Shown piece by piece: positions 1 to 64,000 of a stretch of 64,000 nucleotides of DNA. The translations under genes and the position numbers were made by a program. Origin of the DNA: Candidatus Methylomirabilota bacterium. Its GTDB lineage: Bacteria > Methylomirabilota > Methylomirabilia > Methylomirabilales > Methylomirabilaceae. Within the stretch, counting starts at the first letter, position 1, and each line of letters begins with the position of its first letter. Location: assembly GCA_003104975.1 (NCBI GenBank), contig PQAM01000012.1:1-64000 (forward strand). Reading direction: 5' to 3'. Below the pieces are notes generated by a model, which was given only the letters and a program-made list of their open reading frames with translations, was not told where the DNA came from and made no database searches.

Positions 1-1024
1 TCCGCGCTACCGGGGGAAGATCATGGTCCTTAACGGAAGGCGCCTGAACCCTAAGCTCTTGCGCGAGCGGACGTGGCAGGCCGCAAGGCAGGTGGTAGAT
101 CAAGGCCATCACGCGTCCCTTCGCATTGGGGGTCACCTTGAAGCGGAGTTGGTTGGCAAGGCGCGATTGATTACCCCATGCTTGGACCGCGTGATTTGTC
201 ACGGGGTAAGCCAGTAAATGACGCCGTTCGAACGGTCCCTGCGCACCCAGCTTAAGTTGCGTACGGAACCCGATCTTGACCTTAGCCAGAGCTTGCATGG
301 CGGCCCGCCAGTCAGAAAAGGTCTCTTTCGACCTCCAGACCAGCAAATGGTTATCGGCGCTTCGGCCCAACGCGTGCGGCCAGTCCAGTTCTAGGCATTC
401 CCTCAGCGGGCGCGAGACCCGGCCCAACAAACCATTCTGGATTCCCGCTTGCGCGGGAATGACGGCGGTGATGCTCGCGTGTTCCAGGGAAATCGAACCC
501 CAGCCGTTGCGCGAACGGCCGCCGAGACTGCCGAACCACTGCATGAGCTGGATGGCATCTGCCACCGCGGTTTCGTCATCCGGCCAAACCAGTCGAAGGC
601 GGGCTGATTCTCCAGATTGTATGGCTACGTTGGCTTTCAAGGCGGTCCCTTGTTGATACCGGAGCGGGCCATATCCCAGGTAGAGATGGGCACCCACCTC
701 TCTGCCGTTAGGGCCCACTTCCGGATGGTCGACTCTCGGGTCATTACCCCAAATGCCTTGAAGTGTACCTTGAGCCCATATGTCCAGACGCAACCGGACC
801 TGGCTCTTCTGACTCTCCCCACCCTTGTCATTGGCCGCCCCAAATAGCCGCGCTTCCGCTTCGCGCAACCGGGCGTGGTTGAAAGCGCAATCGCGCGCGG
901 CGGCCACCCGCCACCATTGCCGGAGTAGGGCCTTGAACGGCGGGGTGCGCCACTGGGCCTGCTGCTCGGCGTTGCCGAGGAAGGCGGGGGTGGTGAAGGT
1001 AACTTTATATTCGAGTGTCCGCAT
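1..1024 (-). CDS. cmr1: Cmr1-type RAMP protein of a type III-B CRISPR effector (partial, runs off left edge)
   Basis: Reading the minus strand from an ATG at 1024 gives 341 codons with no stop before the window edge, so the C-terminus is missing. The N-terminus (TTPAFLGNAEQQAQWRTPPF, then a WW motif near residue 38) is typical of Cmr1, the crRNA-binding RAMP subunit of the Cmr complex. A glycine-rich RAMP loop, GSLGGRSRNGWGS, lies at residues 166-178. An AGGAG ribosome site precedes the start. The gene lies 98 bp downstream of the CARF gene on the same strand, and the remaining cmr genes should lie to the left of the window. Residues 188-196 (VIPAQAGIQ) come from a dispersed palindromic repeat inserted in frame, so function may be affected. 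Family assignment is confident; activity is not established. Confidence 0.85.
   Translation of the reverse strand, partial: MRTLEYKVTFTTPAFLGNAEQQAQWRTPPFKALLRQWWRVAAARDCAFNHARLREAEARLFGAANDKGGESQKSQVRLRLDIWAQGTLQGIWGNDPRVDHPEVGPNGREVGAHLYLGYGPLRYQQGTALKANVAIQSGESARLRLVWPDDETAVADAIQLMQWFGSLGGRSRNGWGSISLEHASITAVIPAQAGIQNGLLGRVSRPLRECLELDWPHALGRSADNHLLVWRSKETFSDWRAAMQALAKVKIGFRTQLKLGAQGPFERRHLLAYPVTNHAVQAWGNQSRLANQLRFKVTPNAKGRVMALIYHLPCGLPRPLAQELRVQAPSVKDHDLPPVAR
434..463. repeat. dRS3-like palindromic repeat inside cmr1
   Basis: The core is a 20-bp palindrome (441-460, ATTCCC arms around a short loop) flanked by TGG and GAC. Closely related units lie at 4296-4360. It resembles the ATTCCC-N8-GGGAAT class of dispersed bacterial repeats (dRS3 type). 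It sits in cmr1 without breaking the frame. Confidence 0.8.
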
Positions 1025-1122
1025 TGTGCCGACTCCTGATTGCGATTGTGTCATCGCCTCTGCTTGGCTTTACGTTTGACAAGCTTGCCGCCGCCGTCGA
1101 TGTTCGATCGCTCACGCGCCGG

Positions 1123-2283
1123 TCACTTGTCTCCTCTTTCGGCCGTCGCAATGGTCGTGTACCTGATCTGGACGGGCTCAAGGTCCAAGCCGTGTGTCCA
1201 GTTCGGACGCCGGTTGAAGCGCTGGATGAGGTACGGCGTAGCCGCAGGGCCAAGGGCGGCTTTCAGCAGCCGATTAGCGTGGGATTTGCGGCGCTCGAAG
1301 AAGTTCTTGTCCATCCCTTGCCGTAGGGCCGCCACCGTCCGATCATTATCCCCGAGAACCCCGATGATCGCCTGGTGCTCCGCCAGCACAGCCTGAGCAT
1401 AATCGGGCTCCGGAACCCCGTCCTTAGGGCAGGCCAGCGGCGGCTGCCCTCGCTGACAGCGGCGCGCGAGCCAACTGTAGAAGGCGAGTTCCACGGGCGG
1501 AACGGTGACGGTCTGGCCGGCTACACTGATAGATCGATGCCTCAGGTCGATGGTAAGATCGGGCGGTCCAAGGACACGTCTGGCCGCAGCAACGGTCTGG
1601 CTGAAGCTCGACCGGCCTGTGAGCAGGTTCACGGGTAAGCCGTGGCGCAGACTCACGAAGGGGATTACCGCCAGCGCGACCCGCGCATCGGCGCAATTCG
1701 CAAGCTTATTGTCACGAGTGGTAATGATCCGCTCGTACGGCGTCGGATAGAAGAAGTCCCAACTCGATTCGAATGGCTCGCTCACCAACACATGCGACAA
1801 CCGGTCTTGTAGGCGCCCATAGAGCGATAAGGCGTAGCCGAGGTAGAAGCCCATGGTCTTGCGCCCGCCGGCGATGGAGACGTGCAGGGCGGTCTGCGGA
1901 TCGGCGGTGAGTTGCCGGACGGTCTCAGTGATGAGATCGGCGCCGCGCTCGTTATCGGAAGGCGTACGGATGTCGGTCAAGGTACCGTCACCGTCGGAGA
2001 GTATCGCAATACGGTTGCGGTCAAACGCGATGTGGGGGAGCGCATAGTCGCGGCGCAAGCGGGAAAACCAGCCTGGGTCCTCAGAACGCAGCGCCAGTTG
2101 GGCGCGTTCCGCGCCCTCGGCGGTCGTAATGAGCCTGACTTCGGTCGGCACAAAGGGCGGTGATTGACAGACCGCCAGGGCGTACAGGGTTTCGGTGACC
2201 ACCTGGGGCGACAGGCCGGTCACGGCCAGGAGAATCCGTTTCGGGTACATATGAGGAGCTGCAGGATCGAGGTAGTGTGTCAT
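1123..2283 (-). CDS. CRISPR-associated CARF protein, NE0113 family
   Basis: A 386-residue protein. The N-terminal half is a Rossmann-like CARF domain: strand and turn LLAVTGLSPQVVTETLYAL at residues 18-36, and the ligand-loop motif SIAGGRKTM at residues 136-144, followed by LVSEPFESSWDFFYP. These match the NE0113 family (PF09623/TIGR02584), which is linked to type III CRISPR and is annotated in databases as Csm6/ring-nuclease-like. CARF domains bind cyclic oligoadenylates made by Cas10. The C-terminal part (about 240-380) has a strand pair, VAGQTVTVPPVE, then helices, resembling a winged helix; no clear RX4-6H HEPN motif is visible. It lies between cas6 and cmr1 on the same strand. Whether it degrades cA or acts as a sensor cannot be told. 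An alternative ATG lies at 2250. Confidence 0.82.
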   Translation of the reverse strand: MTHYLDPAAPHMYPKRILLAVTGLSPQVVTETLYALAVCQSPPFVPTEVRLITTAEGAERAQLALRSEDPGWFSRLRRDYALPHIAFDRNRIAILSDGDGTLTDIRTPSDNERGADLITETVRQLTADPQTALHVSIAGGRKTMGFYLGYALSLYGRLQDRLSHVLVSEPFESSWDFFYPTPYERIITTRDNKLANCADARVALAVIPFVSLRHGLPVNLLTGRSSFSQTVAAARRVLGPPDLTIDLRHRSISVAGQTVTVPPVELAFYSWLARRCQRGQPPLACPKDGVPEPDYAQAVLAEHQAIIGVLGDNDRTVAALRQGMDKNFFERRKSHANRLLKAALGPAATPYLIQRFNRRPNWTHGLDLEPVQIRYTTIATAERGDK

Positions 2284-2349
2284 CTTGTGTGAGCTTCCAT
2301 GATGGTGCCGTACATCGATCTTCGTGGCCCCATCGACATACTCCGCACC

Positions 2350-2396
2350 CCCTCACCCTCTCCCTCTCCCACCAGGGGAGAGGGAGAGGGTGAGGG
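2350..2396. repeat. Perfect 21-bp inverted repeat at the 3' end of cas6
   Basis: Two 21-nt arms (2350-2370 and 2376-2396), made of CCCTC/TCTCCC blocks, are perfectly complementary around a 5-nt loop. The element is purine/pyrimidine biased and resembles dispersed elements found in many GC-rich genomes. It supplies the last codons and the stop of cas6 and would form a strong hairpin at the transcript level. Confidence 0.85.
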
Positions 2397-3372
2397 TATA
2401 CTGGCCCAGTCCCATGCTGGTGCCCTTCCCCACGTGGGTCCACTGCCCTACCCACAGGTATGGCCAGAACGGGACGATCTCACCACCGTCAAGCCCAAAT
2501 TCTCCCATCAGGCCGCCCATCTGCATCATCGTCCGTTGTCGCGACGAGTAACGAGTCCAGTCGTGCCATTGGAGTGTGGTCCAGAGGAGCCGCACCTGCC
2601 GCGCCTGCTCCAGCAGACCGCGAAAATCGATGTCGAGCGGGAGGTCCCCGTGGAAATAGGTCAACATAGACAGCCGTCGAAGGAGAGTCCCAAAAAGGTC
2701 CGCGAAGACGAATTCCTGGGGACCCACAAGCGCCTCGCGTCGCTGCAGTCGAAGAGGTGAAGACAGCGTGATTCTCACCAACGCGGGACACGTTGGCGGG
2801 ATGGGCATCTCGGGCGGCAGGGGCTTGAGTTGGCCTTCCGGCGCATAGATCCTCCGCCAATCCCCAGTCGTCCAGTCGGCCTGTCGAACCTCGATGAGCG
2901 ACAGCCGGATTCGCCGTCGCCCGATCCCATCAGCAGCCGCTCGTGTCATCGCATGAATGATATACGGCAGGTAGCGGTTGCCGTAGCCAAACAGGTTCAG
3001 GCCGAGCATATTGGCGCCGCTTGTGGCGGTAACATCATGGATCTGGAGTGAAAACGGATGGGGCGCAGCAGTATAACGCCGCATCTTAAGACTGCCATTT
3101 GGGATTGGCGTCTCAAAGAGGTAGGAGTACGCGCAAGTTGCCTTCAGCAGACAGGTAGTACAGCTTTCCAGGCGGGTGACGCAGACGGCCTGGCGCAGGG
3201 CGCGCCCAAAGGCGCCGCGCCAGGCAGATCCCGAAAAGTGGGGCCAGCCCGTTGTGCTGTCCGGCGCGAAGAGGAGCCGATAATGACCGACCGCGAGCCT
3301 CAACCCGCCGTTGGGCGAGAGCGCCTGGTCTCCATTGAGGGGCTCGTGCGTCGCTGTTTCGTTCATGTTCAT
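2353..3372 (-). CDS. cas6: CRISPR pre-crRNA processing endoribonuclease Cas6 (PF10040-type)
   Basis: About 339 residues if started at the ATG at 3372; the frame stays open upstream to 3438. Cas6 cuts pre-crRNA within the repeats. Typical features are the Cys cluster CTTCLLKATCAYSYLFETP, and near the C-terminus the glycine-rich RAMP loop HVGKGTSMGLGQYTL. The chosen start has a GGAGG about 13 nt upstream. It is the first gene of the minus-strand cluster cas6-CARF-cmr1. The natural family end (GLGQY plus a few residues) is followed here by a Ser/Gly/Arg tail (LSLSPGGRGRG) encoded by a palindromic repeat that also provides the stop, so the original stop was probably lost. The tail is short and may be harmless. 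Confidence 0.85.
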   Translation of the reverse strand: MNMNETATHEPLNGDQALSPNGGLRLAVGHYRLLFAPDSTTGWPHFSGSAWRGAFGRALRQAVCVTRLESCTTCLLKATCAYSYLFETPIPNGSLKMRRYTAAPHPFSLQIHDVTATSGANMLGLNLFGYGNRYLPYIIHAMTRAAADGIGRRRIRLSLIEVRQADWTTGDWRRIYAPEGQLKPLPPEMPIPPTCPALVRITLSSPLRLQRREALVGPQEFVFADLFGTLLRRLSMLTYFHGDLPLDIDFRGLLEQARQVRLLWTTLQWHDWTRYSSRQRTMMQMGGLMGEFGLDGGEIVPFWPYLWVGQWTHVGKGTSMGLGQYTLTLSLSPGGRGRG

Positions 3373-3890
3373 CTCGCGTGCTCTGTCCTCCGATGATGTA
3401 ACATGATGGCCTCTCATCACATTGACGGCAAGGATCACAAGCTTGCAGCATCCTTAGACGACACATCGGACGATAGCGACACAAAGCGCTCAGAGAATAG
3501 GACGAATCTGCCGGAAAGATCAGCAGATGTCAATAGAAAGTTGCGGCTCCACAGTGAGAATTGCGGCGCGTAATCTGTTCCTGTATTTGACATTGGGAGC
3601 AGCGCAGGGTGTGGCAGTCACAGCGCTGTGGCCCTGAAAGACGGTGAGATTGCTTCGTCGCGGTGCTCCTCGCAATGACGCGATGGGGCTTTCGAAGTCC
3701 TGAATCTGGCGATAGTGCGAAGAACGGTGAGATTGCTTCGGTCGCTACGCTCCCTCGCAATGACCGATACGGGAGACTTTCTAACCCATGACACGAGGGG
3801 GTGCAGTGAAGCGAAAGAGTGCGGATGGGCGGTTGGAATACAGCGCGATGGGAGGCGATGAACGATGTTGGGTGGCTTGCCGGATGGCGG
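3373..3890. other. Intergenic region upstream of cas6
   Basis: About 500 bp without a supportable gene. It holds two copies of a dispersed repeat (3641-3679 and 3724-3764). No CRISPR repeat-spacer pattern and no tRNA were seen. The cas6 promoter presumably lies near 3400-3500, but no convincing -35/-10 pair was found. Confidence 0.5.
3641..3764. repeat. Two copies of an ACGGTGAGATTGCTTCG...CTCGCAATGAC dispersed repeat
   Basis: Copies at 3641-3679 and 3724-3764 share both ends: GAGATTGCTTCG on the left and CTCGCAATGAC on the right, with a variable, partly palindromic middle. Similar sequences occur as multicopy interspersed repeats in several environmental bacterial genomes. They contain no open reading frame. 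Confidence 0.75.
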
Positions 3891-4223
3891 TTACGTTGTA
3901 TAAAACTTACCGCCACGAACAAGTATCCGCTGCTTGCAGGCGGAACACGTAATTGCTTTCGCCCGATAGACCGCTACGTCATGGCCGCAGTACGGGCACG
4001 GACCGGCAAGAATCGAGATGAAAAAGCCTATGGGGGCGAGAAAAAAGAGCATCGTGCCGAGCAGGAAGCCGAGGGTCCCTGCGGTACCACCAATCCCAGG
4101 GACAGCGAATAGGGCGAGCCCGACCCCACACATGACTGTCCCGGCTGCAAGCATGATCCCCATCCACTTGAGCTTCATCTCCCTCCGCTCAGGTGTCGTC
4201 ATTCGCGGCGTGCTCTCGTCCAT
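3891..4223 (-). CDS. Small membrane protein with C-terminal zinc ribbon (unknown function)
   Basis: 110 residues. Two hydrophobic segments (about residues 21-44 and 50-73, the second LGFLLGTMLFFLAPIGFFIS) are followed by a treble-clef or zinc-ribbon motif, CPYCGHDV...CSACKQ (CxxC-x15-CxxC), near the C-terminus. The ATG is preceded by a strong GGAGGAGGA. It stands alone on the minus strand between repeat-rich spacers. No function can be assigned; it could be a small membrane adaptor. Dispersed repeats on both sides suggest a flexible region between the CRISPR locus and core genes. Confidence 0.65.
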   Translation of the reverse strand: MDESTPRMTTPERREMKLKWMGIMLAAGTVMCGVGLALFAVPGIGGTAGTLGFLLGTMLFFLAPIGFFISILAGPCPYCGHDVAVYRAKAITCSACKQRILVRGGKFYTT

Positions 4224-4295
4224 TCTTTGTCCTCCTCCTCCTCTCTCCTGGAACGGCCACTAGTGTAGTGTCCCAGAAACGCGCTTACAGAGTTC

Positions 4296-4360
4296 GTCAT
4301 TCCGGGCTTGACCCGGAATCCAGTCTTTCTGCTCTGGATTCCCGCTTCCGCGGGAATGAC
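4296..4360. repeat. Pair of inverted dRS3-like repeats
   Basis: Two palindromic units, GTCATTCCGGG...CCGGAATCCAG (4296-4323) and CTGGATTCCCG...CGGGAATGAC (4334-4360), lie head to head, so the whole forms a larger inverted repeat. The second unit is nearly the same as the one inside cmr1. Confidence 0.8.
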
Positions 4361-4437
4361 GGCTCCAAAACGAATGTTAAGGAAGCGTTAGATACACTGC
4401 ACCAGTACTTCATTGCGACGGTTAGCGTACATAAATC

Positions 4438-4464
4438 GTCATACCGGCGAAAGCCGGTATCCAG
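4438..4464. repeat. Palindromic repeat downstream of thiE, terminator-like
   Basis: GTC-ATACCGGC-GAAA-GCCGGTAT-CCAG is an 8-bp perfect stem with a 4-nt loop, a variant of the neighbouring units. It begins about 25 nt after the thiE stop on the minus strand and could end the thiE transcript, although there is no U-tract. Confidence 0.7.
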
Positions 4465-4489
4465 CAAAACCGTCAGGCGCCTTCGCATC

Positions 4490-5161
4490 CTAATCTGACA
4501 TTATAGCGCGCCCACTGTGCAGACACGCCCTTGCCGCGTGAATCGCGGTCGCGAAGGCAGCGGTCGCGGCGGTGATGTCGGCGGCTCCGACGATGGCCGA
4601 GATGACGGCGGCCCCGGTTGCGCCGGCGGCGATCACCTCGCCGACGTTGTTGAGTGCGATGCCGCCGATGGCGATCAGCGGCAGATCGATCCGGGACCGC
4701 AGTTGCCGGATGATGCCGCAGCCCCGCGGCTCGTAGCCGGTGGCCTTCGTCCCGGTCGCGAAGATCGGTCCGATGCCCAGGTAATCGGCCCCCTGCTCCG
4801 TCGCCTCGAGCGCCTGCTCAAGCGAGTGGGTGGAAACCCCGAGGATCTTGTCCGGCCCCAGGACCCTACGCGCGGCCGGTGGCGGCAAGTCGTCCTGCCC
4901 CAGATGGACGCCGTCGGCATCGGCGGCAAGCGCCAGGTCCAGTCGGTCATTGACGATGAAGCAGACGCCGCGCTCGCGACAGAGTTGGGCGATCTGACGC
5001 GCCTCTGGCAGAAGCTGCCCGGGTCCTGCCACCTTGTCCCGAAGCTGGATCATCGACGCGCCGCCCTCCACCGCGCGCGCCGCGATCTCGACGTGGCTCA
5101 GCCCGCGCGCCGACTGTCGGTCGGTGATGACGCACAGGCGGCATGCATCCGCAGCAATCAC
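4490..5161 (-). CDS. thiE: Thiamine-phosphate synthase
   Basis: 223 residues, full length for ThiE. It joins HMP-PP and the thiazole phosphate to make thiamine phosphate. Visible motifs are the N-terminal CVITDR, GGASMIQLRDK, FIVNDRLDLALAADADGVHLGQDD, GADYLGIGPIFATGTK (pyrophosphate/Mg region) and IAIGGI near the C-terminus. It starts 5 bp after efp stops, so it is probably translated from the same mRNA. No TPP riboswitch is seen in front, and it is the last gene of the run before the repeat-rich spacer. Confidence 0.93.
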   Translation of the reverse strand: MIAADACRLCVITDRQSARGLSHVEIAARAVEGGASMIQLRDKVAGPGQLLPEARQIAQLCRERGVCFIVNDRLDLALAADADGVHLGQDDLPPPAARRVLGPDKILGVSTHSLEQALEATEQGADYLGIGPIFATGTKATGYEPRGCGIIRQLRSRIDLPLIAIGGIALNNVGEVIAAGATGAAVISAIVGAADITAATAAFATAIHAARACLHSGRAIMSD

Positions 5162-5166
5162 GATGC

Positions 5167-5727
5167 TCAGGCGCGCTCGACGTAGGCGCCGGTGCGGGTA
5201 TCGACGCGCAGCAGGTCGCCGATGTTGATGAACAGCGGTACCTGGATCGTCGCGCCAGTTTCCAGCGTCGCCGGCTTGGTGGCGCCTGTTGCGGTGTCGC
5301 CGCGAAGGCCCGGTTCGGTCTCCGCCACCCGCAGCTCGACGAAGGTCGGCAGCACCACGCCGAGCGGCTCGCCGCGATGGTTCATCACCGAGATGATCAT
5401 CTCGTCTTTCAGAAAGCCGCTGGCCTCTCCGAGCAACTTCTCGTCTATCGTAAACTGCTCAAAATTCTCGGTATCCATAAAATGGTAGACGTCGCCATCA
5501 TGATAGAGGAACTGTACCTTTCGATCCTCCACCTCCGCCTTCGGGAGCTTCTCTTCGGTTCTGAAGGTCCGGTCGATGATGCCGCCGGTCTTCATGTTCT
5601 TCAGTTTGGTCCGCATGAAGGCGCCGCCCTTGCCGGGCTTGACCCATTGAAAGTCCGTAACCACGTATGGGGTGCCGTCCAATTCCACCTTCACCCCGGG
5701 GCGCAGATCTCCTCCAGAAATCATCAT
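5167..5727 (-). CDS. efp: Translation elongation factor P
   Basis: 186 residues, the usual EF-P length. EF-P relieves ribosome stalling at polyproline stretches. The three-domain protein starts [21 protein letters not shown] and carries the modification loop PGKGGAF, with the conserved lysine at about residue 33. The C-terminal signature [20 protein letters not shown] is complete. The loop keeps a lysine, but no EpmA/EarP-type modification gene is in the window. It sits between aroQ and thiE; an aro-efp arrangement is common. Confidence 0.95.
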
Positions 5728-5772
5728 CTCTTCTGTTCTCCATAAGTAAGCGATATCCGAGCATTCATCTTA

Positions 5773-6243
5773 TCATCCCTTTTTCTCGAGTAGCTGAAGG
5801 GCCGCGTCGAGCCCGAGCCGATAGCTCAAGGCGCCGAATCCGCTGATCTGACCGACCGCCACGTCGGCGATCAACGACCGATGACGAAACGGCTCGCGGC
5901 GGTAGATGTTCGACAGATGGACCTCAACCGTCGGGATCGACACGGCAATAATCGCATCCCGCAGCCCGACACTTGTATGAGTCAAGCCGCCGGCATTCAC
6001 GATCAGGGCCTCGGCCCAACCGATCGCCTCGTGAATGGCGTCGATCAGCGCGCCTTCGTGATTGGATTGAACGAATCGGATTTCGGCGCCCCGCGCGTCG
6101 GCGTAGGATCGTAACGCCTCTTCTATCTCTTTTAGTGTCGTACGACCGTAATGGTTCGGTTCTCGACGGCCCAACAGGTTCAGGTTGGGGCCATTCAACA
6201 CCAGAATCCGCTTTCTTGCCGAACCGTATTCCTGTTCGCCCAT
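5773..6243 (-). CDS. aroQ: 3-Dehydroquinate dehydratase, type II
   Basis: 156 residues from the ATG at 6243, chosen because a GGAG and the aroB stop lie directly in front; a GTG start at 6252 is the alternative. It dehydrates 3-dehydroquinate in the shikimate pathway. The type II signature is complete: LVLNGPNLNLLGRREPNHYG (catalytic Arg and Tyr), FVQSNHEGALID, NAGGLTHTSVGLRDAI and EVHLSNIYRREPFRH (catalytic His). It is translationally coupled to aroB. Confidence 0.94.
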   Translation of the reverse strand: MGEQEYGSARKRILVLNGPNLNLLGRREPNHYGRTTLKEIEEALRSYADARGAEIRFVQSNHEGALIDAIHEAIGWAEALIVNAGGLTHTSVGLRDAIIAVSIPTVEVHLSNIYRREPFRHRSLIADVAVGQISGFGALSYRLGLDAALQLLEKKG

Positions 6244-6244
6244 C

Positions 6245-7339
6245 TCACACACTCCACGCGGCTCGGATCGCCGACCTCAGCTCACCGAGATCCGAGATCT
6301 CGGCCAAGGTAGCGTGACCGATCCCCTTTGTCAGGACGAAATAGATCATCCGATTTCTCACCTTTTTATCATAACCTATTGTAGGTACAAGTTGTTTCAT
6401 GTCAACTGATGCCTTCGTCGGGAGCCCGATTCTCATCAGCAGCGTTCGAAGCCGATCAAGCTCGCCCCGTTCACACAGCCCTCGGTTGACCGACAGCATC
6501 GTTGCGACCACCATCCCGATGGCGATCGCCTCACCGTGCAAAAGTCGGTGATACCCGGCGAGGGTCTCGAGGGCATGTCCAACGGTATGCCCGAAGTTGA
6601 GGATGGCGCGCATCCCCTCCTCCCGTTCGTCCTGTTCGACAACCTGGGCCTTGATGGCGCATGAGCGCGTGACAAGGTGGGTCAACGATTCCGGCTCTGC
6701 GCGAAGGATGGCGTCCAACTCGGTTTCGATAGAGGCAAACAGCTCGCGGTCGGCGATCATCCCGTATTTGACCACCTCCGCCAGGCCTGCCCGGATCTGG
6801 CGCAGCGGCAGTGATCGCAACGTCTGCACGTCGGCGACGACCAGTGACGGCTGGTAAAAGGCGCCGACCAGGTTCTTCCCCTCGGGCAGATTGACGGCGA
6901 CCTTGCCGCCGACGCTGCTGTCCACCTGCGCCAGCAGCGTCGTTGGGACCTGCACCAACGGGATGCCCCGCAAATAGGTGGCGGCTGCATACCCGGCCAG
7001 GTCGCCGATCACCCCGCCGCCCAGGGCCACCACGACAGAGCGACGATCCATCCGATTCTTCAAGAAGGCCTGATAGAGGCGGGCCGCCTGACGGAGCGAC
7101 TTGGCCCGTTCGCCGGCTGGAATCTCTGTGAGTGCGACGTGAAATCCGGCCTTTCGAAGCGAGGCCGAGACCGTGGCCCCGTAGAGGTGATTGACGACGG
7201 GATTGGTCACGATCATCGCCCGCCGGCTCGGCAGCAGCTCACCGCACAGATCGCCCAGTTGCTTCAGAAGGCCGCTGCCGACGGCAATCTGGTAACTGCG
7301 ACTGCCGAGCGATACCGGGACCCTGGCTTCACTCTTCAT
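6245..7339 (-). CDS. aroB: 3-Dehydroquinate synthase
   Basis: 364 residues. It converts DAHP to 3-dehydroquinate using NAD and a metal ion. Motifs include VALGGGVIGDLAGYAAATY (nucleotide site), QVPTTLLAQVDSSVGGKVAVN, AEVVKYGMI and the zinc-binding NFGHTVGHALE...LLHGEAIAIGM. Its start overlaps the aroK stop by 4 bp (ATGA), and its stop abuts aroQ, so aroC-aroK-aroB-aroQ are one operon in the order of transcription. Confidence 0.95.
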   Translation of the reverse strand: MKSEARVPVSLGSRSYQIAVGSGLLKQLGDLCGELLPSRRAMIVTNPVVNHLYGATVSASLRKAGFHVALTEIPAGERAKSLRQAARLYQAFLKNRMDRRSVVVALGGGVIGDLAGYAAATYLRGIPLVQVPTTLLAQVDSSVGGKVAVNLPEGKNLVGAFYQPSLVVADVQTLRSLPLRQIRAGLAEVVKYGMIADRELFASIETELDAILRAEPESLTHLVTRSCAIKAQVVEQDEREEGMRAILNFGHTVGHALETLAGYHRLLHGEAIAIGMVVATMLSVNRGLCERGELDRLRTLLMRIGLPTKASVDMKQLVPTIGYDKKVRNRMIYFVLTKGIGHATLAEISDLGELRSAIRAAWSV

Positions 7340-7866
7340 CGCCCGCGTTTCCCGATCGCGACCGCCTGCAGACCGAAATGACCGATAATCTGATCCACGA
7401 TCGTCTCAATCCCGGTACGGCTCGTATCAATGGTAAGATCCGCCTCGGCATAGGCAGAAGCGCGCTGCCCGAGCAGCGTTCGGATCCTGGTGAGTCGGTC
7501 TGTCCCCTGCAACAGCGGACGACTGGCGTCACCGCCCAGTCGCTCCAGGATGACAGCGGGCTCGGCCGTCAGGCAGACCAGGACCGCGCCGGTTCGGAGA
7601 CGTCGGAGATTGTCCGGGTCGAGGACGGCGCCGCCGCCCGTCGCCACGACACAGTTGGTGTGATGCCCCAGGCTTGCAATCAGGTCTCGCTCCTTTTGCC
7701 TGAACGCGGGCTCGCCCTCTGCCGCAAAGATCTCGGTAATCGTCAGCCCGGTTGTCGCCTCAATCGCCTCGTCCAGATCGAGAAAGGGTAACGCCAGCCG
7801 TTCGGCCAGACGACGTCCGACGGCGCTCTTGCCGGTCCCCATGAACCCGGTCAGGACGATTTTCAT
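7336..7866 (-). CDS. aroK: Shikimate kinase
   Basis: 176 residues from the ATG at 7866, which follows the aroC stop directly; an upstream start at 7893 would add nine unlikely residues. It phosphorylates shikimate with ATP. The Walker A motif GFMGTGKSAVGRRLAE is at the N-terminus, the shikimate-binding DLDEAIE follows, and ATGGGAV and the LID arginines (ASRPLLQGTDRL) are present. Confidence 0.94.
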   Translation of the reverse strand: MKIVLTGFMGTGKSAVGRRLAERLALPFLDLDEAIEATTGLTITEIFAAEGEPAFRQKERDLIASLGHHTNCVVATGGGAVLDPDNLRRLRTGAVLVCLTAEPAVILERLGGDASRPLLQGTDRLTRIRTLLGQRASAYAEADLTIDTSRTGIETIVDQIIGHFGLQAVAIGKRGR

Positions 7867-7867
7867 G

Positions 7868-9031
7868 TTACCGTTCGCGAATGGTCGTGACATACCCCTG
7901 GTAATTACGGATCATCTCTTCGACGCTGTCGCCGCCGAACTTTTCGATCAAGGCCCGCGCCAGCTCGAAGGCCACCGCGGCCTCGCCAACCACCCCGGCG
8001 GCGGGAACCGCGCAGATGTCCGACCGCTCGACGCTCGCCTGAAACGGCTCTTTCGTGCGGAGGTCTACGGAGGCCATCGGGGCGTACTGTGTAGCGATCG
8101 GCTTCATCGCCCCCCGTATGACGATCGGCTCGCCGTTCGTCATTCCGCCTTCAAGCCCTCCGGCCCGGTTGGTCTTGCGCACGAATCGACCCTCTTCATA
8201 AAAGATCTCATCATGCGCCTCGTACCCGAATCGTCTGGCGCCCTCGAATCCGAGACCGATCTCGACCCCTTTGATGGCCTGGATGCTCATCAGTGCCTGG
8301 GCCAGCCGACCGTCCAGTTTGCGGTCCCACTGCACGTAACTGCCGAGCCCGACCGGCAAATTGAGCGCAATCACCTCAAACACGCCGCCAAGACTGGTGC
8401 CCCTGCCCTTCGCCTCATCGATCTGTCTCATCATCGCATCGGCCGCCGCCCCATCTGCACAGCGTACCGGTGAACCCTCTGCCTGCTCTCGGATGTCCGC
8501 AAACGACAGACCGGACGTATCGGCTGCGACCGATCCGATCCCGACGACATGGCTGAACAGCTCGACGCCGAACTGCCGCAACAGCCGCTTGCACACGGCG
8601 CCGACCGCCACACGGGCGGTCGTCTCGCGGGCGCTGGCACGTTCAAGGATGTTGCGGATATCCTGCTGTCCGTACTTGAGCGCTCCGGCCAGATCTGCGT
8701 GCCCCGGTCGTGGACGGGTAACCGGTTCTTTCGGATCGATCTCCCTTCCGACCGGTGTCGGGTCCATCGTCGCTTTCCAGTTGTCCCAATCGCGGTTCGC
8801 AATCAGGATGGCGATCGGTCCCCCCAGCGTCAGACCGTGACGAACGCCGCCCACAAGGTCGGCCTCGTCCTTTTCAATGCGCATCCGGCCGCCGCGTCCG
8901 TACCCCTGCTGCCTTCGCGTCAGCTCATGCGTGATCTCGTGGGCCGCCAGCGGAAGATTGGCCGGGATCCCCTCAAGAATCGCGGTCAGCATCGGGCCGT
9001 GGGATTCGCCGGCCGTCAGGTAGCGCAACAT
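7868..9031 (-). CDS. aroC: Chorismate synthase
   Basis: 387 residues, the size of bacterial AroC. It forms chorismate from EPSP with reduced FMN. The N-terminus MLRYLTAGESHGPMLTAILEGIP is canonical, as are RRQQGYGRGGRM, RPGHADLAGALKYGQQDIRN and ERASARETTARVAVGA. It is first in the four-gene aro cluster, 25 bp downstream of the amidotransferase-fold gene, so it may also be reached by transcription from the pil side. Confidence 0.96.
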   Translation of the reverse strand: MLRYLTAGESHGPMLTAILEGIPANLPLAAHEITHELTRRQQGYGRGGRMRIEKDEADLVGGVRHGLTLGGPIAILIANRDWDNWKATMDPTPVGREIDPKEPVTRPRPGHADLAGALKYGQQDIRNILERASARETTARVAVGAVCKRLLRQFGVELFSHVVGIGSVAADTSGLSFADIREQAEGSPVRCADGAAADAMMRQIDEAKGRGTSLGGVFEVIALNLPVGLGSYVQWDRKLDGRLAQALMSIQAIKGVEIGLGFEGARRFGYEAHDEIFYEEGRFVRKTNRAGGLEGGMTNGEPIVIRGAMKPIATQYAPMASVDLRTKEPFQASVERSDICAVPAAGVVGEAAVAFELARALIEKFGGDSVEEMIRNYQGYVTTIRER

Positions 9032-9056
9032 GTCGTGACTCCGTGATCGTGCTTAT

Positions 9057-9842
9057 TTATCCTTCGGATGGCTGGATCCTGGAACGCTGCAACAGATACT
9101 CGACGCAGTTCTGCGCGAAACGATTTCGATCCTTCCACTCGCCCGTCAGGGTCATATCCAACGCGATGGCCAGAATCGTTCCCTGGCCGACGCTGCGCTC
9201 AGCGATCAGCGGCATCGGGCGCCGCCCCCCTCCGGCGATCTCCGCGCCACCCGGGTCCCCTCCACCGGCAAAGGCGGCCTTCGACGCCTTACGATACTGA
9301 GCAACCTCCGTCGCGTCGTCGCGCAGGTCAAGCTCGTTAAAGAAGGCCATCGTCGGAATCACAACGTCTTGCAGGATCGGATGACCGGGCTGGAAAATCA
9401 ACGTCGGACCGAACGGGTGCGGCAGCCAGTCATCGCGCGTCGGCCTCAGCGGCAAGAGCTCCCCGATCGCGGTTCCCGCATAGCCGCCGCTGCCATAGGA
9501 CCGTTGCCCACCGGTGATCAGCAACGAACCGCCGCCGGCCAGATAGTCTGGTAACCCATCGCGCACTGCATCCGGCAGACTGTCGTACGCCACATTCGAG
9601 AGGACGATCAGCGAAAACGACGTCAGCGGCGTCTCCCCCGGTTCGCGGCTGACGACAGCTCCCGTGCTCGATTCCACCTCGGACCAAGCCACATAGGCGT
9701 CATCGCCAAGCGATAGGATCGCCGGCGCACTTTTCTCCGCCCTGAGGTCACGCGGGCCGACGACCCCACCGATTACGAGCGCGACGACGGTAATCACCAA
9801 CAATCTGCCGCCGAAGAGGCGTCGTTTCAGCAGCTTACACAT
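9057..9842 (-). CDS. Membrane-anchored protein with glutamine-amidotransferase-like fold, no catalytic Cys
   Basis: 261 residues from the ATG at 9842 (AGGA upstream; the open frame extends to 9917). An N-terminal hydrophobic segment (LLVITVVALVIGGVV) follows a basic stretch and acts as signal or anchor. The rest resembles the class I GATase-like domain found in large von Willebrand/BatA-like membrane proteins: LPDYLAGGGSLLITGGQRS, YGSGGYAGTAIGELLPL, VGQGTILAIALDMT. The nucleophile elbow reads ITGGQRS, without cysteine, so amidotransferase chemistry is unlikely. Role unknown. Confidence 0.6.
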   Translation of the reverse strand: MCKLLKRRLFGGRLLVITVVALVIGGVVGPRDLRAEKSAPAILSLGDDAYVAWSEVESSTGAVVSREPGETPLTSFSLIVLSNVAYDSLPDAVRDGLPDYLAGGGSLLITGGQRSYGSGGYAGTAIGELLPLRPTRDDWLPHPFGPTLIFQPGHPILQDVVIPTMAFFNELDLRDDATEVAQYRKASKAAFAGGGDPGGAEIAGGGRRPMPLIAERSVGQGTILAIALDMTLTGEWKDRNRFAQNCVEYLLQRSRIQPSEG

Positions 9843-9971
9843 GGCCCATGTCCTACGCAGGCTGGATTGTACCCCAACTGACGGCACTCGCAAAGGGAAA
9901 AGCCCGGCGGCGAGCACGGATGATGAGGATTCAGATCCGGGTCGGACGGGGTATGATGTGATTGAAGATAG

Positions 9972-10796
9972 TTACTTCGCTGTCGACCCGGCCGTCGTCT
10001 TGATCTTTCGATAGCACAGGCGAACGCCGGCATCGGGATCCTTAAACCCCGTCAACTCTTTGAGAAAACGGGGATCCACCGGTGAGTCGATAGAACTGCT
10101 TTCATTGGGATCGAGGACATTGCGGTCTTTGACCTCGAACTTTCCCAAAAAGCGACCTTTCACCCGAACTTCAACCTCCAGTTCCGCACGCCACGCCTCT
10201 TTGCTGCGGTTGGTTACGCTTCCCAGCAGGTGACCCTCCACCACGTCAACCTCGCTCACCGCGAATTCCGGCGGCTCCCCCGAACAGAGTCCCTCGCCGG
10301 AGCGGCTTTTTGCCAAACGTTCCGGAGCAATTTCTCTCACCCCGCGCTGCTTCATCGTGGCCAGTTCGTCACGCTTCAGTCCGTACACATCAACGCCCTC
10401 TTGTTCCACAATCTTTGCATTCATAAAGCTTTCGTCACGGGTCGTCACCAGGTAATCTTCCAGCGGGGTGGCGACGCCGCTCGGCTTGACAGACGGCAGG
10501 TCCTTGGTTCCGAGAATGGCATAGACGTCGTCAGCGTCCAGTTCCCCGAATTGCCCATTGCCGGTACTCCAATAGATAGGGCCCTTCGGCTTCCCCCTTG
10601 CGCAGTCATCGACCAGGACCGATTGCTCATCGGTCTCAGAAGCCGTGTCCGCCGCACGGCTGTCGGCAAAGGAGCAATCATCGACGATCATAAAATGACC
10701 GCCCTTGAGGTAGATGAGGTATTCGGCAGTGGAGACAGAGGGCAGCCCAACAAGGCACAACATCACCAGAATTCCCGAATGACGAGTCCCTGCCAT
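9972..10796 (-). CDS. Exported protein of unknown function
   Basis: 274 residues from the ATG at 10796, five bases after the previous stop. A signal peptide (ILVMLCLVGLPSVSTA, cleavage near residue 25) precedes EYLIYLKGGHFMIVDDC. Several cysteines and a C-terminal part (about 170-270; VSEVDVVEGHLLGSVTNRSKEAWRAE) look like a beta-rich FxLyD-type domain. It is the last of the minus-strand run beginning at pilM. No family recognised with confidence. Confidence 0.6.
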   Translation of the reverse strand: MAGTRHSGILVMLCLVGLPSVSTAEYLIYLKGGHFMIVDDCSFADSRAADTASETDEQSVLVDDCARGKPKGPIYWSTGNGQFGELDADDVYAILGTKDLPSVKPSGVATPLEDYLVTTRDESFMNAKIVEQEGVDVYGLKRDELATMKQRGVREIAPERLAKSRSGEGLCSGEPPEFAVSEVDVVEGHLLGSVTNRSKEAWRAELEVEVRVKGRFLGKFEVKDRNVLDPNESSSIDSPVDPRFLKELTGFKDPDAGVRLCYRKIKTTAGSTAK

Positions 10797-10800
10797 TGCC

Positions 10801-11670
10801 CTAGAGATCTTCGCAGTTCGCCGACCCGGCCTGTCCCGTGTTATCCAGTCGGCTGACAATGTTTCCAATCAGGCGCATAATGTGGAGTCGCTCACTATCG
10901 GATGACGTGAACCTGATTTGGCAGAGGGTGTTGAGCTGTCGCTCCAGGCATGGTCGATCGCCGGCCCGGCACTCGGTCCGTTTCAAGGATTCGATCAACA
11001 ATTCAGACCGTTTTCCCGCCAGGAGATCAGCCAGCGCTTGCCTCTCCCTCGTTAACGCGCGACGGTATAGCTCTTCTTCAGCACGGACGATTTGTTGGTT
11101 ACGATCGGTCGTGTCCTGTAACTGTGTGATACGGTCCAGGAGGGTTTCGCGAACGGAGGTCCACTCTGCTGAGGCCGCGAGTGATGACTCGGTGGCAGCG
11201 CGCCCCGCATGAACCCTGTCAAGGAGTTGCAGGAAGGCCTGGGATTCGGCAAGGCGTTCTTTACACTCCTTCAGCTTCAACTCCTTCTCCGCCAGCGGGA
11301 GGAGATCTCTTAGCTTGGTGAGACGATCGGTGAGTTCGCGAATCTCTTGCCGCCATTGGGGCTCGTTGGATCTGACGAGGAGATCGGTGAGCCTGTGTTG
11401 ATCCCTCGCAAGTGGCGCCAACTCATCCGCCGGGGTCAACCGTAATTTGGCGAGTCCCCATTCGACCCTCTCGAAGGCCTCCTGTTGGCCCCTAGGATCA
11501 TCCGGGGTAGGAAAATCGATATCCCGATCCTGCGGCATCTGCTTTATCTCTTCGCATAACTCATGACGGGGCTGTTCAGCGCGGATCGGCCCGGCGGACC
11601 AGAATATGACGCTCAGCCCTGTTGCCACGGCCATAACGAATAACTCGCGTCTATGGCGAAGTCCGGCCAT
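10801..11670 (-). CDS. Exported coiled-coil protein of unknown function
   Basis: 289 residues with an N-terminal signal peptide (VMAVATGLSVIFWSAGPIRA). The mature part is helical, rich in Glu/Arg/Leu and likely coiled coil (for example REIRELTDRLTKLRDLLPLA), with a cysteine pair near the C-terminus (CRAGDRPCLERQLNTLC). It follows pilQ by 22 bp on the same strand, so it may be cotranscribed with the pilus genes. Function not inferable. Confidence 0.6.
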   Translation of the reverse strand: MAGLRHRRELFVMAVATGLSVIFWSAGPIRAEQPRHELCEEIKQMPQDRDIDFPTPDDPRGQQEAFERVEWGLAKLRLTPADELAPLARDQHRLTDLLVRSNEPQWRQEIRELTDRLTKLRDLLPLAEKELKLKECKERLAESQAFLQLLDRVHAGRAATESSLAASAEWTSVRETLLDRITQLQDTTDRNQQIVRAEEELYRRALTRERQALADLLAGKRSELLIESLKRTECRAGDRPCLERQLNTLCQIRFTSSDSERLHIMRLIGNIVSRLDNTGQAGSANCEDL

Positions 11671-11692
11671 GTCTCCTGTCTCTCATCCGACA

Positions 11693-14320
11693 CTAGAGCC
11701 GTGCATCCTGCAGAACAGAGGGGGTCAGGAATATCAGCAGCTCGATACGCTCATCCGGTCCGAGCGAACGCCGCTTGAACAACCAGCCCAGGATGGGGAT
11801 ATCACCGAAAAACGGAACCTGATCCGTAGTTATGGCCTCGGTCGATTGAAGCAGACCGCCGATGACGACGGTCGAGCCGTTCTGAACCATGATGTTCGTT
11901 GTGGCCTTCCGCGTGTTGATCGGAAATACGAAGCCTTGCGAAAAGTCGACCCGTTGCCCGGGGAACGACCGCTCCGCCTCGACCTTCATGGAGACCCGAC
12001 CATCGGGCGTAATGTGGGGTTTAACCTTCAGTTTAATGAAGGCATCCTGAAACTGTACGACTGTTCTTCCTGAGCTATCGATCGTCGTATAGGGAACCTG
12101 AGTCCCCTGCTTGATCTCAGCCTCTTCGTTGTCCTGGGTTGCCACACGCGGCGAGGATAGGGTTCGTATCTTCCCCTGGGTCTCTGCCGCCGAAAGCTGG
12201 GCGCCAACCAGGAATCGATTGGCCAGGCTGCCGATCGTCATGCCCAACGCGAAATGTGGCGATGCGACCGGGAGATTGACCGCCAGCGGTATGGGGCCCA
12301 GGAAGGGAACGGTCCCACCGCTCGCCGGAAACGGGTTGCCCGTGGCCGGCGTAAGGTTGGGGAACCGGAGCGGAAGGCCGCTTGTCCCGGAGGAGGACGC
12401 GCCACCGGACGTCGCACCTCCTCCGCTGCTCGAACTCGTTCCGGAGGGGGAACTTCCTCCAAAGGCCGTCACTCCCGTGGTGGCTCCAGCTTTCGTCGGA
12501 ACCCCGGTCCCCCCCCATTGAACCCCAAGGCTTTGAGAGAACTGACGGGTTGCCTCGACAATTCTCGCTTCGATCAATACCTGGGGCGTCGGAATATCGA
12601 TCTGCTTCAGCAGCGTCTCCATCCGTTCTACAGCCTCCGGAAGGTCTTTGACGATGATCCGGCTGGATCGTTCATCAACGATGACACTGCCGTCCTTTGA
12701 CTTGAGCGCAGTCAAATGGGTCTTGAGATCCGTCGCCTTCGCGTAATTAAACGGCAGCAGTCTGGTGACAAAGGGTTCTTTTGGCGGGCTATCCAGTTCC
12801 CTGGCGAGTGCGGTCATCCTCTGACAGACGGGCTGCACATCGTTGACGATCAGGGTGTTCGTGGTCTCCTCCAGTTCAATGGTGCCCCGTCGTGATTTTA
12901 AGCGTTCCAGGTGTCGTCTCATATCAGAGACCTTCATGTGCGCCACGCGAATCACCATTGTGCACGGTGGCTCTTTCGCGTATTGCCGCTCCTCCTCCTC
13001 AATCCTCTTTCGCTCCTGTTCCTCGGCCTTTCGCTTCGCCTCTCTCTCCTCTCCGGCCTTCCGCCGTGCCTCCTCGGTCTTCCGCCGTGCCTCCTGGATG
13101 CTGATCGCCTGCTCAATATCTTTCGCGCGCTCATCCTTACTCTTTTGAATGTCGGCCTTCGATCCGACATAGATCAGATTGCCGTCTTGCTCGTAACTCA
13201 GACCCTTGGCTCGAAGGATCATGTCCAGCGCCTGACGCCACTCGACATTATGCAGACGCACGGTCACCTCGCGTTCTTCCCGTTTCTTCAAGCCATGCGC
13301 GACCACGACATTCAGACCGGTCGCCTCCGGGATAATACGCAACAGCACTTCATCGAGATCCGCTTTGTTGAGATCGAGCGACAGGCGCTTAGCGCCGGCC
13401 GTGGTCGGGGTCGCGGCAATGGTCTGCGAGACGCCGGCCGAGCTCGGCGGCACCGGCTCCTGCCCCGGCGAACCCGGCGTCTGGCGGCTTACGTCTTTGG
13501 CATTTGTTGGCGCCGCACGCTTTTGCGGCGGGGGCGGACTTCCGGCTCCAATTGGCGGCTGTCCGGCCGGCGGCGCCTCTGCCTTTGTCGATGCACGCCG
13601 GCGTTCCTCAGATTTCGAGTCCACGGACGCCTGCGGTGCAGAAGCGGCGGAGGACTTCTGCGGCGGCGGCTCATCGGGACTCAGCGCCGATTCCGCCATC
13701 ATCATGGTTGCTGCAGACATCACGCTCTCGACACCCCCATCCTTCCTGGCGGGCGGACTCGCGGCTGAGTCATCGGCCCGCTTCAGTGATACGAGTTCCT
13801 GTGTGGTCGCCTTCTGATCAGCGACCTCGGAACTGACCAGGATCTGCAGTCCATCATGGGTTAACTCGATGCGATACGGCAGCAATCGGCTCAGATCGAA
13901 CATCAGGCGAAGGGTCGGCTCGGAGGCCTGCTGGAGCTGCATCGTGGTCACTCGCAGGACAGGAGACTCAGACGGCAGCGCAACAGGCTCGCTGATCGCG
14001 TCTCGAGCGCGGGAGAGATCGATGACCAGCGCCGGCGGCGTCTGTACCGTATACGAGGCATAATCGGCCAACCCTCCATCTCCGCTGACCGTGATTGAGA
14101 CCAGGTCCTGTTGCTCCATTCGGACCTGTACGCCGGTCACATTGACGACGCTCGCCGCCGGAGCGGCGTTCGATAAAGACGATTCGCCGGATGATAATGG
14201 CAAGGTCTCTCTGGTGGATACGCCGGACGTTGCGCAGGACGTAAACAATAGAAAGAGTACGGCGCCGGTGAGCCGTCGTCTCGGCCGGCACGACAACTTA
14301 TAGACTGCGCGTACATTCAT
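11693..14320 (-). CDS. pilQ: Type IV pilus secretin PilQ
   Basis: 875 residues. The outer-membrane secretin for the pilus. Order: lipobox-like N-terminus (LFLLFTSCATS), an AMIN-type beta domain (about 60-160), a long Pro/Ala/Ser linker (about 165-310), an STN/N0 domain (LNKADLDEVLLRIIPEATGLNVVV), a highly charged helical insert (about 390-440), N1/N2 modules (MVIRVAHMKVSDMRRHLERL, TRLLPFNYAKATDLKTHL), a Ser/Gly-rich loop (about 620-660) and the secretin core ending VPFFGDIPILGWLFKRRS. The ATG overlaps the pilP stop by 4 bp. Within the helical insert a 21-bp tandem duplication (13058-13095) gives repeated EARRK heptads. Confidence 0.94.
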   Translation of the reverse strand: MNVRAVYKLSCRPRRRLTGAVLFLLFTSCATSGVSTRETLPLSSGESSLSNAAPAASVVNVTGVQVRMEQQDLVSITVSGDGGLADYASYTVQTPPALVIDLSRARDAISEPVALPSESPVLRVTTMQLQQASEPTLRLMFDLSRLLPYRIELTHDGLQILVSSEVADQKATTQELVSLKRADDSAASPPARKDGGVESVMSAATMMMAESALSPDEPPPQKSSAASAPQASVDSKSEERRRASTKAEAPPAGQPPIGAGSPPPPQKRAAPTNAKDVSRQTPGSPGQEPVPPSSAGVSQTIAATPTTAGAKRLSLDLNKADLDEVLLRIIPEATGLNVVVAHGLKKREEREVTVRLHNVEWRQALDMILRAKGLSYEQDGNLIYVGSKADIQKSKDERAKDIEQAISIQEARRKTEEARRKAGEEREAKRKAEEQERKRIEEEERQYAKEPPCTMVIRVAHMKVSDMRRHLERLKSRRGTIELEETTNTLIVNDVQPVCQRMTALARELDSPPKEPFVTRLLPFNYAKATDLKTHLTALKSKDGSVIVDERSSRIIVKDLPEAVERMETLLKQIDIPTPQVLIEARIVEATRQFSQSLGVQWGGTGVPTKAGATTGVTAFGGSSPSGTSSSSGGGATSGGASSSGTSGLPLRFPNLTPATGNPFPASGGTVPFLGPIPLAVNLPVASPHFALGMTIGSLANRFLVGAQLSAAETQGKIRTLSSPRVATQDNEEAEIKQGTQVPYTTIDSSGRTVVQFQDAFIKLKVKPHITPDGRVSMKVEAERSFPGQRVDFSQGFVFPINTRKATTNIMVQNGSTVVIGGLLQSTEAITTDQVPFFGDIPILGWLFKRRSLGPDERIELLIFLTPSVLQDARL

Positions 14321-14820
14321 CGTGGTACGTCCGCCGGTAGCTGTTTTTCGACGTAACGTATACGCACCTTCCCCTCCGGATTCTTGGTTCGTACCTCGAA
14401 TACTACACGATCCCTGCTAATCTTGACGACCTTGGCCGAATCAACCACGTCGTTTTCCCGGATGATGTACGCCCGTCCCGCCGATAGCTCTGACTCTACT
14501 AATGCATAAAAGGAGCGAGCCTCTCGAATAATCCCGGTTACCGTCAGAGGCACCGTCGGCGGTGTTTCTGCGACGACGGATCGAGACGGACGGAATGGGT
14601 CTCGCCGTCCCCTGGATCGGTACGTAGCCCGCTCCTCTCTCTCCTCTTGATGCGAGGCGACCTCAGGGGCAGGCGGTGGCGCTGTCTGCTGGACAGCAGG
14701 CGGTGTCGTCGGTGTCGTCTCGCTCGTGCAGCCCACGACGGCGGCCAGTATACAGACCATCATCGCGCCGACCGCCCTCTTATGAGAGGGCCTATTTCTC
14801 CGTCCTTGCCGCCTCACCAC
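14317..14820 (-). CDS. pilP: Type IV pilus inner-membrane lipoprotein PilP
   Basis: 167 residues from a GTG at 14820; an ATG pair at 14763 and 14760 is another start. PilP links the PilMNO platform to PilQ. The lipobox AAVVGC sits near residue 31. After a Pro/Glu-rich linker comes the PilP beta domain (RRDPFRPS, VTGIIREARSFYALVE, YIIRENDVVDSAKVVKI). Its 5' end overlaps pilO by 29 bp if the GTG is used. A stem-loop sits between the two possible starts and may affect which one is used. Confidence 0.88.
   Translation of the reverse strand: MVRRQGRRNRPSHKRAVGAMMVCILAAVVGCTSETTPTTPPAVQQTAPPPAPEVASHQEEREERATYRSRGRRDPFRPSRSVVAETPPTVPLTVTGIIREARSFYALVESELSAGRAYIIRENDVVDSAKVVKISRDRVVFEVRTKNPEGKVRIRYVEKQLPADVPR
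14774..14791. other. Stem-loop at the pilO/pilP junction
   Basis: GCCCTCT-TATG-AGAGGGC is a perfect 7-bp stem with a 4-nt loop. It starts directly after the pilO stop (14792-14794) and lies just in front of the alternative pilP ATG pair, inside the ribosome-binding window. It could reduce or couple pilP translation. No T-tract follows, so it is unlikely to be a terminator. Confidence 0.55.
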
Positions 14821-15412
14821 TCTTCGCCCCCGAAGCGCCTGAGTAGGTGTAGGTCACAACGCCAAACTCGGCCTGGATCGTGTCTCCGGGCTTCTGACCT
14901 TTGGCGGCCTGTCGAATGGTCAGATCGGTAACATTCACGATCCGCTCCAACTGAGCAAGCCGCTCAAAAAGGAGGCCAAGATCGTGGTAGGTTCCCCTCA
15001 CCTTCAGTTGTACCGGGATCTCGGTATAGAAATCCTTCGCCACAGCGCTCGCCGGTTTAAACGAGGCGACGTCCAGATCCGTCTCCTGACCAAGACCGGC
15101 CACCCGTTTCAACAACGCCGGAATCTCCTTTTTAGTGGGTAGCTGCCGGATCGTACGCTCAAGTTGTGCTTCCAAAACCGTGATCTCCTGTTCCAGGCGA
15201 GGTCGTTGGCTTGCGATCTGTCTCGTCCGATCCGCCTCTGCTCTCACGCGAAGCAGCTCCGCTTGAGCCTCGCTCCGTGCGGTCCACGCCGACTGAAGCA
15301 ACAGTTGCCAATAGAGGAGGAGGGTCAACACGCCTACGATGACCCCGAGCGCAATCTTCTGCTGCCGCGGGATATTGGCCGTATGGGCCGAGAGATCCAT
15401 CGAAAACGGCAT
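14792..15412 (-). CDS. pilO: Type IV pilus assembly protein PilO
   Basis: 206 residues from the ATG at 15412, which has AAGGAG in good position; the frame is open further upstream but overlaps pilN. PilO pairs with PilN in the inner-membrane alignment subcomplex. One transmembrane segment (IALGVIVGVLTLLLYWQLLL) is followed by a coiled coil (about 50-95) and a ferredoxin-like domain (VQLKVRGTYHDLGLLFERLAQLERIVNV). It lies between pilN and pilP in the conserved order. Confidence 0.9.
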   Translation of the reverse strand: MPFSMDLSAHTANIPRQQKIALGVIVGVLTLLLYWQLLLQSAWTARSEAQAELLRVRAEADRTRQIASQRPRLEQEITVLEAQLERTIRQLPTKKEIPALLKRVAGLGQETDLDVASFKPASAVAKDFYTEIPVQLKVRGTYHDLGLLFERLAQLERIVNVTDLTIRQAAKGQKPGDTIQAEFGVVTYTYSGASGAKSGEAARTEK

Positions 15413-15428
15413 GACAGGCTCCTTCCGA

Positions 15429-15971
15429 TTATCCCGACAAGGTCGCGAGAATTTCGAATCGTTCCACCGGCCTGCCCTCATATAACTCGAGCTCGGAAAA
15501 GCTCAGCTCAACATTCGTGACCAGGCGTGTCATCCGCTGAAGTGCCAGCATCAACTCGGCGACGACAAAGTGCGACGAGGCATATCCTTGAATAGTGAGT
15601 GTGCCGGAACTCTTACTGATGCTGGTCAGCCAGCCCCCATCCGGCAGCGCCTCGCTCAGACCATCCAGCAAGCGCACCGGACGGTCCTGGTGTGTCGCCA
15701 ATCGTTGGACGAGCGCCAGCCGCTCTCCCAGTTGTTGCTTCTTGCGGGCGTACTGCTCGACCGCCTGAGCAGACTGCCGGTTCACCGCCACCTCGCTCTG
15801 TGTCACCGCAATACTCGTCCGCAGTCGTTGTATGTCCCATTTCACAAAGAGCCAGTATCCGGCCATTCCAGCGACCGCAAGAAGAGCCACGACGATCGAT
15901 ACGGTCCGAGGGGCCTTGATCTCTCCTCTTTTGGGGCGCTTCTCACGCGGAAGGAGATTGATCTTGATCAT
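15429..15971 (-). CDS. pilN: Type IV pilus assembly protein PilN
   Basis: 180 residues. The N-terminus MIKINLLPREKRPKR is the conserved PilM-binding INLLP motif. One transmembrane segment (IVVALLAVAGMAGYWLFV) and a coiled coil follow, then the periplasmic ferredoxin-like domain (LTIQGYASSHFVVAELMLALQ). The start overlaps the pilM stop by 4 bp (ATGA). Confidence 0.92.
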   Translation of the reverse strand: MIKINLLPREKRPKRGEIKAPRTVSIVVALLAVAGMAGYWLFVKWDIQRLRTSIAVTQSEVAVNRQSAQAVEQYARKKQQLGERLALVQRLATHQDRPVRLLDGLSEALPDGGWLTSISKSSGTLTIQGYASSHFVVAELMLALQRMTRLVTNVELSFSELELYEGRPVERFEILATLSG

Positions 15972-17041
15972 ACGCTCTCCTCGTCGGCATCACGAAGGGC
16001 TAATCCCACACCGACCATCATTTGGGGCGCAATCGTCGCCAGATATTGAGCGTCAACCGTTTTCGCGTTGATCGCGATATGTTGGAACGGATTGGCAATC
16101 TCAACGGGCAACTCAAGCGTACGTGACAGGTACGTGGCCAGCCCCGGTAACAACGCGCATCCGCCGCTTAATATCATGCGGTGAATCGTATCCCGTTGAC
16201 TCGTGGAGTAATAAAAATCGAATGAACGGCGCACCTCTTCGGCCAATTCACCGTTGACCGTCCGGACCACAGGCTCTACTTCTGTGAAGCTGTGCCCGGC
16301 AATCGTCTGACCTCGTTTTAGCGCCTCGGCCTCCTCGACACTCAAGCCGAAACTTCTCTCCAGCGATTCGGTGTGTCGGTTCCCGCCCAGAGGGCTATCC
16401 CGGGTAAAGTCCGAGATACCGCCGGCCAGGATATTGATGTTCGTGACCGCTGCTCCTACATTTACAAGGGCCACCACCTCGCCGGGCTCAATCTTATTGA
16501 GTATCATGAACGCGTTCCCGATGGCGAAAACGTCGACGTCGACCACGACCACATTCAGGCCGGCGGCGGAAATGGCGGTGAGGTAGTCGTTCAGGATGTC
16601 CTTCTTGACCGCCACCAGCAGGACCTCCATCTCTTGCTCGCCGGTACCGAGCCTTCGCAGGATCTGGAAGTCCAGATTCACGTCATCGATGGCGTAGGGA
16701 ATATGTTGTCCTGCTTCCCACGCAATCCCTTCTCTGAGCTCTGCCGCCGGCATTGCAGGCACCGTAATCTTCTTGATAATGACCGAATTTCCGGATACTG
16801 AACAGGCGACATCAGAAAGGGTGATGGCGTGTTTGTCGAACAGTTGTCGGACAGCCGTGCTGACCGCACCGGCGTCGACGATGATGCCGTCTACGATCGC
16901 GTCGGAATGGATGGGAACCATGCCGAGTTCGGCGACGCGATAGGAACCCCGCGATTGTTGAAGGTGTATGGCCTTGACGGAACTGGTCCCGATATCCAGT
17001 CCGACCAGTTCCCTTTTGCGAGACCCCCATGAAAACATCAT
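15968..17041 (-). CDS. pilM: Type IV pilus assembly ATPase-fold protein PilM
   Basis: 357 residues. PilM is the actin-like cytoplasmic protein that binds the PilN tail. Motifs: LVGLDIGTSSVKAIHL (phosphate 1), VVALVNVGAAVTNINIL (phosphate 2), and ILSGGCALLPGLATYLSRTL (adenosine region). It is the first gene of pilMNOPQ. An AGG lies 5 nt before the ATG, and a good sigma70-like promoter lies upstream at 17092-17120. Confidence 0.94.
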   Translation of the reverse strand: MMFSWGSRKRELVGLDIGTSSVKAIHLQQSRGSYRVAELGMVPIHSDAIVDGIIVDAGAVSTAVRQLFDKHAITLSDVACSVSGNSVIIKKITVPAMPAAELREGIAWEAGQHIPYAIDDVNLDFQILRRLGTGEQEMEVLLVAVKKDILNDYLTAISAAGLNVVVVDVDVFAIGNAFMILNKIEPGEVVALVNVGAAVTNINILAGGISDFTRDSPLGGNRHTESLERSFGLSVEEAEALKRGQTIAGHSFTEVEPVVRTVNGELAEEVRRSFDFYYSTSQRDTIHRMILSGGCALLPGLATYLSRTLELPVEIANPFQHIAINAKTVDAQYLATIAPQMMVGVGLALRDADEESV

Positions 17042-17091
17042 GAGTACCTGTGCCGAGCCATGATCTGCTGATAGGTTGTGCTTCCATCGAG

Positions 17092-17120
17092 CTTGTACGA
17101 CGTTACTCTGAACTTGTCAA
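17092..17120 (-). promoter_or_regulatory. Predicted sigma70 promoter of pilM
   Basis: On the minus strand TTGACA (17115-17120), 17-nt spacer, TACAAG (17092-17097). The start of pilM is about 50 nt downstream. The -35 is perfect, the -10 is 4 of 6. Confidence 0.55.
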
Positions 17121-17179
17121 GCAAAATACATCATATGAGGGTGGTCAGACCCAGATAGGCGCCGGGTGTACTACTGAAC

Positions 17180-17316
17180 CTTGCATAGGTAATGAAACAC
17201 GAACTGCTCCCGCATCCGTTCAGCCTGAGCTTGTCGAAGGCCGCTCCGCTCATGGTTCGACAGGCTCACCACGAACGGAACGGAGGGATCTATAATAGTC
17301 GCATTACCTATGCAAG
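17180..17316. mobile_element. MITE-like element with perfect 15-bp terminal inverted repeats
   Basis: CTTGCATAGGTAATG at 17180-17194 is exactly complementary to 17302-17316. Between them lies a second, imperfect palindrome (17216-17278) whose ends read CCGTTC...CAGCCTGAGC and GGCTCACC...GAACGG. The 137-bp unit has no coding capacity and no obvious target-site duplication. It lies between pilM and the end of the trp operon and could also act as a transcript hairpin downstream of trpA. Confidence 0.7.
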
Positions 17317-17482
17317 AATCAATAGGATTAGTCGCCAACTATACGAGGGTGCCGGATGTGCCCCAAATGAGCCGGAAGAGGCGAGGACGGGCGGCGTCTC
17401 GGCAGGTGTGTTACGGTACGTTTCGAGAATGTGGAAGTTGAGAATGTAGCGTTGGGCCAGGGCTGCGCGGGAGAGCCGATGA

Positions 17483-18298
17483 CTATTGGCCTGAGACGGC
17501 TTTGATTCGTGTGGCTGCCTTGAGCGACGCGACGAACTCGCCGACGCGTTGCAACTGGTCCGGTTGTCCGGACGTCTGTTCCAACAGCGAGACGATCGCA
17601 CTCCCGACGATCACACCGTCGGCCATCGTCGCGACCACCCGTACCTGCTCCGGCGTCGAAATGCCGAACCCTACCGCCAGCGGCAGGCCGGTTTCGCGTC
17701 GGATGATCCGAAGGCCGGTTTCGAGATCGTCGCTGACCCTGGACCGGGCCCCCGTCACACCTCGCAGCGAGACATAATAGATGAATCCTTTTGAGGCGGC
17801 CGAGATCGTTCGTATCCGCTCAGGCGGGCTGGTCGGCGCAATGAGAAAGATCGTATACAGGTCGTACGCGCCCGCGGCCTCGATCAACTCGGTCGCCTCG
17901 TCAGGCGGCAGATCCGGCACGATCAGGCCGTCGATGCCGGCAGCTACCGCTTCTTTTGCGAATCGCGTATATCCGAAGTGAAAAATGGGATTGACGTAGC
18001 TCATTAATAAGAGCGGCAGGCGACAGTCAGTCCGAAGATCCGCCACCATCTCGATAATCCCCGCAAGGGTCGTTCCGCCCCGTAGCGCCCGTTGAGACGC
18101 CCGCTGAATGGTCACACCATCGGCCAGTGGATCCGAGAAGGGTACGCCGATCTCGATCAGATCGGCGCCCCGCCGTTCGCATTCCAGGATCAACGAACGG
18201 GTCGTAGCGAGGTCAGGGTCACCTGCGGTCAGGTAGGGCATCAGGGCTCGCTCTCCGGATTCCCTGAGTCGACGGAAACGCTCATCGATACGGTTCAT
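17483..18298 (-). CDS. trpA: Tryptophan synthase alpha subunit
   Basis: 271 residues. It cleaves indole-3-glycerol phosphate to indole, which passes to TrpB. Motifs: [30 protein letters not shown] (catalytic Glu), [15 protein letters not shown] (catalytic Asp), [15 protein letters not shown] and [11 protein letters not shown]. The start overlaps the trpB stop (ATGA). It is the last gene of trpEGDCFBA. Confidence 0.96.
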
Positions 18299-19539
18299 GG
18301 TCGAGACCCCTCAGTCAATACCAGATTCGCCACCGTCTCAACATCCTTATCGCCACGACCCGAGAGATTGACCACCACAATCTGGTCCCGGTTCAGCGTC
18401 GGGGCCAGTGTCTTGAGATGGGCGATGGCGTGCGCGCTCTCCAGCGCCGGAATGAGCCCCTCGAGCCGGCTCAGGAGCTGAAACGCCTCCAACGCCTCGG
18501 CATCCGTTGCCGACACAAAATCGATCCGCCCGAGGTCCCGGAGGTAGGCGTGCTCCGGCCCGACACTCGGATAATCCAGTCCGGCCGACACCGAATGAGT
18601 CGTGCGAATCTGGCCGTCGCCGTCCTGCAGGACGAAGCTCATCGTCCCGTGCAGGACGCCCAGTTCACCGCCGGCAAACCGCGCCGCATGCCGCCCGGAT
18701 TCGATCCCCAGTCCGCCCGCCTCGACCCCGATCATTCGAACGGCCGGCTCATCCAGAAAGTGGTGAAACAGACCGATCGCGTTGCTGCCGCCGCCGACGC
18801 AGGCGACCAGATAGTCCGGCAGTCTGCCCTCCAGTTCCAGGATCTGGGTCCTGGTCTCTCGACCGATGATCGATTGAAAATCGCGAACCATCAACGGGTA
18901 GGGATGGGCGCCCAGGACCGAGCCCAGCACATAATGGGTCGTATCGACATTCGTCACCCAGTCACGCATCGCCTCGTTGATAGCATCCTTCAGCGTGCAA
19001 CTGCCCGCCTCCACCGGGGCGACCTTGGCGCCCAACAGTCGCATCCGAACGACGTTGAGGGCCTGTCGTCGCATATCCTCCGTCCCCATATAGACCTCGC
19101 AGGTCAACCCGAACCTGGCGGCGACGGTTGCGGTCGCCACGCCGTGCTGTCCGGCGCCCGTTTCGGCGATGACCCGGGACTTTCCCATGCGGCGGGCGAG
19201 CAGAATCTGACCGAGGGTGTTATTGATCTTATGCGCGCCGGTATGACAGAGATCTTCGCGCTTGAGATAGATTCGCGCCCCGCCGAGATAATCGGTCAGT
19301 CGGCGCGCGAAATAGAGCGGCGTCGGACGCCCGACGTAGTGTCTGAGATAGCCCTGCATCTCTGACTCAAAGCCGGGATCGGCCTTCGCCTGGAGATAAA
19401 TGGTCTCCAGTTCGGCCAGGGCCGCCATCAGGGTTTCCGGAACGAATTGCCCGCCGTACCTGCCGAAGTGGCCGCGAGGATCAGGAAGCGGACCCGGATT
19501 ACATGTCTCAACGTGCGTCGGCTTTTCTAAGCTGTTCAA
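18295..19539 (-). CDS. trpB: Tryptophan synthase beta subunit
   Basis: 414 residues with a TTG start at 19539 behind GGTGAGGG; it overlaps the end of trpF by 32 bp, and no later plausible start keeps the conserved [16 protein letters not shown]. It condenses indole with serine using PLP; the PLP lysine is in [14 protein letters not shown], the phosphate loop in [10 protein letters not shown], and [14 protein letters not shown] is present. This is the standard TrpB1 type found next to trpA. Confidence 0.96.
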
Positions 19540-20131
19540 TGAATTCCCTCACCTTTTGATGATCTTTTCGACCGGGAGAGGCTTCCACGCCGCTACAGAC
19601 GTCCACGGCGTACGGCCTGACCTGCGCGATTGCGCGGGCGATATTGTCGGGTCTCAGTCCGCCCGACAAAATGACCCGTGTCCGACGCGCGGCTTCCGCC
19701 GCGATCTCCCACGGAAAGGTTCGGCCGGTCCCACCCGGCTGGTCGGCGACGTAGGCGTCCAGCAGGAAGGCCCGTGCCCGCGGGTAATGAGCTACGACCT
19801 CCAGATCGGTTGTACTCTGCACCCGAATCGCCTTAATAAATGGGGTACGAAGTTGACTACATAGGTCCGGACTCTCGTGACCGTGCAGTTGTGCAAGCCC
19901 GACGCCGGATACGCCGACAATCCGCTCGATCTCGTCAGGCGGTCGGTGGACGAATACCCCTACCGTCGTCACAAACGGCGGCATCTCCCCGACGATCGCC
20001 GCCGCTGCCGGCGGGTGGATATAACGGGGCGTCCCCTCCGCAAAGATAAACCCCAGGGCATCGGCCCCGGCCTCGACTGCGGCCCACGCGTCTTCACGCG
20101 AGGTGATTCCGCAGATCTTTACGCGCACCAT
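19508..20131 (-). CDS. trpF: Phosphoribosylanthranilate isomerase
   Basis: 207 residues from the ATG at 20131; a TTG at 20140 is the alternative. It isomerises PRA to CdRP. Motifs: [15 protein letters not shown] (catalytic Cys), [24 protein letters not shown] (catalytic Asp), [10 protein letters not shown] and [16 protein letters not shown]. It sits between trpC and trpB. Confidence 0.95.
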
Positions 20132-20141
20132 CGGACGCAAC

Positions 20142-20948
20142 TCAACCGCCGGTTCCCGTCAGCAACTCGCGCAGCTTCTCCCCGGGGTCCGGACTCGCCA
20201 GCAAGGATTCGCCAACCAGGATCGCGTCAACGCCGGCGTCGGCCAGGCGTCGGACTTCTTCGGGGCGCTTAATGCCGCTTTCGCTCACGACGACGGCCTG
20301 ATGCGGCAGGTGCGGCAGCAGCGCAAAGGTCGTCTCCAGCCGGGTCTCCAGGGTTGCCAGATCCCGATTGTTGATACCGATCAGTGAGGCGCCTACCCCT
20401 TTTACGGTCTCAAGCTCCGCCATGGTGTGGACCTCTACCAGCGGGTGCAGCCCAAGCGACACGGCCAGCCCGTAGAGATCCTGCAGTTGTGACGGCTCAA
20501 GGGCTGCCGCGATCAACAGGATCGCGTCCGCCGGATACGCGCGGCTCTCATACACCTGGTAGGGAGTCACGATGAACTCCTTCCTGAGCACCGGCAGATC
20601 GACCGCCCCTCTGGCCGTCACCAGATCCTCTAGACTCCCCTGAAAGAACCGGCCGTCCGTCAGGATCGAGATGGCGCTGGCACCGGCCGCCTGATAGGAC
20701 GCCGCCATCGCCGTGACGTCAAGCGGACGGCGGATGATCCCTGCCGACGGCGATGCGCGTTTAATTTCTGCGATGGCCTTGAGCGGCTCCCGGCTTCCCG
20801 CCTCTGTCTGTTTTCTGGCGATGGCTGCAACAAAATCGCGCGGGGGCGGCGAGTCCGAGGCGCGCGCCCTCAACTCTACAAGCGGCAGAGTCGCCTCGCG
20901 CTCGGTGACCTCTTGCCGTTTGTGCTCAAGAATGTACCGAAGCATCAT
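20142..20948 (-). CDS. trpC: Indole-3-glycerol phosphate synthase
   Basis: 268 residues. It closes the indole ring from CdRP. Motifs: AIAEIKRASPSAGII, ASAISILTDGRFFQGSLEDL, LPVLRKEFIVTPYQVYE (catalytic Lys region), GINNRDL, VVSESGI and AILVGESLL. It begins 4 bp after trpD and is a separate protein, not fused to trpF. Confidence 0.96.
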   Translation of the reverse strand: MMLRYILEHKRQEVTEREATLPLVELRARASDSPPPRDFVAAIARKQTEAGSREPLKAIAEIKRASPSAGIIRRPLDVTAMAASYQAAGASAISILTDGRFFQGSLEDLVTARGAVDLPVLRKEFIVTPYQVYESRAYPADAILLIAAALEPSQLQDLYGLAVSLGLHPLVEVHTMAELETVKGVGASLIGINNRDLATLETRLETTFALLPHLPHQAVVVSESGIKRPEEVRRLADAGVDAILVGESLLASPDPGEKLRELLTGTGG

Positions 20949-20952
20949 GGTA

Positions 20953-22061
20953 TTACGCGGCCTGTCGGCCGTGGCGACGACTGAACTCTACCAGAGCCCG
21001 CAGTTTCTCTATCGCGGCACCGCTGTCGATCGACATGGCGGCCAGTTTGGCGCCGCTCTGGATGTCATCGGCCGTCCCGCCCGCGATTACGGCCAGGGCC
21101 GCGTTCATAATCACCACATCCCGTTTCGGCCCCCGCTCACCAGTCAGAATCGCCCGGATCATCTGCGCGTTTTCGCCGGCACCGCCGCCCTGCAGATCGT
21201 CGAGGCTCGCCCGCGCAAAGCCGAAATCCTCCGGGGCCAGCATGTAGGTGTGGACCTGTCCATCCTTGATCTCCGACACCCGGCTTTGCAAGGCCGGCGA
21301 TAGCTCATCCAGTCCGTCAAGACCGCAGACCACAAAGGCCCGCTCCGACCCTAGCGCGACCAGGACGGTTGCCAAAAGTTCGGTCAAGCGCGGCTCGTAG
21401 ACCCCTACGACCTGAGCGGGCGCCTGGGCCGGATTGGTGAGGGGGCCGAGGATGTTGAACACCGTCCGAATCCGTATCTCGCGGCGGGCGGTCATCACAT
21501 GCCGCATGGCCGGGTGCAACAGCGGGGCATACAGAAACCCGATGCCGACCTCGTCGATACACGCCCCCACCTGCTCCGGCGCGAGCGTCAGATCCACCCC
21601 CAACGCCTCCATCACGTCGGCGCTCCCGCAACGACTCGATACCGAGCGATTGCCGTGTTTGGCGACCTGAACACCGGCCCCCGCCACTACAAAGGCCGCG
21701 GCTGTCGAGATATTGAAGGTGTGGGCGGCGTCTCCCCCAGTGCCGCAGGTATCGACCAACCGCCCGCCGCCGGTTTCACCCCCCGCACGCTCGGCCGGCC
21801 CACGAACCCTGATGCGACAGACATGCGCCCGCATAGCCCGTGCAAATCCGGTGATCTCAGCGGCCGTCTCCCCCTTCAGCCGCAGCGCCGTCAAAAAGGC
21901 TGCGATCTGCGGGTCGCACGCCCGTCCGGACATCATCTCTTCCATCGCCGCACAGGCTTCATCGGCGCTCAGGTCCCGCCGGTCGACCACCTTGTGCAGT
22001 GCGTCCAGAATCAGCATCTCAACCGTATCGTCTCTGTAATCGTCGTCTGTACGCTGTCTCA

Positions 22062-22062
<1 letters not shown>
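20953..22062 (-). CDS. trpD: Anthranilate phosphoribosyltransferase
   Basis: 369 residues from the ATG at 22062, which overlaps the trpG stop (TGATG); the frame is open upstream only as an overlap with trpG. It adds the phosphoribosyl group to anthranilate. Motifs: DTCGTGGDAAHTFNISTAAAFV (PRPP site), KHGNRSVSSRCGSADVMEALG, IGFLYAPLLHPAM and RTVFNILGPLTNPA. A short extra stretch (ERAGGETGGGRL) lies before the PRPP loop. Confidence 0.95.
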
Positions 22063-22628
<566 letters not shown>

Positions 22629-22634
22629 GTGCGC

Positions 22635-24149
22635 CTACCCTGTCCCTCCGATCCACAGATCGCCCGATTCGGCCATCTGGATCGCCCTGAGCATCCCCTT
22701 CGCCTTGTTCATCGTCTCTTCGTATTCGCGTTCCGGGTCGGAGTCGGCCACGATCCCTGCGCCCGCCTGGACATATGCGGTTCCGTCGCTGATGATGACG
22801 GTGCGGATGGTGATGCAGGTATCCATATTGCCGGAGAAGCCGAAATAGCCGACCGCACCGGCATAGAGGCCTCGACGCACCGGCTCCAACTCCTCGATAA
22901 TCTCCATGGCACGGATCTTGGGTGCGCCGGTGACGGTTCCTGCGGGAAAGCAGGCGCGCAACAGATCGAAGGCATCATGCCCGTCGGCCAGTATCCCTTG
23001 AACGTTGGAGACGATGTGCATGACGTGCGAATAGCGCTCGACCGTCATCAGCTCCGACACGGCAACGGATCCGATCACAGCCACCCGCCCCACATCGTTG
23101 CGTCCCAGGTCCACCAGCATAATATGCTCCGCCCGTTCCTTCGGATCGGCGAGGAGCTCCTGCTCGAACGCCAGATCCTCCGCATCACTGCGTCCTCTCG
23201 GCCGGGTCCCGGCAATCGGGCGCAGATCGATCCGCCCCTCTTCCAATCGGACTAACACCTCCGGTGAGCTGCCGGCCACACGGATCTCGCCCAGCCGCAG
23301 ATAGTACATATAGGGCGACGGGTTGATCGTTCTGAGGGCCCGGTAGATATCGAACGGATCGGCGGTGGTTTTGGTGGAGAGTCGTTGAGAGATGACCGTC
23401 TGGACCACGTCCCCCGCCCGCACATATTCCTGCGTACGCTCTACGGCGCGAACGAACTCGGTCTGACTCATGGTCGAGTTCAGTTGCAACTCCCCCCCGT
23501 CTCCGCCGGGCCTCCGGCCCATATGCAGCGGCCGCCGCAGCGCGTCCACGACGTCGTCGATCTTTCTCGCAGCCTCATCGTATGCCTCACGAAGCTGCTG
23601 CGGATCGGTCTCCGGAACAAAGGCATTGGCTACGATCTTGATCCGGTGAGAGACGTTATCGAAAATCAGCAGGGTATCGGGCAGGAGAAAGAAGGCATCG
23701 GGCAGATCGAGATCATTTTTAGTCGTTGCCGGCAGTCGTTCGAATTGTCGAACGACATCGTAGGAGAGAAATCCCACGATCCCCCCGTAAAACCTCGGGA
23801 GGTCGTCGGCCTGAACCGGCCGATAGCGCCGCAAGATCGACTTTAACGGCTCCAGCAGGTCCTGTTCGATCGTATGAGATTGGGCCCCGGCTGCGGTCGT
23901 CACTGTGGCTGTCGTGCCCTTTGCGTGAAAGACAAGGGCGGGATTGCTGCCGAGGAAGCTGTAGCGGCCCCACTTTTCCCCCCCTTCGACACTCTCCAAC
24001 AGAAAGGCGTAGTCGCCGCGGTCGATCTTGCGAAAGGCCGATACCGGCGTCTCCATGTCGGCGACGATCTCGCGGTAGACGGGGATCAGGTTGCCGGCCG
24101 CGCTCTTCCGCACAAATTCGTCGAAGGATGGATGCAGCATCTCCGCCAT
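22635..24149 (-). CDS. trpE: Anthranilate synthase component I
   Basis: 504 residues. It converts chorismate to anthranilate with TrpG. The N-terminal part has the tryptophan-feedback region (residues about 35-60, SVEGGEKWGRYSFLG, with the LLES element just before). The C-terminal chorismate domain shows PSPYMYYLRLGEIRVAGSSPE, IAGTRPRGR, ELLADPKERAEHIMLVDLG, FPAGTVTGAPKIRAMEII and GAGIVADSDPEREYEET. First gene of the operon; a promoter is predicted at 24188-24217. The short leader leaves no room for an attenuator peptide. Confidence 0.96.
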   Translation of the reverse strand: MAEMLHPSFDEFVRKSAAGNLIPVYREIVADMETPVSAFRKIDRGDYAFLLESVEGGEKWGRYSFLGSNPALVFHAKGTTATVTTAAGAQSHTIEQDLLEPLKSILRRYRPVQADDLPRFYGGIVGFLSYDVVRQFERLPATTKNDLDLPDAFFLLPDTLLIFDNVSHRIKIVANAFVPETDPQQLREAYDEAARKIDDVVDALRRPLHMGRRPGGDGGELQLNSTMSQTEFVRAVERTQEYVRAGDVVQTVISQRLSTKTTADPFDIYRALRTINPSPYMYYLRLGEIRVAGSSPEVLVRLEEGRIDLRPIAGTRPRGRSDAEDLAFEQELLADPKERAEHIMLVDLGRNDVGRVAVIGSVAVSELMTVERYSHVMHIVSNVQGILADGHDAFDLLRACFPAGTVTGAPKIRAMEIIEELEPVRRGLYAGAVGYFGFSGNMDTCITIRTVIISDGTAYVQAGAGIVADSDPEREYEETMNKAKGMLRAIQMAESGDLWIGGTG

Positions 24150-24187
24150 GTGTGGGTACCAAGGTAGTGGGCTGAACAGTAGGGCTC

Positions 24188-24217
24188 ACCCTACCATACG
24201 GGAGAAAAAGCGGTCAA
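24188..24217 (-). promoter_or_regulatory. Predicted promoter of the trp operon, with palindrome over the -10
   Basis: Minus strand TTGACC (24212-24217), 18-nt spacer, TAGGGT (24188-24193). The -10 is part of TAGGG-TGAG-CCCTA, a small inverted repeat that could be an operator. The smc promoter has the same TGGTAGGGT end and spacing. The trpE ATG follows about 38 nt downstream. Confidence 0.45.
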
Positions 24218-24284
24218 GGCCAAACCCGGACGGGAGGCGATGGAGGTCGTGTGTGTGCGGGAGGCTCGCCGGTAGAGCAGTACG

Positions 24285-24614
24285 TTACAGATGCTGCTGG
24301 ATCTTGGCCTGAAGGGCTGATTTCGACAACGCCCCGACAATCTGTTCGACCTGCGCCCCATCCTTGAAGAGGAGGATCGTCGGAATGCTTCGAATTCCGA
24401 ATCGAGCCGTACTCTCCCGATTCTCGTCCACATTCAACTTGGCGATCGTGACCTGCCCGTCATGTTCGTTTGCCAACTCATCCAGGATGGGTGCGATCAT
24501 CCGACAGGGACCGCACCATTCGGCCCAGAAATCAACCAGGATCAGACCCTGTCCTTTGATAACCCGCTCGTCAAAATCGCGGTCTGTGAGATGAACGACC
24601 TTCTCTGACGCCAT
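24285..24614 (-). CDS. trxA: Thioredoxin
   Basis: 109 residues, standard thioredoxin. The active site WCGPC lies in [18 protein letters not shown], and the cis-proline loop is [13 protein letters not shown]. It reduces disulfides in the cytosol. Its stop lies 135 bp before trpE on the same strand, but trpE has its own promoter. Confidence 0.96.
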
Positions 24615-24679
24615 ACATCCCTCCGCCTGTCCTCATGAAGTAAAGCCTCGCCGGACTCCCAAGCAAGCGCATTCGATAA

Positions 24680-25255
24680 TTGAATTTTATATTAAAGGAC
24701 ATGAGATCGACTGTCAAGCTGTTTGAACCGCCCTGTCAACGTCCGGTTGAACTGCGGGGACGCCATGCCAATTGTCTCATGCGGGTATGGTGGCGAACGC
24801 CGAGGACGATCCGTTGTCCGGTGCACCGTGTCATCGTGGGCGACCGGCTGCCGATCAACGCCGAGTGGCAGGCCGTCGCCTTGGGGACACCGGACACCGG
24901 CGGCGCCGACAATGGTTCAACCACCTGCAACACCGACAATCTGGCGCTTGACGTGATGGCCACGGGATCCCGGTCGGCCTGTGTCTCCAACGTGGGGGCC
25001 TTCGACATGGTGGGGAACGTCTGGGAGTGGGTGGCGGACTGGGTGCCGCTGTCTACGGACTGTCCCGGCTGGGGCCTGTTCAGTGACGATTTCATGTGCC
25101 TCGCCGGGGCGTCCACGACTGATGGCCTCGGCGCGTTGATTCGCGGCGGCAGCTTCATCAACGGCTCGTCTGCCGGCGTCTTCGCGGTCGCTGGCCTCGT
25201 CCCGTCGCGCACGGACAGCTTGGTCGGCAGCCCCGGGTTTCGCGCCGCCCACTAG
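24680..25255 (+). pseudogene. C-terminal fragment of an FGE-sulfatase (SUMF1-like) domain protein
   Basis: The frame is open from 24680, but only about residues 57-191 are recognisable: RLPINAEWQAVALGTPD, then GAFDMVGNVWEWVADWVP, ALIRGGSFINGSSAGVF and the terminal GFRAAH. These are hallmarks of the formylglycine-generating-enzyme fold (C-type lectin type). The N-terminal half of the domain and any signal peptide are missing, and the upstream part reads as low-complexity arginine-rich noise. The first part of the fragment lies in the 115-bp repeat that recurs at 25719. Likely a remnant; proteins of this class are sometimes targets of diversity-generating retroelements, but no reverse transcriptase is in the window. 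Confidence 0.7.
24742..24856. repeat. 115-bp direct repeat, copy 1
   Basis: Matches 25719-25833 at 112 of 115 positions, 977 bp away. It ends inside the FGE-like reading frame (at RLPI). It contains a 9-bp hairpin, arms 24761-24769 and 24784-24792, with two G-U pairs in this copy. Confidence 0.9.
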
Positions 25256-25400
25256 TCGTCCTTTGACCATTTGGGACGTTGCATGTTGATCCTGCGCGGG
25301 CGGGGCGTGCCCCCGCTCGCGCACGGCGTCGTCGTCGGCTGAGCGCGGCTCATAGATCAGGACGTCATCCCTATTGTCCAGAAGACGTCCATTACGGTAC

Positions 25401-25622
25401 TCAACGAGCTTTGCGACTTCCCAGGTCCTCTTCTGCGACGGGATCAGTGGGCCGCTCGTAGTCGATGGCAACGCCGCGCAGCGGAAAACGATCTGCAGTT
25501 GTGGGGCGCATTCCCCGGGGCAACACAATGACCTCCACTTCTTCGCCGGCTTTAAACGGCAGCTTTGTCAGCCGCACTTCACCATTCTCGCCAATCGTCG
25601 TTTCGATGCGGACGGCCTGCAT
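25401..25622 (-). CDS. Small antitoxin-like protein (orphan)
   Basis: 73 residues from the ATG at 25622, with GGGAGG in front. The N-terminus MQAVRIETTIGENGEVRLTK followed by LPFKAGEEVEVIVLPR, and the end DYERPTDPVAEEDL, resembles small beta-stranded antitoxins usually paired with a PIN toxin. The overlapping downstream frame (RLLDNRDDVLIYEPRSADDD) loosely recalls a PIN start but has no complete toxin before the FGE remnant. So either the toxin is lost or this is not a toxin-antitoxin gene. Family assignment is from pattern recognition only. Confidence 0.5.
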   Translation of the reverse strand: MQAVRIETTIGENGEVRLTKLPFKAGEEVEVIVLPRGMRPTTADRFPLRGVAIDYERPTDPVAEEDLGSRKAR

Positions 25623-25718
25623 GTCGATCCTCCCATCAAGATCAGAACTGTTCGCCACCACCCACAACGCCATTGCATTTTATCATAGCGTGACGCGGTG
25701 GGCTGCGCAACAACAACA

Positions 25719-25833
25719 TCCGGTTGAACTGCGGGGACACCATGCCAATTGTCTCATGCGGGCATAGTGGCGAACGCCGAGGACGATCCGTTGTCCGGTG
25801 CACCGTGTCATCGTGGGCGACCGGCTGCCGATC
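25719..25833. repeat. 115-bp direct repeat, copy 2
   Basis: Second copy of 24742-24856. The three differences all lie in the arms of the internal hairpin (25738-25746 and 25761-25769). Beyond 25833 the similarity stops abruptly, while in copy 1 the FGE-like frame continues. Confidence 0.9.
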
Positions 25834-25867
25834 CATCCCTCACGCCTGCGACTCGGCGCGAGCCCCT

Positions 25868-25885
25868 ATACGCCAAAAGGCGTAT
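25868..25885. other. Perfect stem-loop ATACGCC-AAAA-GGCGTAT
   Basis: Seven-base-pair stem with an AAAA loop, 83 bp before the next gene. The 12-mer TATACGCCAAAA at 25867-25878 recurs inverted at 27187-27198, which could mark the ends of an inserted 1.3-kb segment. It may alternatively be an operator or processing site. Confidence 0.45.
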
Positions 25886-25967
25886 TGACGGCACGGCAGG
25901 ACCTGAGGTAATTCAAGACAGAAAGGTATGCTCACCAACCCGCACACATCACAAGGAGGTCGGCGTC

Positions 25968-26558
25968 ATGAAACGAACGCTTCACACTATTCGAGCCCCG
26001 CAGACCAAGACCGTACGACTCCTGGCAGGGCTGTTGCTTGCCCTGCCGCTCCTGGCCGCGAGCCCCGCCGACGCTTTCAAAGAGGTCGATGCGCGCCCGG
26101 TCGACATGTTCGGCATGGTCGGCATCGTCCGCGGCCAGGCCGCCCGGCTCAACGTCGTGAACGCGCGCGCGATGGTCGACCCCGGCGATCGTTCGAGCCC
26201 GTGTCAGGTGGAGTTCGGGTTCGTGGACGGCCAAGGGCGGAGCCTCGGACGCGCGACGGCCGCCCTCCTGCCCGGCCAGGCCTCATTCTTCGACGTCTTC
26301 TTCGATGCCTTCGACGACGCCGGCCCAGCATCGCGTCTGCAGGTCAGGGGGTTCATCATCGACGGTGGCAGGGCAGTAGCACCGGATATTGGCGACCGGA
26401 CAGGCCGCATGGGCGACGATCCGTGTGCGGCGCTTCTGCCGAGCGTCGAGGTCTACGACGTGGCCACCGGCGCCAGCACGCTCGTCCTGCACCCCGCGGT
26501 GATCCGCGGCTTCAACCCGCAGCCGGATCCGCCGGGCCTCCCGGCCATTCGCAAGTAG
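25968..26558 (+). CDS. Secreted protein of unknown function with C-terminal NPQPDPPG motif
   Basis: 196 residues from the ATG at 25968, chosen because of CAAGGAGGT 7 nt upstream; the open frame extends back to 25749 into repeat DNA. A signal peptide with a basic n-region and LLAGLLLALPLLAASPADA is followed by a beta-rich mature domain (about 35-180): VDMFGMVGIVRGQAARLNVVN, then SSPCQVEFGFVDGQG. The C-terminus GFNPQPDPPGLPAIRK carries an NPQPDPPG motif that I recall from small secreted bacterial proteins of unknown role. Stands alone within the fragment-rich patch. Confidence 0.65.
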   Translation: MKRTLHTIRAPQTKTVRLLAGLLLALPLLAASPADAFKEVDARPVDMFGMVGIVRGQAARLNVVNARAMVDPGDRSSPCQVEFGFVDGQGRSLGRATAALLPGQASFFDVFFDAFDDAGPASRLQVRGFIIDGGRAVAPDIGDRTGRMGDDPCAALLPSVEVYDVATGASTLVLHPAVIRGFNPQPDPPGLPAIRK

Positions 26559-26674
26559 CAGTCCGGGCTGCGGAGAGTTCGAGCAACATCGGCTGGTCCG
26601 CATCGGTGTTGCTCGAACTGAGTGTGGCGACGCAGGATACGTGGGTCGGGACACATCACAGAGACGAGGAGACC

Positions 26675-26821
26675 ATGAGAAGGCAACAGTTTGTGATCCG
26701 CCGTGCTCGGCCCGCGCCCTTCGGCATTAACGCTCGTAGCGAGGTGCTCGGCTACTACATGGATGCCGGAGGCGTCTGGCGTGGTTTCGTGACGACCTCG
26801 GTACGACACCTGTCGCCATGA
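26675..26821 (+). pseudogene. Fragment of a HAF-repeat extracellular protein
   Basis: A 48-codon frame with the segment GINARSEVLGYYMDAGGVWRGFV, which matches the repeated unit (IN..G.vvGyy.da.g..hGF) of HAF-type extracellular proteins. Full proteins have several such units; only one is left. AGGAG precedes the ATG at 26675, so it may be expressed, but it is most likely a remnant. Confidence 0.55.
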
Positions 26822-26892
26822 AGGCATGGCCCGAAACACGTCCCTTGTCGCTGATGAGAGGATACGGATAGGGAGACGCGGCGGAAAAGCGA

Positions 26893-27132
26893 TCACCGCT
26901 GACGGAGGGCTCCCGGCGCCAGCATACGCGCGGCGGCGGCGCGCGTCTCAGCCCTCACATCGGTGATCCGTCCGTCACCATTAATCGCAGTAAACGCTGC
27001 GAATTCCGCAGGGATGAGTGTCGAGATCCCGTACAAGAGCTAGCTGACGCATGCATCCCGTTCATGGCAGGCGTAGAAGCCTCGCATGAATTCGAGGAGA
27101 ACCCTGAGCTGTTGCTGCGACAGCCGTTCCAT
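26893..27132 (-). pseudogene. Degraded N-terminal fragment of a LuxR-type regulator
   Basis: The minus strand from ATG 27132 reads ERLSQQQLRVLLEFMRGFYACHERDACVS, then an in-frame TAG, then STLIPAEFAAFTAINGDGRI in the same frame, ending with TGA at 26893. The pattern LS..qLr.LLeFmr.fYa..e.da...lIpaef.af resembles the N-terminal sensor half of LuxR-family regulators. The helix-turn-helix half is absent. An internal stop plus truncation marks it as a pseudogene. The family call is by pattern only. Confidence 0.45.
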
Positions 27133-27256
27133 CCCCTTTTCTGGTTGCGTATAACTACTTTATAGTCAGTAATCCGTCAATACACATTTTGGCGTATACG
27201 GTGTCACACCGCTCAGAATAGTGCATATGCGCCAGAACGGTGTACCGGAAGCGGTG

Positions 27257-27285
27257 TTGACGGCCCAGGGTAAGTATGGTATCCG
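27257..27285 (+). promoter_or_regulatory. Predicted promoter of rnc, giving a near-leaderless mRNA
   Basis: TTGACG (27257-27262), 17-nt spacer, TATCCG (27280-27285). The expected transcription start falls on or next to the ATG at 27292, which has no Shine-Dalgarno sequence. Upstream, CGGTGT-C-ACACCG (27199-27211) is a perfect palindrome, and CGGTGT recurs near 27239 and 27252. Confidence 0.4.
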
Positions 27286-27291
27286 TAACCT

Positions 27292-28032
27292 ATGAGCAGT
27301 TCCTCCGAGGTGGCCGCACCATCCTTCCCGAGGTCCCTTTGCGGCCATCGGTTTCGCGATCCGGCGCTCCTTGAGGCGGCGCTGACCCACCCCTCCTTCA
27401 CCGATCCTTCGCAGGCCGATGTCCGTCTTCGCTATCAGCGGCTCGAGTTTCTGGGTGATGCGGTCTGGACGCTCTATGTGAGCGAGGTCCTCTGTGCCCT
27501 CCTGCCGACGGCGTCGGAGGGGGAATTGACCCGGCGACGAGCCGGCCTTGTCAGCGCCGTCGCCCTGGCCGAGATGGCCCAGCGCCACGGTCTTGCCCCC
27601 CTGCTCTTGCTGAGCAAGGGGGAGGAGTCAACGGGCGGGCGACAAAAGACCAGGGTCCTCGCGAACAGCTTTGAAGCGGTGATCGGGGCCATCTATCTCG
27701 ACGGGGGAATCGACGTCATTCGCTGCTTGGCGCAGGAGACCTGCCTGAGAAACCTCGAAGAGGCACGGGTCATCACAGATCCGAAGACGGTCCTGCAACA
27801 ACTCATTCAATCTCGCGTCCACACGGTACCCCGTTATCGTCTGGTTCGCCGGTCCGGCGCCCCCCATGCACCGACGTTCGAGGTTGAGGTGATAGTCAAC
27901 CGATCCCGGATGGCCAGGGGCAACGGTCCGAATAGGCAAGAAGCCGAATGTGACGCCGCCCGAAATGCGCTGCGTTCGCTACCGACTGAACTCTCCACAA
28001 CATCTTGTAGTCGCAATAGATCAGACTACTGA
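27292..28032 (+). CDS. rnc: Ribonuclease III
   Basis: 246 residues. It cuts double-stranded RNA, including rRNA precursors. The catalytic signature RLEFLGDAVWTLYVSEVL (Glu and Asp metal ligands) lies near residue 50, NSFEAVIGAIYLDGG is the second acidic region, and a double-stranded RNA-binding domain follows (DPKTVLQQLIQSRVHTVPRY to AARNALRSL). First of rnc-smc-ftsY, all on the plus strand. The start codon lacks a ribosome site, consistent with leaderless translation. Confidence 0.94.
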   Translation: MSSSSEVAAPSFPRSLCGHRFRDPALLEAALTHPSFTDPSQADVRLRYQRLEFLGDAVWTLYVSEVLCALLPTASEGELTRRRAGLVSAVALAEMAQRHGLAPLLLLSKGEESTGGRQKTRVLANSFEAVIGAIYLDGGIDVIRCLAQETCLRNLEEARVITDPKTVLQQLIQSRVHTVPRYRLVRRSGAPHAPTFEVEVIVNRSRMARGNGPNRQEAECDAARNALRSLPTELSTTSCSRNRSDY

Positions 28033-28046
28033 TTCTAGTATTTTCC

Positions 28047-28076
28047 TTGACAGGGATGTCCTGGGTCTGGTAGGGT
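28047..28076 (+). promoter_or_regulatory. Predicted promoter of smc
   Basis: TTGACA (28047-28052), 18-nt spacer, TAGGGT (28071-28076), in the 137-bp gap after rnc. The -35 is perfect and the -10 element TGGTAGGGT is identical to that before trpE. Confidence 0.5.
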
Positions 28077-28169
28077 GTCACCATTGTATCGTGTCTTTGC
28101 GGAGTGAGGAGGCCTGAGCATGAGGCAGAATGGCGTGGTGATGGTCTTGGCGGATCCTGGTGTCGGGCA

Positions 28170-31100
28170 ATGCGGCTTCAGCGATTGACCGCATTCGGTT
28201 TCAAGTCGTTCGCCGAAAAGATCGAGGTGACCTTCGAGCCCGGCGTGACGGCGATCGTCGGACCGAACGGCTGCGGTAAGAGCAATCTCTCCGATGCCAT
28301 TCGATGGGCCCTGGGCGAGCAAAGCGCCAAGCTGTTGCGCGGAGATCGAATGGACGACGTGATCTTTGCGGGCAACGGCAGTCGCAAGCCGTTGGGTATG
28401 GCCGAGGTCTCCCTGAGCTTTACCGACAACTACGGCAACATCCCGACGGAGTTTCACGAGGTCACGGTGACCCGTCGCCTCTACCGCTCCGGTGAGAGTG
28501 AGTACCTCTTGAATCATATTCCCTGCCGGCTTCGCGACATCACCGATCTGTTCCTGGATACCGGGCTCGGGGGTGAACCGTATGCCTTGATCGAACAGGG
28601 AAGTATCGGCAGCATTGTCAGTGCGAAGCCCGCCGAACGTCGGCTCCTGATTGAGGAGGCGGCCGGCATCATGACCTACAAGGTCCGAAAGCGGTCCGCC
28701 CTCGCCAAGCTGGAGGCCGCGGAACAGAACCTCCTCCGGGTCGGCGACATCATCCGAGAGGTCGAGCGGCAGAAGAATTCCCTCAAACGACAGGCGAATA
28801 AGGCAGAGCGATATCGCACCTATCAGGATCGGGCGTGTGAGCTGAAGGGCTTTGTGAAGTTCTCTGAACTGGAACAGTTGCGGCATCAACGCACCCTGTT
28901 CGAGCAGACCGCCTCGGCGGCGCAGCAGGAGCTCGACTCGGTACAGGCGGCGGTCGCCGGCGTGGAGGCCGAACAGGAGATCGTCCGGGTCGGCGAACTC
29001 GAACAGGAGCGCGCCAGAGCTGCCGCGCAGGAGCGGTTGCACGAACTACGCAGCGCCCTGTCTCACGATGAGGCCGAGATGAACCATCTGCGGCAGATGC
29101 TTGAGGAGTCGTCGCGTCGCAAACAGGAGCGTCGTGACCGCTCGGCGCTGCTGCACGACCGTCGCGCGACGCTCCTACAGCAAGAGGCCGAGGCCAAGGC
29201 GCAGGCGCAGCGGCTGATCGATGACCTGGAAGCCGGTCGTACGCAGCTCAACCTGAAGTCGTCCGAGTTGGCGGCGCTGGAAGAGACGATCGGCACAACG
29301 ACGCGGGCACTTGAGGCGTCGCGTCGGCGTCTCGTACAGGAGGCGGCGGCACTGGCGGACCGCCGTAACCATCTGACCAGCCTTCGAGAACGCGCACGCC
29401 TCTACGGCACCCAACGCGATCTGGCGAGTGAGCGCACGGCCCGACTGGAGCAACAGGACCGCGACCTCATCCCGTTGGAGGAGGCGCAACGCGTCGCATT
29501 TGAACAGGCGGTCGAGCGACTGGAGGCATTGCAGACAGAACGGACGCGGCTCACACATCAGGGCACCGAAGAGGATGCCGCACGCGAGGCGACAAGACCC
29601 CGACTTGAGGCGCTGCGAAATGAATCGGCGTCGCTCCGCAGCCGTCTCGCATCCCTCATTGAGCTGAGCGACAATTTCGAAGGATACGTTGACGGTCACC
29701 GGTATCTCCTCCAGCAACACGTGCGTGGCGAGTCGAGAGTCGAAGGACTGAAGGGCGCGCTGGCGGATCGGCTCGAGGTGCCCGCCCCCTACGAGCGCGC
29801 CATCGAGGCCCTGCTCGGCGATGCATTGCAGGGGCTCGTGATGCAACGGCCGCAGGATGTCGAGGAGGCCATTCGACGGCTGAATGAGCGGGGCCGGGGG
29901 CGGGCGACGTTTCTGCTCCATCGTGGTGCCGTGAGCGATCAATCCGACATGACGACCGCTCGGCTGCGTGATGTCCTCGCCGCCTCAGGCACCCCGGTGG
30001 AAGGGCTCGCGCTCGATCTGATCCGCTGCGTCGACGAGGATCGGCCGCTGGTGGCAGCCCTCCTCGCCGACGGGATCATCGTCCGAGAGCTGTCCGATGC
30101 GCTCGCACTCGGCGGTTGCCTCCCTGCTCCTTTTGCCGTCGCGACACTCGCCGGCGAACTCATCACCGCCAAAGGGATCATCGTCGGCGGGCCGGGGGGT
30201 GGGTCCGGGATCCTGCCGCGACGCCGGGAGATCGCTCGGCTTCGAGATCGCAACCGCGAACTGCGCGATACCCTGCAGGCGGCCGAGGCCGAATGGGAGA
30301 GCTCCTGTCGCCGCTCCGCCGATCTCGGGGAATCGTTGGAGCTGGTCAATCGGCGTCTCCATGAACTGGAGATCGAGCGCCTTAAGGCGGAGACGGCACT
30401 TGCCCACACCAGTGCGGAGCGACGACGCCTCTTGCAGCAGATCGAGGTGCTGACCTATGAAGGTCAGAGCCATGATGAGGACCTCCGCGTCCTCGACGCA
30501 GAGATCCGGACCATCGAACACTCGCTTATGGAGTTTGAAGACCGCGGGCAGGCGGCTCAGCGCGAGACCGCGATGCTCGAGACCGACGTAACCGCTCGCC
30601 AGCAGGAACGGGACGGCCTGATCCGGGAGGCAGGGGAATACCGCGTTCGGCTGACGGCACTGCAGGGCCAGCGTGAGATCCTGGCTCGCGGCCTCGCCAG
30701 GACGGTGGAGGAACTCGACCAGGTAACAACCGAACTGGGGTCCATCGAGGTCGAACTTGCCGAGCAACAGCGTCGTGAAGCGCAGATGGAGGCGAGCGTC
30801 GCAGGGCTTCAGGTCCGGTTGAGTGCGTTGGTCGAGGAGGAGCAGGAGGCGCATCGAGTCGTCGTGGCGCTGGATGAGGCCCGTCGGGAGTTGAGCGAGC
30901 GGCGTCAGGCCATCGACGAACGCCTGCTGGGGCTGAAGCGGTCGCTGTTCGACACCCAACAGGCGTCGAACGAGGCGACAATTCGACTTGCCGAACTGCG
31001 GAATACGATCTCGCTCCTGGAGGAGGCGCTGAGATCGGAGGGACCTGCCGACATCGAGGCGATTGTCCGACGGCTGTCCGAAAGCGGGCTGGGTATCGAA

Positions 31101-31748
31101 GCGGCCAATAGCGAACTGACGGATCTCACCAACAGGATTGCGGAACTCGGCGCGGTCAATATGGCTGCCCTCGAGGAATACCAGGAGTTGGCCGAACGCC
31201 ACCGCTTCCTCTCCGCTCAGGCTGAAGACCTTGGCGCCTCTGCGCAGTCGCTCCGAACCGCCATCTCAGAGATCAATCAGACAATTCAGGAACGATTCAG
31301 CGAGACCCTGAAGACCGTAGCCGACCATCTGGATCGACTCTGGAGTTGCCTCATTCCCGGAGGTCAGGCGACGCTGACCCTGGCCGAACCGGAGGATGGT
31401 GAGGAGGAACCGGGGGTGGAGATGACCGTTCGCATCCCCGGAAAACGGGCGACCCTCAACCTGTTATCCGGAGGTGAGAAGGCGCTGGCGGCCCTGGCGC
31501 TGCTGCTGGCCCTGTTCCACACCCGTCCGAGCCCCTTTTGCCTGCTGGATGAGGTCGATGCCCCGCTCGACGATGCAAACGCCGAACGGCTCGCCTCGCT
31601 GCTCAGGGAGATGGCCGCCAGCGCCCAGTTTCTCCTCATTACCCACAACAAACGGACGATGGCGGCGGCCGACCTCCTCTACGGCGTGACGATGGAGGAG
31701 CATGGCGTCTCTAAGCTGCTGTCGCTCCACATGGGTCGAGCCGCCTGA
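28170..31748 (+). CDS. smc: Chromosome segregation protein SMC
   Basis: 1192 residues from the ATG at 28170, where the conserved [14 protein letters not shown] begins. SMC dimers with ScpA/ScpB organise and separate the chromosome. Walker [10 protein letters not shown] is at 31-39; two long coiled coils flank a hinge at about 500-660 ([35 protein letters not shown]); the signature [15 protein letters not shown] and Walker [14 protein letters not shown] lie near the C-terminus. The length and layout are normal. Confidence 0.96.
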
Positions 31749-31773
31749 CCGGGGCCGCGCAGGAAGATTCCCG

Positions 31774-32718
31774 ATGTTTACCGGCAACCCTCCACGTCAG
31801 GGCCTTCTGGGACGATTTGTCGCAGGGCTGGCGCGAACCCGCCAGGGTCTGGTAGGACAGATCGGACGACTGTTCGGTTCCCATTCGCCGAGCCTCGCCG
31901 ACCTTGAGGCGCTGGAAGAGATTCTCATTGCCGCCGACTTCGGTCCGGCCCTGGCCCAACGACTTATCGCGCCTCTCCACCAGCGTCTCGGTCGCCGGGA
32001 TCTCAACAGCGTCGAGCAGGTGGCGGCGGCCCTCAAGCAAGGGATTCTCGCTATTCTGGCTGGCGTTGCGCCACCCCCTTCATCCCGAAACCATCCGACT
32101 ACACCGCAGGTCCTGCTCTTCCTGGGCATCAACGGATCCGGCAAGACCACGACGATCGGGAAGTTCGCGAACCGCCTGATTGCCGAGGGTGGCAGCGTGG
32201 TGTTGGCCGGTGCCGATACCTTTCGAGCGGCGGCGATCGAACAGTTGGGGCTGTGGGGCCGGCGGGTGGGCGCCGATGTCGTCTGCCACCAGGCGGGGGC
32301 CGACCCCTCTGCCGTGGTGTTCGACGCGGTGCAGGCCGCCTGCGCGCGCGGCGCAACCCACCTGCTGATCGACACGGCCGGCCGTCTGCACACCAAACGG
32401 AATCTGATGGAGGAGTTGAAAAAGATCCAGCGGGTCGTTGCGCGACAGATGCCGGATGCGCCCCACGAACGGATCATGGTGCTCGACGCGACCTCCGGCC
32501 TCAACGCGCTGGTACAGGCGAAGACCTTTCACGAGGCGGTGGGGCTGACGAGCCTGATCCTGACCAAACTGGACGGTACGGCCAAAGGGGGTGTGGTGGT
32601 GGCGATCGCGGATCAGCTCAAGGTTCCCATCACCTATGTCGGTCTTGGCGAGGGGGTCGACGATCTGCAGCCGTTCGTCCCGGAAACCTTTGCCGACGCC
32701 CTCTTCGCGAATTCCTGA
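31774..32718 (+). CDS. ftsY: Signal recognition particle receptor FtsY
   Basis: 314 residues from the ATG at 31774 with AGGAAGA in front. It docks SRP-ribosome complexes at the membrane. The NG domain is complete: an N helix bundle (about 30-95), the P-loop GINGSGKTTTIGKFA, GADTFRAAAIEQL, DTAGRLHTKRNLMEELKKI and LTKLDGTAKGG. The acidic A domain is missing, as in many bacteria; the basic N-terminus (GRFVAGLARTRQGLV) may bind membrane directly. It follows smc by 25 bp. Confidence 0.95.
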   Translation: MFTGNPPRQGLLGRFVAGLARTRQGLVGQIGRLFGSHSPSLADLEALEEILIAADFGPALAQRLIAPLHQRLGRRDLNSVEQVAAALKQGILAILAGVAPPPSSRNHPTTPQVLLFLGINGSGKTTTIGKFANRLIAEGGSVVLAGADTFRAAAIEQLGLWGRRVGADVVCHQAGADPSAVVFDAVQAACARGATHLLIDTAGRLHTKRNLMEELKKIQRVVARQMPDAPHERIMVLDATSGLNALVQAKTFHEAVGLTSLILTKLDGTAKGGVVVAIADQLKVPITYVGLGEGVDDLQPFVPETFADALFANS

Positions 32719-32753
32719 TCTGTCATCCCATCGTCTCCGCATCCTTCCAACCG

Positions 32754-34853
32754 CTACCTGATCTTGATCCGCAGCTCCTCCTGATCATGTGAGCCGCCAC
32801 TCGAGGTCACCATGACCTGAAAATCGAAGGTGCCGACCGTCGTGGGCGTCCCGACGATCTGCCCCGTGGCCGAATCAAGGTTCAGACCGGGTGGAAGCGT
32901 ACCGCCGATGAGGCTGAAGGTCAGCGGCGGTATCCCTCTTTTGGCCTTCAGCGTGGCAGGGTACGGGATCCCCACCCGACCACGCTTCAGCGTATCAGTC
33001 GTAAGCTTCACCGGCTTGACGATCTTCAGGGACACCCGCTGCGTAGATGCGGCCCCTGCGTTATCCGTGACCTCGACGGTAAACTTGGCCGACTTGGCCT
33101 TTGTCGGGATCCCGCTGATCGTACCCGCCGCGTCGAGGACCAGTCCCGGTTGAAGCTTCCCCTTGATCAGTCGCCACAGATAGGGGGGTGTACCGCCTTC
33201 AGCCGACAGTCCTGTCAGGTAACTTACACCCCGCTCTCCAACAGGCAGACCGGCGGTTGTAATTCCAAGCGGCGGCGGGCCCGCGATGCCGTATATTCTG
33301 AGGCTCCAACTGTTCCAGGTCCCGACATCCTCGGGAGCCAGATCAGCAACCCGAAGCGTCCAGGTACCGGCCGCCGATTCCCCCCAATGACGCACCGATC
33401 CGAAGCGCCAGAAGCTGAAATTCTCACCGGCGTCCAAGGCTCGAACCGTGGCCAGCCTGCTGATGACGCCCGCAGGAGAGGTCAAGGTGGCCTCCAAATC
33501 ACCGCGATACGGATGCGTGGCATCAAATATCACTTCGACATGTTCGACGGTGAAGTTGATAAATGCATTGTCAATGGAAATACTATCCACCAGACCCGCC
33601 GTGTCGTCGTCCGGGATGGCGCGGCCGATTGAACGTGTGACGGCGGGTACGGCGCTCTCGGCTGGAACAGGGCTCCAGGTGGCGGCCAGATTGACCGCCG
33701 CCTGTCCGTCCGCCAATCCAAATCCGAACCGCTCGTTGTGGGCGAAGGATCCGGTTGTCCACCCGGAATCCGCCGGGTTGATCCGCACCGCAGAATGCGC
33801 CAGGATGTGTTGGACGTCGCGCCAGGTCAACGAGGGATTCTCGGCCAGCATGAGCGCCGCAATACCGCCGACCAATGGGGTAGCCGCGGATGTTCCCCCG
33901 AAACCGCTCGTGTAGTCGCCCGGCGCATCACCCGGCGCACCTACGAGGTCGGTTGTCGTGATCCCCCGCGTGCCTCCGTTAGAGGGGGCCGTGACGAACA
34001 TGGCTGCGCAGGGTTCACTGTAGGGCGCCTGTTGCGCGTTATCGGCCAGCGCACCCACCGCCATTACGAACCGGTTATTTGCGAATCCATTGAAATTGCA
34101 GTTATCATCTCTTGTGAGACCATTGCCGGCGGCCCAGAGAAAGACCCTCCCTTTGCCGCTCCGCCCCTGCATGATCGCCGTCTCAATCGCCGTCTGCGCG
34201 AGAGCACCGGGACCTGACAGGGTACTCCCGTTATCGGGCGGACCCCAGGAGTTGCTGAGGATGTGAATGGCGTCCCGTTGATGGGCGAGCGCCGCAGCGA
34301 TCTGAGCGTCCGACACCGGGCTGCCGATCAGGCGCAATCCGGCCAGGGATGCGAGCGGCGCCGCGCCGCTGCCCCCGATGCCGTTATCCCCCCTGGCGGC
34401 GGCGACCCCCGCCACAGCGGTTCCGTGAAAATCTCCCGCGTTAATATCCGGACTCGGATCGGCGTCATTGCCGTTAAAATCCCATGAGAGATCGCTCATA
34501 TAGTTGGGGGCCAGGTCGGGATGGGTGTGCTGTAACCCGTCATCGACGATGCCGACTACAATTCCCGCGCCTTTGGTAGTCGGCCAGACCGCCCGAACGT
34601 TGGTCCCGGCCGGCTCTTCGCCACGCGCCTTGAGATGCCACTGCTGATCGAGTAATGGATCGGTCGAGGCGCTGTCGGTCCGGATCACCGGGAGTGTTTG
34701 ATCGGGTTCCACGGCAGCGACGGCTGTTGCGTGCGCGACCGCGCCACCAACGAGCCACATCAGACCGGCGGTCAACACGGCGCGCCAGAACCATCCTGCG
34801 CGCCACATCGCTGACCATGCTTTGAAAGTGGTCGACTGAGTCGGTATCGGCAC
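32754..34853 (-). CDS. Secreted subtilisin-like (kexin-type S8) protease with P domain and Ig-like repeats, lacking a prodomain
   Basis: 699 residues from a GTG at 34853 behind GGAGGG. Signal peptide (AVLTAGLMWLVGGAVAHA), about 20 residues of linker, then DPLLDQQWHL, which in relatives follows the prodomain. Catalytic Asp104 (GIVDDGLQHTHPDL), His143 (FHGTAVAGV), Asn244 (AAGNG) and Ser322 (GGTSAATPLVGG) are all present. A proprotein-convertase P domain spans about 415-530, followed by two putative Ig domains (GITTAGLPVGERGVSYLTG and LTTDTLKRGRVGIPYPATL). No prodomain precedes the catalytic domain; the gene 55 bp upstream encodes a prodomain-like protein. Confidence 0.9.
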   Translation of the reverse strand: MPIPTQSTTFKAWSAMWRAGWFWRAVLTAGLMWLVGGAVAHATAVAAVEPDQTLPVIRTDSASTDPLLDQQWHLKARGEEPAGTNVRAVWPTTKGAGIVVGIVDDGLQHTHPDLAPNYMSDLSWDFNGNDADPSPDINAGDFHGTAVAGVAAARGDNGIGGSGAAPLASLAGLRLIGSPVSDAQIAAALAHQRDAIHILSNSWGPPDNGSTLSGPGALAQTAIETAIMQGRSGKGRVFLWAAGNGLTRDDNCNFNGFANNRFVMAVGALADNAQQAPYSEPCAAMFVTAPSNGGTRGITTTDLVGAPGDAPGDYTSGFGGTSAATPLVGGIAALMLAENPSLTWRDVQHILAHSAVRINPADSGWTTGSFAHNERFGFGLADGQAAVNLAATWSPVPAESAVPAVTRSIGRAIPDDDTAGLVDSISIDNAFINFTVEHVEVIFDATHPYRGDLEATLTSPAGVISRLATVRALDAGENFSFWRFGSVRHWGESAAGTWTLRVADLAPEDVGTWNSWSLRIYGIAGPPPLGITTAGLPVGERGVSYLTGLSAEGGTPPYLWRLIKGKLQPGLVLDAAGTISGIPTKAKSAKFTVEVTDNAGAASTQRVSLKIVKPVKLTTDTLKRGRVGIPYPATLKAKRGIPPLTFSLIGGTLPPGLNLDSATGQIVGTPTTVGTFDFQVMVTSSGGSHDQEELRIKIR

Positions 34854-34908
34854 CGCTACCCTCCGCTAATGTCCCGAGAGGTCCGTGACGCCTGCAACCT
34901 GACCCGGA

Positions 34909-35550
34909 TCAGCGCGCGACGTAGGCGCGTTTTAAGAGCGGATAGGCGCTGCGCACTCCCGGGCGCTCGCGCAGCGCCTCAGCGAGCGTGAGGGTCGCAA
35001 TCGGATCGCTCGCATCGACAACGTAGCCCCCGGGAACGCCGGGAATCGATCGGACAGATCTGACCGCCAATCCTGCGACCAGATCCTGCACATCTATCCC
35101 CTCCTCCACCAACAGACCAACCTCTCGAGTCAGCAGGCGGCGGGTGCTCTTACTGTGCGGGAGTCCGGATTCAAAGAGGACCGGGTAGATGTCAACACCG
35201 GGGTTGACGGCCTTCAAAGCTGCGGTCATCGCCGACAGATCCGCAAGGGTGGTAATCTCTGACAGGGCAACGACAGCTCTGGAGGCCTCGCTGTCCACCA
35301 CGCGCGCGCCGTAGACCATGACCGGCGTATCGACGGCGGGAACGCCGCCTTTGTCCGACATCGGCCACTGAAGCTCGATCGTATCGAGGACCACTTCATA
35401 CTGTTCTCGATGCGGCGCATAAAGCGTGATCAGCGGCCCCGCAACAGGCTGCTTCGGCTCCTTGGCGCCGCTTTCATCGACCGAAAATATCAGCAGGCCC
35501 GCCAGACACAGGTTGGTTACCCATCTCATGCGTTGCGCGTTCCGCCCCAT
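34909..35550 (-). CDS. Separately encoded prodomain-like exported protein of the adjacent S8 protease
   Basis: 213 residues with GGAGGGGG in front and a signal peptide (TNLCLAGLLIFSVDESGA). The middle and end (VNPGVDIYPVLFESGLPHS, STRRLLTREVGLLVEEGID, DPIATLTLAEALRERPGVRSA, YPLLKR) look like the N-terminal prodomain of kexin-type subtilases, where the same pattern continues directly into ..NDPLF..QWHL. Here the protein ends at that boundary, and the next gene, same strand, begins its mature part at DPLLDQQWHL. I infer a prodomain that acts in trans as folding helper and/or inhibitor. It could instead be a stand-alone inhibitor. Confidence 0.7.
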   Translation of the reverse strand: MGRNAQRMRWVTNLCLAGLLIFSVDESGAKEPKQPVAGPLITLYAPHREQYEVVLDTIELQWPMSDKGGVPAVDTPVMVYGARVVDSEASRAVVALSEITTLADLSAMTAALKAVNPGVDIYPVLFESGLPHSKSTRRLLTREVGLLVEEGIDVQDLVAGLAVRSVRSIPGVPGGYVVDASDPIATLTLAEALRERPGVRSAYPLLKRAYVAR

Positions 35551-35683
35551 TGCCCCCTCCGCTTTCTCGACCTTTTCTTGTAGTGTAGCACGCCACGGCT
35601 GAAGTCCGGAGACCTTTCCGTACTACCCGCTGACGAGCGTCACCGGGTTGCCTTTCCAGCAGAGACGGTCGCCCGCTTTGCGC

Positions 35684-35712
35684 TTGACACCCCTGATCCC
35701 GCGGTGTTAAGG
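35684..35712 (+). promoter_or_regulatory. Predicted promoter of the rib operon
   Basis: TTGACA (35684-35689), 17-nt spacer, TTAAGG (35707-35712), 57 nt before ribD. The leader is too short for, and shows no trace of, an FMN riboswitch. Confidence 0.5.
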
Positions 35713-35768
35713 TAACTTCATGTATTTCCTCAGAAAGTCCGCTTTCTCGTTACCTGCTATGAGGTGGA

Positions 35769-36887
35769 ATGGTCACCCCTGACGATGAACGCTTTATGCG
35801 GCGCGCGCTGGCCCTTGCAAAAAAAGGGTACGGCCGCACCAGCCCCAACCCCATGGTCGGCGCGGTGGTGGTCCGGCAGGGCCGGATCGTCGGGGAGGGG
35901 TATCACGCCCTGGCCGGCGCGCCGCATGCGGAGATTGCAGCGCTGGACCAGGCCGGCGGCGCGGCGAGCGGCGCCGACCTTTATGTCACCCTGGAGCCCT
36001 GTTGCCATTACGGTCGCACCCCACCCTGCACCGATCGACTTGTTCGGGCGGGACTTCATCGGGTCGTGATCCCGACCCTCGATCCCAATCCGCTGGTGTC
36101 AGGACGAGGCGTGCAGATCTTGCGCGAGGCGGGAATTGTCGTCGAATCGGGGCTCTGTGCGGAAGAGGCAAACCGCCTGAATGAGGCCTTTACGAAATTC
36201 ATCACACAGCGTATTCCGTTCGTGACTCTCAAGGCCGCGATCAGTCTGGACGGCAAGATTGCGACCCGCACCGGAGACGCCCGGTGGGTCTCCGGCAAAC
36301 GATCGCGCGAGCAGGTCCATCGCTTACGGGACCAGGTCGACGCGATCGTCGTTGGGATCGGTACCGTTCGGCGCGACAATCCCAGGCTCTCAACCAGGCT
36401 TCCGGAAGGCGGGCGCGACCCGATTCGAATCGTCGTCGATGGCGTTGGTCCGTTCCCGCTGAATGCCCAGATCTTTCAGGACGGCGCGACCGCACGAACC
36501 TGGATCGCCGTCGCCGCCGATACCCCGGAAGAGCGGATCGACGCCTTGGAGCGTCGCGGACTGACGGTGCTCGAAGCGGGCGGTTCCCGCGGACGGGTCA
36601 GCTTCACACAGCTTCTGAAACGGCTCGGCGAGCGAGAGATCACGAGCGTGATGATCGAAGGGGGCGAAGCCATCTTTACCTCCGCTATTGAGGCGGGGAT
36701 CGTCGATAAGTTTCTGTTATTTGTGGCGCCGATTCTTGTCGGTGGGAAGGGCGCGCCCAGCCTGATGGGCGGGACGGGCGTTGAGACGATCGGCCAGGCT
36801 TTACGACTGTCTCACATACGGACAGAACCGGTAGGCGAAGACCTGCTGCTTGAGGGATACCGCCCGTCCCATGAAGGCGTCTGCTAG
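35769..36887 (+). CDS. ribD: Riboflavin biosynthesis deaminase/reductase RibD
   Basis: 372 residues. Two domains: the zinc deaminase (residues 1-145; HAEIAALDQAGG and TLEPCCHYGRTPPCTD zinc motifs) and the NADPH reductase (about 146-370; PFVTLKAAISLDGKIATRTGDARW, IVVGIGTVRRDNPRL, MIEGGEAIFTSAI). It performs steps two and three of the pathway. First gene of ribD-ribE-ribBA-ribH. Confidence 0.96.
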   Translation: MVTPDDERFMRRALALAKKGYGRTSPNPMVGAVVVRQGRIVGEGYHALAGAPHAEIAALDQAGGAASGADLYVTLEPCCHYGRTPPCTDRLVRAGLHRVVIPTLDPNPLVSGRGVQILREAGIVVESGLCAEEANRLNEAFTKFITQRIPFVTLKAAISLDGKIATRTGDARWVSGKRSREQVHRLRDQVDAIVVGIGTVRRDNPRLSTRLPEGGRDPIRIVVDGVGPFPLNAQIFQDGATARTWIAVAADTPEERIDALERRGLTVLEAGGSRGRVSFTQLLKRLGEREITSVMIEGGEAIFTSAIEAGIVDKFLLFVAPILVGGKGAPSLMGGTGVETIGQALRLSHIRTEPVGEDLLLEGYRPSHEGVC

Positions 36888-36894
36888 GCAACGG

Positions 36895-37545
36895 ATGTTT
36901 ACCGGATTGGTCGAGGAGGTGGGTTACATTCAGCGGGTCCACCGGGAAGGGGGCGTGGCCAAACTGACCATCCGGGGTCAGCAGACCACCTCTGCACTTG
37001 CGGTCGGCGACAGCATTGCCGTCGATGGGGCCTGCCTCACAGTGACGAGGACGGCATCGACACTGTTCGAGGCTGATCTGTCCGAAGAAACCTTGGGCCG
37101 TACGACCCTGGGCGACCGTCAAGTCGGTGACCCGGTCAATCTCGAGCGCCCGTGCCGGCCGACGGATCGACTGGGAGGTCACTTCGTCACCGGGCACATC
37201 GACGGGGTTGGAACGATTCACGAGATTCGAGAAACCGGGGGGATGTGGTGGTTCTCGATTACCTATCCTGAGGCGTTGCGATCGCTGATGGTCGAAAAGG
37301 GGTCGGTTGCGGTGGACGGCATCAGCCTGACGGTGGGTCGGCTCAATAACGATTGTTTTGGAGTCGCCGTCATCCCGCATACCTACCGCCACACGACGCT
37401 GGGCCAGAAGCCGATCGGTGGGCGGGTCAATCTGGAGACCGACCTGCTTGGCAAGTACGTCGTCCGTTACATTGAAGGACGCGGGTCTACAGCACACACG
37501 GTACCCCTGACCGAATCGCGACTTCGGGAACTGGGATTCGGCTAG
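36895..37545 (+). CDS. ribE: Riboflavin synthase alpha chain
   Basis: 216 residues from the ATG at 36895, where MFTGLVEEVGYI matches the family start; the frame runs back to 36850 inside ribD. It forms riboflavin from two lumazines. Two similar barrel repeats are visible: MFTGLVEEVG...GACLTV and GHFVTGHIDGVGTI...VDGISLTVG. It follows ribD by 7 bp. Confidence 0.96.
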   Translation: MFTGLVEEVGYIQRVHREGGVAKLTIRGQQTTSALAVGDSIAVDGACLTVTRTASTLFEADLSEETLGRTTLGDRQVGDPVNLERPCRPTDRLGGHFVTGHIDGVGTIHEIRETGGMWWFSITYPEALRSLMVEKGSVAVDGISLTVGRLNNDCFGVAVIPHTYRHTTLGQKPIGGRVNLETDLLGKYVVRYIEGRGSTAHTVPLTESRLRELGFG

Positions 37546-37563
37546 AGTGGTTTCTGAGGGAGA

Positions 37564-38787
37564 ATGGCTATGGAAGACACCATCCAGTTTCACTCGATCG
37601 AAGAAGCGATCCGAGACCTGCGCGACGGCAAGATGATCGTCGTCGTCGACGACGACGATCGGGAAAACGAAGGCGATCTGACGATGGCCGCCGAAAAGGT
37701 GACGCCGGAGGCGATCAACTTTATGGCCACACAGGGTCGGGGCTTGATCTGTATGCCGGTCATCGGCAAACGATTGGATGAGCTCCGTATTCCGCCGATG
37801 GTGATGGACAATACCTCTCCCCATGAGACCGCCTTCTGTGTCTCCGTCGATGCCAGACACAAGGTGACGACCGGAATCTCGGCCTACGATCGGGCCATGA
37901 CCATTCGGACCATCATCGATCCGAATGCGACCCCCGAGGATCTGACCAGCCCCGGGCACACCTTTCCTCTCCGCGGACGGGAGGGGGGCGTTCTGACGAG
38001 GGCAGGCCATTCCGAAGCCGCGATCGATCTGGCCCGTCTGGCCGGGCTCTACCCCGCCGGCGTGATCTGCGAGATCATGCACGATGACGGCGAGATGGCG
38101 AGAACGCCCGAGCTCTATCGCTTCGCCCGCAAGCACGATCTGAAGTTGATCACCGTCAAGAGCCTGATCGAGTTCCGCCTCAAACGCGAGCGCTTCGTCA
38201 CGCGCGTCGCCACGACGACACTGCCGACCCCTTACGGTCGCTTTACGGCGATCCTGTATCACAGTCAGGTGGAGAACAAACACCACTTGGCCCTGGTCAT
38301 GGGCGACTTGAACGCCATCGACGATACGCTGGTGCGTGTCCATTCGGAGTGCCTGACCGGCGATGTGTTCGGCTCGCTCCGGTGCGACTGCGGACCGCAG
38401 TTGGAAAGGTCGCTCGAACTGATCGCCAAGGAGGGCAAAGGGGTCCTGCTGTACATTCGACAGGAAGGGCGAGGGATCGGCCTGGCGAATAAGATACGCG
38501 CCTACGAATTACAAGACACCGGTCTGGATACGGTTGAGGCGAATGTCACGCTCGGGTTCCAAGCCGATTTGAGGGAGTATGGGATCGGCGCTCAGATCCT
38601 GTCGGACCTCGGGCTGTGTAATATCCGACTACTGACCAACAACCCGCGCAAGATCGTCGGGCTTGAGGCGTATGGCCTCCACGTGGTACAGCGGGTCCCC
38701 ATCGAGATTCATCCCAACGCCGAGAATCGTGCGTACCTGCATGCCAAATTCACGAAGCTCGGCCATCTGCTTGAAACCGTCAAGTGA
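37564..38787 (+). CDS. ribBA: Bifunctional DHBP synthase / GTP cyclohydrolase II
   Basis: 407 residues. The N-terminal RibB domain (1-205; [42 protein letters not shown]) makes the four-carbon unit. The C-terminal RibA domain (about 206-400; [19 protein letters not shown] zinc site, [15 protein letters not shown]) opens GTP. The start has GAGGGAGA immediately upstream; an ATG two codons later is possible. Confidence 0.96.
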
Positions 38788-38800
38788 AGCGACGGCCACC

Positions 38801-38860
38801 AGTCATCAGCGGTCAGCTCTCAGGTGGCGTCCGCTGGTGCCTGAACGCTGATTGGTGACT
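38801..38860. repeat. Imperfect inverted repeat between ribBA and ribH
   Basis: AGTCATCAGCGGTCAG (38801-38816) pairs imperfectly with CTGAACGCTGATTGGTGACT (38841-38860), separated by 24 nt. Similar TCAGC/GCTGA-rich stretches occur upstream of ndk (around 47098-47116) and sucC (around 49345-49372). It lies inside the operon, so it may tune ribH expression. Confidence 0.5.
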
Positions 38861-38884
38861 GCTGCTTTTTCGCGGAGGTGGACG

Positions 38885-39349
38885 TTGAAGACGACCGAAG
38901 GAACATATCAGGCTAAGGGATATCGATTCGCCCTCGTCGTGAGTCGTATGAACGAACTGATCGCTAAGCGGCTGTTGGAGGGGGCGCTTGACTGCCTGCT
39001 TCGTCATGGGGCAGACGATGCGCATCTGCACCTGGTGAAGGTACCGGGCGCCTTTGAACTCCCGTACGCCGCCAAGCGCCTGGCCGCCTCACAACGTTAC
39101 GACGCCGTCATTGCGCTGGGCGCCGTCATACGGGGGGCAACCGCCCACTTCGAGTACGTCGCGACCGAGGCCGCGAAGGGCATCGCCTCAGCGAGCCTCG
39201 ATACCGGCGTGCCCATTATCTTTGGCGTCATCACCGCCAATACGCTGGATGAGGCAATCGAGCGGGCCGGGACAAAAGGCGGCAACAAGGGGTTCGACGC
39301 GGCACTGTCGGCCATTGAAATGGCGAGCCTCTTCAGCCAACTCAAATGA
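38885..39349 (+). CDS. ribH: 6,7-Dimethyl-8-ribityllumazine synthase
   Basis: 154 residues with a TTG start at 38885 preceded by GGAGGTGGACG; upstream in-frame codons lie in the repeat. It condenses the RibA/D product with DHBP. Motifs: [50 protein letters not shown] (catalytic His) and [24 protein letters not shown]. It is followed by nusB, a widely conserved pair. Confidence 0.96.
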
Positions 39350-39395
39350 GTAGACTAAAGACTGAAGGCATTGAGGGAGGGGGACCGGAAAGATC

Positions 39396-39485
39396 GTGAA
39401 CGGCTTAATTCGCATCCCAGAAGATCATGGAGAGGCGTTCGCCTTCAACCTCAATACCTTGACCGCTACCTCGAAAAATGGGTAA
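39396..39485 (+). CDS. Possible 29-residue leader peptide coupled to nusB
   Basis: GTG at 39396 opens a frame encoding MNGLIRIPEDHGE and so on, stopping with TAA at 39483-39485, eight bases inside nusB. A GGAAAG is nearby. nusB has no ribosome site of its own, so translation of this short frame could deliver ribosomes to the nusB ATG. Not recognised as any family; could be chance. Confidence 0.3.
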   Translation: MNGLIRIPEDHGEAFAFNLNTLTATSKNG

Positions 39486-39909
39486 ACGTCATCGCGCAAG
39501 AGAGCTCGCGCTCGCACTTCTGTATCAGCTTGAGTTTTACCCTATCGAGGCGCTTGAGGTGCAGTCGGGCGCGTTCTGGGCGGATCACCCGGCCGGACCG
39601 GAAACCCGTTCGCTGGCTGACGAGTTGGTTCGGGGAACGCTGCAGCATCGAAGGCCGATCGATGACCTGCTCGCATCGCACGTGGAACACTGGATCCTCT
39701 CACGGCTGGCGCTGGTCGATCTCTGTATCCTGCGTCTCGCCGCCTTTGAACTGCTGTTCTACGGCAAGACCCCGTGGAAGGTGGTTATCGACGAGGCCAT
39801 CGAGATGGCCAAGGCCTTCGGCGGCAAGGACTCCGGCGCCTTTGTGAACGGCGTTCTGGACAAACTCGCCGCCCTCGCAAAAAATCACTCCCCTGCCCCG
39901 CTCGGATAA
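39478..39909 (+). CDS. nusB: Transcription antitermination factor NusB
   Basis: 143 residues. NusB with NusE (S10) binds boxA and supports rRNA antitermination. The N-terminus MGKRHRARELALALLYQLEF and the C-terminal VVIDEAIEMAKAFGGKDSGAFVNGVLDKLA are characteristic. The upstream sequence TACCTCGAAAA has no Shine-Dalgarno. Last gene of the plus-strand rib cluster. Confidence 0.93.
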   Translation: MGKRHRARELALALLYQLEFYPIEALEVQSGAFWADHPAGPETRSLADELVRGTLQHRRPIDDLLASHVEHWILSRLALVDLCILRLAAFELLFYGKTPWKVVIDEAIEMAKAFGGKDSGAFVNGVLDKLAALAKNHSPAPLG

Positions 39910-39927
39910 TATCATTGACCACCCGGA

Positions 39928-40251
39928 TTATGGGATGTGGATCAGTCGTTGAAAGATCCGTTGGATCCACTCATCGGCATTCCTCCGCTCCCCTTCTAAC
40001 TCCCGTTTCTGATGCGCTAACGCCGTCCTCTCGGCTGTCGGCAGTGTCGGATCCTTAAGCCGGGCCTCAATATCCGCGATCTGCGCGTCGAGGAAATCCC
40101 GTCGCTGGCGCCAGTCCTGAAGTTCCTGTTCATACCACTGCACGTGTTGTCTCGGCGGCGAGGTGGTCGCCTCTCCCGGAACCTGTGGCAGGTATGCCCA
40201 ACTGATCACACCAGAGACCAACATGAGGACCGAACCTATACGGCTTACCAT
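39928..40251 (-). CDS. Small exported coiled-coil protein of unknown function
   Basis: 107 residues. Signal peptide (SVLMLVSGVISWAYLP), then a helical segment with heptads (WRQRRDFLDAQIADIEARL and ALAHQKRELEGERRNADEW). Convergent with nusB, 18 bp apart. AGGGG precedes the ATG. No family recognised. Confidence 0.55.
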   Translation of the reverse strand: MVSRIGSVLMLVSGVISWAYLPQVPGEATTSPPRQHVQWYEQELQDWRQRRDFLDAQIADIEARLKDPTLPTAERTALAHQKRELEGERRNADEWIQRIFQRLIHIP

Positions 40252-40276
40252 GACTGTGACCCCTACGTTGTTACCG

Positions 40277-40294
40277 GTGGCGTATATTCGCCAC
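40277..40294. other. Stem-loop GTGGCG-TATATT-CGCCAC
   Basis: Perfect 6-bp inverted repeat with an AT-only loop, 26 bp upstream of the small exported protein gene on the minus strand. Position fits an operator or 5'-UTR hairpin. Confidence 0.4.
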
Positions 40295-40429
40295 TATTCA
40301 TAAGATAGCAGAGGTCCGTTCGAAACGGCTATACTGTTGGAGGGTGCACGGCCGGTGTGGGCTTCTGATGGGATCGTGATGTGCAACGATCGATGGGTGG
40401 TGTACTTGCGTCCGGCCTGGGAGATCTGT

Positions 40430-41665
40430 TTACGGGTACTGCTTGAACACCAGCGTAGCATTGGTGCCGCCGAAGCCGAATGAGTTGCTGAAGGCCACAC
40501 GGACGTGAGCCTGGCGGGCGTGATTCGGCACGTAATCCAGATCGCACTCCGGCTCCGGATCTTCATAGTTGATAGTCGGCGGGATGATGCCGTGATGCAG
40601 CGTCAGGACCGTCGCGACCGCCTCGACCCCGCCCGCCGCTCCCAGCAGATGTCCGGTCATCGACTTGATGGAGCTCACCGCCATACGATAGGCATGATCT
40701 CCGAAGACCTTCTTGACGGCCTTCGTCTCGGCGGTGTCGCCGACGGGTGTTGATGTACCGTGGGCATTGACGTAGTCGACCTCTTCCGGCTTGAGCCCGG
40801 CGTCTTCCAGGGCGAGGCCCATCGAGGCGATCGCACCGGCCCCTTCCGGCTCCGGTGCGGTCATGTGATAGGCGTCAGCCGACATCCCGTAGCCGCGCAG
40901 CTCGGCGTAGATCCTGGCGCCTCGATCCAGCGCATGATTCAGCTCCTCAAGGATCAGCACCCCCGCGCCCTCGCCCATGACGAAGCCGTCGCGTCCCCGG
41001 TCGAACGGGCGACTGGCGCGCTGCGGCTCATCATTTCTGGTTGACAGCGCCTTCATCGCACCGAACCCGCCGATCGTCAGCGGAGTAATGACGGCCTCAG
41101 TTCCGCCGGCAAACATCAGGTCAGCCATACCTCGCCTGATCAGTTCAAACGAATCGCCAATAGCATGATTGCCGGTGGCACACGCCGTTGAAACGCATGA
41201 GTTCGGTCCGCGGAGTCCGAAGCGAATGGCGATATGGCCGGAGGCCAGATTTGTAATGATCGAGGGAATGAAGAAGGGACTGATGCGACCGGGCCCTTTT
41301 TCGAGTAATATCTTATGTGTTTCTTCCAGGCAAGGTATCCCGCCCATCCCGGTTCCGATGAGGACTCCAAAGCGGCTGCGCTCGCCTTCGTTCACCGTGA
41401 GTGTGGCGTCCTCCGCCGCCATGACTGCACCGGCCATCGCATAGTGGATGAACCGGTCCATTTTCTTTACCTCCTTCTTCTCCATATAGAGAAGAGGGTC
41501 AAACCCCTTGACCTCTGCGGCGATCTTGGTGTCGTGTTGACTTGCGTCGAATCGGGTAATGTGGTCGATACCTGAGACCCCGTGTGTGAGGCTCTCCCAG
41601 AAGGTATCGACACCGATTCCGTTCGGCGCCACCACCCCCAGACCCGTGACAACGACTCGTCTCAT
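40430..41665 (-). CDS. fabF: 3-Oxoacyl-ACP synthase II
   Basis: 411 residues from the ATG at 41665 (MRRVVVTGLGVVAPNGIG). Elongating condensing enzyme of type II fatty acid synthesis. Catalytic Cys in STACATGNHAIGDS, His in NAHGTSTPVGDTAE and KSMTGHLLGAAGG; C-terminal FSNSFGFGGTNATLVF. Last gene of the yceD-rpmF-plsX-fabHDG-acpP-fabF operon. Confidence 0.96.
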   Translation of the reverse strand: MRRVVVTGLGVVAPNGIGVDTFWESLTHGVSGIDHITRFDASQHDTKIAAEVKGFDPLLYMEKKEVKKMDRFIHYAMAGAVMAAEDATLTVNEGERSRFGVLIGTGMGGIPCLEETHKILLEKGPGRISPFFIPSIITNLASGHIAIRFGLRGPNSCVSTACATGNHAIGDSFELIRRGMADLMFAGGTEAVITPLTIGGFGAMKALSTRNDEPQRASRPFDRGRDGFVMGEGAGVLILEELNHALDRGARIYAELRGYGMSADAYHMTAPEPEGAGAIASMGLALEDAGLKPEEVDYVNAHGTSTPVGDTAETKAVKKVFGDHAYRMAVSSIKSMTGHLLGAAGGVEAVATVLTLHHGIIPPTINYEDPEPECDLDYVPNHARQAHVRVAFSNSFGFGGTNATLVFKQYP

Positions 41666-41712
41666 CGCATTATCCCAGTGCCCCGCTCTGATCCACGACA
41701 ACACGCCTCCTG

Positions 41713-41961
41713 CTACGCGGCGGGATGCGCCTTGATGTGGGTAATCGCGTCTTTCACGGTGACGATCTTCTCGGCCTCTTCATCGGGAATCTCGATGCCG
41801 AACTCTTCTTCCAGGGCCATCACCAGTTCCACCGTATCCAGGGAGTCCGCGCCGAGATCCTCCACGAAGGAGGCCTCCGGTGTCACCTCTGTCGCATTGA
41901 CGCCCAACTGATCCACAATAATCTTCTTCACCCGCTCCTCAACCTCCATAACGTCCGCCAT
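41713..41961 (-). CDS. acpP: Acyl carrier protein
   Basis: 82 residues, acidic. The phosphopantetheine serine is in [19 protein letters not shown]. Carries growing acyl chains between the Fab enzymes. GGGGGACA precedes the ATG. Lies between fabG and fabF. Confidence 0.97.
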
Positions 41962-41997
41962 TGTCCCCCTCTCTACGGCCTCAGTGCCGTCTTGTGG

Positions 41998-42738
41998 TTA
42001 GCCTCGCAAACCGCCATCGATCGTAATAACCTGACCCGTAATATAGCTCGCCGCGTCCGAAACCAGAAATGCCACCAGCGCCGCGACCTCTTCCGATGTC
42101 CCAAATCGACCCGCGGGGATCTGGCCGAGGTAGGCCTGTCGGCGCTCCTCGGGCAGGACCGCCGTCATCTCTGTTTCAATGAAGCCGGGCGCCACCGCGT
42201 TGACCGTAATGGCCCTCGACGCAACCTCCCTGGCGACCGCCTTTGTGAAGCCGATCAGGCCAGCCTTCGCCGCCGAGTAGTTGGCTTGGCCGGGAATCCC
42301 CATCGTGCCGGCCACCGAGCTGATATTGACGATGCGGCCACGCTGCGCCTTGAGCATCGGTCGAATCGCCGCCCGTGTGGTAAAGAAGGCCCCCTTCAGA
42401 TTGACGTCAAGCACCGCATCCCAGTCCGCTTCCTTCATCCGGATCAACAGGCCATCCTTGGTGATGCCCGCGTTGTTCACCAAGATATCAAGGCGACCAA
42501 ACCGTTTGATACTGGCCTGAATGAGTCCATCGGCCTCCGACTCTTTGGCGATGTCGGCCGCAACGGCCAGCCCCTCGGTCCCGGTGGCCTCGAGCTCGGC
42601 CACAACCTTTTCTGCCGCCGCCAAGCTCCGGGCACAGATGGCCACCTTCGCACCCTGCGCCGAGAGTGTGAGCGCAATCGCCCGTCCGATGCCTCGGGAG
42701 CCGCCGGTCACGACCGCTACTTTCCCTTCCAGTCCCAT
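41998..42738 (-). CDS. fabG: 3-Oxoacyl-ACP reductase
   Basis: 246 residues, SDR family. NADPH motif VVTGGSRGIGRAIAL, NNAG, catalytic Ser in ISSVAGTMG and Tyr-x-x-x-Lys in NYSAAKAGL. Reduces 3-ketoacyl-ACP. It follows fabD by 100 bp, the largest gap inside this operon; no promoter was seen in the gap. Confidence 0.96.
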   Translation of the reverse strand: MGLEGKVAVVTGGSRGIGRAIALTLSAQGAKVAICARSLAAAEKVVAELEATGTEGLAVAADIAKESEADGLIQASIKRFGRLDILVNNAGITKDGLLIRMKEADWDAVLDVNLKGAFFTTRAAIRPMLKAQRGRIVNISSVAGTMGIPGQANYSAAKAGLIGFTKAVAREVASRAITVNAVAPGFIETEMTAVLPEERRQAYLGQIPAGRFGTSEEVAALVAFLVSDAASYITGQVITIDGGLRG

Positions 42739-42838
42739 CGCGAAATCTCGTTGTTTTTCGGATTCCGACTCACGCCCGCCAAGCTGGGGTAGCCGAAATC
42801 GATTGGTTAGTGTGTGAGCGTTTTTTGGAAACAGGACA

Positions 42839-43780
42839 CTAACGAAGCGCCGCGACTTCGTTCGCCGCGACTCGCAGCGAAGTCAGATCCTCCGCGTGCA
42901 GCGCCGCTGCCTCCGGCGCAATTCGCTTGATCAAACCGGTCAACACCTTGCCGGGCCCCAATTCCAGAAAGAGGGTAACGCCCTCCTTTACCAGCCGCCG
43001 CACCACGTCCTCCCACCGCACCGGATTGGTGACCTGCCGGACCAGACTGTCGGCGATCTGGCTCCCACGCGTCAGCAGTTCGGCCTCGGCATTATTCACC
43101 AGCGGGACGATCGGGTCGGCGATCGCAATCGTCTGAAGCTCGTTGGCCAGTCGCTCGGCCGCCGGTCGCATCAGTGAACAGTGAAACGGGGCGCTGACCT
43201 GCAATCGCACCGCCCGCTTGGCGCCCAGCCGCTTGGCCGATTCGACCGCTCGATCGACCGCCTCCGTCTGTCCGGCAATGACCACCTGGCCGGGGCTGTT
43301 CAGGTTGGCCACCTCTACGATCCCATACGACGCGGCCTCCTCACACGCGGCATAGACGCTCCCGGTGTCCAGACCCAACACCGCCGCCATCCCGCCGGCG
43401 CCCCACGCGACCGCCTCCTGCATGAACTGGCCCCGCTTTCTCACCACACGAATGGCATCCTCGAACGCGAGGCTTTCGGCGGCCACCAGCGCCGAATACT
43501 CCCCGAGCGAGTGGCCAGCCACATAGTCTGCGGCGACCCCCTCGTGTCGGAGCGCGGCGTACGCGGCCATACTGACCGCCATGATGGCCGGCTGGGCGTT
43601 GGTCGTCAGCGTCAGTTGCTCATCAGGCCCGTCAAAGCAGAGACGGGCAAGATCGATCCCTAGTACCTCGCTCCCCTGCTCGAACAGCCGGCGGGCATCG
43701 GGGACCTGCGCCCAGAAATCCCGGCCCATACCGACCCGTTGGGAGCCCTGGCCGGGAAACACCAGCGCAATCCCGTTCAT
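42839..43780 (-). CDS. fabD: Malonyl-CoA:ACP transacylase
   Basis: 313 residues from the ATG at 43780, where MNGIALVFPGQGSQRVGMG begins; the frame is open further up into fabH. Catalytic Ser in AGHSLGEYSALVAA and His in SAPFHCSLM. Loads malonate onto ACP. The start lies 19 bp after the fabH stop. Confidence 0.95.
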   Translation of the reverse strand: MNGIALVFPGQGSQRVGMGRDFWAQVPDARRLFEQGSEVLGIDLARLCFDGPDEQLTLTTNAQPAIMAVSMAAYAALRHEGVAADYVAGHSLGEYSALVAAESLAFEDAIRVVRKRGQFMQEAVAWGAGGMAAVLGLDTGSVYAACEEAASYGIVEVANLNSPGQVVIAGQTEAVDRAVESAKRLGAKRAVRLQVSAPFHCSLMRPAAERLANELQTIAIADPIVPLVNNAEAELLTRGSQIADSLVRQVTNPVRWEDVVRRLVKEGVTLFLELGPGKVLTGLIKRIAPEAAALHAEDLTSLRVAANEVAALR

Positions 43781-43799
43781 CGGCAGGCCGCGTCTAACC

Positions 43800-44783
43800 T
43801 TACCATCGGATGAGCGCCGAACCCCAGGTGATCCCGCCCCCAAAGGCCGTCAGCAACAGCAGATCGCCCCGTTTCAACCGTCCGATTCGGACCGCTTCAT
43901 CCATAGCGATCGGGATTGAGGCTGCAGAGGTGTTCCCATACCGGTCGATGTTCATGAAGATCCGCTCCCGCGGCAGATCGAGCCGCTCGGCAACGGCGTG
44001 GATGATGCGGGCGTTGGCCTGATGAGAGATAAAGAGGTCGATGTCGGAGACCTCCAACCCGTTCGCCTTCAGCGCCGCTATCGCTGCCTCTTCCATGTAT
44101 CGGACGGCCGTCTTGAAGATCTCGTTGCCGTTCGGCATCTGGATCGTAATGAGCTTCTCGTCAACAACCTTGTGAGTGGCAGGTCGTCGCGAACCGCCTC
44201 CCGGGATAATCAGGTGCTTCCCCTTGGATCCGTCGGAATACAGGTGCGTGGAGAGGATCGAGGGCTCCGCACTGGTCCGCTGCAGGACGACGGCTCCGGC
44301 GCCGTCGCCGAACAGGACGCAGGTCCCGCGGTCGCTCCAGTCGACGACCTTCGACATGATGTCCGCCCCGATGACCAGGATATTGCGCATGACCCCGGCC
44401 CGCAGATAGGCATCCGCGACCGAGAGGCCGTAGACAAAGCCGGCGCACGCCGCCAACAGATCGAAGGCCGCCGCCCGTGAGGCGCCAAGCCGCTCCTGCA
44501 ACACGCACGCGGTGGACGGAAAGAACATATCTGGGGTAACCGTATTGACGAGGATAAGGTCCAGGTCGTGGGGATCGACGGCGGCCGCCTCAAGCGCGCG
44601 TCTCGAGGCCACCTCGGCCAGATCCGACGTCGCCTGATCGTCGGACGCAATCCGCCGTTCCGAAATCCCCGTCCGAGTGACGATCCACTCGTCGCTGGTA
44701 CTGACCATCCCCTCCAGTTCGGCATTGGTCAGCACCCGATCCGGAACCCAGGCCCCCGTTCCGACAATCCTGCTACCGTACAT
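43800..44783 (-). CDS. fabH: 3-Oxoacyl-ACP synthase III
   Basis: 327 residues from the ATG at 44783, which has AGGA 7 nt before it; three more codons are possible upstream. It starts fatty acid chains from acyl-CoA and malonyl-ACP. Catalytic Cys in LLAACAGFVYGLSVAD, His in LFISHQANARIIHAV and Asn in DRYGNTSAASIPIA. Confidence 0.96.
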   Translation of the reverse strand: MYGSRIVGTGAWVPDRVLTNAELEGMVSTSDEWIVTRTGISERRIASDDQATSDLAEVASRRALEAAAVDPHDLDLILVNTVTPDMFFPSTACVLQERLGASRAAAFDLLAACAGFVYGLSVADAYLRAGVMRNILVIGADIMSKVVDWSDRGTCVLFGDGAGAVVLQRTSAEPSILSTHLYSDGSKGKHLIIPGGGSRRPATHKVVDEKLITIQMPNGNEIFKTAVRYMEEAAIAALKANGLEVSDIDLFISHQANARIIHAVAERLDLPRERIFMNIDRYGNTSAASIPIAMDEAVRIGRLKRGDLLLLTAFGGGITWGSALIRW

Positions 44784-44799
44784 CACACACATCCTGTCG

Positions 44800-45798
44800 T
44801 TAACTGACGGCGATTCCTTCGGTAATATGCTCGATCACGCGATTTTCGACGCATTCCGCGGCGGCCCGAATGGCATTTTTGATAGCCTTGGCGGTCGAGC
44901 GGCCATGGCTGATGATACAGATACCCCGGACCCCCAACAACGGCGCCCCGCCGTACTCGGTGTAGTCCACCACTTTCTTGAAACGCTTAAAGGCGCCGCG
45001 AGCCAGCAAGGCGCCGACCATCCCGGCCAGCCCCTTGCCAAGCTCCTCCTTCAACAGGCGCGTAAAGAACTCTGCTGCGCCCTCGATGATCTTCAAGGCG
45101 ATATTGCCGGTGAAGCCATCGCACACGATGACGTCAGCCGCCCCTGTCAACACCTCGCGGCCCTCGACGTTGCCGATAAAGTTCAGGGAATCTTCCTCTT
45201 CAAGCCCCCTGAAGGCCTCGCGGGTCAGTTCGTTCCCCTTGCTCTCCTCCTCACCGATGCTCAGTAAACCGACGGTCGGCGATGACTTCCGCATGATTTG
45301 CCGCGCGTAGACATTTCCCATGATCGCAAACTGGAGAAGATGGCGCGCCTTACAATCGGCATTGGCACCGACATCCAACAGGATCGACTGACCCTTCAAC
45401 GTTGGAATCATGAGGGCGATGGCGGGACGCTCGACGCCGGGAAGGTGGCCAAGGGTCACCAATGCGGTGGCCATCACTGCCCCCGTATTGCCGGCACTGA
45501 TAAAGGCATCGGCCTCCCCATTCTTCACGAGTTCCAAGCCGACTCGAATGGAGGACTGCTTCTTCTTTCGCAGGGCGACGGACGGTGACTCCTGCATCCC
45601 GATCGCCTCCGGTGCGTGTCGAATCGAGATGCTCAGACCCCGTGTCGCGTGTTGCTGCAGGGCCGGACCGATTTCCTCTTCGTTTCCCACCAGCACGACA
45701 GACAGGTTGAACTCGCGAGCCGCGGCGACAGCGCCCCCGACGGTCACTGTGGGGCCGCGATCGCCGCCCATCGCGTCAAGGGCTATTCGGATTCCCAT
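44800..45798 (-). CDS. plsX: Phosphate acyltransferase PlsX
   Basis: 332 residues. Makes acyl-phosphate from acyl-ACP for phospholipid synthesis. Characteristic IALDAMGGDRGP at the N-terminus, ISAGNTGAVMA, ILLDVGANADCK and VCDGFTGNIALKIIEGAAEF. Conserved neighbour of rpmF and fabH. Confidence 0.96.
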   Translation of the reverse strand: MGIRIALDAMGGDRGPTVTVGGAVAAAREFNLSVVLVGNEEEIGPALQQHATRGLSISIRHAPEAIGMQESPSVALRKKKQSSIRVGLELVKNGEADAFISAGNTGAVMATALVTLGHLPGVERPAIALMIPTLKGQSILLDVGANADCKARHLLQFAIMGNVYARQIMRKSSPTVGLLSIGEEESKGNELTREAFRGLEEEDSLNFIGNVEGREVLTGAADVIVCDGFTGNIALKIIEGAAEFFTRLLKEELGKGLAGMVGALLARGAFKRFKKVVDYTEYGGAPLLGVRGICIISHGRSTAKAIKNAIRAAAECVENRVIEHITEGIAVS

Positions 45799-45828
45799 AC
45801 CTGTCTGCGCATTGAGAAGCGGGCGGGA

Positions 45829-46011
45829 CTAGGCCTCTTCCCGCTTCACGACCTCCCGACCACGATAATGCCCACAGGCCGGACACGCCCGGTGGGGCAG
45901 CTTCCGCTCATGGCAGTTGGGACACTCCACAAGATTGGGGGTCGTCAAGGCGTCATGGGAGCGTCGCTTTCGCGACCGGGTATTACTGTGACGACGTTTT
46001 GGCAGGGGCAT
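45829..46011 (-). CDS. rpmF: Ribosomal protein L32
   Basis: 60 residues. The N-terminus MPLPKRRHSNTRSRKRRSHD is typical, and the zinc ribbon CPNCHERKLPHRACPACGHY keeps all four cysteines (zinc-binding form). It lies between yceD and plsX, the conserved order. Confidence 0.97.
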   Translation of the reverse strand: MPLPKRRHSNTRSRKRRSHDALTTPNLVECPNCHERKLPHRACPACGHYRGREVVKREEA

Positions 46012-46035
46012 CCGAGTCCTCCTGGACTTCTCAGG

Positions 46036-46545
46036 CTAGAGTAATTGTTGAAGAGGAAGCAATCGTGGATCGCCTTCCTCGGCGCGACACTGACACGAGC
46101 GTTCGTTCAGATTGATTCCGCAATGAGGGCACAGCCCCTGGCAATCGGCCCGACACAGCGGCTGAAGCGGCAGGTTCAGCAGGACATTCTCCCGCAGCAA
46201 CTCACTGACGTCGAGTCGATCATCCTGCAGGACATCGACATCCATCTCGGCGGCGCTCAGCTCTATCTCGTCGGCATCAAAGGCTTCCCGCGCCTCCGCA
46301 TAGAGAACCGTGAACGAGTCAGCAATCGAAATCGATACCGGTTCGGAGCATCGACTGCACGGTACAACGGCCGTAGTGGCAAAGGTTCCGGTTGCCAGGA
46401 TGCCCTGGGCTTCTCGTTCCAAATGGAGCGAGACCTCTACCGGCGCCAGCGACAGCCATAATCCTTCGACCCCCTCCCACTGAGGCTCCTCGCATAGCCT
46501 CAGATCCAGCCCTTCGGGAGGAATCTGTGACCGTTCCACCAACAT
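46036..46545 (-). CDS. yceD: YceD-family (DUF177) protein
   Basis: 169 residues from the ATG at 46545, chosen because GGAG lies 8 nt upstream; a TTG at 46551 is possible. The family links to 23S rRNA and L32 and to fatty acid operons; exact role is uncertain. Conserved parts are VPCSRCSEPV, and near the C-terminus LQPLCRADCQGLCPHCGINLN with paired cysteines. First gene of the operon. Confidence 0.9.
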   Translation of the reverse strand: MLVERSQIPPEGLDLRLCEEPQWEGVEGLWLSLAPVEVSLHLEREAQGILATGTFATTAVVPCSRCSEPVSISIADSFTVLYAEAREAFDADEIELSAAEMDVDVLQDDRLDVSELLRENVLLNLPLQPLCRADCQGLCPHCGINLNERSCQCRAEEGDPRLLPLQQLL

Positions 46546-46571
46546 GCTCAATACTCCACCAGTCCAGCGGC

Positions 46572-46600
46572 ATGTTACACAGGAAACGCGCTCAAGTCAA
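46572..46600 (-). promoter_or_regulatory. Predicted promoter of the yceD-rpmF-plsX-fab operon
   Basis: Minus strand TTGACT (46595-46600), 17-nt spacer, TAACAT (46572-46577) preceded by TGTG. The yceD ATG is about 27 nt downstream. This is one of the strongest promoter matches in the window. Confidence 0.6.
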
Positions 46601-46633
46601 GGATTTTTCAGGCAAAATACTCGTCTCTTGCCT

Positions 46634-47080
46634 CTACGTCGTACCGATCCCTCGCCGCTCGATCGTGGGCTGAATCTCCAGACGATTAAAAAAGTAGGGG
46701 ATCTCAAAGGCGACAGACGTCGCTGAGTCGGAGCCATGCACAACGTTCTTCTCGATGCTGGTCGCAAAGCTGCGCCGCAACGTCCCCTCCGCAGCCTCAG
46801 CCGGGTTGGTGGCACCCATCAGCGTCCGCACACGCCCGATCGCCTCTTCCCCTTCAAGGACCATGGCGACGCACGGACCGGAGGCCATGAAATGGGTGAG
46901 GCTCCCAAAAAATGGTCGCTGCCGATGCACCTGATAGAAACCTTCCGCCTCTTTCTGTCCAAGCCACAGCATTTTCAACCCGCAGACCACCAACCCTTCC
47001 GCCTCGAACCGCCGAATGACCTCGCCGATCAGACCCCTGGCGACGGCATCCGGCTTCACAATCACTAAGGTTTGCTCCAT
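46634..47080 (-). CDS. ndk: Nucleoside diphosphate kinase
   Basis: 148 residues, slightly longer than the usual 140 or so. Transfers phosphate between nucleoside di- and triphosphates. N-terminal TLVIVKPDAVARGLIGEVI and the active-site His in KNVVHGSDSATSVAFEI are clear. Lies 24 bp after sucD on the same strand; GGAG precedes the ATG. Confidence 0.95.
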   Translation of the reverse strand: MEQTLVIVKPDAVARGLIGEVIRRFEAEGLVVCGLKMLWLGQKEAEGFYQVHRQRPFFGSLTHFMASGPCVAMVLEGEEAIGRVRTLMGATNPAEAAEGTLRRSFATSIEKNVVHGSDSATSVAFEIPYFFNRLEIQPTIERRGIGTT

Positions 47081-47104
47081 GTCGTTACTCCGTTATGAGA
47101 GCTG

Positions 47105-47980
47105 TCAACTGTCAGCTACACGCTTTTTCACCGTCGCACCGATCTCGGTCGGGTTGCGAACGACCGTGATGCCGGCGCGTTCCAACGCAGCGATCTTCTC
47201 CATTGCCGTTCCTTTTCCGCCGGATATGATGGCCCCCGCGTGACCCATGCGTCGCTCTGCAGGCGCCGCGACCCCGGCAATGTAGGCAATGACCGGTTTC
47301 GAGACGTGACGCTGCACAAATACCGCAGCCTCCTCTTCAGCAACACCTCCGATCTCGCCGATCATCAGAATGGCGTGGGTCGTCGGATCGGTTTCAAAGA
47401 GTGCCAGGCAATCGACGAAGGTCGTCCCGATAATTGGATCGCCACCGATCCCCACGCAGGTTGATTGACCTACACCGAGGCGCGTGAGCTGATTGACCGC
47501 CTCATAGGTGAGCGTTCCGCTCCGCGAGATGACCCCGACATAACCTTGCTTGTGGATGTGTCCCGGCATAATCCCGACCTTCGCTTCTCCCGGAGAGATA
47601 ATTCCAGGACAGTTCGGTCCTATCAGACGGGTGTTCGATCCGCTGAGGATACGGCTCACCCGCACCATGTCCTGAATCGGGATCCCTTCCGTGATACACA
47701 CCACCAGCGGGACCGCTGCATCGATCGCTTCCAAGACGGCCTCGGCGGCGAAGGCAGCCGGGACAAAGATCAGGGCGGTATTGGCGCCCTCGCGGTCCAC
47801 GGCCTCGCGCACGGTGTCAAAGACCGGAAAGCCTTCGTGGTGCATGCCCCCTTTGCCCGGCGTCACCCCGGCAACCACGCGGGTCCCGTATGCCCGACAC
47901 GCAAGGGCATGGAAGGTCCCCTCCTTGCCGGTCAACCCCTGCACCACCACCCGTGTCTGTCGATCAACGAGTACGCTCAT
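47105..47980 (-). CDS. sucD: Succinyl-CoA synthetase alpha subunit
   Basis: 291 residues. With SucC it interconverts succinyl-CoA and succinate in the TCA cycle. CoA-binding [48 protein letters not shown], and the phospho-His in [15 protein letters not shown]. Separated from sucC by a 115-bp inverted-repeat element. Malate-CoA ligase (MtkB) is a related alternative but less likely without a serine-cycle context. Confidence 0.93.
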
Positions 47981-48018
47981 AGCCCCTAACGTATTTCCCG
48001 AACAGCCCTACTCGAATA

Positions 48019-48133
48019 GTGGTGGTTGGCGAAGCGTCGTCGATGGCAGGCGCAGCACGGAAAGCGCAGCCCGCCAGCGCCGATTTGAGCCGTACATGGA
48101 TGTATGGCGAAATTAAGCAGAGCCAACCACCAC
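48019..48133. mobile_element. MITE-like element with 12-bp perfect terminal inverted repeats between sucC and sucD
   Basis: GTGGTGGTTGGC (48019-48030) is the exact complement of 48122-48133. The 115-bp unit also holds an inner stem GCCGTACAT-GG-ATGTATGGC (48089-48108; one G-U pair). It has no coding capacity. No clear target-site duplication; ACTCG occurs a few bases outside each end but at different distances. Confidence 0.6.
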
Positions 48134-48159
48134 GCCACTCGGTCAAGGGTAAACTTCTC

Positions 48160-49332
48160 TCACCCGCAGACTGTCGCCTTGGCGGCGTTCACCGCCAACT
48201 CGGCCGCTTCCTGCATCCCGTCCGCCGTGATGAAATTCAGGCCGGACTCGGCCAGCATGCGCTTGCCTTCGTCCACGTTGGTCCCCTCCATCCGAAGGAC
48301 GATCGGCCAGCTCACCTGCAGCGCCCGCGCCGCGCGGATTACCCCTTCCGCGAGCCGGTCGCACCGCAGGATGCCTCCGAAGATATTAATCAACACCGCC
48401 TTAACCGACCGATCCGAAACCAAAATACGAAATGCCCGTTCGATCTGGTCGGCACTGGCGCCGCCTCCAACATCGAGAAAATTAGCGGGCTCGCCGCCGA
48501 CCAGCTTGACCAGATCCATCGTCGCCATGGCTAAGCCGGCCCCGTTGACCATACATCCCACGGTCCCGTTCAGCTTAATATAGTTGAGTCCGAATCGCGA
48601 GGCCTCTACCTCGAGCGGGAGCTCCTCGTCCGGATCGCGCAGCGCCGCCAGCTCCGGGTGGCGAAACATGGCGTTGTCGTCGACATTCAGCTTGGCATCC
48701 AGCGCCAGGAGGCTGCCGTCGGTAGTCACCACAAGGGGGTTGATCTCGACCAACGAACAGTCTTTCTCCTGAAACGCGCGATACAGGGCGGACAGGAGAC
48801 CGCCGGCCGTTCGCCGGATCGACGGCGGCAATGCCAAACCCGCCACCAGTCGACGAATATGAAAGGGCTGAAGCTGAATGGCCGGATCAACGACGACCCT
48901 GCTGATCTGGCCCGGATCGGTCGCCGCCACCGCTTCGATCTCGACCCCCCCGGCCGCGCTCACCATGATGACCGGCCGCGCCGCCTGATGATCCAGGACG
49001 ATCCCGGCGTACAGCTCGCGACCGACGGCCAGTTGCTCCTCGACGAGGATTCGCTTCACGACCTTGCCTTCGCGACCGGTCTGATGCGTGACCAGGCGCG
49101 AACCGATGAGTCGCTGCGCAATTCCTTCGGCCTCTTGCGGTGACGATGCTAATTGGACCCCGCCGGCCTTCCCGCGGCCGCCCGCGTGAATTTGGGCCTT
49201 CAGCACCACGGCGCCGCCAAGTCGCTCGGCCGCGTCCCTGGCCTCAGCGGGTGTGGTGGCTACCTCCCCTTTTGGGATCGGCACCCCGTACGCGCCCAGG
49301 ATCGCCTTCGCCTGAAATTCATGAATCTTCAT
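48160..49332 (-). CDS. sucC: Succinyl-CoA synthetase beta subunit
   Basis: 390 residues from the ATG at 49332 (MKIHEFQAKAILGAYGVPIPKG). ATP-grasp domain: VLKAQIHAGGRGKAGGV, LVEINPLVVT, ALDAKLNVDDNA; C-terminal LDVGGGASADQI and INIFGGILRCD. Works with SucD downstream. No strong ribosome site is visible. Confidence 0.94.
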   Translation of the reverse strand: MKIHEFQAKAILGAYGVPIPKGEVATTPAEARDAAERLGGAVVLKAQIHAGGRGKAGGVQLASSPQEAEGIAQRLIGSRLVTHQTGREGKVVKRILVEEQLAVGRELYAGIVLDHQAARPVIMVSAAGGVEIEAVAATDPGQISRVVVDPAIQLQPFHIRRLVAGLALPPSIRRTAGGLLSALYRAFQEKDCSLVEINPLVVTTDGSLLALDAKLNVDDNAMFRHPELAALRDPDEELPLEVEASRFGLNYIKLNGTVGCMVNGAGLAMATMDLVKLVGGEPANFLDVGGGASADQIERAFRILVSDRSVKAVLINIFGGILRCDRLAEGVIRAARALQVSWPIVLRMEGTNVDEGKRMLAESGLNFITADGMQEAAELAVNAAKATVCG

Positions 49333-49483
49333 CGCTGCAGCTTGTCGGCCATCAGCGAATAGCTGATAGCTGTGCGGTAATAGTGATGGGTCGTAAGCTC
49401 GAAAAGGACAGCGGTTACTTGACCGTCGAACGGCTATCATAAACTCACCGCCATCTTTGTCAAGGTCGAAATGGGTTTTGGCC

Positions 49484-49511
49484 TTGACACGCTTTCACAC
49501 GCCATGATAAA
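49484..49511 (+). promoter_or_regulatory. Predicted promoter of the helicase-exonuclease gene
   Basis: TTGACA (49484-49489), 16-nt spacer, GATAAA (49506-49511), about 68 nt before the ATG at 49580. It lies in the divergent gap with sucC. Confidence 0.5.
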
Positions 49512-49579
49512 GGAATAGCGCATATGTGGCCAAGAATCATGGCAGATAGTATGAGGGATTCGATCCAGCCCGCCTGAGC

Positions 49580-52525
49580 ATGATGCGACCTGTCACGGCA
49601 CATCCCGCTGGGCGATCCTCTGCGCCTCACATCACCCTCGAGGTCGATCGGTTCGTCGACGAGTTGCGCCGAGGCTACGCGACCCGGGGCCACCTTGTCC
49701 ACCTCAGACACATCCCTTCAAAATCACCGAGTTTTTCTGATCTGTCTCATCCTTTACCCGAGCCGCTTCATGACGCACTGCGAAGAATCGGCGTTGAGCG
49801 GCTCTACACGCATCAGTGTGCGGCGATCGAGGCGGCCCGCGCCGGCAGTCATCCCTTGGTCGTGACCTCCACCGCATCCGGGAAAAGTCTCACCTATCTC
49901 TTGCCGATCCTCGAACACCTGCTGAACGATCGTTCGGCCCGAGCCCTGCTGTTGTTCCCGATCAAGGCGCTGGAGCAGGATCAATTGAAGACGCTGCAGA
50001 CACTGCTGCCTCCCGGTGCAGGGATCGAGGCCGCCATCGTGGACGGCGACACGCCGGCCTCTCGGCGCGAGAAGCTTCGAGCGAATCCGCCCCAGCTTCT
50101 GCTGAGTAACCCGGACCTGCTGCATCTGTCGTTGCTGCCGTATCATGCGCAGTGGCGCGAGTTGTGGCGCAACCTCCGCTATGTCGTGCTCGATGAACTG
50201 CACACCTATCGCGGGGTCTTTGGCTCGCACATCGCCCACGTCCTGCGACGCCTGCGGCGGGTAGCGGCTGCCTACGGATCACAGCCGCAGTTCATCGCCT
50301 GCTCGGCGACGATCAGCAATCCCCTCGGCCTGTCGGCGCAACTGACCGGCCATGCCTTTCACCTGATCGATGCCGATGGCGCGCCCCAGCAGGGCAAGCG
50401 TTTCCTCCTGATCAATCCGAGCGGCAGCCCCTACACCGAGGCGACCGATCTGCTGCTCCGATGCCTCCGAAACGGGCTCAAGACCATCGCCTTCGCCAAG
50501 GCCAGAAAGATCGCCGAGTTGATCGCCATGTGGGCCCGCCAAGCCGATCGAACGCTCGGCGACCGACTGGCCGCTTATCGAGCCGGTTTTACGGCCGACG
50601 AGCGCCGAGCCATCGAACGGGGGTTGTTCAGCGAACAACTAGCCGGGGTTGTAACAACCTCTGCCCTCGAGCTTGGAATCGATGTGGGCGGACTGGACGC
50701 CTGTCTCCTCGTCGGGTATCCCGGCAGCATCACCAGTACCTGGCAACGGGGCGGCCGGGTGGGCCGTGGCCGACGAGAGGCGCTGATCATCTTGATCGCG
50801 CTGCCTGATGCCCTCGATCAGTATTTCTTCCGCCATCCGGACGACTTCTTCGGTCGGCCCTACGAAGCGGCGATCGTCGATCCCGGCAACGATCAGATTC
50901 TGGCGGCACACGTGGTGGCGGCGGCCTCGGAGGTGCCGTTACGTTCGGATGATCCGTTCTATGCCGCCGAAAAGGAACTCATCCAGGCGCTGCACGACCA
51001 AGGACGGTTGCTGTTGTCGGCGGATGGGACGGAATGGTACGCCAGGGAACGCAACCCCCAGCGCCGCATCAATATCCGCTCCCTCGGGGAGAGCTGCACA
51101 ATCCTGAACGAGGCCGGCCGGGCGATCGGTACCATTGACGGGATACGCGCCGTCCACGAGTGTCATCCGGGGGCCGTCTATCTTCATCAGGGACAACAGT
51201 ACGAGGTCTTGAACCTGGACCTGATTCAGCACAAGGTCCACGCCAGACCGGTGACTGTCGATTACTACACCACACCACTCGCCGAAAAGGATACGGAGAT
51301 CCTTGAGATCCTGGAATCCAGGGACCACCGGGGGATCCCTTATCGCCTCGGTCGGCTGAAGGTGACCGAGCGGGTGCTTGGGTATGAGCGCAGACGGATC
51401 CTCGGTCAGGATAAGATCGGCTCGTATCGCCTGGATCTGCCGCCTCACACCTTTGAAACGGTCGGGCTCTGGTTCGAGGTGCCCGACGGCCTGAGGGCGG
51501 CCGTCGATCAGGCGGGGTGCCACTTCATGGGCAGTATTCATGCGGTAGAACATGCCATGATCGGCCTCTTCCCGCTTTATGCCCTCTGCGATCGCTCTGA
51601 TATCGGCGGGATCTCGTACCCGATCCACCCCCAGGTCGGCCGCGCGGCCATTTTTATCTACGACGGTTATCCCGGCGGGATCGGGCTGACTGAGCGCGGG
51701 TTTCGGGTCCTGCCGGAGCTGTTCCTGAAGACACGACAACTCCTGGAAGAGTGTCTGTGCGAAACGGGATGCCCCTCGTGCGTTCACTCGCCCAAGTGCG
51801 GTTCGGGCAATAAACCGCTCGATAAACCCGGCGCCCACCTGACGCTGCAAGGACTGCTCGGGGAGGCGTCATGGGCCGAGACGACACAGCCGCGCTCTCA
51901 ACACCTGTCGATGACTGTATCGGACCCACGGGTCGTGGAAGAACCTCGGGCCGCCTCTACGGCACCCTCTGCCCTGGTCTTTGACCTGGAGACGCAGCGC
52001 AGCGCCGACGAGGTCGGTGGATGGGAGCATCGGGATCGGATGGGCCTTGCGGTCGGCGTCGTTTACGACCTGGATCGGGCAGAGTTTCGCGTCTATACCG
52101 AGTCGCAGGTTGAGGCATTGATCCGCGATCTGGTCGGCGCGCGTCTCATCATTGGATTTAACCTGCGACGTTTTGACTTTGATGTCTTGCGGGCGTATGC
52201 CGACCTCGACTGGAATGCCCTACCCACACTGGATATCCTGGAGTGTATCTACCGACGATTGGGTTTCCGGCTGAAGCTGGATCATCTGACCCAAGAGACG
52301 CTGGGAGAAAGGAAGTCGGCGGATGGTCTCCAAAGCCTGGCCTGGTTTAAGGCGGGCGAGATCGAGCGGGTCATCGAATATTGCAAACAGGATGTCTTCC
52401 TGACCAAACGGCTGTATGACTTCGGACGACAGCACGGCTATCTTTTGTACCGGGACATCCAGGGGCGAGCGGTCCGGCTGCCGGTCGATTTTGATGAAAA
52501 CCTATTTTCGCGGCAATCCATGTAG
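49580..52525 (+). CDS. MrfA/YprA-type DEAD-like helicase fused to a MrfB/YprB-type DEDDy exonuclease
   Basis: 981 residues. Helicase part (about 60-470): Walker A VVTSTASGKSLTYLLP, DELH box VVLDELHTYRG, SAT motif ACSATISNP, motif VI QRGGRVGRGRREA. A DUF1998-type region with the cysteine cluster CLCETGCPSCVHSPKCG (about 715-735) is as in MrfA. A linker (about 765-795) leads to an RNase H-like exonuclease: Asp802 and Glu804 in FDLET, Asp866 in NLRRFDFDVL, and Tyr934-x3-Asp938 in EYCKQDVF (DEDDy). In Bacillus subtilis MrfA and MrfB are separate proteins that repair mitomycin C damage; here both are on one chain. Function by homology. Confidence 0.88.
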   Translation: MMRPVTAHPAGRSSAPHITLEVDRFVDELRRGYATRGHLVHLRHIPSKSPSFSDLSHPLPEPLHDALRRIGVERLYTHQCAAIEAARAGSHPLVVTSTASGKSLTYLLPILEHLLNDRSARALLLFPIKALEQDQLKTLQTLLPPGAGIEAAIVDGDTPASRREKLRANPPQLLLSNPDLLHLSLLPYHAQWRELWRNLRYVVLDELHTYRGVFGSHIAHVLRRLRRVAAAYGSQPQFIACSATISNPLGLSAQLTGHAFHLIDADGAPQQGKRFLLINPSGSPYTEATDLLLRCLRNGLKTIAFAKARKIAELIAMWARQADRTLGDRLAAYRAGFTADERRAIERGLFSEQLAGVVTTSALELGIDVGGLDACLLVGYPGSITSTWQRGGRVGRGRREALIILIALPDALDQYFFRHPDDFFGRPYEAAIVDPGNDQILAAHVVAAASEVPLRSDDPFYAAEKELIQALHDQGRLLLSADGTEWYARERNPQRRINIRSLGESCTILNEAGRAIGTIDGIRAVHECHPGAVYLHQGQQYEVLNLDLIQHKVHARPVTVDYYTTPLAEKDTEILEILESRDHRGIPYRLGRLKVTERVLGYERRRILGQDKIGSYRLDLPPHTFETVGLWFEVPDGLRAAVDQAGCHFMGSIHAVEHAMIGLFPLYALCDRSDIGGISYPIHPQVGRAAIFIYDGYPGGIGLTERGFRVLPELFLKTRQLLEECLCETGCPSCVHSPKCGSGNKPLDKPGAHLTLQGLLGEASWAETTQPRSQHLSMTVSDPRVVEEPRAASTAPSALVFDLETQRSADEVGGWEHRDRMGLAVGVVYDLDRAEFRVYTESQVEALIRDLVGARLIIGFNLRRFDFDVLRAYADLDWNALPTLDILECIYRRLGFRLKLDHLTQETLGERKSADGLQSLAWFKAGEIERVIEYCKQDVFLTKRLYDFGRQHGYLLYRDIQGRAVRLPVDFDENLFSRQSM

Positions 52526-52533
52526 AGTATAAT
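52505..52533 (+). promoter_or_regulatory. Possible promoter of the methyltransferase gene
   Basis: A perfect TATAAT (52528-52533) just after the helicase stop; the -35 at 17-nt spacing (TTTTCG, 52505-52510) is weak. The ATG is 67 nt downstream. Confidence 0.35.
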
Positions 52534-52600
52534 GCGTTCCCGAGTAAAGCGTGTCATCGTGACAAACGATTGAACCGGAACACGGCTGTCGGAGGGTTGA

Positions 52601-53224
52601 ATGGTTGCCTTAGATTACAAGCAGATCACGCGGGCCTATGCCATATTGTCCCCTATGTATGATCTCCTGTTCGATAAGATCTTTCTTCCGGGACGGGTCG
52701 CGGCGATACCGCTTCTTGGAATCAAACCAAACGACGTGGTACTCGAGGTAGGGATCGGCACAGGATTGAACCTTCCACTCTACCCGCAAGATTGCCACCT
52801 TGTGGGGATCGATCTGTCCTCGGAGATGCTCAGCAAGGCTAGAGACAAGGTCAGGGAATACGGGATGACCAACGTCACCATTAAAGAGATGGACGCATCG
52901 AAACTGGAGTTCCCGGACGAACATTTCGACCATGTATTGGCCACATACGTCATCAGTGCGGTTCCGGAGCCGGTTCAGGTCCTTCGAGAGATCAAGCGGG
53001 TGTGCAAGAAGAAGGGTCACATCGTGATCTTGAACCATTTCAAGAGTGAGAACCCGGTTGTCGGCACCATGGAGGAGTTGATTGCACCGCTCTGTACGAG
53101 GCTCGGGTTTAAAACCGACCTGAAGCTGATGCCGGTCCTCAGGGCGGCGCAACTGATCCCGGAGCAGTTGCATCGCGTGAATCTCCTGAACGGATGGCGT
53201 CTCGTCCGTTGTCTGAATGAATAG
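52601..53224 (+). CDS. Phospholipid N-methyltransferase-like SAM-dependent methyltransferase
   Basis: 207 residues with GGAGGG in front. SAM motif I is VVLEVGIGTGLNLPLYP, followed by LVGIDLSSEMLSKA and FDHVLATYVISAVPEP. The N-terminus (YAILSPMYDLLFDKIFLPGR) and the LNHFKSENPVVG stretch resemble Rhodobacter-type PmtA, which methylates phosphatidylethanolamine towards phosphatidylcholine. Other UbiE-like substrates cannot be excluded. Its stop overlaps the next gene by 8 bp. Confidence 0.8.
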   Translation: MVALDYKQITRAYAILSPMYDLLFDKIFLPGRVAAIPLLGIKPNDVVLEVGIGTGLNLPLYPQDCHLVGIDLSSEMLSKARDKVREYGMTNVTIKEMDASKLEFPDEHFDHVLATYVISAVPEPVQVLREIKRVCKKKGHIVILNHFKSENPVVGTMEELIAPLCTRLGFKTDLKLMPVLRAAQLIPEQLHRVNLLNGWRLVRCLNE

Positions 53225-53738
53225 GCCGAGACACGGGTGGGCGCCAGGGCCGACCGTCGCGTTTGTCTCGTTGCTCACCCTCTGGTTGCTGGTCCCTCTG
53301 ACCGCCGTGCTGGCCGAAGAACCGAACGGCCTCTATGAAATGGAAGTGTTGGGCGTGGCTCCGACGTCTGGAGGCGAGCAGGCCGCGGTGCTCCTTCGCG
53401 GCAAGAGCGCCAAGCGCGAGCTTACACTCTTTGTCGGACCTCTTGAAGCCCAAAGCATCGCAGTCCCACTCCAGCAACTGAAGCCTCCCCGTCCCTTGAC
53501 GCACGATCTGACCCTGTCTATCCTGACGGCCCTCCGTGCTCACCTTGGACGAATCGTCATCAGCGACTTCAAGGATAATATCTACTATGCGACCCTCTCT
53601 ATCGAGATCGACGGTAAAGAGATTACAGTCGACAGCCGCCCGAGCGACGCCATTGCCCTTGCGCTGCGGTCGGGGGTCCCCATTTACGCGAATAACAAGG
53701 CGCTGGACGGCGTAGGCGTGAATCAGCCGACCCGGTAA
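53217..53738 (+). CDS. Exported bifunctional-nuclease-domain (BFN/DUF151) protein
   Basis: 173 residues. N-terminal signal or anchor (TVAFVSLLTLWLLVPLTAVLA) followed by the BFN domain (about 40-165): LTLFVGPLEAQSIAVPLQQ, TLSILTALRAHLGRIVISDF, TLSIEIDGKEITVDSRPSDA and IALALRSGVPIYANNKALD. The domain is best known from cytosolic and plant nucleases; a version with a signal peptide suggests a periplasmic place. Translationally coupled to the methyltransferase gene. Confidence 0.85.
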   Translation: MNRPRHGWAPGPTVAFVSLLTLWLLVPLTAVLAEEPNGLYEMEVLGVAPTSGGEQAAVLLRGKSAKRELTLFVGPLEAQSIAVPLQQLKPPRPLTHDLTLSILTALRAHLGRIVISDFKDNIYYATLSIEIDGKEITVDSRPSDAIALALRSGVPIYANNKALDGVGVNQPTR

Positions 53739-53774
53739 TTCCCTTCGCGCCGGATTCCTGGAGGCGCCGAGTAC

Positions 53775-54650
53775 GTGACACAGATCGATCGTCTCCGCGG
53801 AATCGCGGACACCGTCTCCAAGGCAGGGGTTCGGGCCCACCTCGAGCGACTTGTCGGGGCGAGGGATCCGTTTGACGGCTATGGTCGCATGGAGGCAGCC
53901 GCCGAGACGATCGCAGAGGGCTTCAGGGGCCTGGACCTGCAGATAACCGAGGATCGCTTCAGGTGCGAGCGTCGCTGGTACCGGAATGTGATCGCCTTAC
54001 AGCCGGGATCGATCCGGCATAGACAGGTCCTACTGGTTGCCCACTACGACACCGTTCCGAACAGCCCTGGGGCTGACGATAATGCCAGCGGTGTCGCCGG
54101 CCTCCTTGAGGCCGCGGCGGCCTTGGCCGGCCGTCAATTCGCGCAGGATCTGGTCTTCATCGCCTTCGCCCTCGAGGAGTACGGGAACCCCGGCAGTCTG
54201 CATTATGTCGAGCAGGCCGCGGCTAATGGCACGCCGATAGGCGGAGTCTTCGACCTGGAGATGATCGGCTATACCGGGCCGAACCAACGGATCCCTGCCG
54301 GAATCGATGCGCCTACGGTGGGCGATTTCATCGGCGTGGTGGGGAATCGGCGTTCGGATGGACTGGTTGCCCTCTTTACGAAGACGGCGACCCTGGTCGC
54401 CCCTACGTTGCCTGTACGGACGTTCGTGGTTGAGGGAAACGGGGAGGACCTGCCGCTTGTGCGCCAGAGCGACCATGCGCCGTTCTGGGATGCCGGGTAC
54501 CCGGCCCTCATGATTACCGATACCGCTTTCCTACGCAATCCACACTATCATCTTGCTTCAGACACCCTCGATACGCTTAATCTTCGCTTTCTGCAGCAGG
54601 TAACGGCGGTTGCGGCCGCCTCAGCCGCATCGCTGGCCGACCTCGCTTGA
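53775..54650 (+). CDS. M28-family zinc peptidase
   Basis: 291 residues with a GTG start at 53775 (GGAGG about 11 nt upstream). Zinc ligands and catalytic residues are in VAHYDTVPNSPGADDNASGVAG (His, Asp), ALEEYGNPGS (Glu pair), FDLEMIGY (Asp) and SDHAPFWDAGYPALMITDT with a later His. Removes N-terminal amino acids or similar groups. No signal peptide is seen. Follows the BFN gene by 36 bp. Confidence 0.88.
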   Translation: MTQIDRLRGIADTVSKAGVRAHLERLVGARDPFDGYGRMEAAAETIAEGFRGLDLQITEDRFRCERRWYRNVIALQPGSIRHRQVLLVAHYDTVPNSPGADDNASGVAGLLEAAAALAGRQFAQDLVFIAFALEEYGNPGSLHYVEQAAANGTPIGGVFDLEMIGYTGPNQRIPAGIDAPTVGDFIGVVGNRRSDGLVALFTKTATLVAPTLPVRTFVVEGNGEDLPLVRQSDHAPFWDAGYPALMITDTAFLRNPHYHLASDTLDTLNLRFLQQVTAVAAASAASLADLA

Positions 54651-54662
54651 GGTCGGAATCCC

Positions 54663-54899
54663 TTACACGGGTTCGATCACCAGGCTGGTGGTGGTACGCG
54701 TCACCGCCGGAAGCGCCTGGATATGATTCACCGTATCCCAGAGCGCGCTGAGGTCCGGGGCCTCAATGAAGGCAACAACATCGATGTTGCCGGTTACCGT
54801 ATGTGCAAATTTCACCATTTGCAGCTCTCTGATCGTATCGGCCACCTCTTCCTCCCTGGCCTTGTTCGTCGTAATGAAGACATAGGCGTGAACCATCAA
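54663..54899 (-). CDS. Stand-alone Lrp/AsnC ligand-binding (RAM) domain protein
   Basis: 78 residues, only the C-terminal alpha-beta sandwich of Lrp/AsnC regulators: AYVFITTNKAREEEVADTI, VTGNIDVVAFIEAPDLSAL and HIQALPAVTRTTTSLVIEP. The helix-turn-helix is absent, as in known stand-alone RAM proteins. Likely binds an amino acid or modulates a full regulator. Convergent with the M28 gene. Confidence 0.88.
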   Translation of the reverse strand: MMVHAYVFITTNKAREEEVADTIRELQMVKFAHTVTGNIDVVAFIEAPDLSALWDTVNHIQALPAVTRTTTSLVIEPV

Positions 54900-54991
54900 T
54901 CCTCCTCCACCCTCTCTAGTGGATCAGACCAGTAAACCCAATACCCCGAGACGACATCAAATAGGTCGGATAGTCCCTGCGCGGCTTATTG

Positions 54992-55030
54992 CGTATCGTA
55001 CAGATGATACGACGATACCGATGATATCGG
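54992..55030. other. Two adjacent small stem-loops in the gap before the Tyr/Pro-rich gene
   Basis: CGTATC (54992-54997) pairs with GATACG (55006-55011), and CCGAT-GAT-ATCGG (55018-55030) follows. The 54900-55138 gap has no gene. Could be operator sites or a short structured RNA; nothing more can be said. Confidence 0.3.
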
Positions 55031-55138
55031 ACACGTCATGATCATGGTCCCTGACCCCGTGATTCTTCGAAAGTTTGATGAAGCATGTTACCATAAAAGC
55101 ATCGAGACGTAGTTTAGAATTGAGAGGAGGTGGATAAC

Positions 55139-55447
55139 ATGAAAGCCTTCAGGAGGAGCGTGACGGTCCTGATGATCGGAATCTTACTCGCGACCGGTTT
55201 TATTCTCGTAGCCGCGAACTCTGCCTCAGCACGGACGAATTTCTCCTTCGGTGTACATGTTGGGGTTCCCCTTGCGCCCTATCCTGTGTATGCCTACCCC
55301 TATCCGCCACCCGTACACTATGCGCCGGTTCCACACTATCGGGTCTATCCTCCATGCGCGCGGGTTTGGGTCCCGGGGTACTATGACGGCTACGGCAACT
55401 GGGTGTTTGGGTACTATCGCTACGATTGCGGGTATTACGGCTACTGA
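55139..55447 (+). CDS. Small secreted Tyr/Pro-rich protein
   Basis: 102 residues from the ATG at 55139, with GAGGAGGTGG in front. Signal peptide (VLMIGILLATGFILVAANSASA), then a mature part rich in Tyr, Pro and Val (APYPVYAYPYPPPVHYAPV) and RVWVPGYYDGYGNWVFGYYR, resembling YXWGXW-type repeats of cell-surface proteins. Likely periplasmic or outer surface. Function unknown. Confidence 0.7.
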   Translation: MKAFRRSVTVLMIGILLATGFILVAANSASARTNFSFGVHVGVPLAPYPVYAYPYPPPVHYAPVPHYRVYPPCARVWVPGYYDGYGNWVFGYYRYDCGYYGY

Positions 55448-55526
55448 GACTGCCCGGGTGCGCCAACCGGCGTAGAACGCGTAACCCGGCCATCAGACTG
55501 TGACCGAACAGCGCGGGGGGATTGCT

Positions 55527-56045
55527 GTGAAACGTGCCTTTGTATTCGCAATGTTAGCCATCGGATTGACCGGTTGCGCCAGTCTCGCAGTCCGCCCCTG
55601 TGATTCGGTGGGAACTCGCGACTCGAAATACGCGGCACGGTTCTTTCTCGGTATCATCACGCTGGGTATTTCCGAGGCCGGGATCCAACATGAACAGGCC
55701 ATCGAGGCTATGGAGGGATGGCGCTTCTGCCCGCCGCCAAGACCGGTTGCGTGGCAGGGTCCGCCGGCAACTGCCGGTATACCCAGGACGCCGGGAACAG
55801 TGGTTAACGCAACGAAATGGACCGTCAATGTGTATCTCGACCCTGCCAGCCCGGGCGTTCCGCCTCTCGTGACACTTCGACCGGGCGAGGCCCGGCAACT
55901 GGCGCTGGTCGCCGGGCCCCATCGAGTCGTCGCCACGCCAACGGCGGCCGCAGGGGTACCGCCCGCGCGCTACGAGCGGCAGATTCAGATCGACCCGAGA
56001 GATCGAAGCTTTCGACTTCAGCTTTCGGAGGGAGACTTTCAGTAG
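55527..56045 (+). CDS. Lipoprotein of unknown function
   Basis: 172 residues from a GTG at 55527 (VKRAFVFAMLAIGLTGCAS), with lipobox LTGC. The mature part has a small hydrophobic stretch (AARFFLGIITLGISEAGIQ) and a C-terminal beta domain (TKWTVNVYLDPASPGVPPLVTL). 79 bp after the Tyr/Pro-rich gene on the same strand. No family recognised. Confidence 0.65.
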   Translation: MKRAFVFAMLAIGLTGCASLAVRPCDSVGTRDSKYAARFFLGIITLGISEAGIQHEQAIEAMEGWRFCPPPRPVAWQGPPATAGIPRTPGTVVNATKWTVNVYLDPASPGVPPLVTLRPGEARQLALVAGPHRVVATPTAAAGVPPARYERQIQIDPRDRSFRLQLSEGDFQ

Positions 56046-56122
56046 GGGCTGGTCAGCCTGACAAAACCGGCGCACGCCCATCGGTCGTATCAAGACGGCT
56101 CAGTCGCTGTAAAGGAGCGAAC

Positions 56123-56716
56123 ATGAAGTACCGCAGACTGATTCCCGCGATCGTTGCGGAGGCTCTGATCCTTCTGCTGCTTATCGCGGCTCCAGCGGAT
56201 CTCGCTCAAGCAGGCGCCAGAGGTGGTGGCGGAGGGAGCGGAGGGGGAGGCCGCGCCGGTGGCTTTGGAGGTGGCGCCATTATCGGGGGCGGTCGGAGCG
56301 GCGGCTCGTTTAGCGGCGGCACTCGAGGGGGCGTGATCAGCGGCGGACCGTCGCATCCCTTCAGGAGCCCATCGTTTCGCCATCACCCTCACCGCGATCA
56401 TTTCTTTTTTGGCTTTGGCGTCAGCACCTTTGTTCCGGTCTGGTGGTGGTACGATCCGTACTACTATTACTGGGGACCGTCCGCCTACTATCCCTATTAT
56501 GGCTATCCGTATCCCAGCTACTACAGGTATCCATACTACCCCTACCCGGGATCGGATCCATGCCTCTCAGCGGATCCCGCCTATGCGCCCTACTGCCCAC
56601 CGGCGGCAGGCGAGCCCCCGGAGGGCTATAGCGTACCACCTGTAGACTATCCGCTGCCGGCTCCGTCTGACGGCCAGACCGAGCCTCCGCAGTCAAGTTC
56701 GCCTGTCAGCGAATAG
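56123..56716 (+). CDS. Secreted Gly-rich and Tyr/Pro-rich protein
   Basis: 197 residues from the ATG at 56123 (AAAGGAG upstream). Signal peptide (EALILLLLIAAPADLAQA), a Gly/Ser-rich block (about 32-80), a His-rich turn (FRHHPHRDH), and a Tyr-rich block beginning WWWYDPYYYYWGPSAYYPYY. Pro-rich C-terminus. Likely an extracellular structural or surface protein; low complexity prevents more. Confidence 0.65.
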   Translation: MKYRRLIPAIVAEALILLLLIAAPADLAQAGARGGGGGSGGGGRAGGFGGGAIIGGGRSGGSFSGGTRGGVISGGPSHPFRSPSFRHHPHRDHFFFGFGVSTFVPVWWWYDPYYYYWGPSAYYPYYGYPYPSYYRYPYYPYPGSDPCLSADPAYAPYCPPAAGEPPEGYSVPPVDYPLPAPSDGQTEPPQSSSPVSE

Positions 56717-56780
56717 TCGGTACAGGGCACATCGCTCACGCCAATCGGTTGGGTCCGGCGCTCTCCGACTGCTGTATCGC

Positions 56781-57146
56781 TCAGTCGGCGAGATCTGTCT
56801 TTCCGGGCTCAAACGGATATGGGGGTTGGTAGATCGGACGATAGGCGTCGGGAAGTGGAAATGGGAAGGTGACGATTTCATAGACCCCTGTGAGTGTGCG
56901 CGCAATACCCCAACTGAGTCCCTCCAGGACCCCGACAGTAAACCCGTACACCGGCCCGTCCTCAAGTGTATCGTAGTAGACCGTCTTCGGCACCTCCACC
57001 ATGCCAAGCCCGGCATTCGCCACCCCGCGAACGGCCTTCTGGGATGCCGCCACCGGCGCAGACCATTCCTCTGCACAGGTCGTCGCAGACAGCCCGCCGA
57101 TCAACACTACTGACGCCATCACCATTCCAAACAGTGCAATCTTCAT
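56781..57146 (-). CDS. Exosortase-system-associated protein, TIGR04073-like
   Basis: 121 residues from the ATG at 57146, with GGGAGG in front. Signal peptide (MVMASVVLIGGLSATTCA). The pattern RGVANAGLGMVEVPKTVY, GFTVGVLEGLSWGIARTLTGVYE, IVTFPFPLP and YRPIYQPPYPFEP matches small exported proteins of the TIGR04073 family, found in genomes with exosortase and PEP-CTERM sorting. No exosortase or PEP-CTERM tail is in the window. Confidence 0.7.
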   Translation of the reverse strand: MKIALFGMVMASVVLIGGLSATTCAEEWSAPVAASQKAVRGVANAGLGMVEVPKTVYYDTLEDGPVYGFTVGVLEGLSWGIARTLTGVYEIVTFPFPLPDAYRPIYQPPYPFEPGKTDLAD

Positions 57147-57709
57147 CGGTCCTCCCATCGAATTGGCCGCGGTTTCGATGGGCGATTCTATCGCTGAACG
57201 GCTCCGCCAGGCAAGTGTGAATTCAAGCCCTCACGTCGGAAGAATCTGATGTGCCGATGCTGCGGGTAGCGGGCACGTCGGCGTCTGTACCTGCGGCCGT
57301 CGACGCTGAGACCCTTCCGGCGTTCTTACCTATGAAATAATTACCACACCAACCCCCGACTCTCGCACGTGAAATGCCCTCGTCAAGGCACCACTCCTTT
57401 TTCAGCAAAAAAACGAACTGTCCCTCATTGTTCCATAGTTAGGCGTTGGCTTTGCTCGTTACACGGGATTTGGCATCTCACTTGCTTCCCTTGCCCGGCA
57501 TGTTCGACGGATGCGATGGCGCGCGTCCCCGTTGGTGACAATTTACTACCGGCTATTTTAGGTGAGGGCTCGCTCCGTCGTCTCGTCCATGGAACAGCCG
57601 ATCGGTTCGCACAACGCTCGGTTCGTATACAGTCTATCGCACGCGGATCGCCACGTCCTCCGCCGATTGTCAGTCACTGACACATTATGCAAGGAAAGGA
57701 GCAGGAGAT
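57147..57709. other. 563-bp intergenic region between divergent genes
   Basis: AT-richer in its centre (about 57330-57480). No gene, clear promoter, tRNA or perfect long inverted repeat was found. Short open frames here lack ribosome sites and family features. Confidence 0.5.
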
Positions 57710-58738
57710 ATGTATGCAGCAAGCGATCAGCATTGGGGAATCGTTCTGGCGGGTGGTGAGGGACAACGGCTCAGAGATTTCATCCGGCTACATTGGGGTT
57801 CGAAGCGACCAAAGCAGTACTGCACCCTTATCGGCGGTCAATCGATGCTCCGCCATACGCTCGCCCGGGCCGAGCGACTCCTCTCTCCCGAACGCCTCTT
57901 GACGATCGTGAGTCGTGAGCATCTGGGTTACGCACGGGAAGAGTTGTACGATCGTCCGCCAGGTACAGTGATTGTGCAGCCTGGCAACCGAGGGACAGCC
58001 CCGGGGATCCTGTTGCCGCTCCTGCATGTCTATCAGCGCGATCCCGATGCCATCGTCACGCTCCTGCCTTCGGATCATTTTATCGTTGAGGAGGAACGGT
58101 TGATGGCGGCGGTAGGGGAAGCCGCCCGCGTTGTGGCCTCCCACCCGGGCCGCCTCGTCGTCCTCGGGGTCGAACCCGACCGGCCGGAAACGGAATATGG
58201 TTGGATTGAGGTTGGAGAGCGGCTCGATCTGGAACACAGACAGCGCCCCTTTCGCCGTTCGTCGGCCGACTTGTTACCCAGCCACATGGACGACACAGAC
58301 CGCCGCTCGGGAACATGGCTCTACCGGGTAATGTCGTTCTGTGAGAAGCCTCGCCTGCACGCAGCGAAGGCTCTCTACCGGAGCGGCTGTCTCTGGAACA
58401 CCCTCATTCTTACCGGTAAGGTCTGGATGCTGCTGTTGCTATTTCAGATGCTGACGCCACAACTCTTCCTCCGATTTCAGCAGATTCAGCCGGTGCTCGG
58501 AGAGCGGGGGGAAGCGGAGGCGCTTCAGAAGATCTATGGGCGGTTGCACACGATAAACTTCTCCGAGGCCATTTTGACACGCAGCGTCGAGGTTCTTACC
58601 GTACTTCGGGTCACGGAGATTTATTGGAGCGATTGGGGGAATCCTGAACAGGTCAGCAAAGATGTCGCCCGCTTTGCTCTGACGAGCCAGCACGAGCCCG
58701 CGTTGCACCGCAGCCCGTCTTTGGCCGTACCCGACTAA
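57710..58738 (+). CDS. Sugar-1-phosphate nucleotidyltransferase (mannose-1-phosphate guanylyltransferase type)
   Basis: 342 residues with GGAGCAGGAG in front. N-terminal GIVLAGGEGQRLRDF...SKRPKQYCTLIGGQSML is the nucleotide-binding site of the ManC/GMP group; also TVIVQPGNRGTAPGILLPLL, VTLLPSDHFI, TEYGWIEVG, WNTLILTG and VLRVTEIYWSDWGNPEQV. Single-domain, without the isomerase part of bifunctional ManC. Probably makes GDP-mannose for exopolysaccharide or glycosylation. The HWGSKRPKQY spacing is slightly unusual. Confidence 0.8.
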   Translation: MYAASDQHWGIVLAGGEGQRLRDFIRLHWGSKRPKQYCTLIGGQSMLRHTLARAERLLSPERLLTIVSREHLGYAREELYDRPPGTVIVQPGNRGTAPGILLPLLHVYQRDPDAIVTLLPSDHFIVEEERLMAAVGEAARVVASHPGRLVVLGVEPDRPETEYGWIEVGERLDLEHRQRPFRRSSADLLPSHMDDTDRRSGTWLYRVMSFCEKPRLHAAKALYRSGCLWNTLILTGKVWMLLLLFQMLTPQLFLRFQQIQPVLGERGEAEALQKIYGRLHTINFSEAILTRSVEVLTVLRVTEIYWSDWGNPEQVSKDVARFALTSQHEPALHRSPSLAVPD

Positions 58739-58767
58739 GCGCCCACGGTGCTGCGGCTCGGGGGATG

Positions 58768-59286
58768 CTATTGCGCTGAAGCGGAAGGCGCCAGATGCCG
58801 ACTGAAGAGGACCGTCGTATGCGGCGGAACGAGAATCTGACTCGTCACGCTGAACCCTCTCCAGTGAAATCCAACCACGTGCAACCCCGCAACGACCGGG
58901 ACCAGGGCGGGACCGCGGAACTCTTTCGCCAACCCGATCCGCCTGCCGTCGACCATAATCTCGGTATCCCCAGGGGCCACCTCGATTTGTAGGGTGCCGC
59001 CGGGCGGCGGGTATGGTGGAGCGGCATAGGCATATCTCGAGGCGGACGCCCTGTCCGCCTGTTCGCTTTGAATCGCATCGCCCGTCAGCGCGCCGGTCAC
59101 CGCCCCCACCGCGGCCCCAATAGCCGCGCCCGTCCCCGGCGAACCGGCAATCCCGCCAAAAACGGCGCCGGTCGCAGCGCCGATGGCCGCGCCCCCGACG
59201 GTTCCGCTCTCTCTGGGTGTCGGCGGGGTTGCACACCCGTTCAACAGCAACAGTAGGACTACGCTAAGGGTGATAAACGCTTTCAT
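58768..59286 (-). CDS. Glycine-zipper lipoprotein with PEGA-like C-terminus
   Basis: 172 residues from the ATG at 59286 (GGAGAGGAG upstream). Lipobox LLNGC, then a glycine-zipper block (GGAAIGAATGAVFGGIAG and GAAIGAAVGAVTGAL), then a small beta domain (LQIEVAPGDTEIMVDGRRIG, PVVAGLHVVGFHWRGF) like PEGA carrier domains. Likely outer-membrane or periplasmic. Convergent with the nucleotidyltransferase gene. Confidence 0.72.
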   Translation of the reverse strand: MKAFITLSVVLLLLLNGCATPPTPRESGTVGGAAIGAATGAVFGGIAGSPGTGAAIGAAVGAVTGALTGDAIQSEQADRASASRYAYAAPPYPPPGGTLQIEVAPGDTEIMVDGRRIGLAKEFRGPALVPVVAGLHVVGFHWRGFSVTSQILVPPHTTVLFSRHLAPSASAQ

Positions 59287-59450
59287 AGCATCTCCTCTCC
59301 AACAACAAGAATATAGCATAGCGTCACGAGCTTCCACAACCAAACCGGGGCGACGATCGGACCACGGTTTGGCTCATTGACGCGCTCTCTTTGCTGGTGC
59401 TAGGATGGGGCGCCATTGAGCATCTCTATCGCGGGCGAAAGGAGGAGACG

Positions 59451-60086
59451 ATGCACGTCGCAGCTACTCTCAGACAAGGGGTCGCGTTGCTGTTGTGTCT
59501 GTTGCTGATCGTGGGCAGTACATTCGGCTGTGCAGCGATTGAAGAGCAGGTCAAGGCCCATCCCGAGACTGCGCTGGGCGCCGGCATCGGGACCGCGGCC
59601 GGGATGTTGACCGGAGGGTTGATCTTTGGTAACGCCGCGGGGACATTGGTAGGCGGGCTTATCGGTGGGCTTACGGGCGGCATCATCGGCAATGTGATCG
59701 AGGCCCGATCCTATGATCGGACAACGACCTCGCAACGTTACAACTATAAACCCACCCAGGGAACCATCCTGAGGATCGAGGCTGTCGAGGTCCATCCGGC
59801 GCAGATTCGGCCCGGCGACACGATCAACCTGAACATGAGGTTCGCCGTACTCGCCCCGAATGCGCAGCAAGCCGTTCAGGTTTCTGAGCGCCGTCAGATC
59901 CTCTTGAACAGTTCAACCGTCGGTGATTCGACCCTGCAGGTGCAGCGGATGGGTGGAACCTGGACCAGCAGTCAGCCCCTCACCCTTCCCGCGAACGCCG
60001 CGAGCGGGAGCTATCGCGTCATCATGACCGTCAAGGCGGACGGCGTGGAGGCCACCCAACAGACGACCTTTACCGTGATCCGGTAA
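59451..60086 (+). CDS. Glycine-zipper lipoprotein
   Basis: 211 residues from the ATG at 59451 behind AAAGGAGGAG. Lipobox STFGC, a glycine-zipper region (LGAGIGTAAGMLTGGLIFG, GGLIGGLTGGIIGNV) and a C-terminal beta-sandwich (about 95-211; TILRIEAVEVHPAQIRPGD, GSYRVIMTVKADGVEATQ) reminiscent of an Ig-like or CARDB domain. Divergent from the other glycine-zipper lipoprotein, with only about 165 bp between starts. Confidence 0.75.
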   Translation: MHVAATLRQGVALLLCLLLIVGSTFGCAAIEEQVKAHPETALGAGIGTAAGMLTGGLIFGNAAGTLVGGLIGGLTGGIIGNVIEARSYDRTTTSQRYNYKPTQGTILRIEAVEVHPAQIRPGDTINLNMRFAVLAPNAQQAVQVSERRQILLNSSTVGDSTLQVQRMGGTWTSSQPLTLPANAASGSYRVIMTVKADGVEATQQTTFTVIR

Positions 60087-60173
60087 ACGGCGGGGTATTC
60101 GCCCCGTGAGCGCGCTGTCGAGGCAGCGGGTCGATCAGACATACGCAGCGGGACATAGAGGGGAAGATACTGA

Positions 60174-61340
60174 ATGGTAGGCAAAGAAGAGATCGTCGGC
60201 GCCGTCGATCGATTGGCGGGCACACTGACCGCCACCGGCCGTTTTCTTCACCTGCACCCGGAGTTGGCCTACGAAGAGCGGGAGTCGGCGCGGCATCTCA
60301 TCTCATTGCTCAAGGCACATCACTTCGACGTCATCGAGGGGGCCGGCGGCTTACCGACTGCGTTTATCGCCTCGGCCGGTGTCGACCGCCCGTCGGCCAC
60401 CATCGCCTTTCTCGCCGAATATGATGCGCTCCCCTCTCTTGGCCATGCCTGTGGTCATAATCTGATCGCAGCCGGTTCGGTCGGCGCCGCGTTAGCCTTA
60501 CAGCCGTTTCTCGACAGACTTCACGGACGGGTCCTTGTCGTTGGCTGTCCCGCCGAGGAAAAGGGCGGGGGGAAAATCGCCCTCGTAAAATCCGGTCTCT
60601 TCGCCGATGTCGACGCCGCGCTGCTGATTCACCCCAGCAACCGAACCGAGATCTTCAAGGGCGCATTGGCGATGCGCGCGCTCCAGGTCGAGTTTTTCGG
60701 AAAGGCGAGTCATGCCGCAGCGTCCCCCCATCTCGGGATCAACGCCCTCGATGCCGTGGTCCTGGCCTTCACTAATGTGAACGCGCTTCGCCAACAGCTC
60801 CGGGATGACGCCAGGATCCACGGGATCATCAGCGACGGCGGAATCGCGCCCAACATTATCCCGGATCATACCGTCGCCCGGTTCTGTATCCGGGCGCTGG
60901 ACCTCGAGTACCTGCACGATCTGTATGGCCGTGTGGTCGCCTGCTTTGAGGCCGCGGCCAGGGCGACAGGTACTACGCTGACGGTTCGCGATGAAGGCGA
61001 GGAATACCACCCAATGAAATGCAACCGGGTTCTCGGGGCCCTCCTTCGCGTTAATCTGGAGACGTTGGGTGAACGGATTGAACAAACACCAGAGGATCAG
61101 CACCTTGGGTCCACTGACGTAGGCAACGTCAGTCAGGTCGTTCCGACGATCCATCCAACCATCGCCCTCACCGACAATCCGGAGGTGGTCAACCACTCCG
61201 CCGCCTTTGCCGAGGCGGCCGGAGGACCGGCCGGCGATCGGGCCATGCTGCTCTCGGCCAAGGCGCTGGCCATGACGGCGGTGGATCTGTTTACCGATCC
61301 TACCCACGTACGACAGATACAGACAGAATTCGAGCCTTGA
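60174..61340 (+). CDS. M20-family peptidase/amidohydrolase
   Basis: 388 residues. Motifs: HLHPELAYEERESAR, ALPSLGHACGHNL, VGCPAEEKGGGKIAL (Glu pair), MRALQVEFFGKASHAAASPHLG and DVGNVSQVVPTIHPTIAL. Metal-dependent hydrolysis of an amide or peptide bond; closest in style to the AbgB/ACY1L2-like branch of M20D. No signal peptide. Substrate unknown. Start of a three-gene plus-strand run towards anmK. Confidence 0.86.
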   Translation: MVGKEEIVGAVDRLAGTLTATGRFLHLHPELAYEERESARHLISLLKAHHFDVIEGAGGLPTAFIASAGVDRPSATIAFLAEYDALPSLGHACGHNLIAAGSVGAALALQPFLDRLHGRVLVVGCPAEEKGGGKIALVKSGLFADVDAALLIHPSNRTEIFKGALAMRALQVEFFGKASHAAASPHLGINALDAVVLAFTNVNALRQQLRDDARIHGIISDGGIAPNIIPDHTVARFCIRALDLEYLHDLYGRVVACFEAAARATGTTLTVRDEGEEYHPMKCNRVLGALLRVNLETLGERIEQTPEDQHLGSTDVGNVSQVVPTIHPTIALTDNPEVVNHSAAFAEAAGGPAGDRAMLLSAKALAMTAVDLFTDPTHVRQIQTEFEP

Positions 61341-61366
61341 GGCACAGTTTCGCTGACATACTGCCG

Positions 61367-63259
61367 ATGAGGCGATTTCACCCACCGACTATGAGAGCGG
61401 TGGCGGATGTCGTCACAGCGATCTCTGCCGTATTCCTGCTCCTGGCCCTCGCCGAAAGGCTCCCGTTTTACGGGATCTACAGTTCCCCTTTCGGAGTGAT
61501 CAAGGTCGGCTCAAAACTGGCCGTGTGGGTCTGTGCGTTCGTCTTGATGCTGCTCATGGAAATCACGTTACGACGAGAAAACGGTCAACTCACACGACTG
61601 CTGACTCGTCCCACTCCACTCCGGCTTTTTCTGTTCGCCATGCTCGTCTATAGCGCCAACGGAAGACTTATTGGTGCTGTGGATACCATTCCCGCACGCT
61701 ATCTCCCTTTCACCATCTTGCGGGAGTTTGATTTTGATTTTGATGAGTTTGACTTTCTCTTCAGCAACCGCGGGGTTCCCGCATATTTATTTCTCGCTCA
61801 CGACCATTACCTCCCCTTCTTTCCGCCCTTTGCCGGTCTGCTCGCGCTACCCGTCTACATGTTCTCGGTGTGGTCCGGGGTCGCGCCGACGTCCTCTCTC
61901 GCCACGGATCTGGAAAAGCTGTCTGCCTCTACCATCGCGGCAGGATCCGTTGTCGTCCTGTACATGACCCTCAAACGGCTGACGAATGAAGCAGCCGCGC
62001 TGCTTATCACAACCCTTTATGCGTTTGGCACCGGAACATTCAGTATCAGCGCTCAGGCTCTGTGGCAACATGGTCCCAGCGAGTTGTTTCTCGCCGCAAC
62101 GCTCTACTGTCTCGTGCGCGGTATGGAGGAACGACGCTATTCGGCCTATGCAGGATTTTTCCTGGCTGCCGCAGTCATCTGCCGATACACGAACCTCCTG
62201 ATCGCCTTACCGCTTACGATCTACATCCTTTTCCATCGGCGCGATCAGATCGTCCGCTTCTTGCTTTTCGCCCTTCCCCTGGGCGTCCTCCTGACTCTGT
62301 ATAACTATCTCCTGTTTGACTCGGTTGTGTTGGTACCCTATGCCATGCAGGTGACGGATGAAGCACACTGGACGCCGCTCTTTGCAGGCCTCGCGGCGAA
62401 ACTGGTGAGTCCGAATCGTGGCCTCCTCATCTTCTCACCTGTGTTACTCTTCTCGTTCATCGGAATCTATCTAGCCTGGATACAAAAGGGTTCAGAGCTA
62501 TTTCGTTATCTTGCGATAGGGGTCGCGCTCAATATCGCGTTTTACAGCCGGTGGCCCGTGTGGCGGGATGAGTGGTCTTTCGGTCCCCGCTATCTCACCG
62601 ATATCGCTCCGCTGCTTGCGCTCTTTCTGGTCCCTTCTTACTCCGTCCTGCAACCCAGAAGGGCGCTCAGGTGGACGTTTGTTTCTTTGGGGGCGTTGTC
62701 CATCGTCATTCACGCCATGGGAGCTTTCCTCCCAGGAGGATGGAACCCGGATGTCGGCTCAAAGTCTCGACGGGTCTGGTCGTGGTCCGATGGCCAACTC
62801 ATCTACTCCCTCAGAACATTCATCCATAAGACTACCGGTAAGTTCGCCCCTCATGACTATCCCAAGATGGCAGTCAGCGTCAACCCGCCCGAGGTCAACC
62901 GAGCCGCTCCTGTCGAAATCACAGTATCGATGTACCCCGGAACGGACACCGACCCTCTCGATTGCTATCTTCTGATTCGTTCTCCGGAAGGAGAGATCCG
63001 CTTTTTGACTCAGGGCTCGGTCTCTTCAGTACCCACTCCTTTTATGCCTACCCTGGTCTTGCGTCAACCACGAATTGAATCTATCCGGCATCGCCTCGGC
63101 GATGCGATGCCCCCCGGCAGGTATAAGATACTGCCTCTGCTCTTTCGCGCGGGAAGTCGATTTGATCTTTCATCAGAAGCGGAGGGACGTGTCTTCGAGG
63201 GCCAGATGATGGACATTTCTTTCTTGCCCACAGGGGCGGAGCGCAGGAACTCCCCATGA
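61367..63259 (+). CDS. Multi-spanning membrane protein, GT-C-like glycosyltransferase
   Basis: 630 residues from the ATG at 61367; a TTG at 61337 overlapping the M20 stop is the alternative. About eleven hydrophobic segments (for example AVFLLLALAERLPFYGIY, PLTIYILFH, FLLFALPLGVLLTLYNYLLF), with an acidic loop after the early segments (EFDFDFDEFDF) as in GT-C enzymes that use lipid-linked sugars. The C-terminal 150 residues are soluble and beta-rich. No exact family recognised. Confidence 0.65.
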   Translation: MRRFHPPTMRAVADVVTAISAVFLLLALAERLPFYGIYSSPFGVIKVGSKLAVWVCAFVLMLLMEITLRRENGQLTRLLTRPTPLRLFLFAMLVYSANGRLIGAVDTIPARYLPFTILREFDFDFDEFDFLFSNRGVPAYLFLAHDHYLPFFPPFAGLLALPVYMFSVWSGVAPTSSLATDLEKLSASTIAAGSVVVLYMTLKRLTNEAAALLITTLYAFGTGTFSISAQALWQHGPSELFLAATLYCLVRGMEERRYSAYAGFFLAAAVICRYTNLLIALPLTIYILFHRRDQIVRFLLFALPLGVLLTLYNYLLFDSVVLVPYAMQVTDEAHWTPLFAGLAAKLVSPNRGLLIFSPVLLFSFIGIYLAWIQKGSELFRYLAIGVALNIAFYSRWPVWRDEWSFGPRYLTDIAPLLALFLVPSYSVLQPRRALRWTFVSLGALSIVIHAMGAFLPGGWNPDVGSKSRRVWSWSDGQLIYSLRTFIHKTTGKFAPHDYPKMAVSVNPPEVNRAAPVEITVSMYPGTDTDPLDCYLLIRSPEGEIRFLTQGSVSSVPTPFMPTLVLRQPRIESIRHRLGDAMPPGRYKILPLLFRAGSRFDLSSEAEGRVFEGQMMDISFLPTGAERRNSP

Positions 63260-64000
63260 AAATTATCGGGCTCATGTCGGGGACCTCGGCTGATGGGGTC
63301 GATGCTGCCCTTGTTGAAATTACCCCGGAAGCCGGGCGACTTACACTGCGGCTCTTACACTTTGAGGTCTCGCCCTTCCCGGGTACGCTTCGCCGGCGAA
63401 TTCTCGGACTGGCGGACGCCGGATCCGGTGCCACCTCAGAAATCTGCCGCTTGAATGTACTGCTTGGTGAGCTTTTTGCGAAAGCGGCGGCATTGGTGGC
63501 CCGACGTGCGGGCGTCCCCTTAGGTGAAGTGGCCCTGATCGGTTCGCACGGACAGACTATTGCCCATTTACCGACACCTACACAAGAGTATGGGGTCTCG
63601 GTTCGCTCGACGTTACAGATCGGCGAACCATCAGTTATTGCTGAGCGAACGGGAGTCACGACGGTAGCCGATTTTCGCCCTCGGGATATGGCTGCGGGCG
63701 GAGAGGGAGCGCCGCTGACTCCGTACCTGCATGCGCTCCTGTTTCGCCATCCCCGGCGACACCGGATTGTCCTGAACCTGGGCGGGATCGCGAACCTCAC
63801 CTTCTTGCCGCGGGGGCGTGGACTGCGCGGCATCGTCGCATTCGATACCGGCCCCGGCAATGTCCTGATTGACGGCATGGTGGCACGATTGAGCGGCGGC
63901 GCGATGGACGCCGATCTGGATGGTCGCATCGCGCAAGCGGGACACGTGAACTTACGACTGTTGCGCTTTCTGATGGCTCATCCCTACTTGAAACGCCGAC
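63256..64000 (+). CDS. anmK: Anhydro-N-acetylmuramic acid kinase (partial, runs off right edge)
   Basis: 248 codons visible; the 3' end is beyond the window. It opens and phosphorylates anhydro-MurNAc from cell-wall recycling to MurNAc-6-phosphate. Motifs: LMSGTSADGVDAALVEI (ATP site), GSHGQTIAHLPTP, STLQIGEPSVIAERTGV, VADFRPRDMAAGGEGAPLTPYLH and LNLGGIANLTFL, FDTGPGNVLIDG. Its ATG overlaps the preceding stop (ATGA). Confidence 0.95.
   Translation, partial: MKIIGLMSGTSADGVDAALVEITPEAGRLTLRLLHFEVSPFPGTLRRRILGLADAGSGATSEICRLNVLLGELFAKAAALVARRAGVPLGEVALIGSHGQTIAHLPTPTQEYGVSVRSTLQIGEPSVIAERTGVTTVADFRPRDMAAGGEGAPLTPYLHALLFRHPRRHRIVLNLGGIANLTFLPRGRGLRGIVAFDTGPGNVLIDGMVARLSGGAMDADLDGRIAQAGHVNLRLLRFLMAHPYLKRR

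What the first reader, a model, noticed from the sequence alone, without database searches (positions are those of the whole stretch)
32754..35550. Kexin-type subtilase whose prodomain is a separate, independently exported protein
Seen: the 699-aa protease has a signal peptide, about 20 linker residues, then DPLLDQQWHL and a full Asp-His-Ser catalytic domain with P domain; no prodomain. The 213-aa gene directly upstream on the same strand has its own signal peptide and ends at RPGVRSAYPLLKRAYVAR, the sequence that in single-chain relatives leads into ..NDPLF..QWHL. Both genes have strong ribosome sites, so this is not a simple frameshift. Known: subtilase prodomains are intramolecular chaperones and inhibitors. 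Inference: the prodomain acts in trans, giving a two-protein secreted protease whose activity depends on the ratio of the two.
Basis: partly seen in the sequence, partly recalled or inferred. Interest (0 to 1): 0.75.

Follow-up and report, generated by a model that had tools for sequence, protein, structure and literature searches.

The report
Secreted protease with separately encoded propeptide
A bacterium makes a furin/kexin-like secreted protease whose "folding helper" segment, normally the front part of the same protein, has become a separate exported protein encoded next door; this is a second natural case of a known rarity, and close relatives of the still-joined form are available for comparison.

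Summary
The 699-aa protease (32754-34853, -) has a signal peptide, a 22-aa linker and then a kexin-like S8 + P domain, with no room for a prodomain. The 213-aa gene upstream (34909-35550, -) encodes an exported protein whose C-terminal 73 residues are the missing S8 prodomain and whose N-terminal ~90 residues are the extra propeptide domain found in some single-chain relatives. A profile of three small proteins alone finds the complete propeptide of single-chain relatives in another phylum (E 4e-12 to 1e-7). A profile of fused prodomains alone ranks exactly these three small proteins first among 787 ORFs. The split form also occurs in two Rokubacteria; there stop and start overlap (ATGA) and the protease begins DPL. 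directly after its signal peptide. Split proteases form one clade (99/100) among single-chain proteases, so this is one old gene fission, not a recent frame break. The pair sits as a unit between ftsY and ribD, which are adjacent in six sister species. Most likely mechanism: the small protein is an external foldase and product-like inhibitor. A precedent exists: the Aeromonas sobria protease ASP with chaperone ORF2. Contact and trans function were not shown here; control by ratio is unsupported.

The parts
34909..35550 (-). 213-aa exported propeptide protein (external chaperone/inhibitor candidate), ATG start, SD GGAGGGGG
   Evidence: 44-49% identical homologs in the same position in G088 and G093
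35464..35550 (-). signal peptide of the small protein (about residues 1-29)
   Evidence: read from the sequence (RMRWVTNLCLAGLLIFSVDESGA); also present in both homologs
35161..35436 (-). N-terminal propeptide domain (about residues 39-130), ferredoxin-like in the AF2 model
   Evidence: pLDDT about 80-93 over most of it; also present in fused relatives L032, L138-L141 and in a non-protease protein of G049
34912..35130 (-). S8-type prodomain (residues 141-213), beta-alpha-beta-beta-alpha-beta, ending in the invariant C-terminal Arg
   Evidence: pLDDT about 95-97; fused-only profile finds it; hhalign 94.6-95.0%, E 7e-8 to 4e-8
34854..34908 (-). 55-nt intergenic gap with SD GGAGGG for the protease; no terminator-like site found
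32754..34853 (-). 699-aa propeptide-deficient kexin-like S8 protease, GTG start
34728..34853 (-). signal peptide of the protease (residues 1-42; an alternative start is M16)
   Evidence: read from the sequence (MWRAGWFWRAVLTAGLMWLVGGAVAHA)
34662..34727 (-). 22-residue linker before DPLLDQQWHL; absent in the three relatives
33717..34571 (-). Peptidase_S8 catalytic domain, D104/H143/N244/S322
33294..33548 (-). P (proprotein convertase) domain
32772..33278 (-). two He_PIG Ig-like repeats (C-terminal tail, not conserved in the relatives)

Best explanation
The pair is a secreted, kexin-like subtilase whose ancestral propeptide was cut off by gene fission at the autoprocessing linker and given its own signal peptide. 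Shown: homology of the small protein to the whole propeptide, conserved linkage, one origin. Inferred: both chains cross the inner membrane separately; the propeptide protein folds alone, templates folding of the catalytic domain in trans and caps the active site, with its invariant C-terminal Arg lying in the S1 pocket like the P1 residue of an already cleaved propeptide; the enzyme is freed when the propeptide dissociates or is degraded. No autocleavage is needed, because the two chains are made already 'cut'.
For: Fold and homology: a profile of the three small proteins alone matches the full propeptide of single-chain S8+P proteases (L032 E 8.9e-8; G137 3.9e-12, G133 1.9e-11, G140 7.7e-8, G134 1.0e-7; these run on into NDPLF..QWHL). 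Reciprocal: a profile of fused prodomains only ranks the three small proteins as the top hits of 787 ORFs, matching to or near the last residue. The AF2 model (pLDDT 88.9, pTM 0.82) gives beta-alpha-beta-beta-alpha-beta in the last 75 residues. Linkage: same order in G088 and G093 with an ATGA overlap; the frame offset of the window pair differs from theirs. All other named S8+P relatives checked are single-chain, with L071 and L074 unclear. Split forms are one clade, 99/100. The cassette lies between ftsY and ribD, which are 101-254 nt apart in six sister species, so both genes are present or absent together. All three small proteins end in Arg at the position before the F/L-x-PNDP linker. 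Precedents for trans action: CspB prodomain co-expressed in trans restores folding (PMC3567191); ORF2 inhibits ASP and its C-terminal Lys lies at the catalytic centre (PMC5638518).
Against: No complex was modelled and no experiment exists. In the AF2 model of fused L032, the Foldseek alignment to pro-subtilisin E (3whi) spans both domains but with rmsd 23, so the docking was not reproduced. G041, a member of the split clade, has the protease (contig starts 236 nt upstream) but no detectable small-protein gene in a 92%-complete genome. The Foldseek search of the small protein finds ferredoxin-like folds in general, not S8 prodomains in particular.
Confidence: 0.8

Rival explanations
1. The small protein is now only a stand-alone inhibitor (like I9 inhibitors such as yeast Pbi2), and the protease folds without it.
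For: G041 has a split-clade protease with no detectable small-protein gene; L074 is a planctomycete S8+P protease with an intact triad and no room for a prodomain.
Against: Tight coupling and co-inheritance of the pair. In studied subtilases, deletion of the prodomain strongly reduces folding (CspB). The G041 contig is cut just upstream of the gene.
Confidence: 0.13
2. The split is a recent frame break, sequencing error or pseudogene of a single-chain enzyme.
For: Both halves lie in order on one strand and in different frames.
Against: Two signal peptides and two ribosome sites; the same organisation in three genera with 44-52% identity and a coding-type pattern of change (codon position 2 > 1 > 3); frame offset differs between the window and the relatives; single-origin clade.
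Confidence: 0.01
3. The small protein has a changed role, for instance targeting or retention of the protease through its N-terminal domain; the prodomain part is vestigial.
For: The N-terminal domain with a shortened prodomain is fused to a beta-propeller protein without protease in G049.
Against: The prodomain part is the best conserved and best predicted part, and its C-terminal end is invariant (AYPLLKR..R).
Confidence: 0.05

Closest known systems
Aeromonas sobria serine protease ASP and external chaperone ORF2 (also Vibrio, Shewanella, Chromobacterium, Pseudoalteromonas)
   Same: Kexin-like S8 protease without propeptide; separately encoded chaperone in the same operon; C-terminal basic residue of the chaperone (Lys in ORF2, Arg here) expected at the active site (PMC5638518).
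   Different: ORF2 lies downstream, here the gene is upstream. No sequence match of the small protein to any PDB chain at E<=10 except chance ankyrin hits, ORF2 presumably among those searched. The protease is far closer to Kex2 (1.8e-88) than to ASP (3.6e-25). Here homology to a cis propeptide is clear.
Single-chain S8+P proteases of bacteria and Marine Group II archaea (e.g. L032, L056, L139, L140)
   Same: Same catalytic and P domains, same prodomain; in L032/L138-L141 also the same N-terminal propeptide domain.
   Different: One polypeptide, one signal peptide, NDPLF..QWHL preceded directly by the prodomain.
Kexin/furin (MEROPS S8B)
   Same: Catalytic and P domain architecture.
   Different: Prodomain in cis and autocleaved at KR (established knowledge).
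Prodomain-like stand-alone proteins: I9 inhibitors, Plasmodium SUB1-ProM (PMC6993865)
   Same: A prodomain-like protein acting separately on a subtilase.
   Different: Those proteases keep their own cis prodomain; here it is missing.

Membership tests
Peptidase family S8 (kexin-like, S8B) | Asp-His-Ser triad in a subtilase domain followed by a P domain | tested here: met
Peptidase family S8 (kexin-like, S8B) | N-terminal prodomain in cis | tested here: not met
   22 aa between signal peptide and DPLL; 0 aa in G088, G093, G041
S8 prodomain (I9-like fold) | Sequence homology to prodomains of S8 proteases | tested here: met
   (no Pfam or NCBIfam model hits it)
S8 prodomain (I9-like fold) | beta-alpha-beta-beta-alpha-beta fold | tested here: met
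   Foldseek not specific
Subtilase with external chaperone (ASP/ORF2 type, as a working principle) | Propeptide-deficient protease plus separately exported propeptide-like protein in one gene pair | tested here: met
ASP/ORF2 family (as a lineage) | Chaperone homologous to ORF2 and encoded downstream of the protease | tested here: not met
   gene upstream; no sequence match to a PDB protease chaperone; protease closer to Kex2
Subtilase with external chaperone (ASP/ORF2 type, as a working principle) | Chaperone required for folding and inhibiting the mature enzyme | not testable with these tools
   needs expression experiments
Subtilase with external chaperone (ASP/ORF2 type, as a working principle) | Direct contact of chaperone and catalytic domain | tested here: inconclusive
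   only a fused homolog could be modelled; docking not reproduced

The most novel reading that the evidence does not exclude
A second, independent origin of external-chaperone subtilases, by fission of an ordinary single-chain zymogen exactly at its autoprocessing linker. The enzyme needs no autocleavage, because the propeptide is made with the product-like C-terminal Arg already exposed. Activity is then set only by when the separate propeptide is destroyed or dissociates.
Probability: 0.6. Interest if true: 0.62.

Novelty: new variant of a known kind. Interest (0 to 1): 0.5.

Why it matters
Propeptides of subtilases are the textbook intramolecular chaperones. A 2022 survey of the family names Aeromonas ASP as the exception (PMC9549277). 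Its chaperone ORF2 shares no detectable sequence with cis propeptides (recalled from the abstract of Kobayashi 2015, not held here), so its origin is obscure. Here the origin is visible: the same two propeptide domains occur in cis in single-chain relatives and in trans in one clade. Natural fused and split versions can be compared directly to ask whether cis linkage and autocleavage are needed for folding, and how a cis chaperone becomes a separate one.

Tried and rejected
(1) The search for related loci with the single protease in genome contigs found nothing; the four-protease alignment worked. (2) Pfam, NCBIfam and PDB sequence searches of the small protein: nothing. (3) Aligning small proteins with two long fused chains by MAFFT put them on the catalytic domain; same fault; prodomain-only fragments or fewer fused rows cured it. 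(5) Its model did not settle the docking: alignments to pro-subtilisin (3whi), ProN-Tk-SP (3afg) and fervidolysin (1r6v) extend over the prodomain but with rmsd above 20. (6) Foldseek of the small protein: best hits are tandem RRM-like proteins, E 3e-3, which says only 'two ferredoxin-like domains'. (7) Pseudogene or recent frameshift: rejected. (8) The E-value of the 5-sequence profile on L032 and G049 is circular and is not used.

Full report
WHAT IS THERE. On the minus strand lie two genes: a 213-aa protein (34909-35550) and, 55 nt downstream, a 699-aa protease (32754-34853). Both have good ribosome sites and signal peptides; no terminator-like site was found between them. The protease has signal peptide, 22-aa linker, Peptidase_S8 (95-379), P domain (436-520) and Ig-like repeats. 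Its best solved relative is yeast Kex2 (1.8e-88), then furin; Aeromonas ASP is far behind (3.6e-25). The triad is intact. The small protein matches no family model and no PDB sequence beyond chance.

RELATIVES. The phylum holds 95 searchable genomes. A genuine small-protein partner was found in three: the window's own, G088 and G093; G049 carries the domain in another protein. The close protease was found in these three and in G041. Through the named records these are Candidatus Rokubacteria (MGBV01000158, JACQWC010000256, JACPDG010000030). The window's genus looks like Methylomirabilis (NC10) from this kinship and the gene context; that name is my inference. In G088 and G093 the small gene directly precedes the protease and the two overlap as ATGA, and the mature protease begins DPLL/DPLV right behind the signal peptide. 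In G041 the protease also begins so, but the contig starts 236 nt upstream, and no small-protein gene was found in that 92%-complete genome.

FUSED FORMS. A scan of named genomes with the protease alignment gave 63 loci. Apart from the split clade, those with readable N-termini carry a prodomain in cis, running into NDPxF..QWHL: Chloroflexota, Desulfobacteraceae, a Deltaproteobacterium, Planctomycetota, Cyanobacteria, Marine Group II archaea. L074 and L071 are unclear; L074 has no room for a prodomain.

IS THE SMALL PROTEIN THE PROPEPTIDE? Three tests agree. First, a profile of the three small proteins alone, with no fused protein in it, hits the propeptide of the fused protein L032 (E 8.9e-8, profile positions 55-221 of 221) and, in that organism's phylum, four further genomes over nearly the full length (3.9e-12, 1.9e-11, 7.7e-8, 1.0e-7); all four read on into NDP/NDT-LF..QWHL. 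Second, a profile of fused prodomains alone puts exactly the three small proteins first among 787 ORFs (E 2.7e-5, 1.1e-4, 1.8e-4), matching their last 50-70 residues up to or near the end; hhalign gives 94.6-95.0% over 73 columns. Third, AF2 of the mature small protein (pLDDT 88.9, pTM 0.82) shows two alpha/beta domains, the second beta-alpha-beta-beta-alpha-beta at pLDDT about 95-97. The Foldseek search is not specific: it reports ferredoxin-like folds in general.

ORIGIN. A tree of catalytic plus P domains puts the split proteases in one clade (99/100), with single-chain forms on all sides; those sharing the N-terminal propeptide domain branch outside it. One fission is the simplest reading. 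The break lies in the linker after the prodomain: fused ..QQQPR-FIPN-DPLF.., split ..QQFPR-stop and then (signal peptide)-DPLL... In six sister Methylomirabilis genomes ftsY and ribD are only 101-254 nt apart, and none of the 14 other genomes of the genus has either gene; in the window the 2.8-kb pair lies between them. The pair therefore comes or goes as a unit. Base composition does not mark it as recent.

HOW IT PROBABLY WORKS. From established subtilase biology: the prodomain packs on the catalytic domain, speeds folding, and after cleavage its C-terminus stays in the active site as an inhibitor. CspB shows that a bacterial prodomain can do this when expressed in trans, and that its C-terminal residues gate the active site (PMC3567191). 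ORF2 of Aeromonas does it naturally for ASP (PMC5638518). All three small proteins here end in Arg, the residue expected in the S1 pocket of a kexin-type enzyme, so the chain is made as if already cleaved. Folding in trans, inhibition and contact are inferred, not shown. The one structural test available, a model of fused L032, left the docking open.

NOVELTY. The principle is known from ASP/ORF2, which a 2022 survey lists as the exception among subtilases (PMC9549277). By lineage this is not a member of that family: gene order, chaperone sequence and protease affinity all differ. It is a second, apparently independent case, and unlike ASP/ORF2 its origin from a cis propeptide is plain. Hence: new variant of a known kind.

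Noticed in passing
L086 (G049:C57:72000-86000), frame from 4075: A 2496-aa open frame without protease begins with the same N-terminal domain and a shortened prodomain (middle part missing), followed by a beta-propeller and repeats: the propeptide domains have been reused in another secreted protein.
   Followed up: partly
L074:3971-5770 (+), Botrimarina hoheduenensis: A 599-aa S8+P protease with intact triad, signal peptide and PEP-CTERM-like tail has only about 45 aa before NDPLVGSQWHL, so no prodomain; no small-protein homolog adjacent or (E<0.5) in the genome.
   Followed up: partly
L016:237-3128 (G041): Split-clade protease at a contig start; no small-protein gene found in the genome.
   Followed up: partly
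window 32719-35768: The two-gene cassette lies between ftsY and ribD; six sister genomes have only 101-254 nt there.
   Followed up: yes
L023 versus L024, 2500-6500: Contigs binned as Elusimicrobia GWA2_69_24 and Rokubacteria GWC2_70_16 are identical here: probably mis-binning, otherwise very recent transfer.
   Followed up: partly
window 32772-33278; L014; L015; L016: The C-terminal tails of the split proteases are unrelated to each other (Ig-like pair, various repeats), while catalytic and P domains are 56-72% identical.
   Followed up: no
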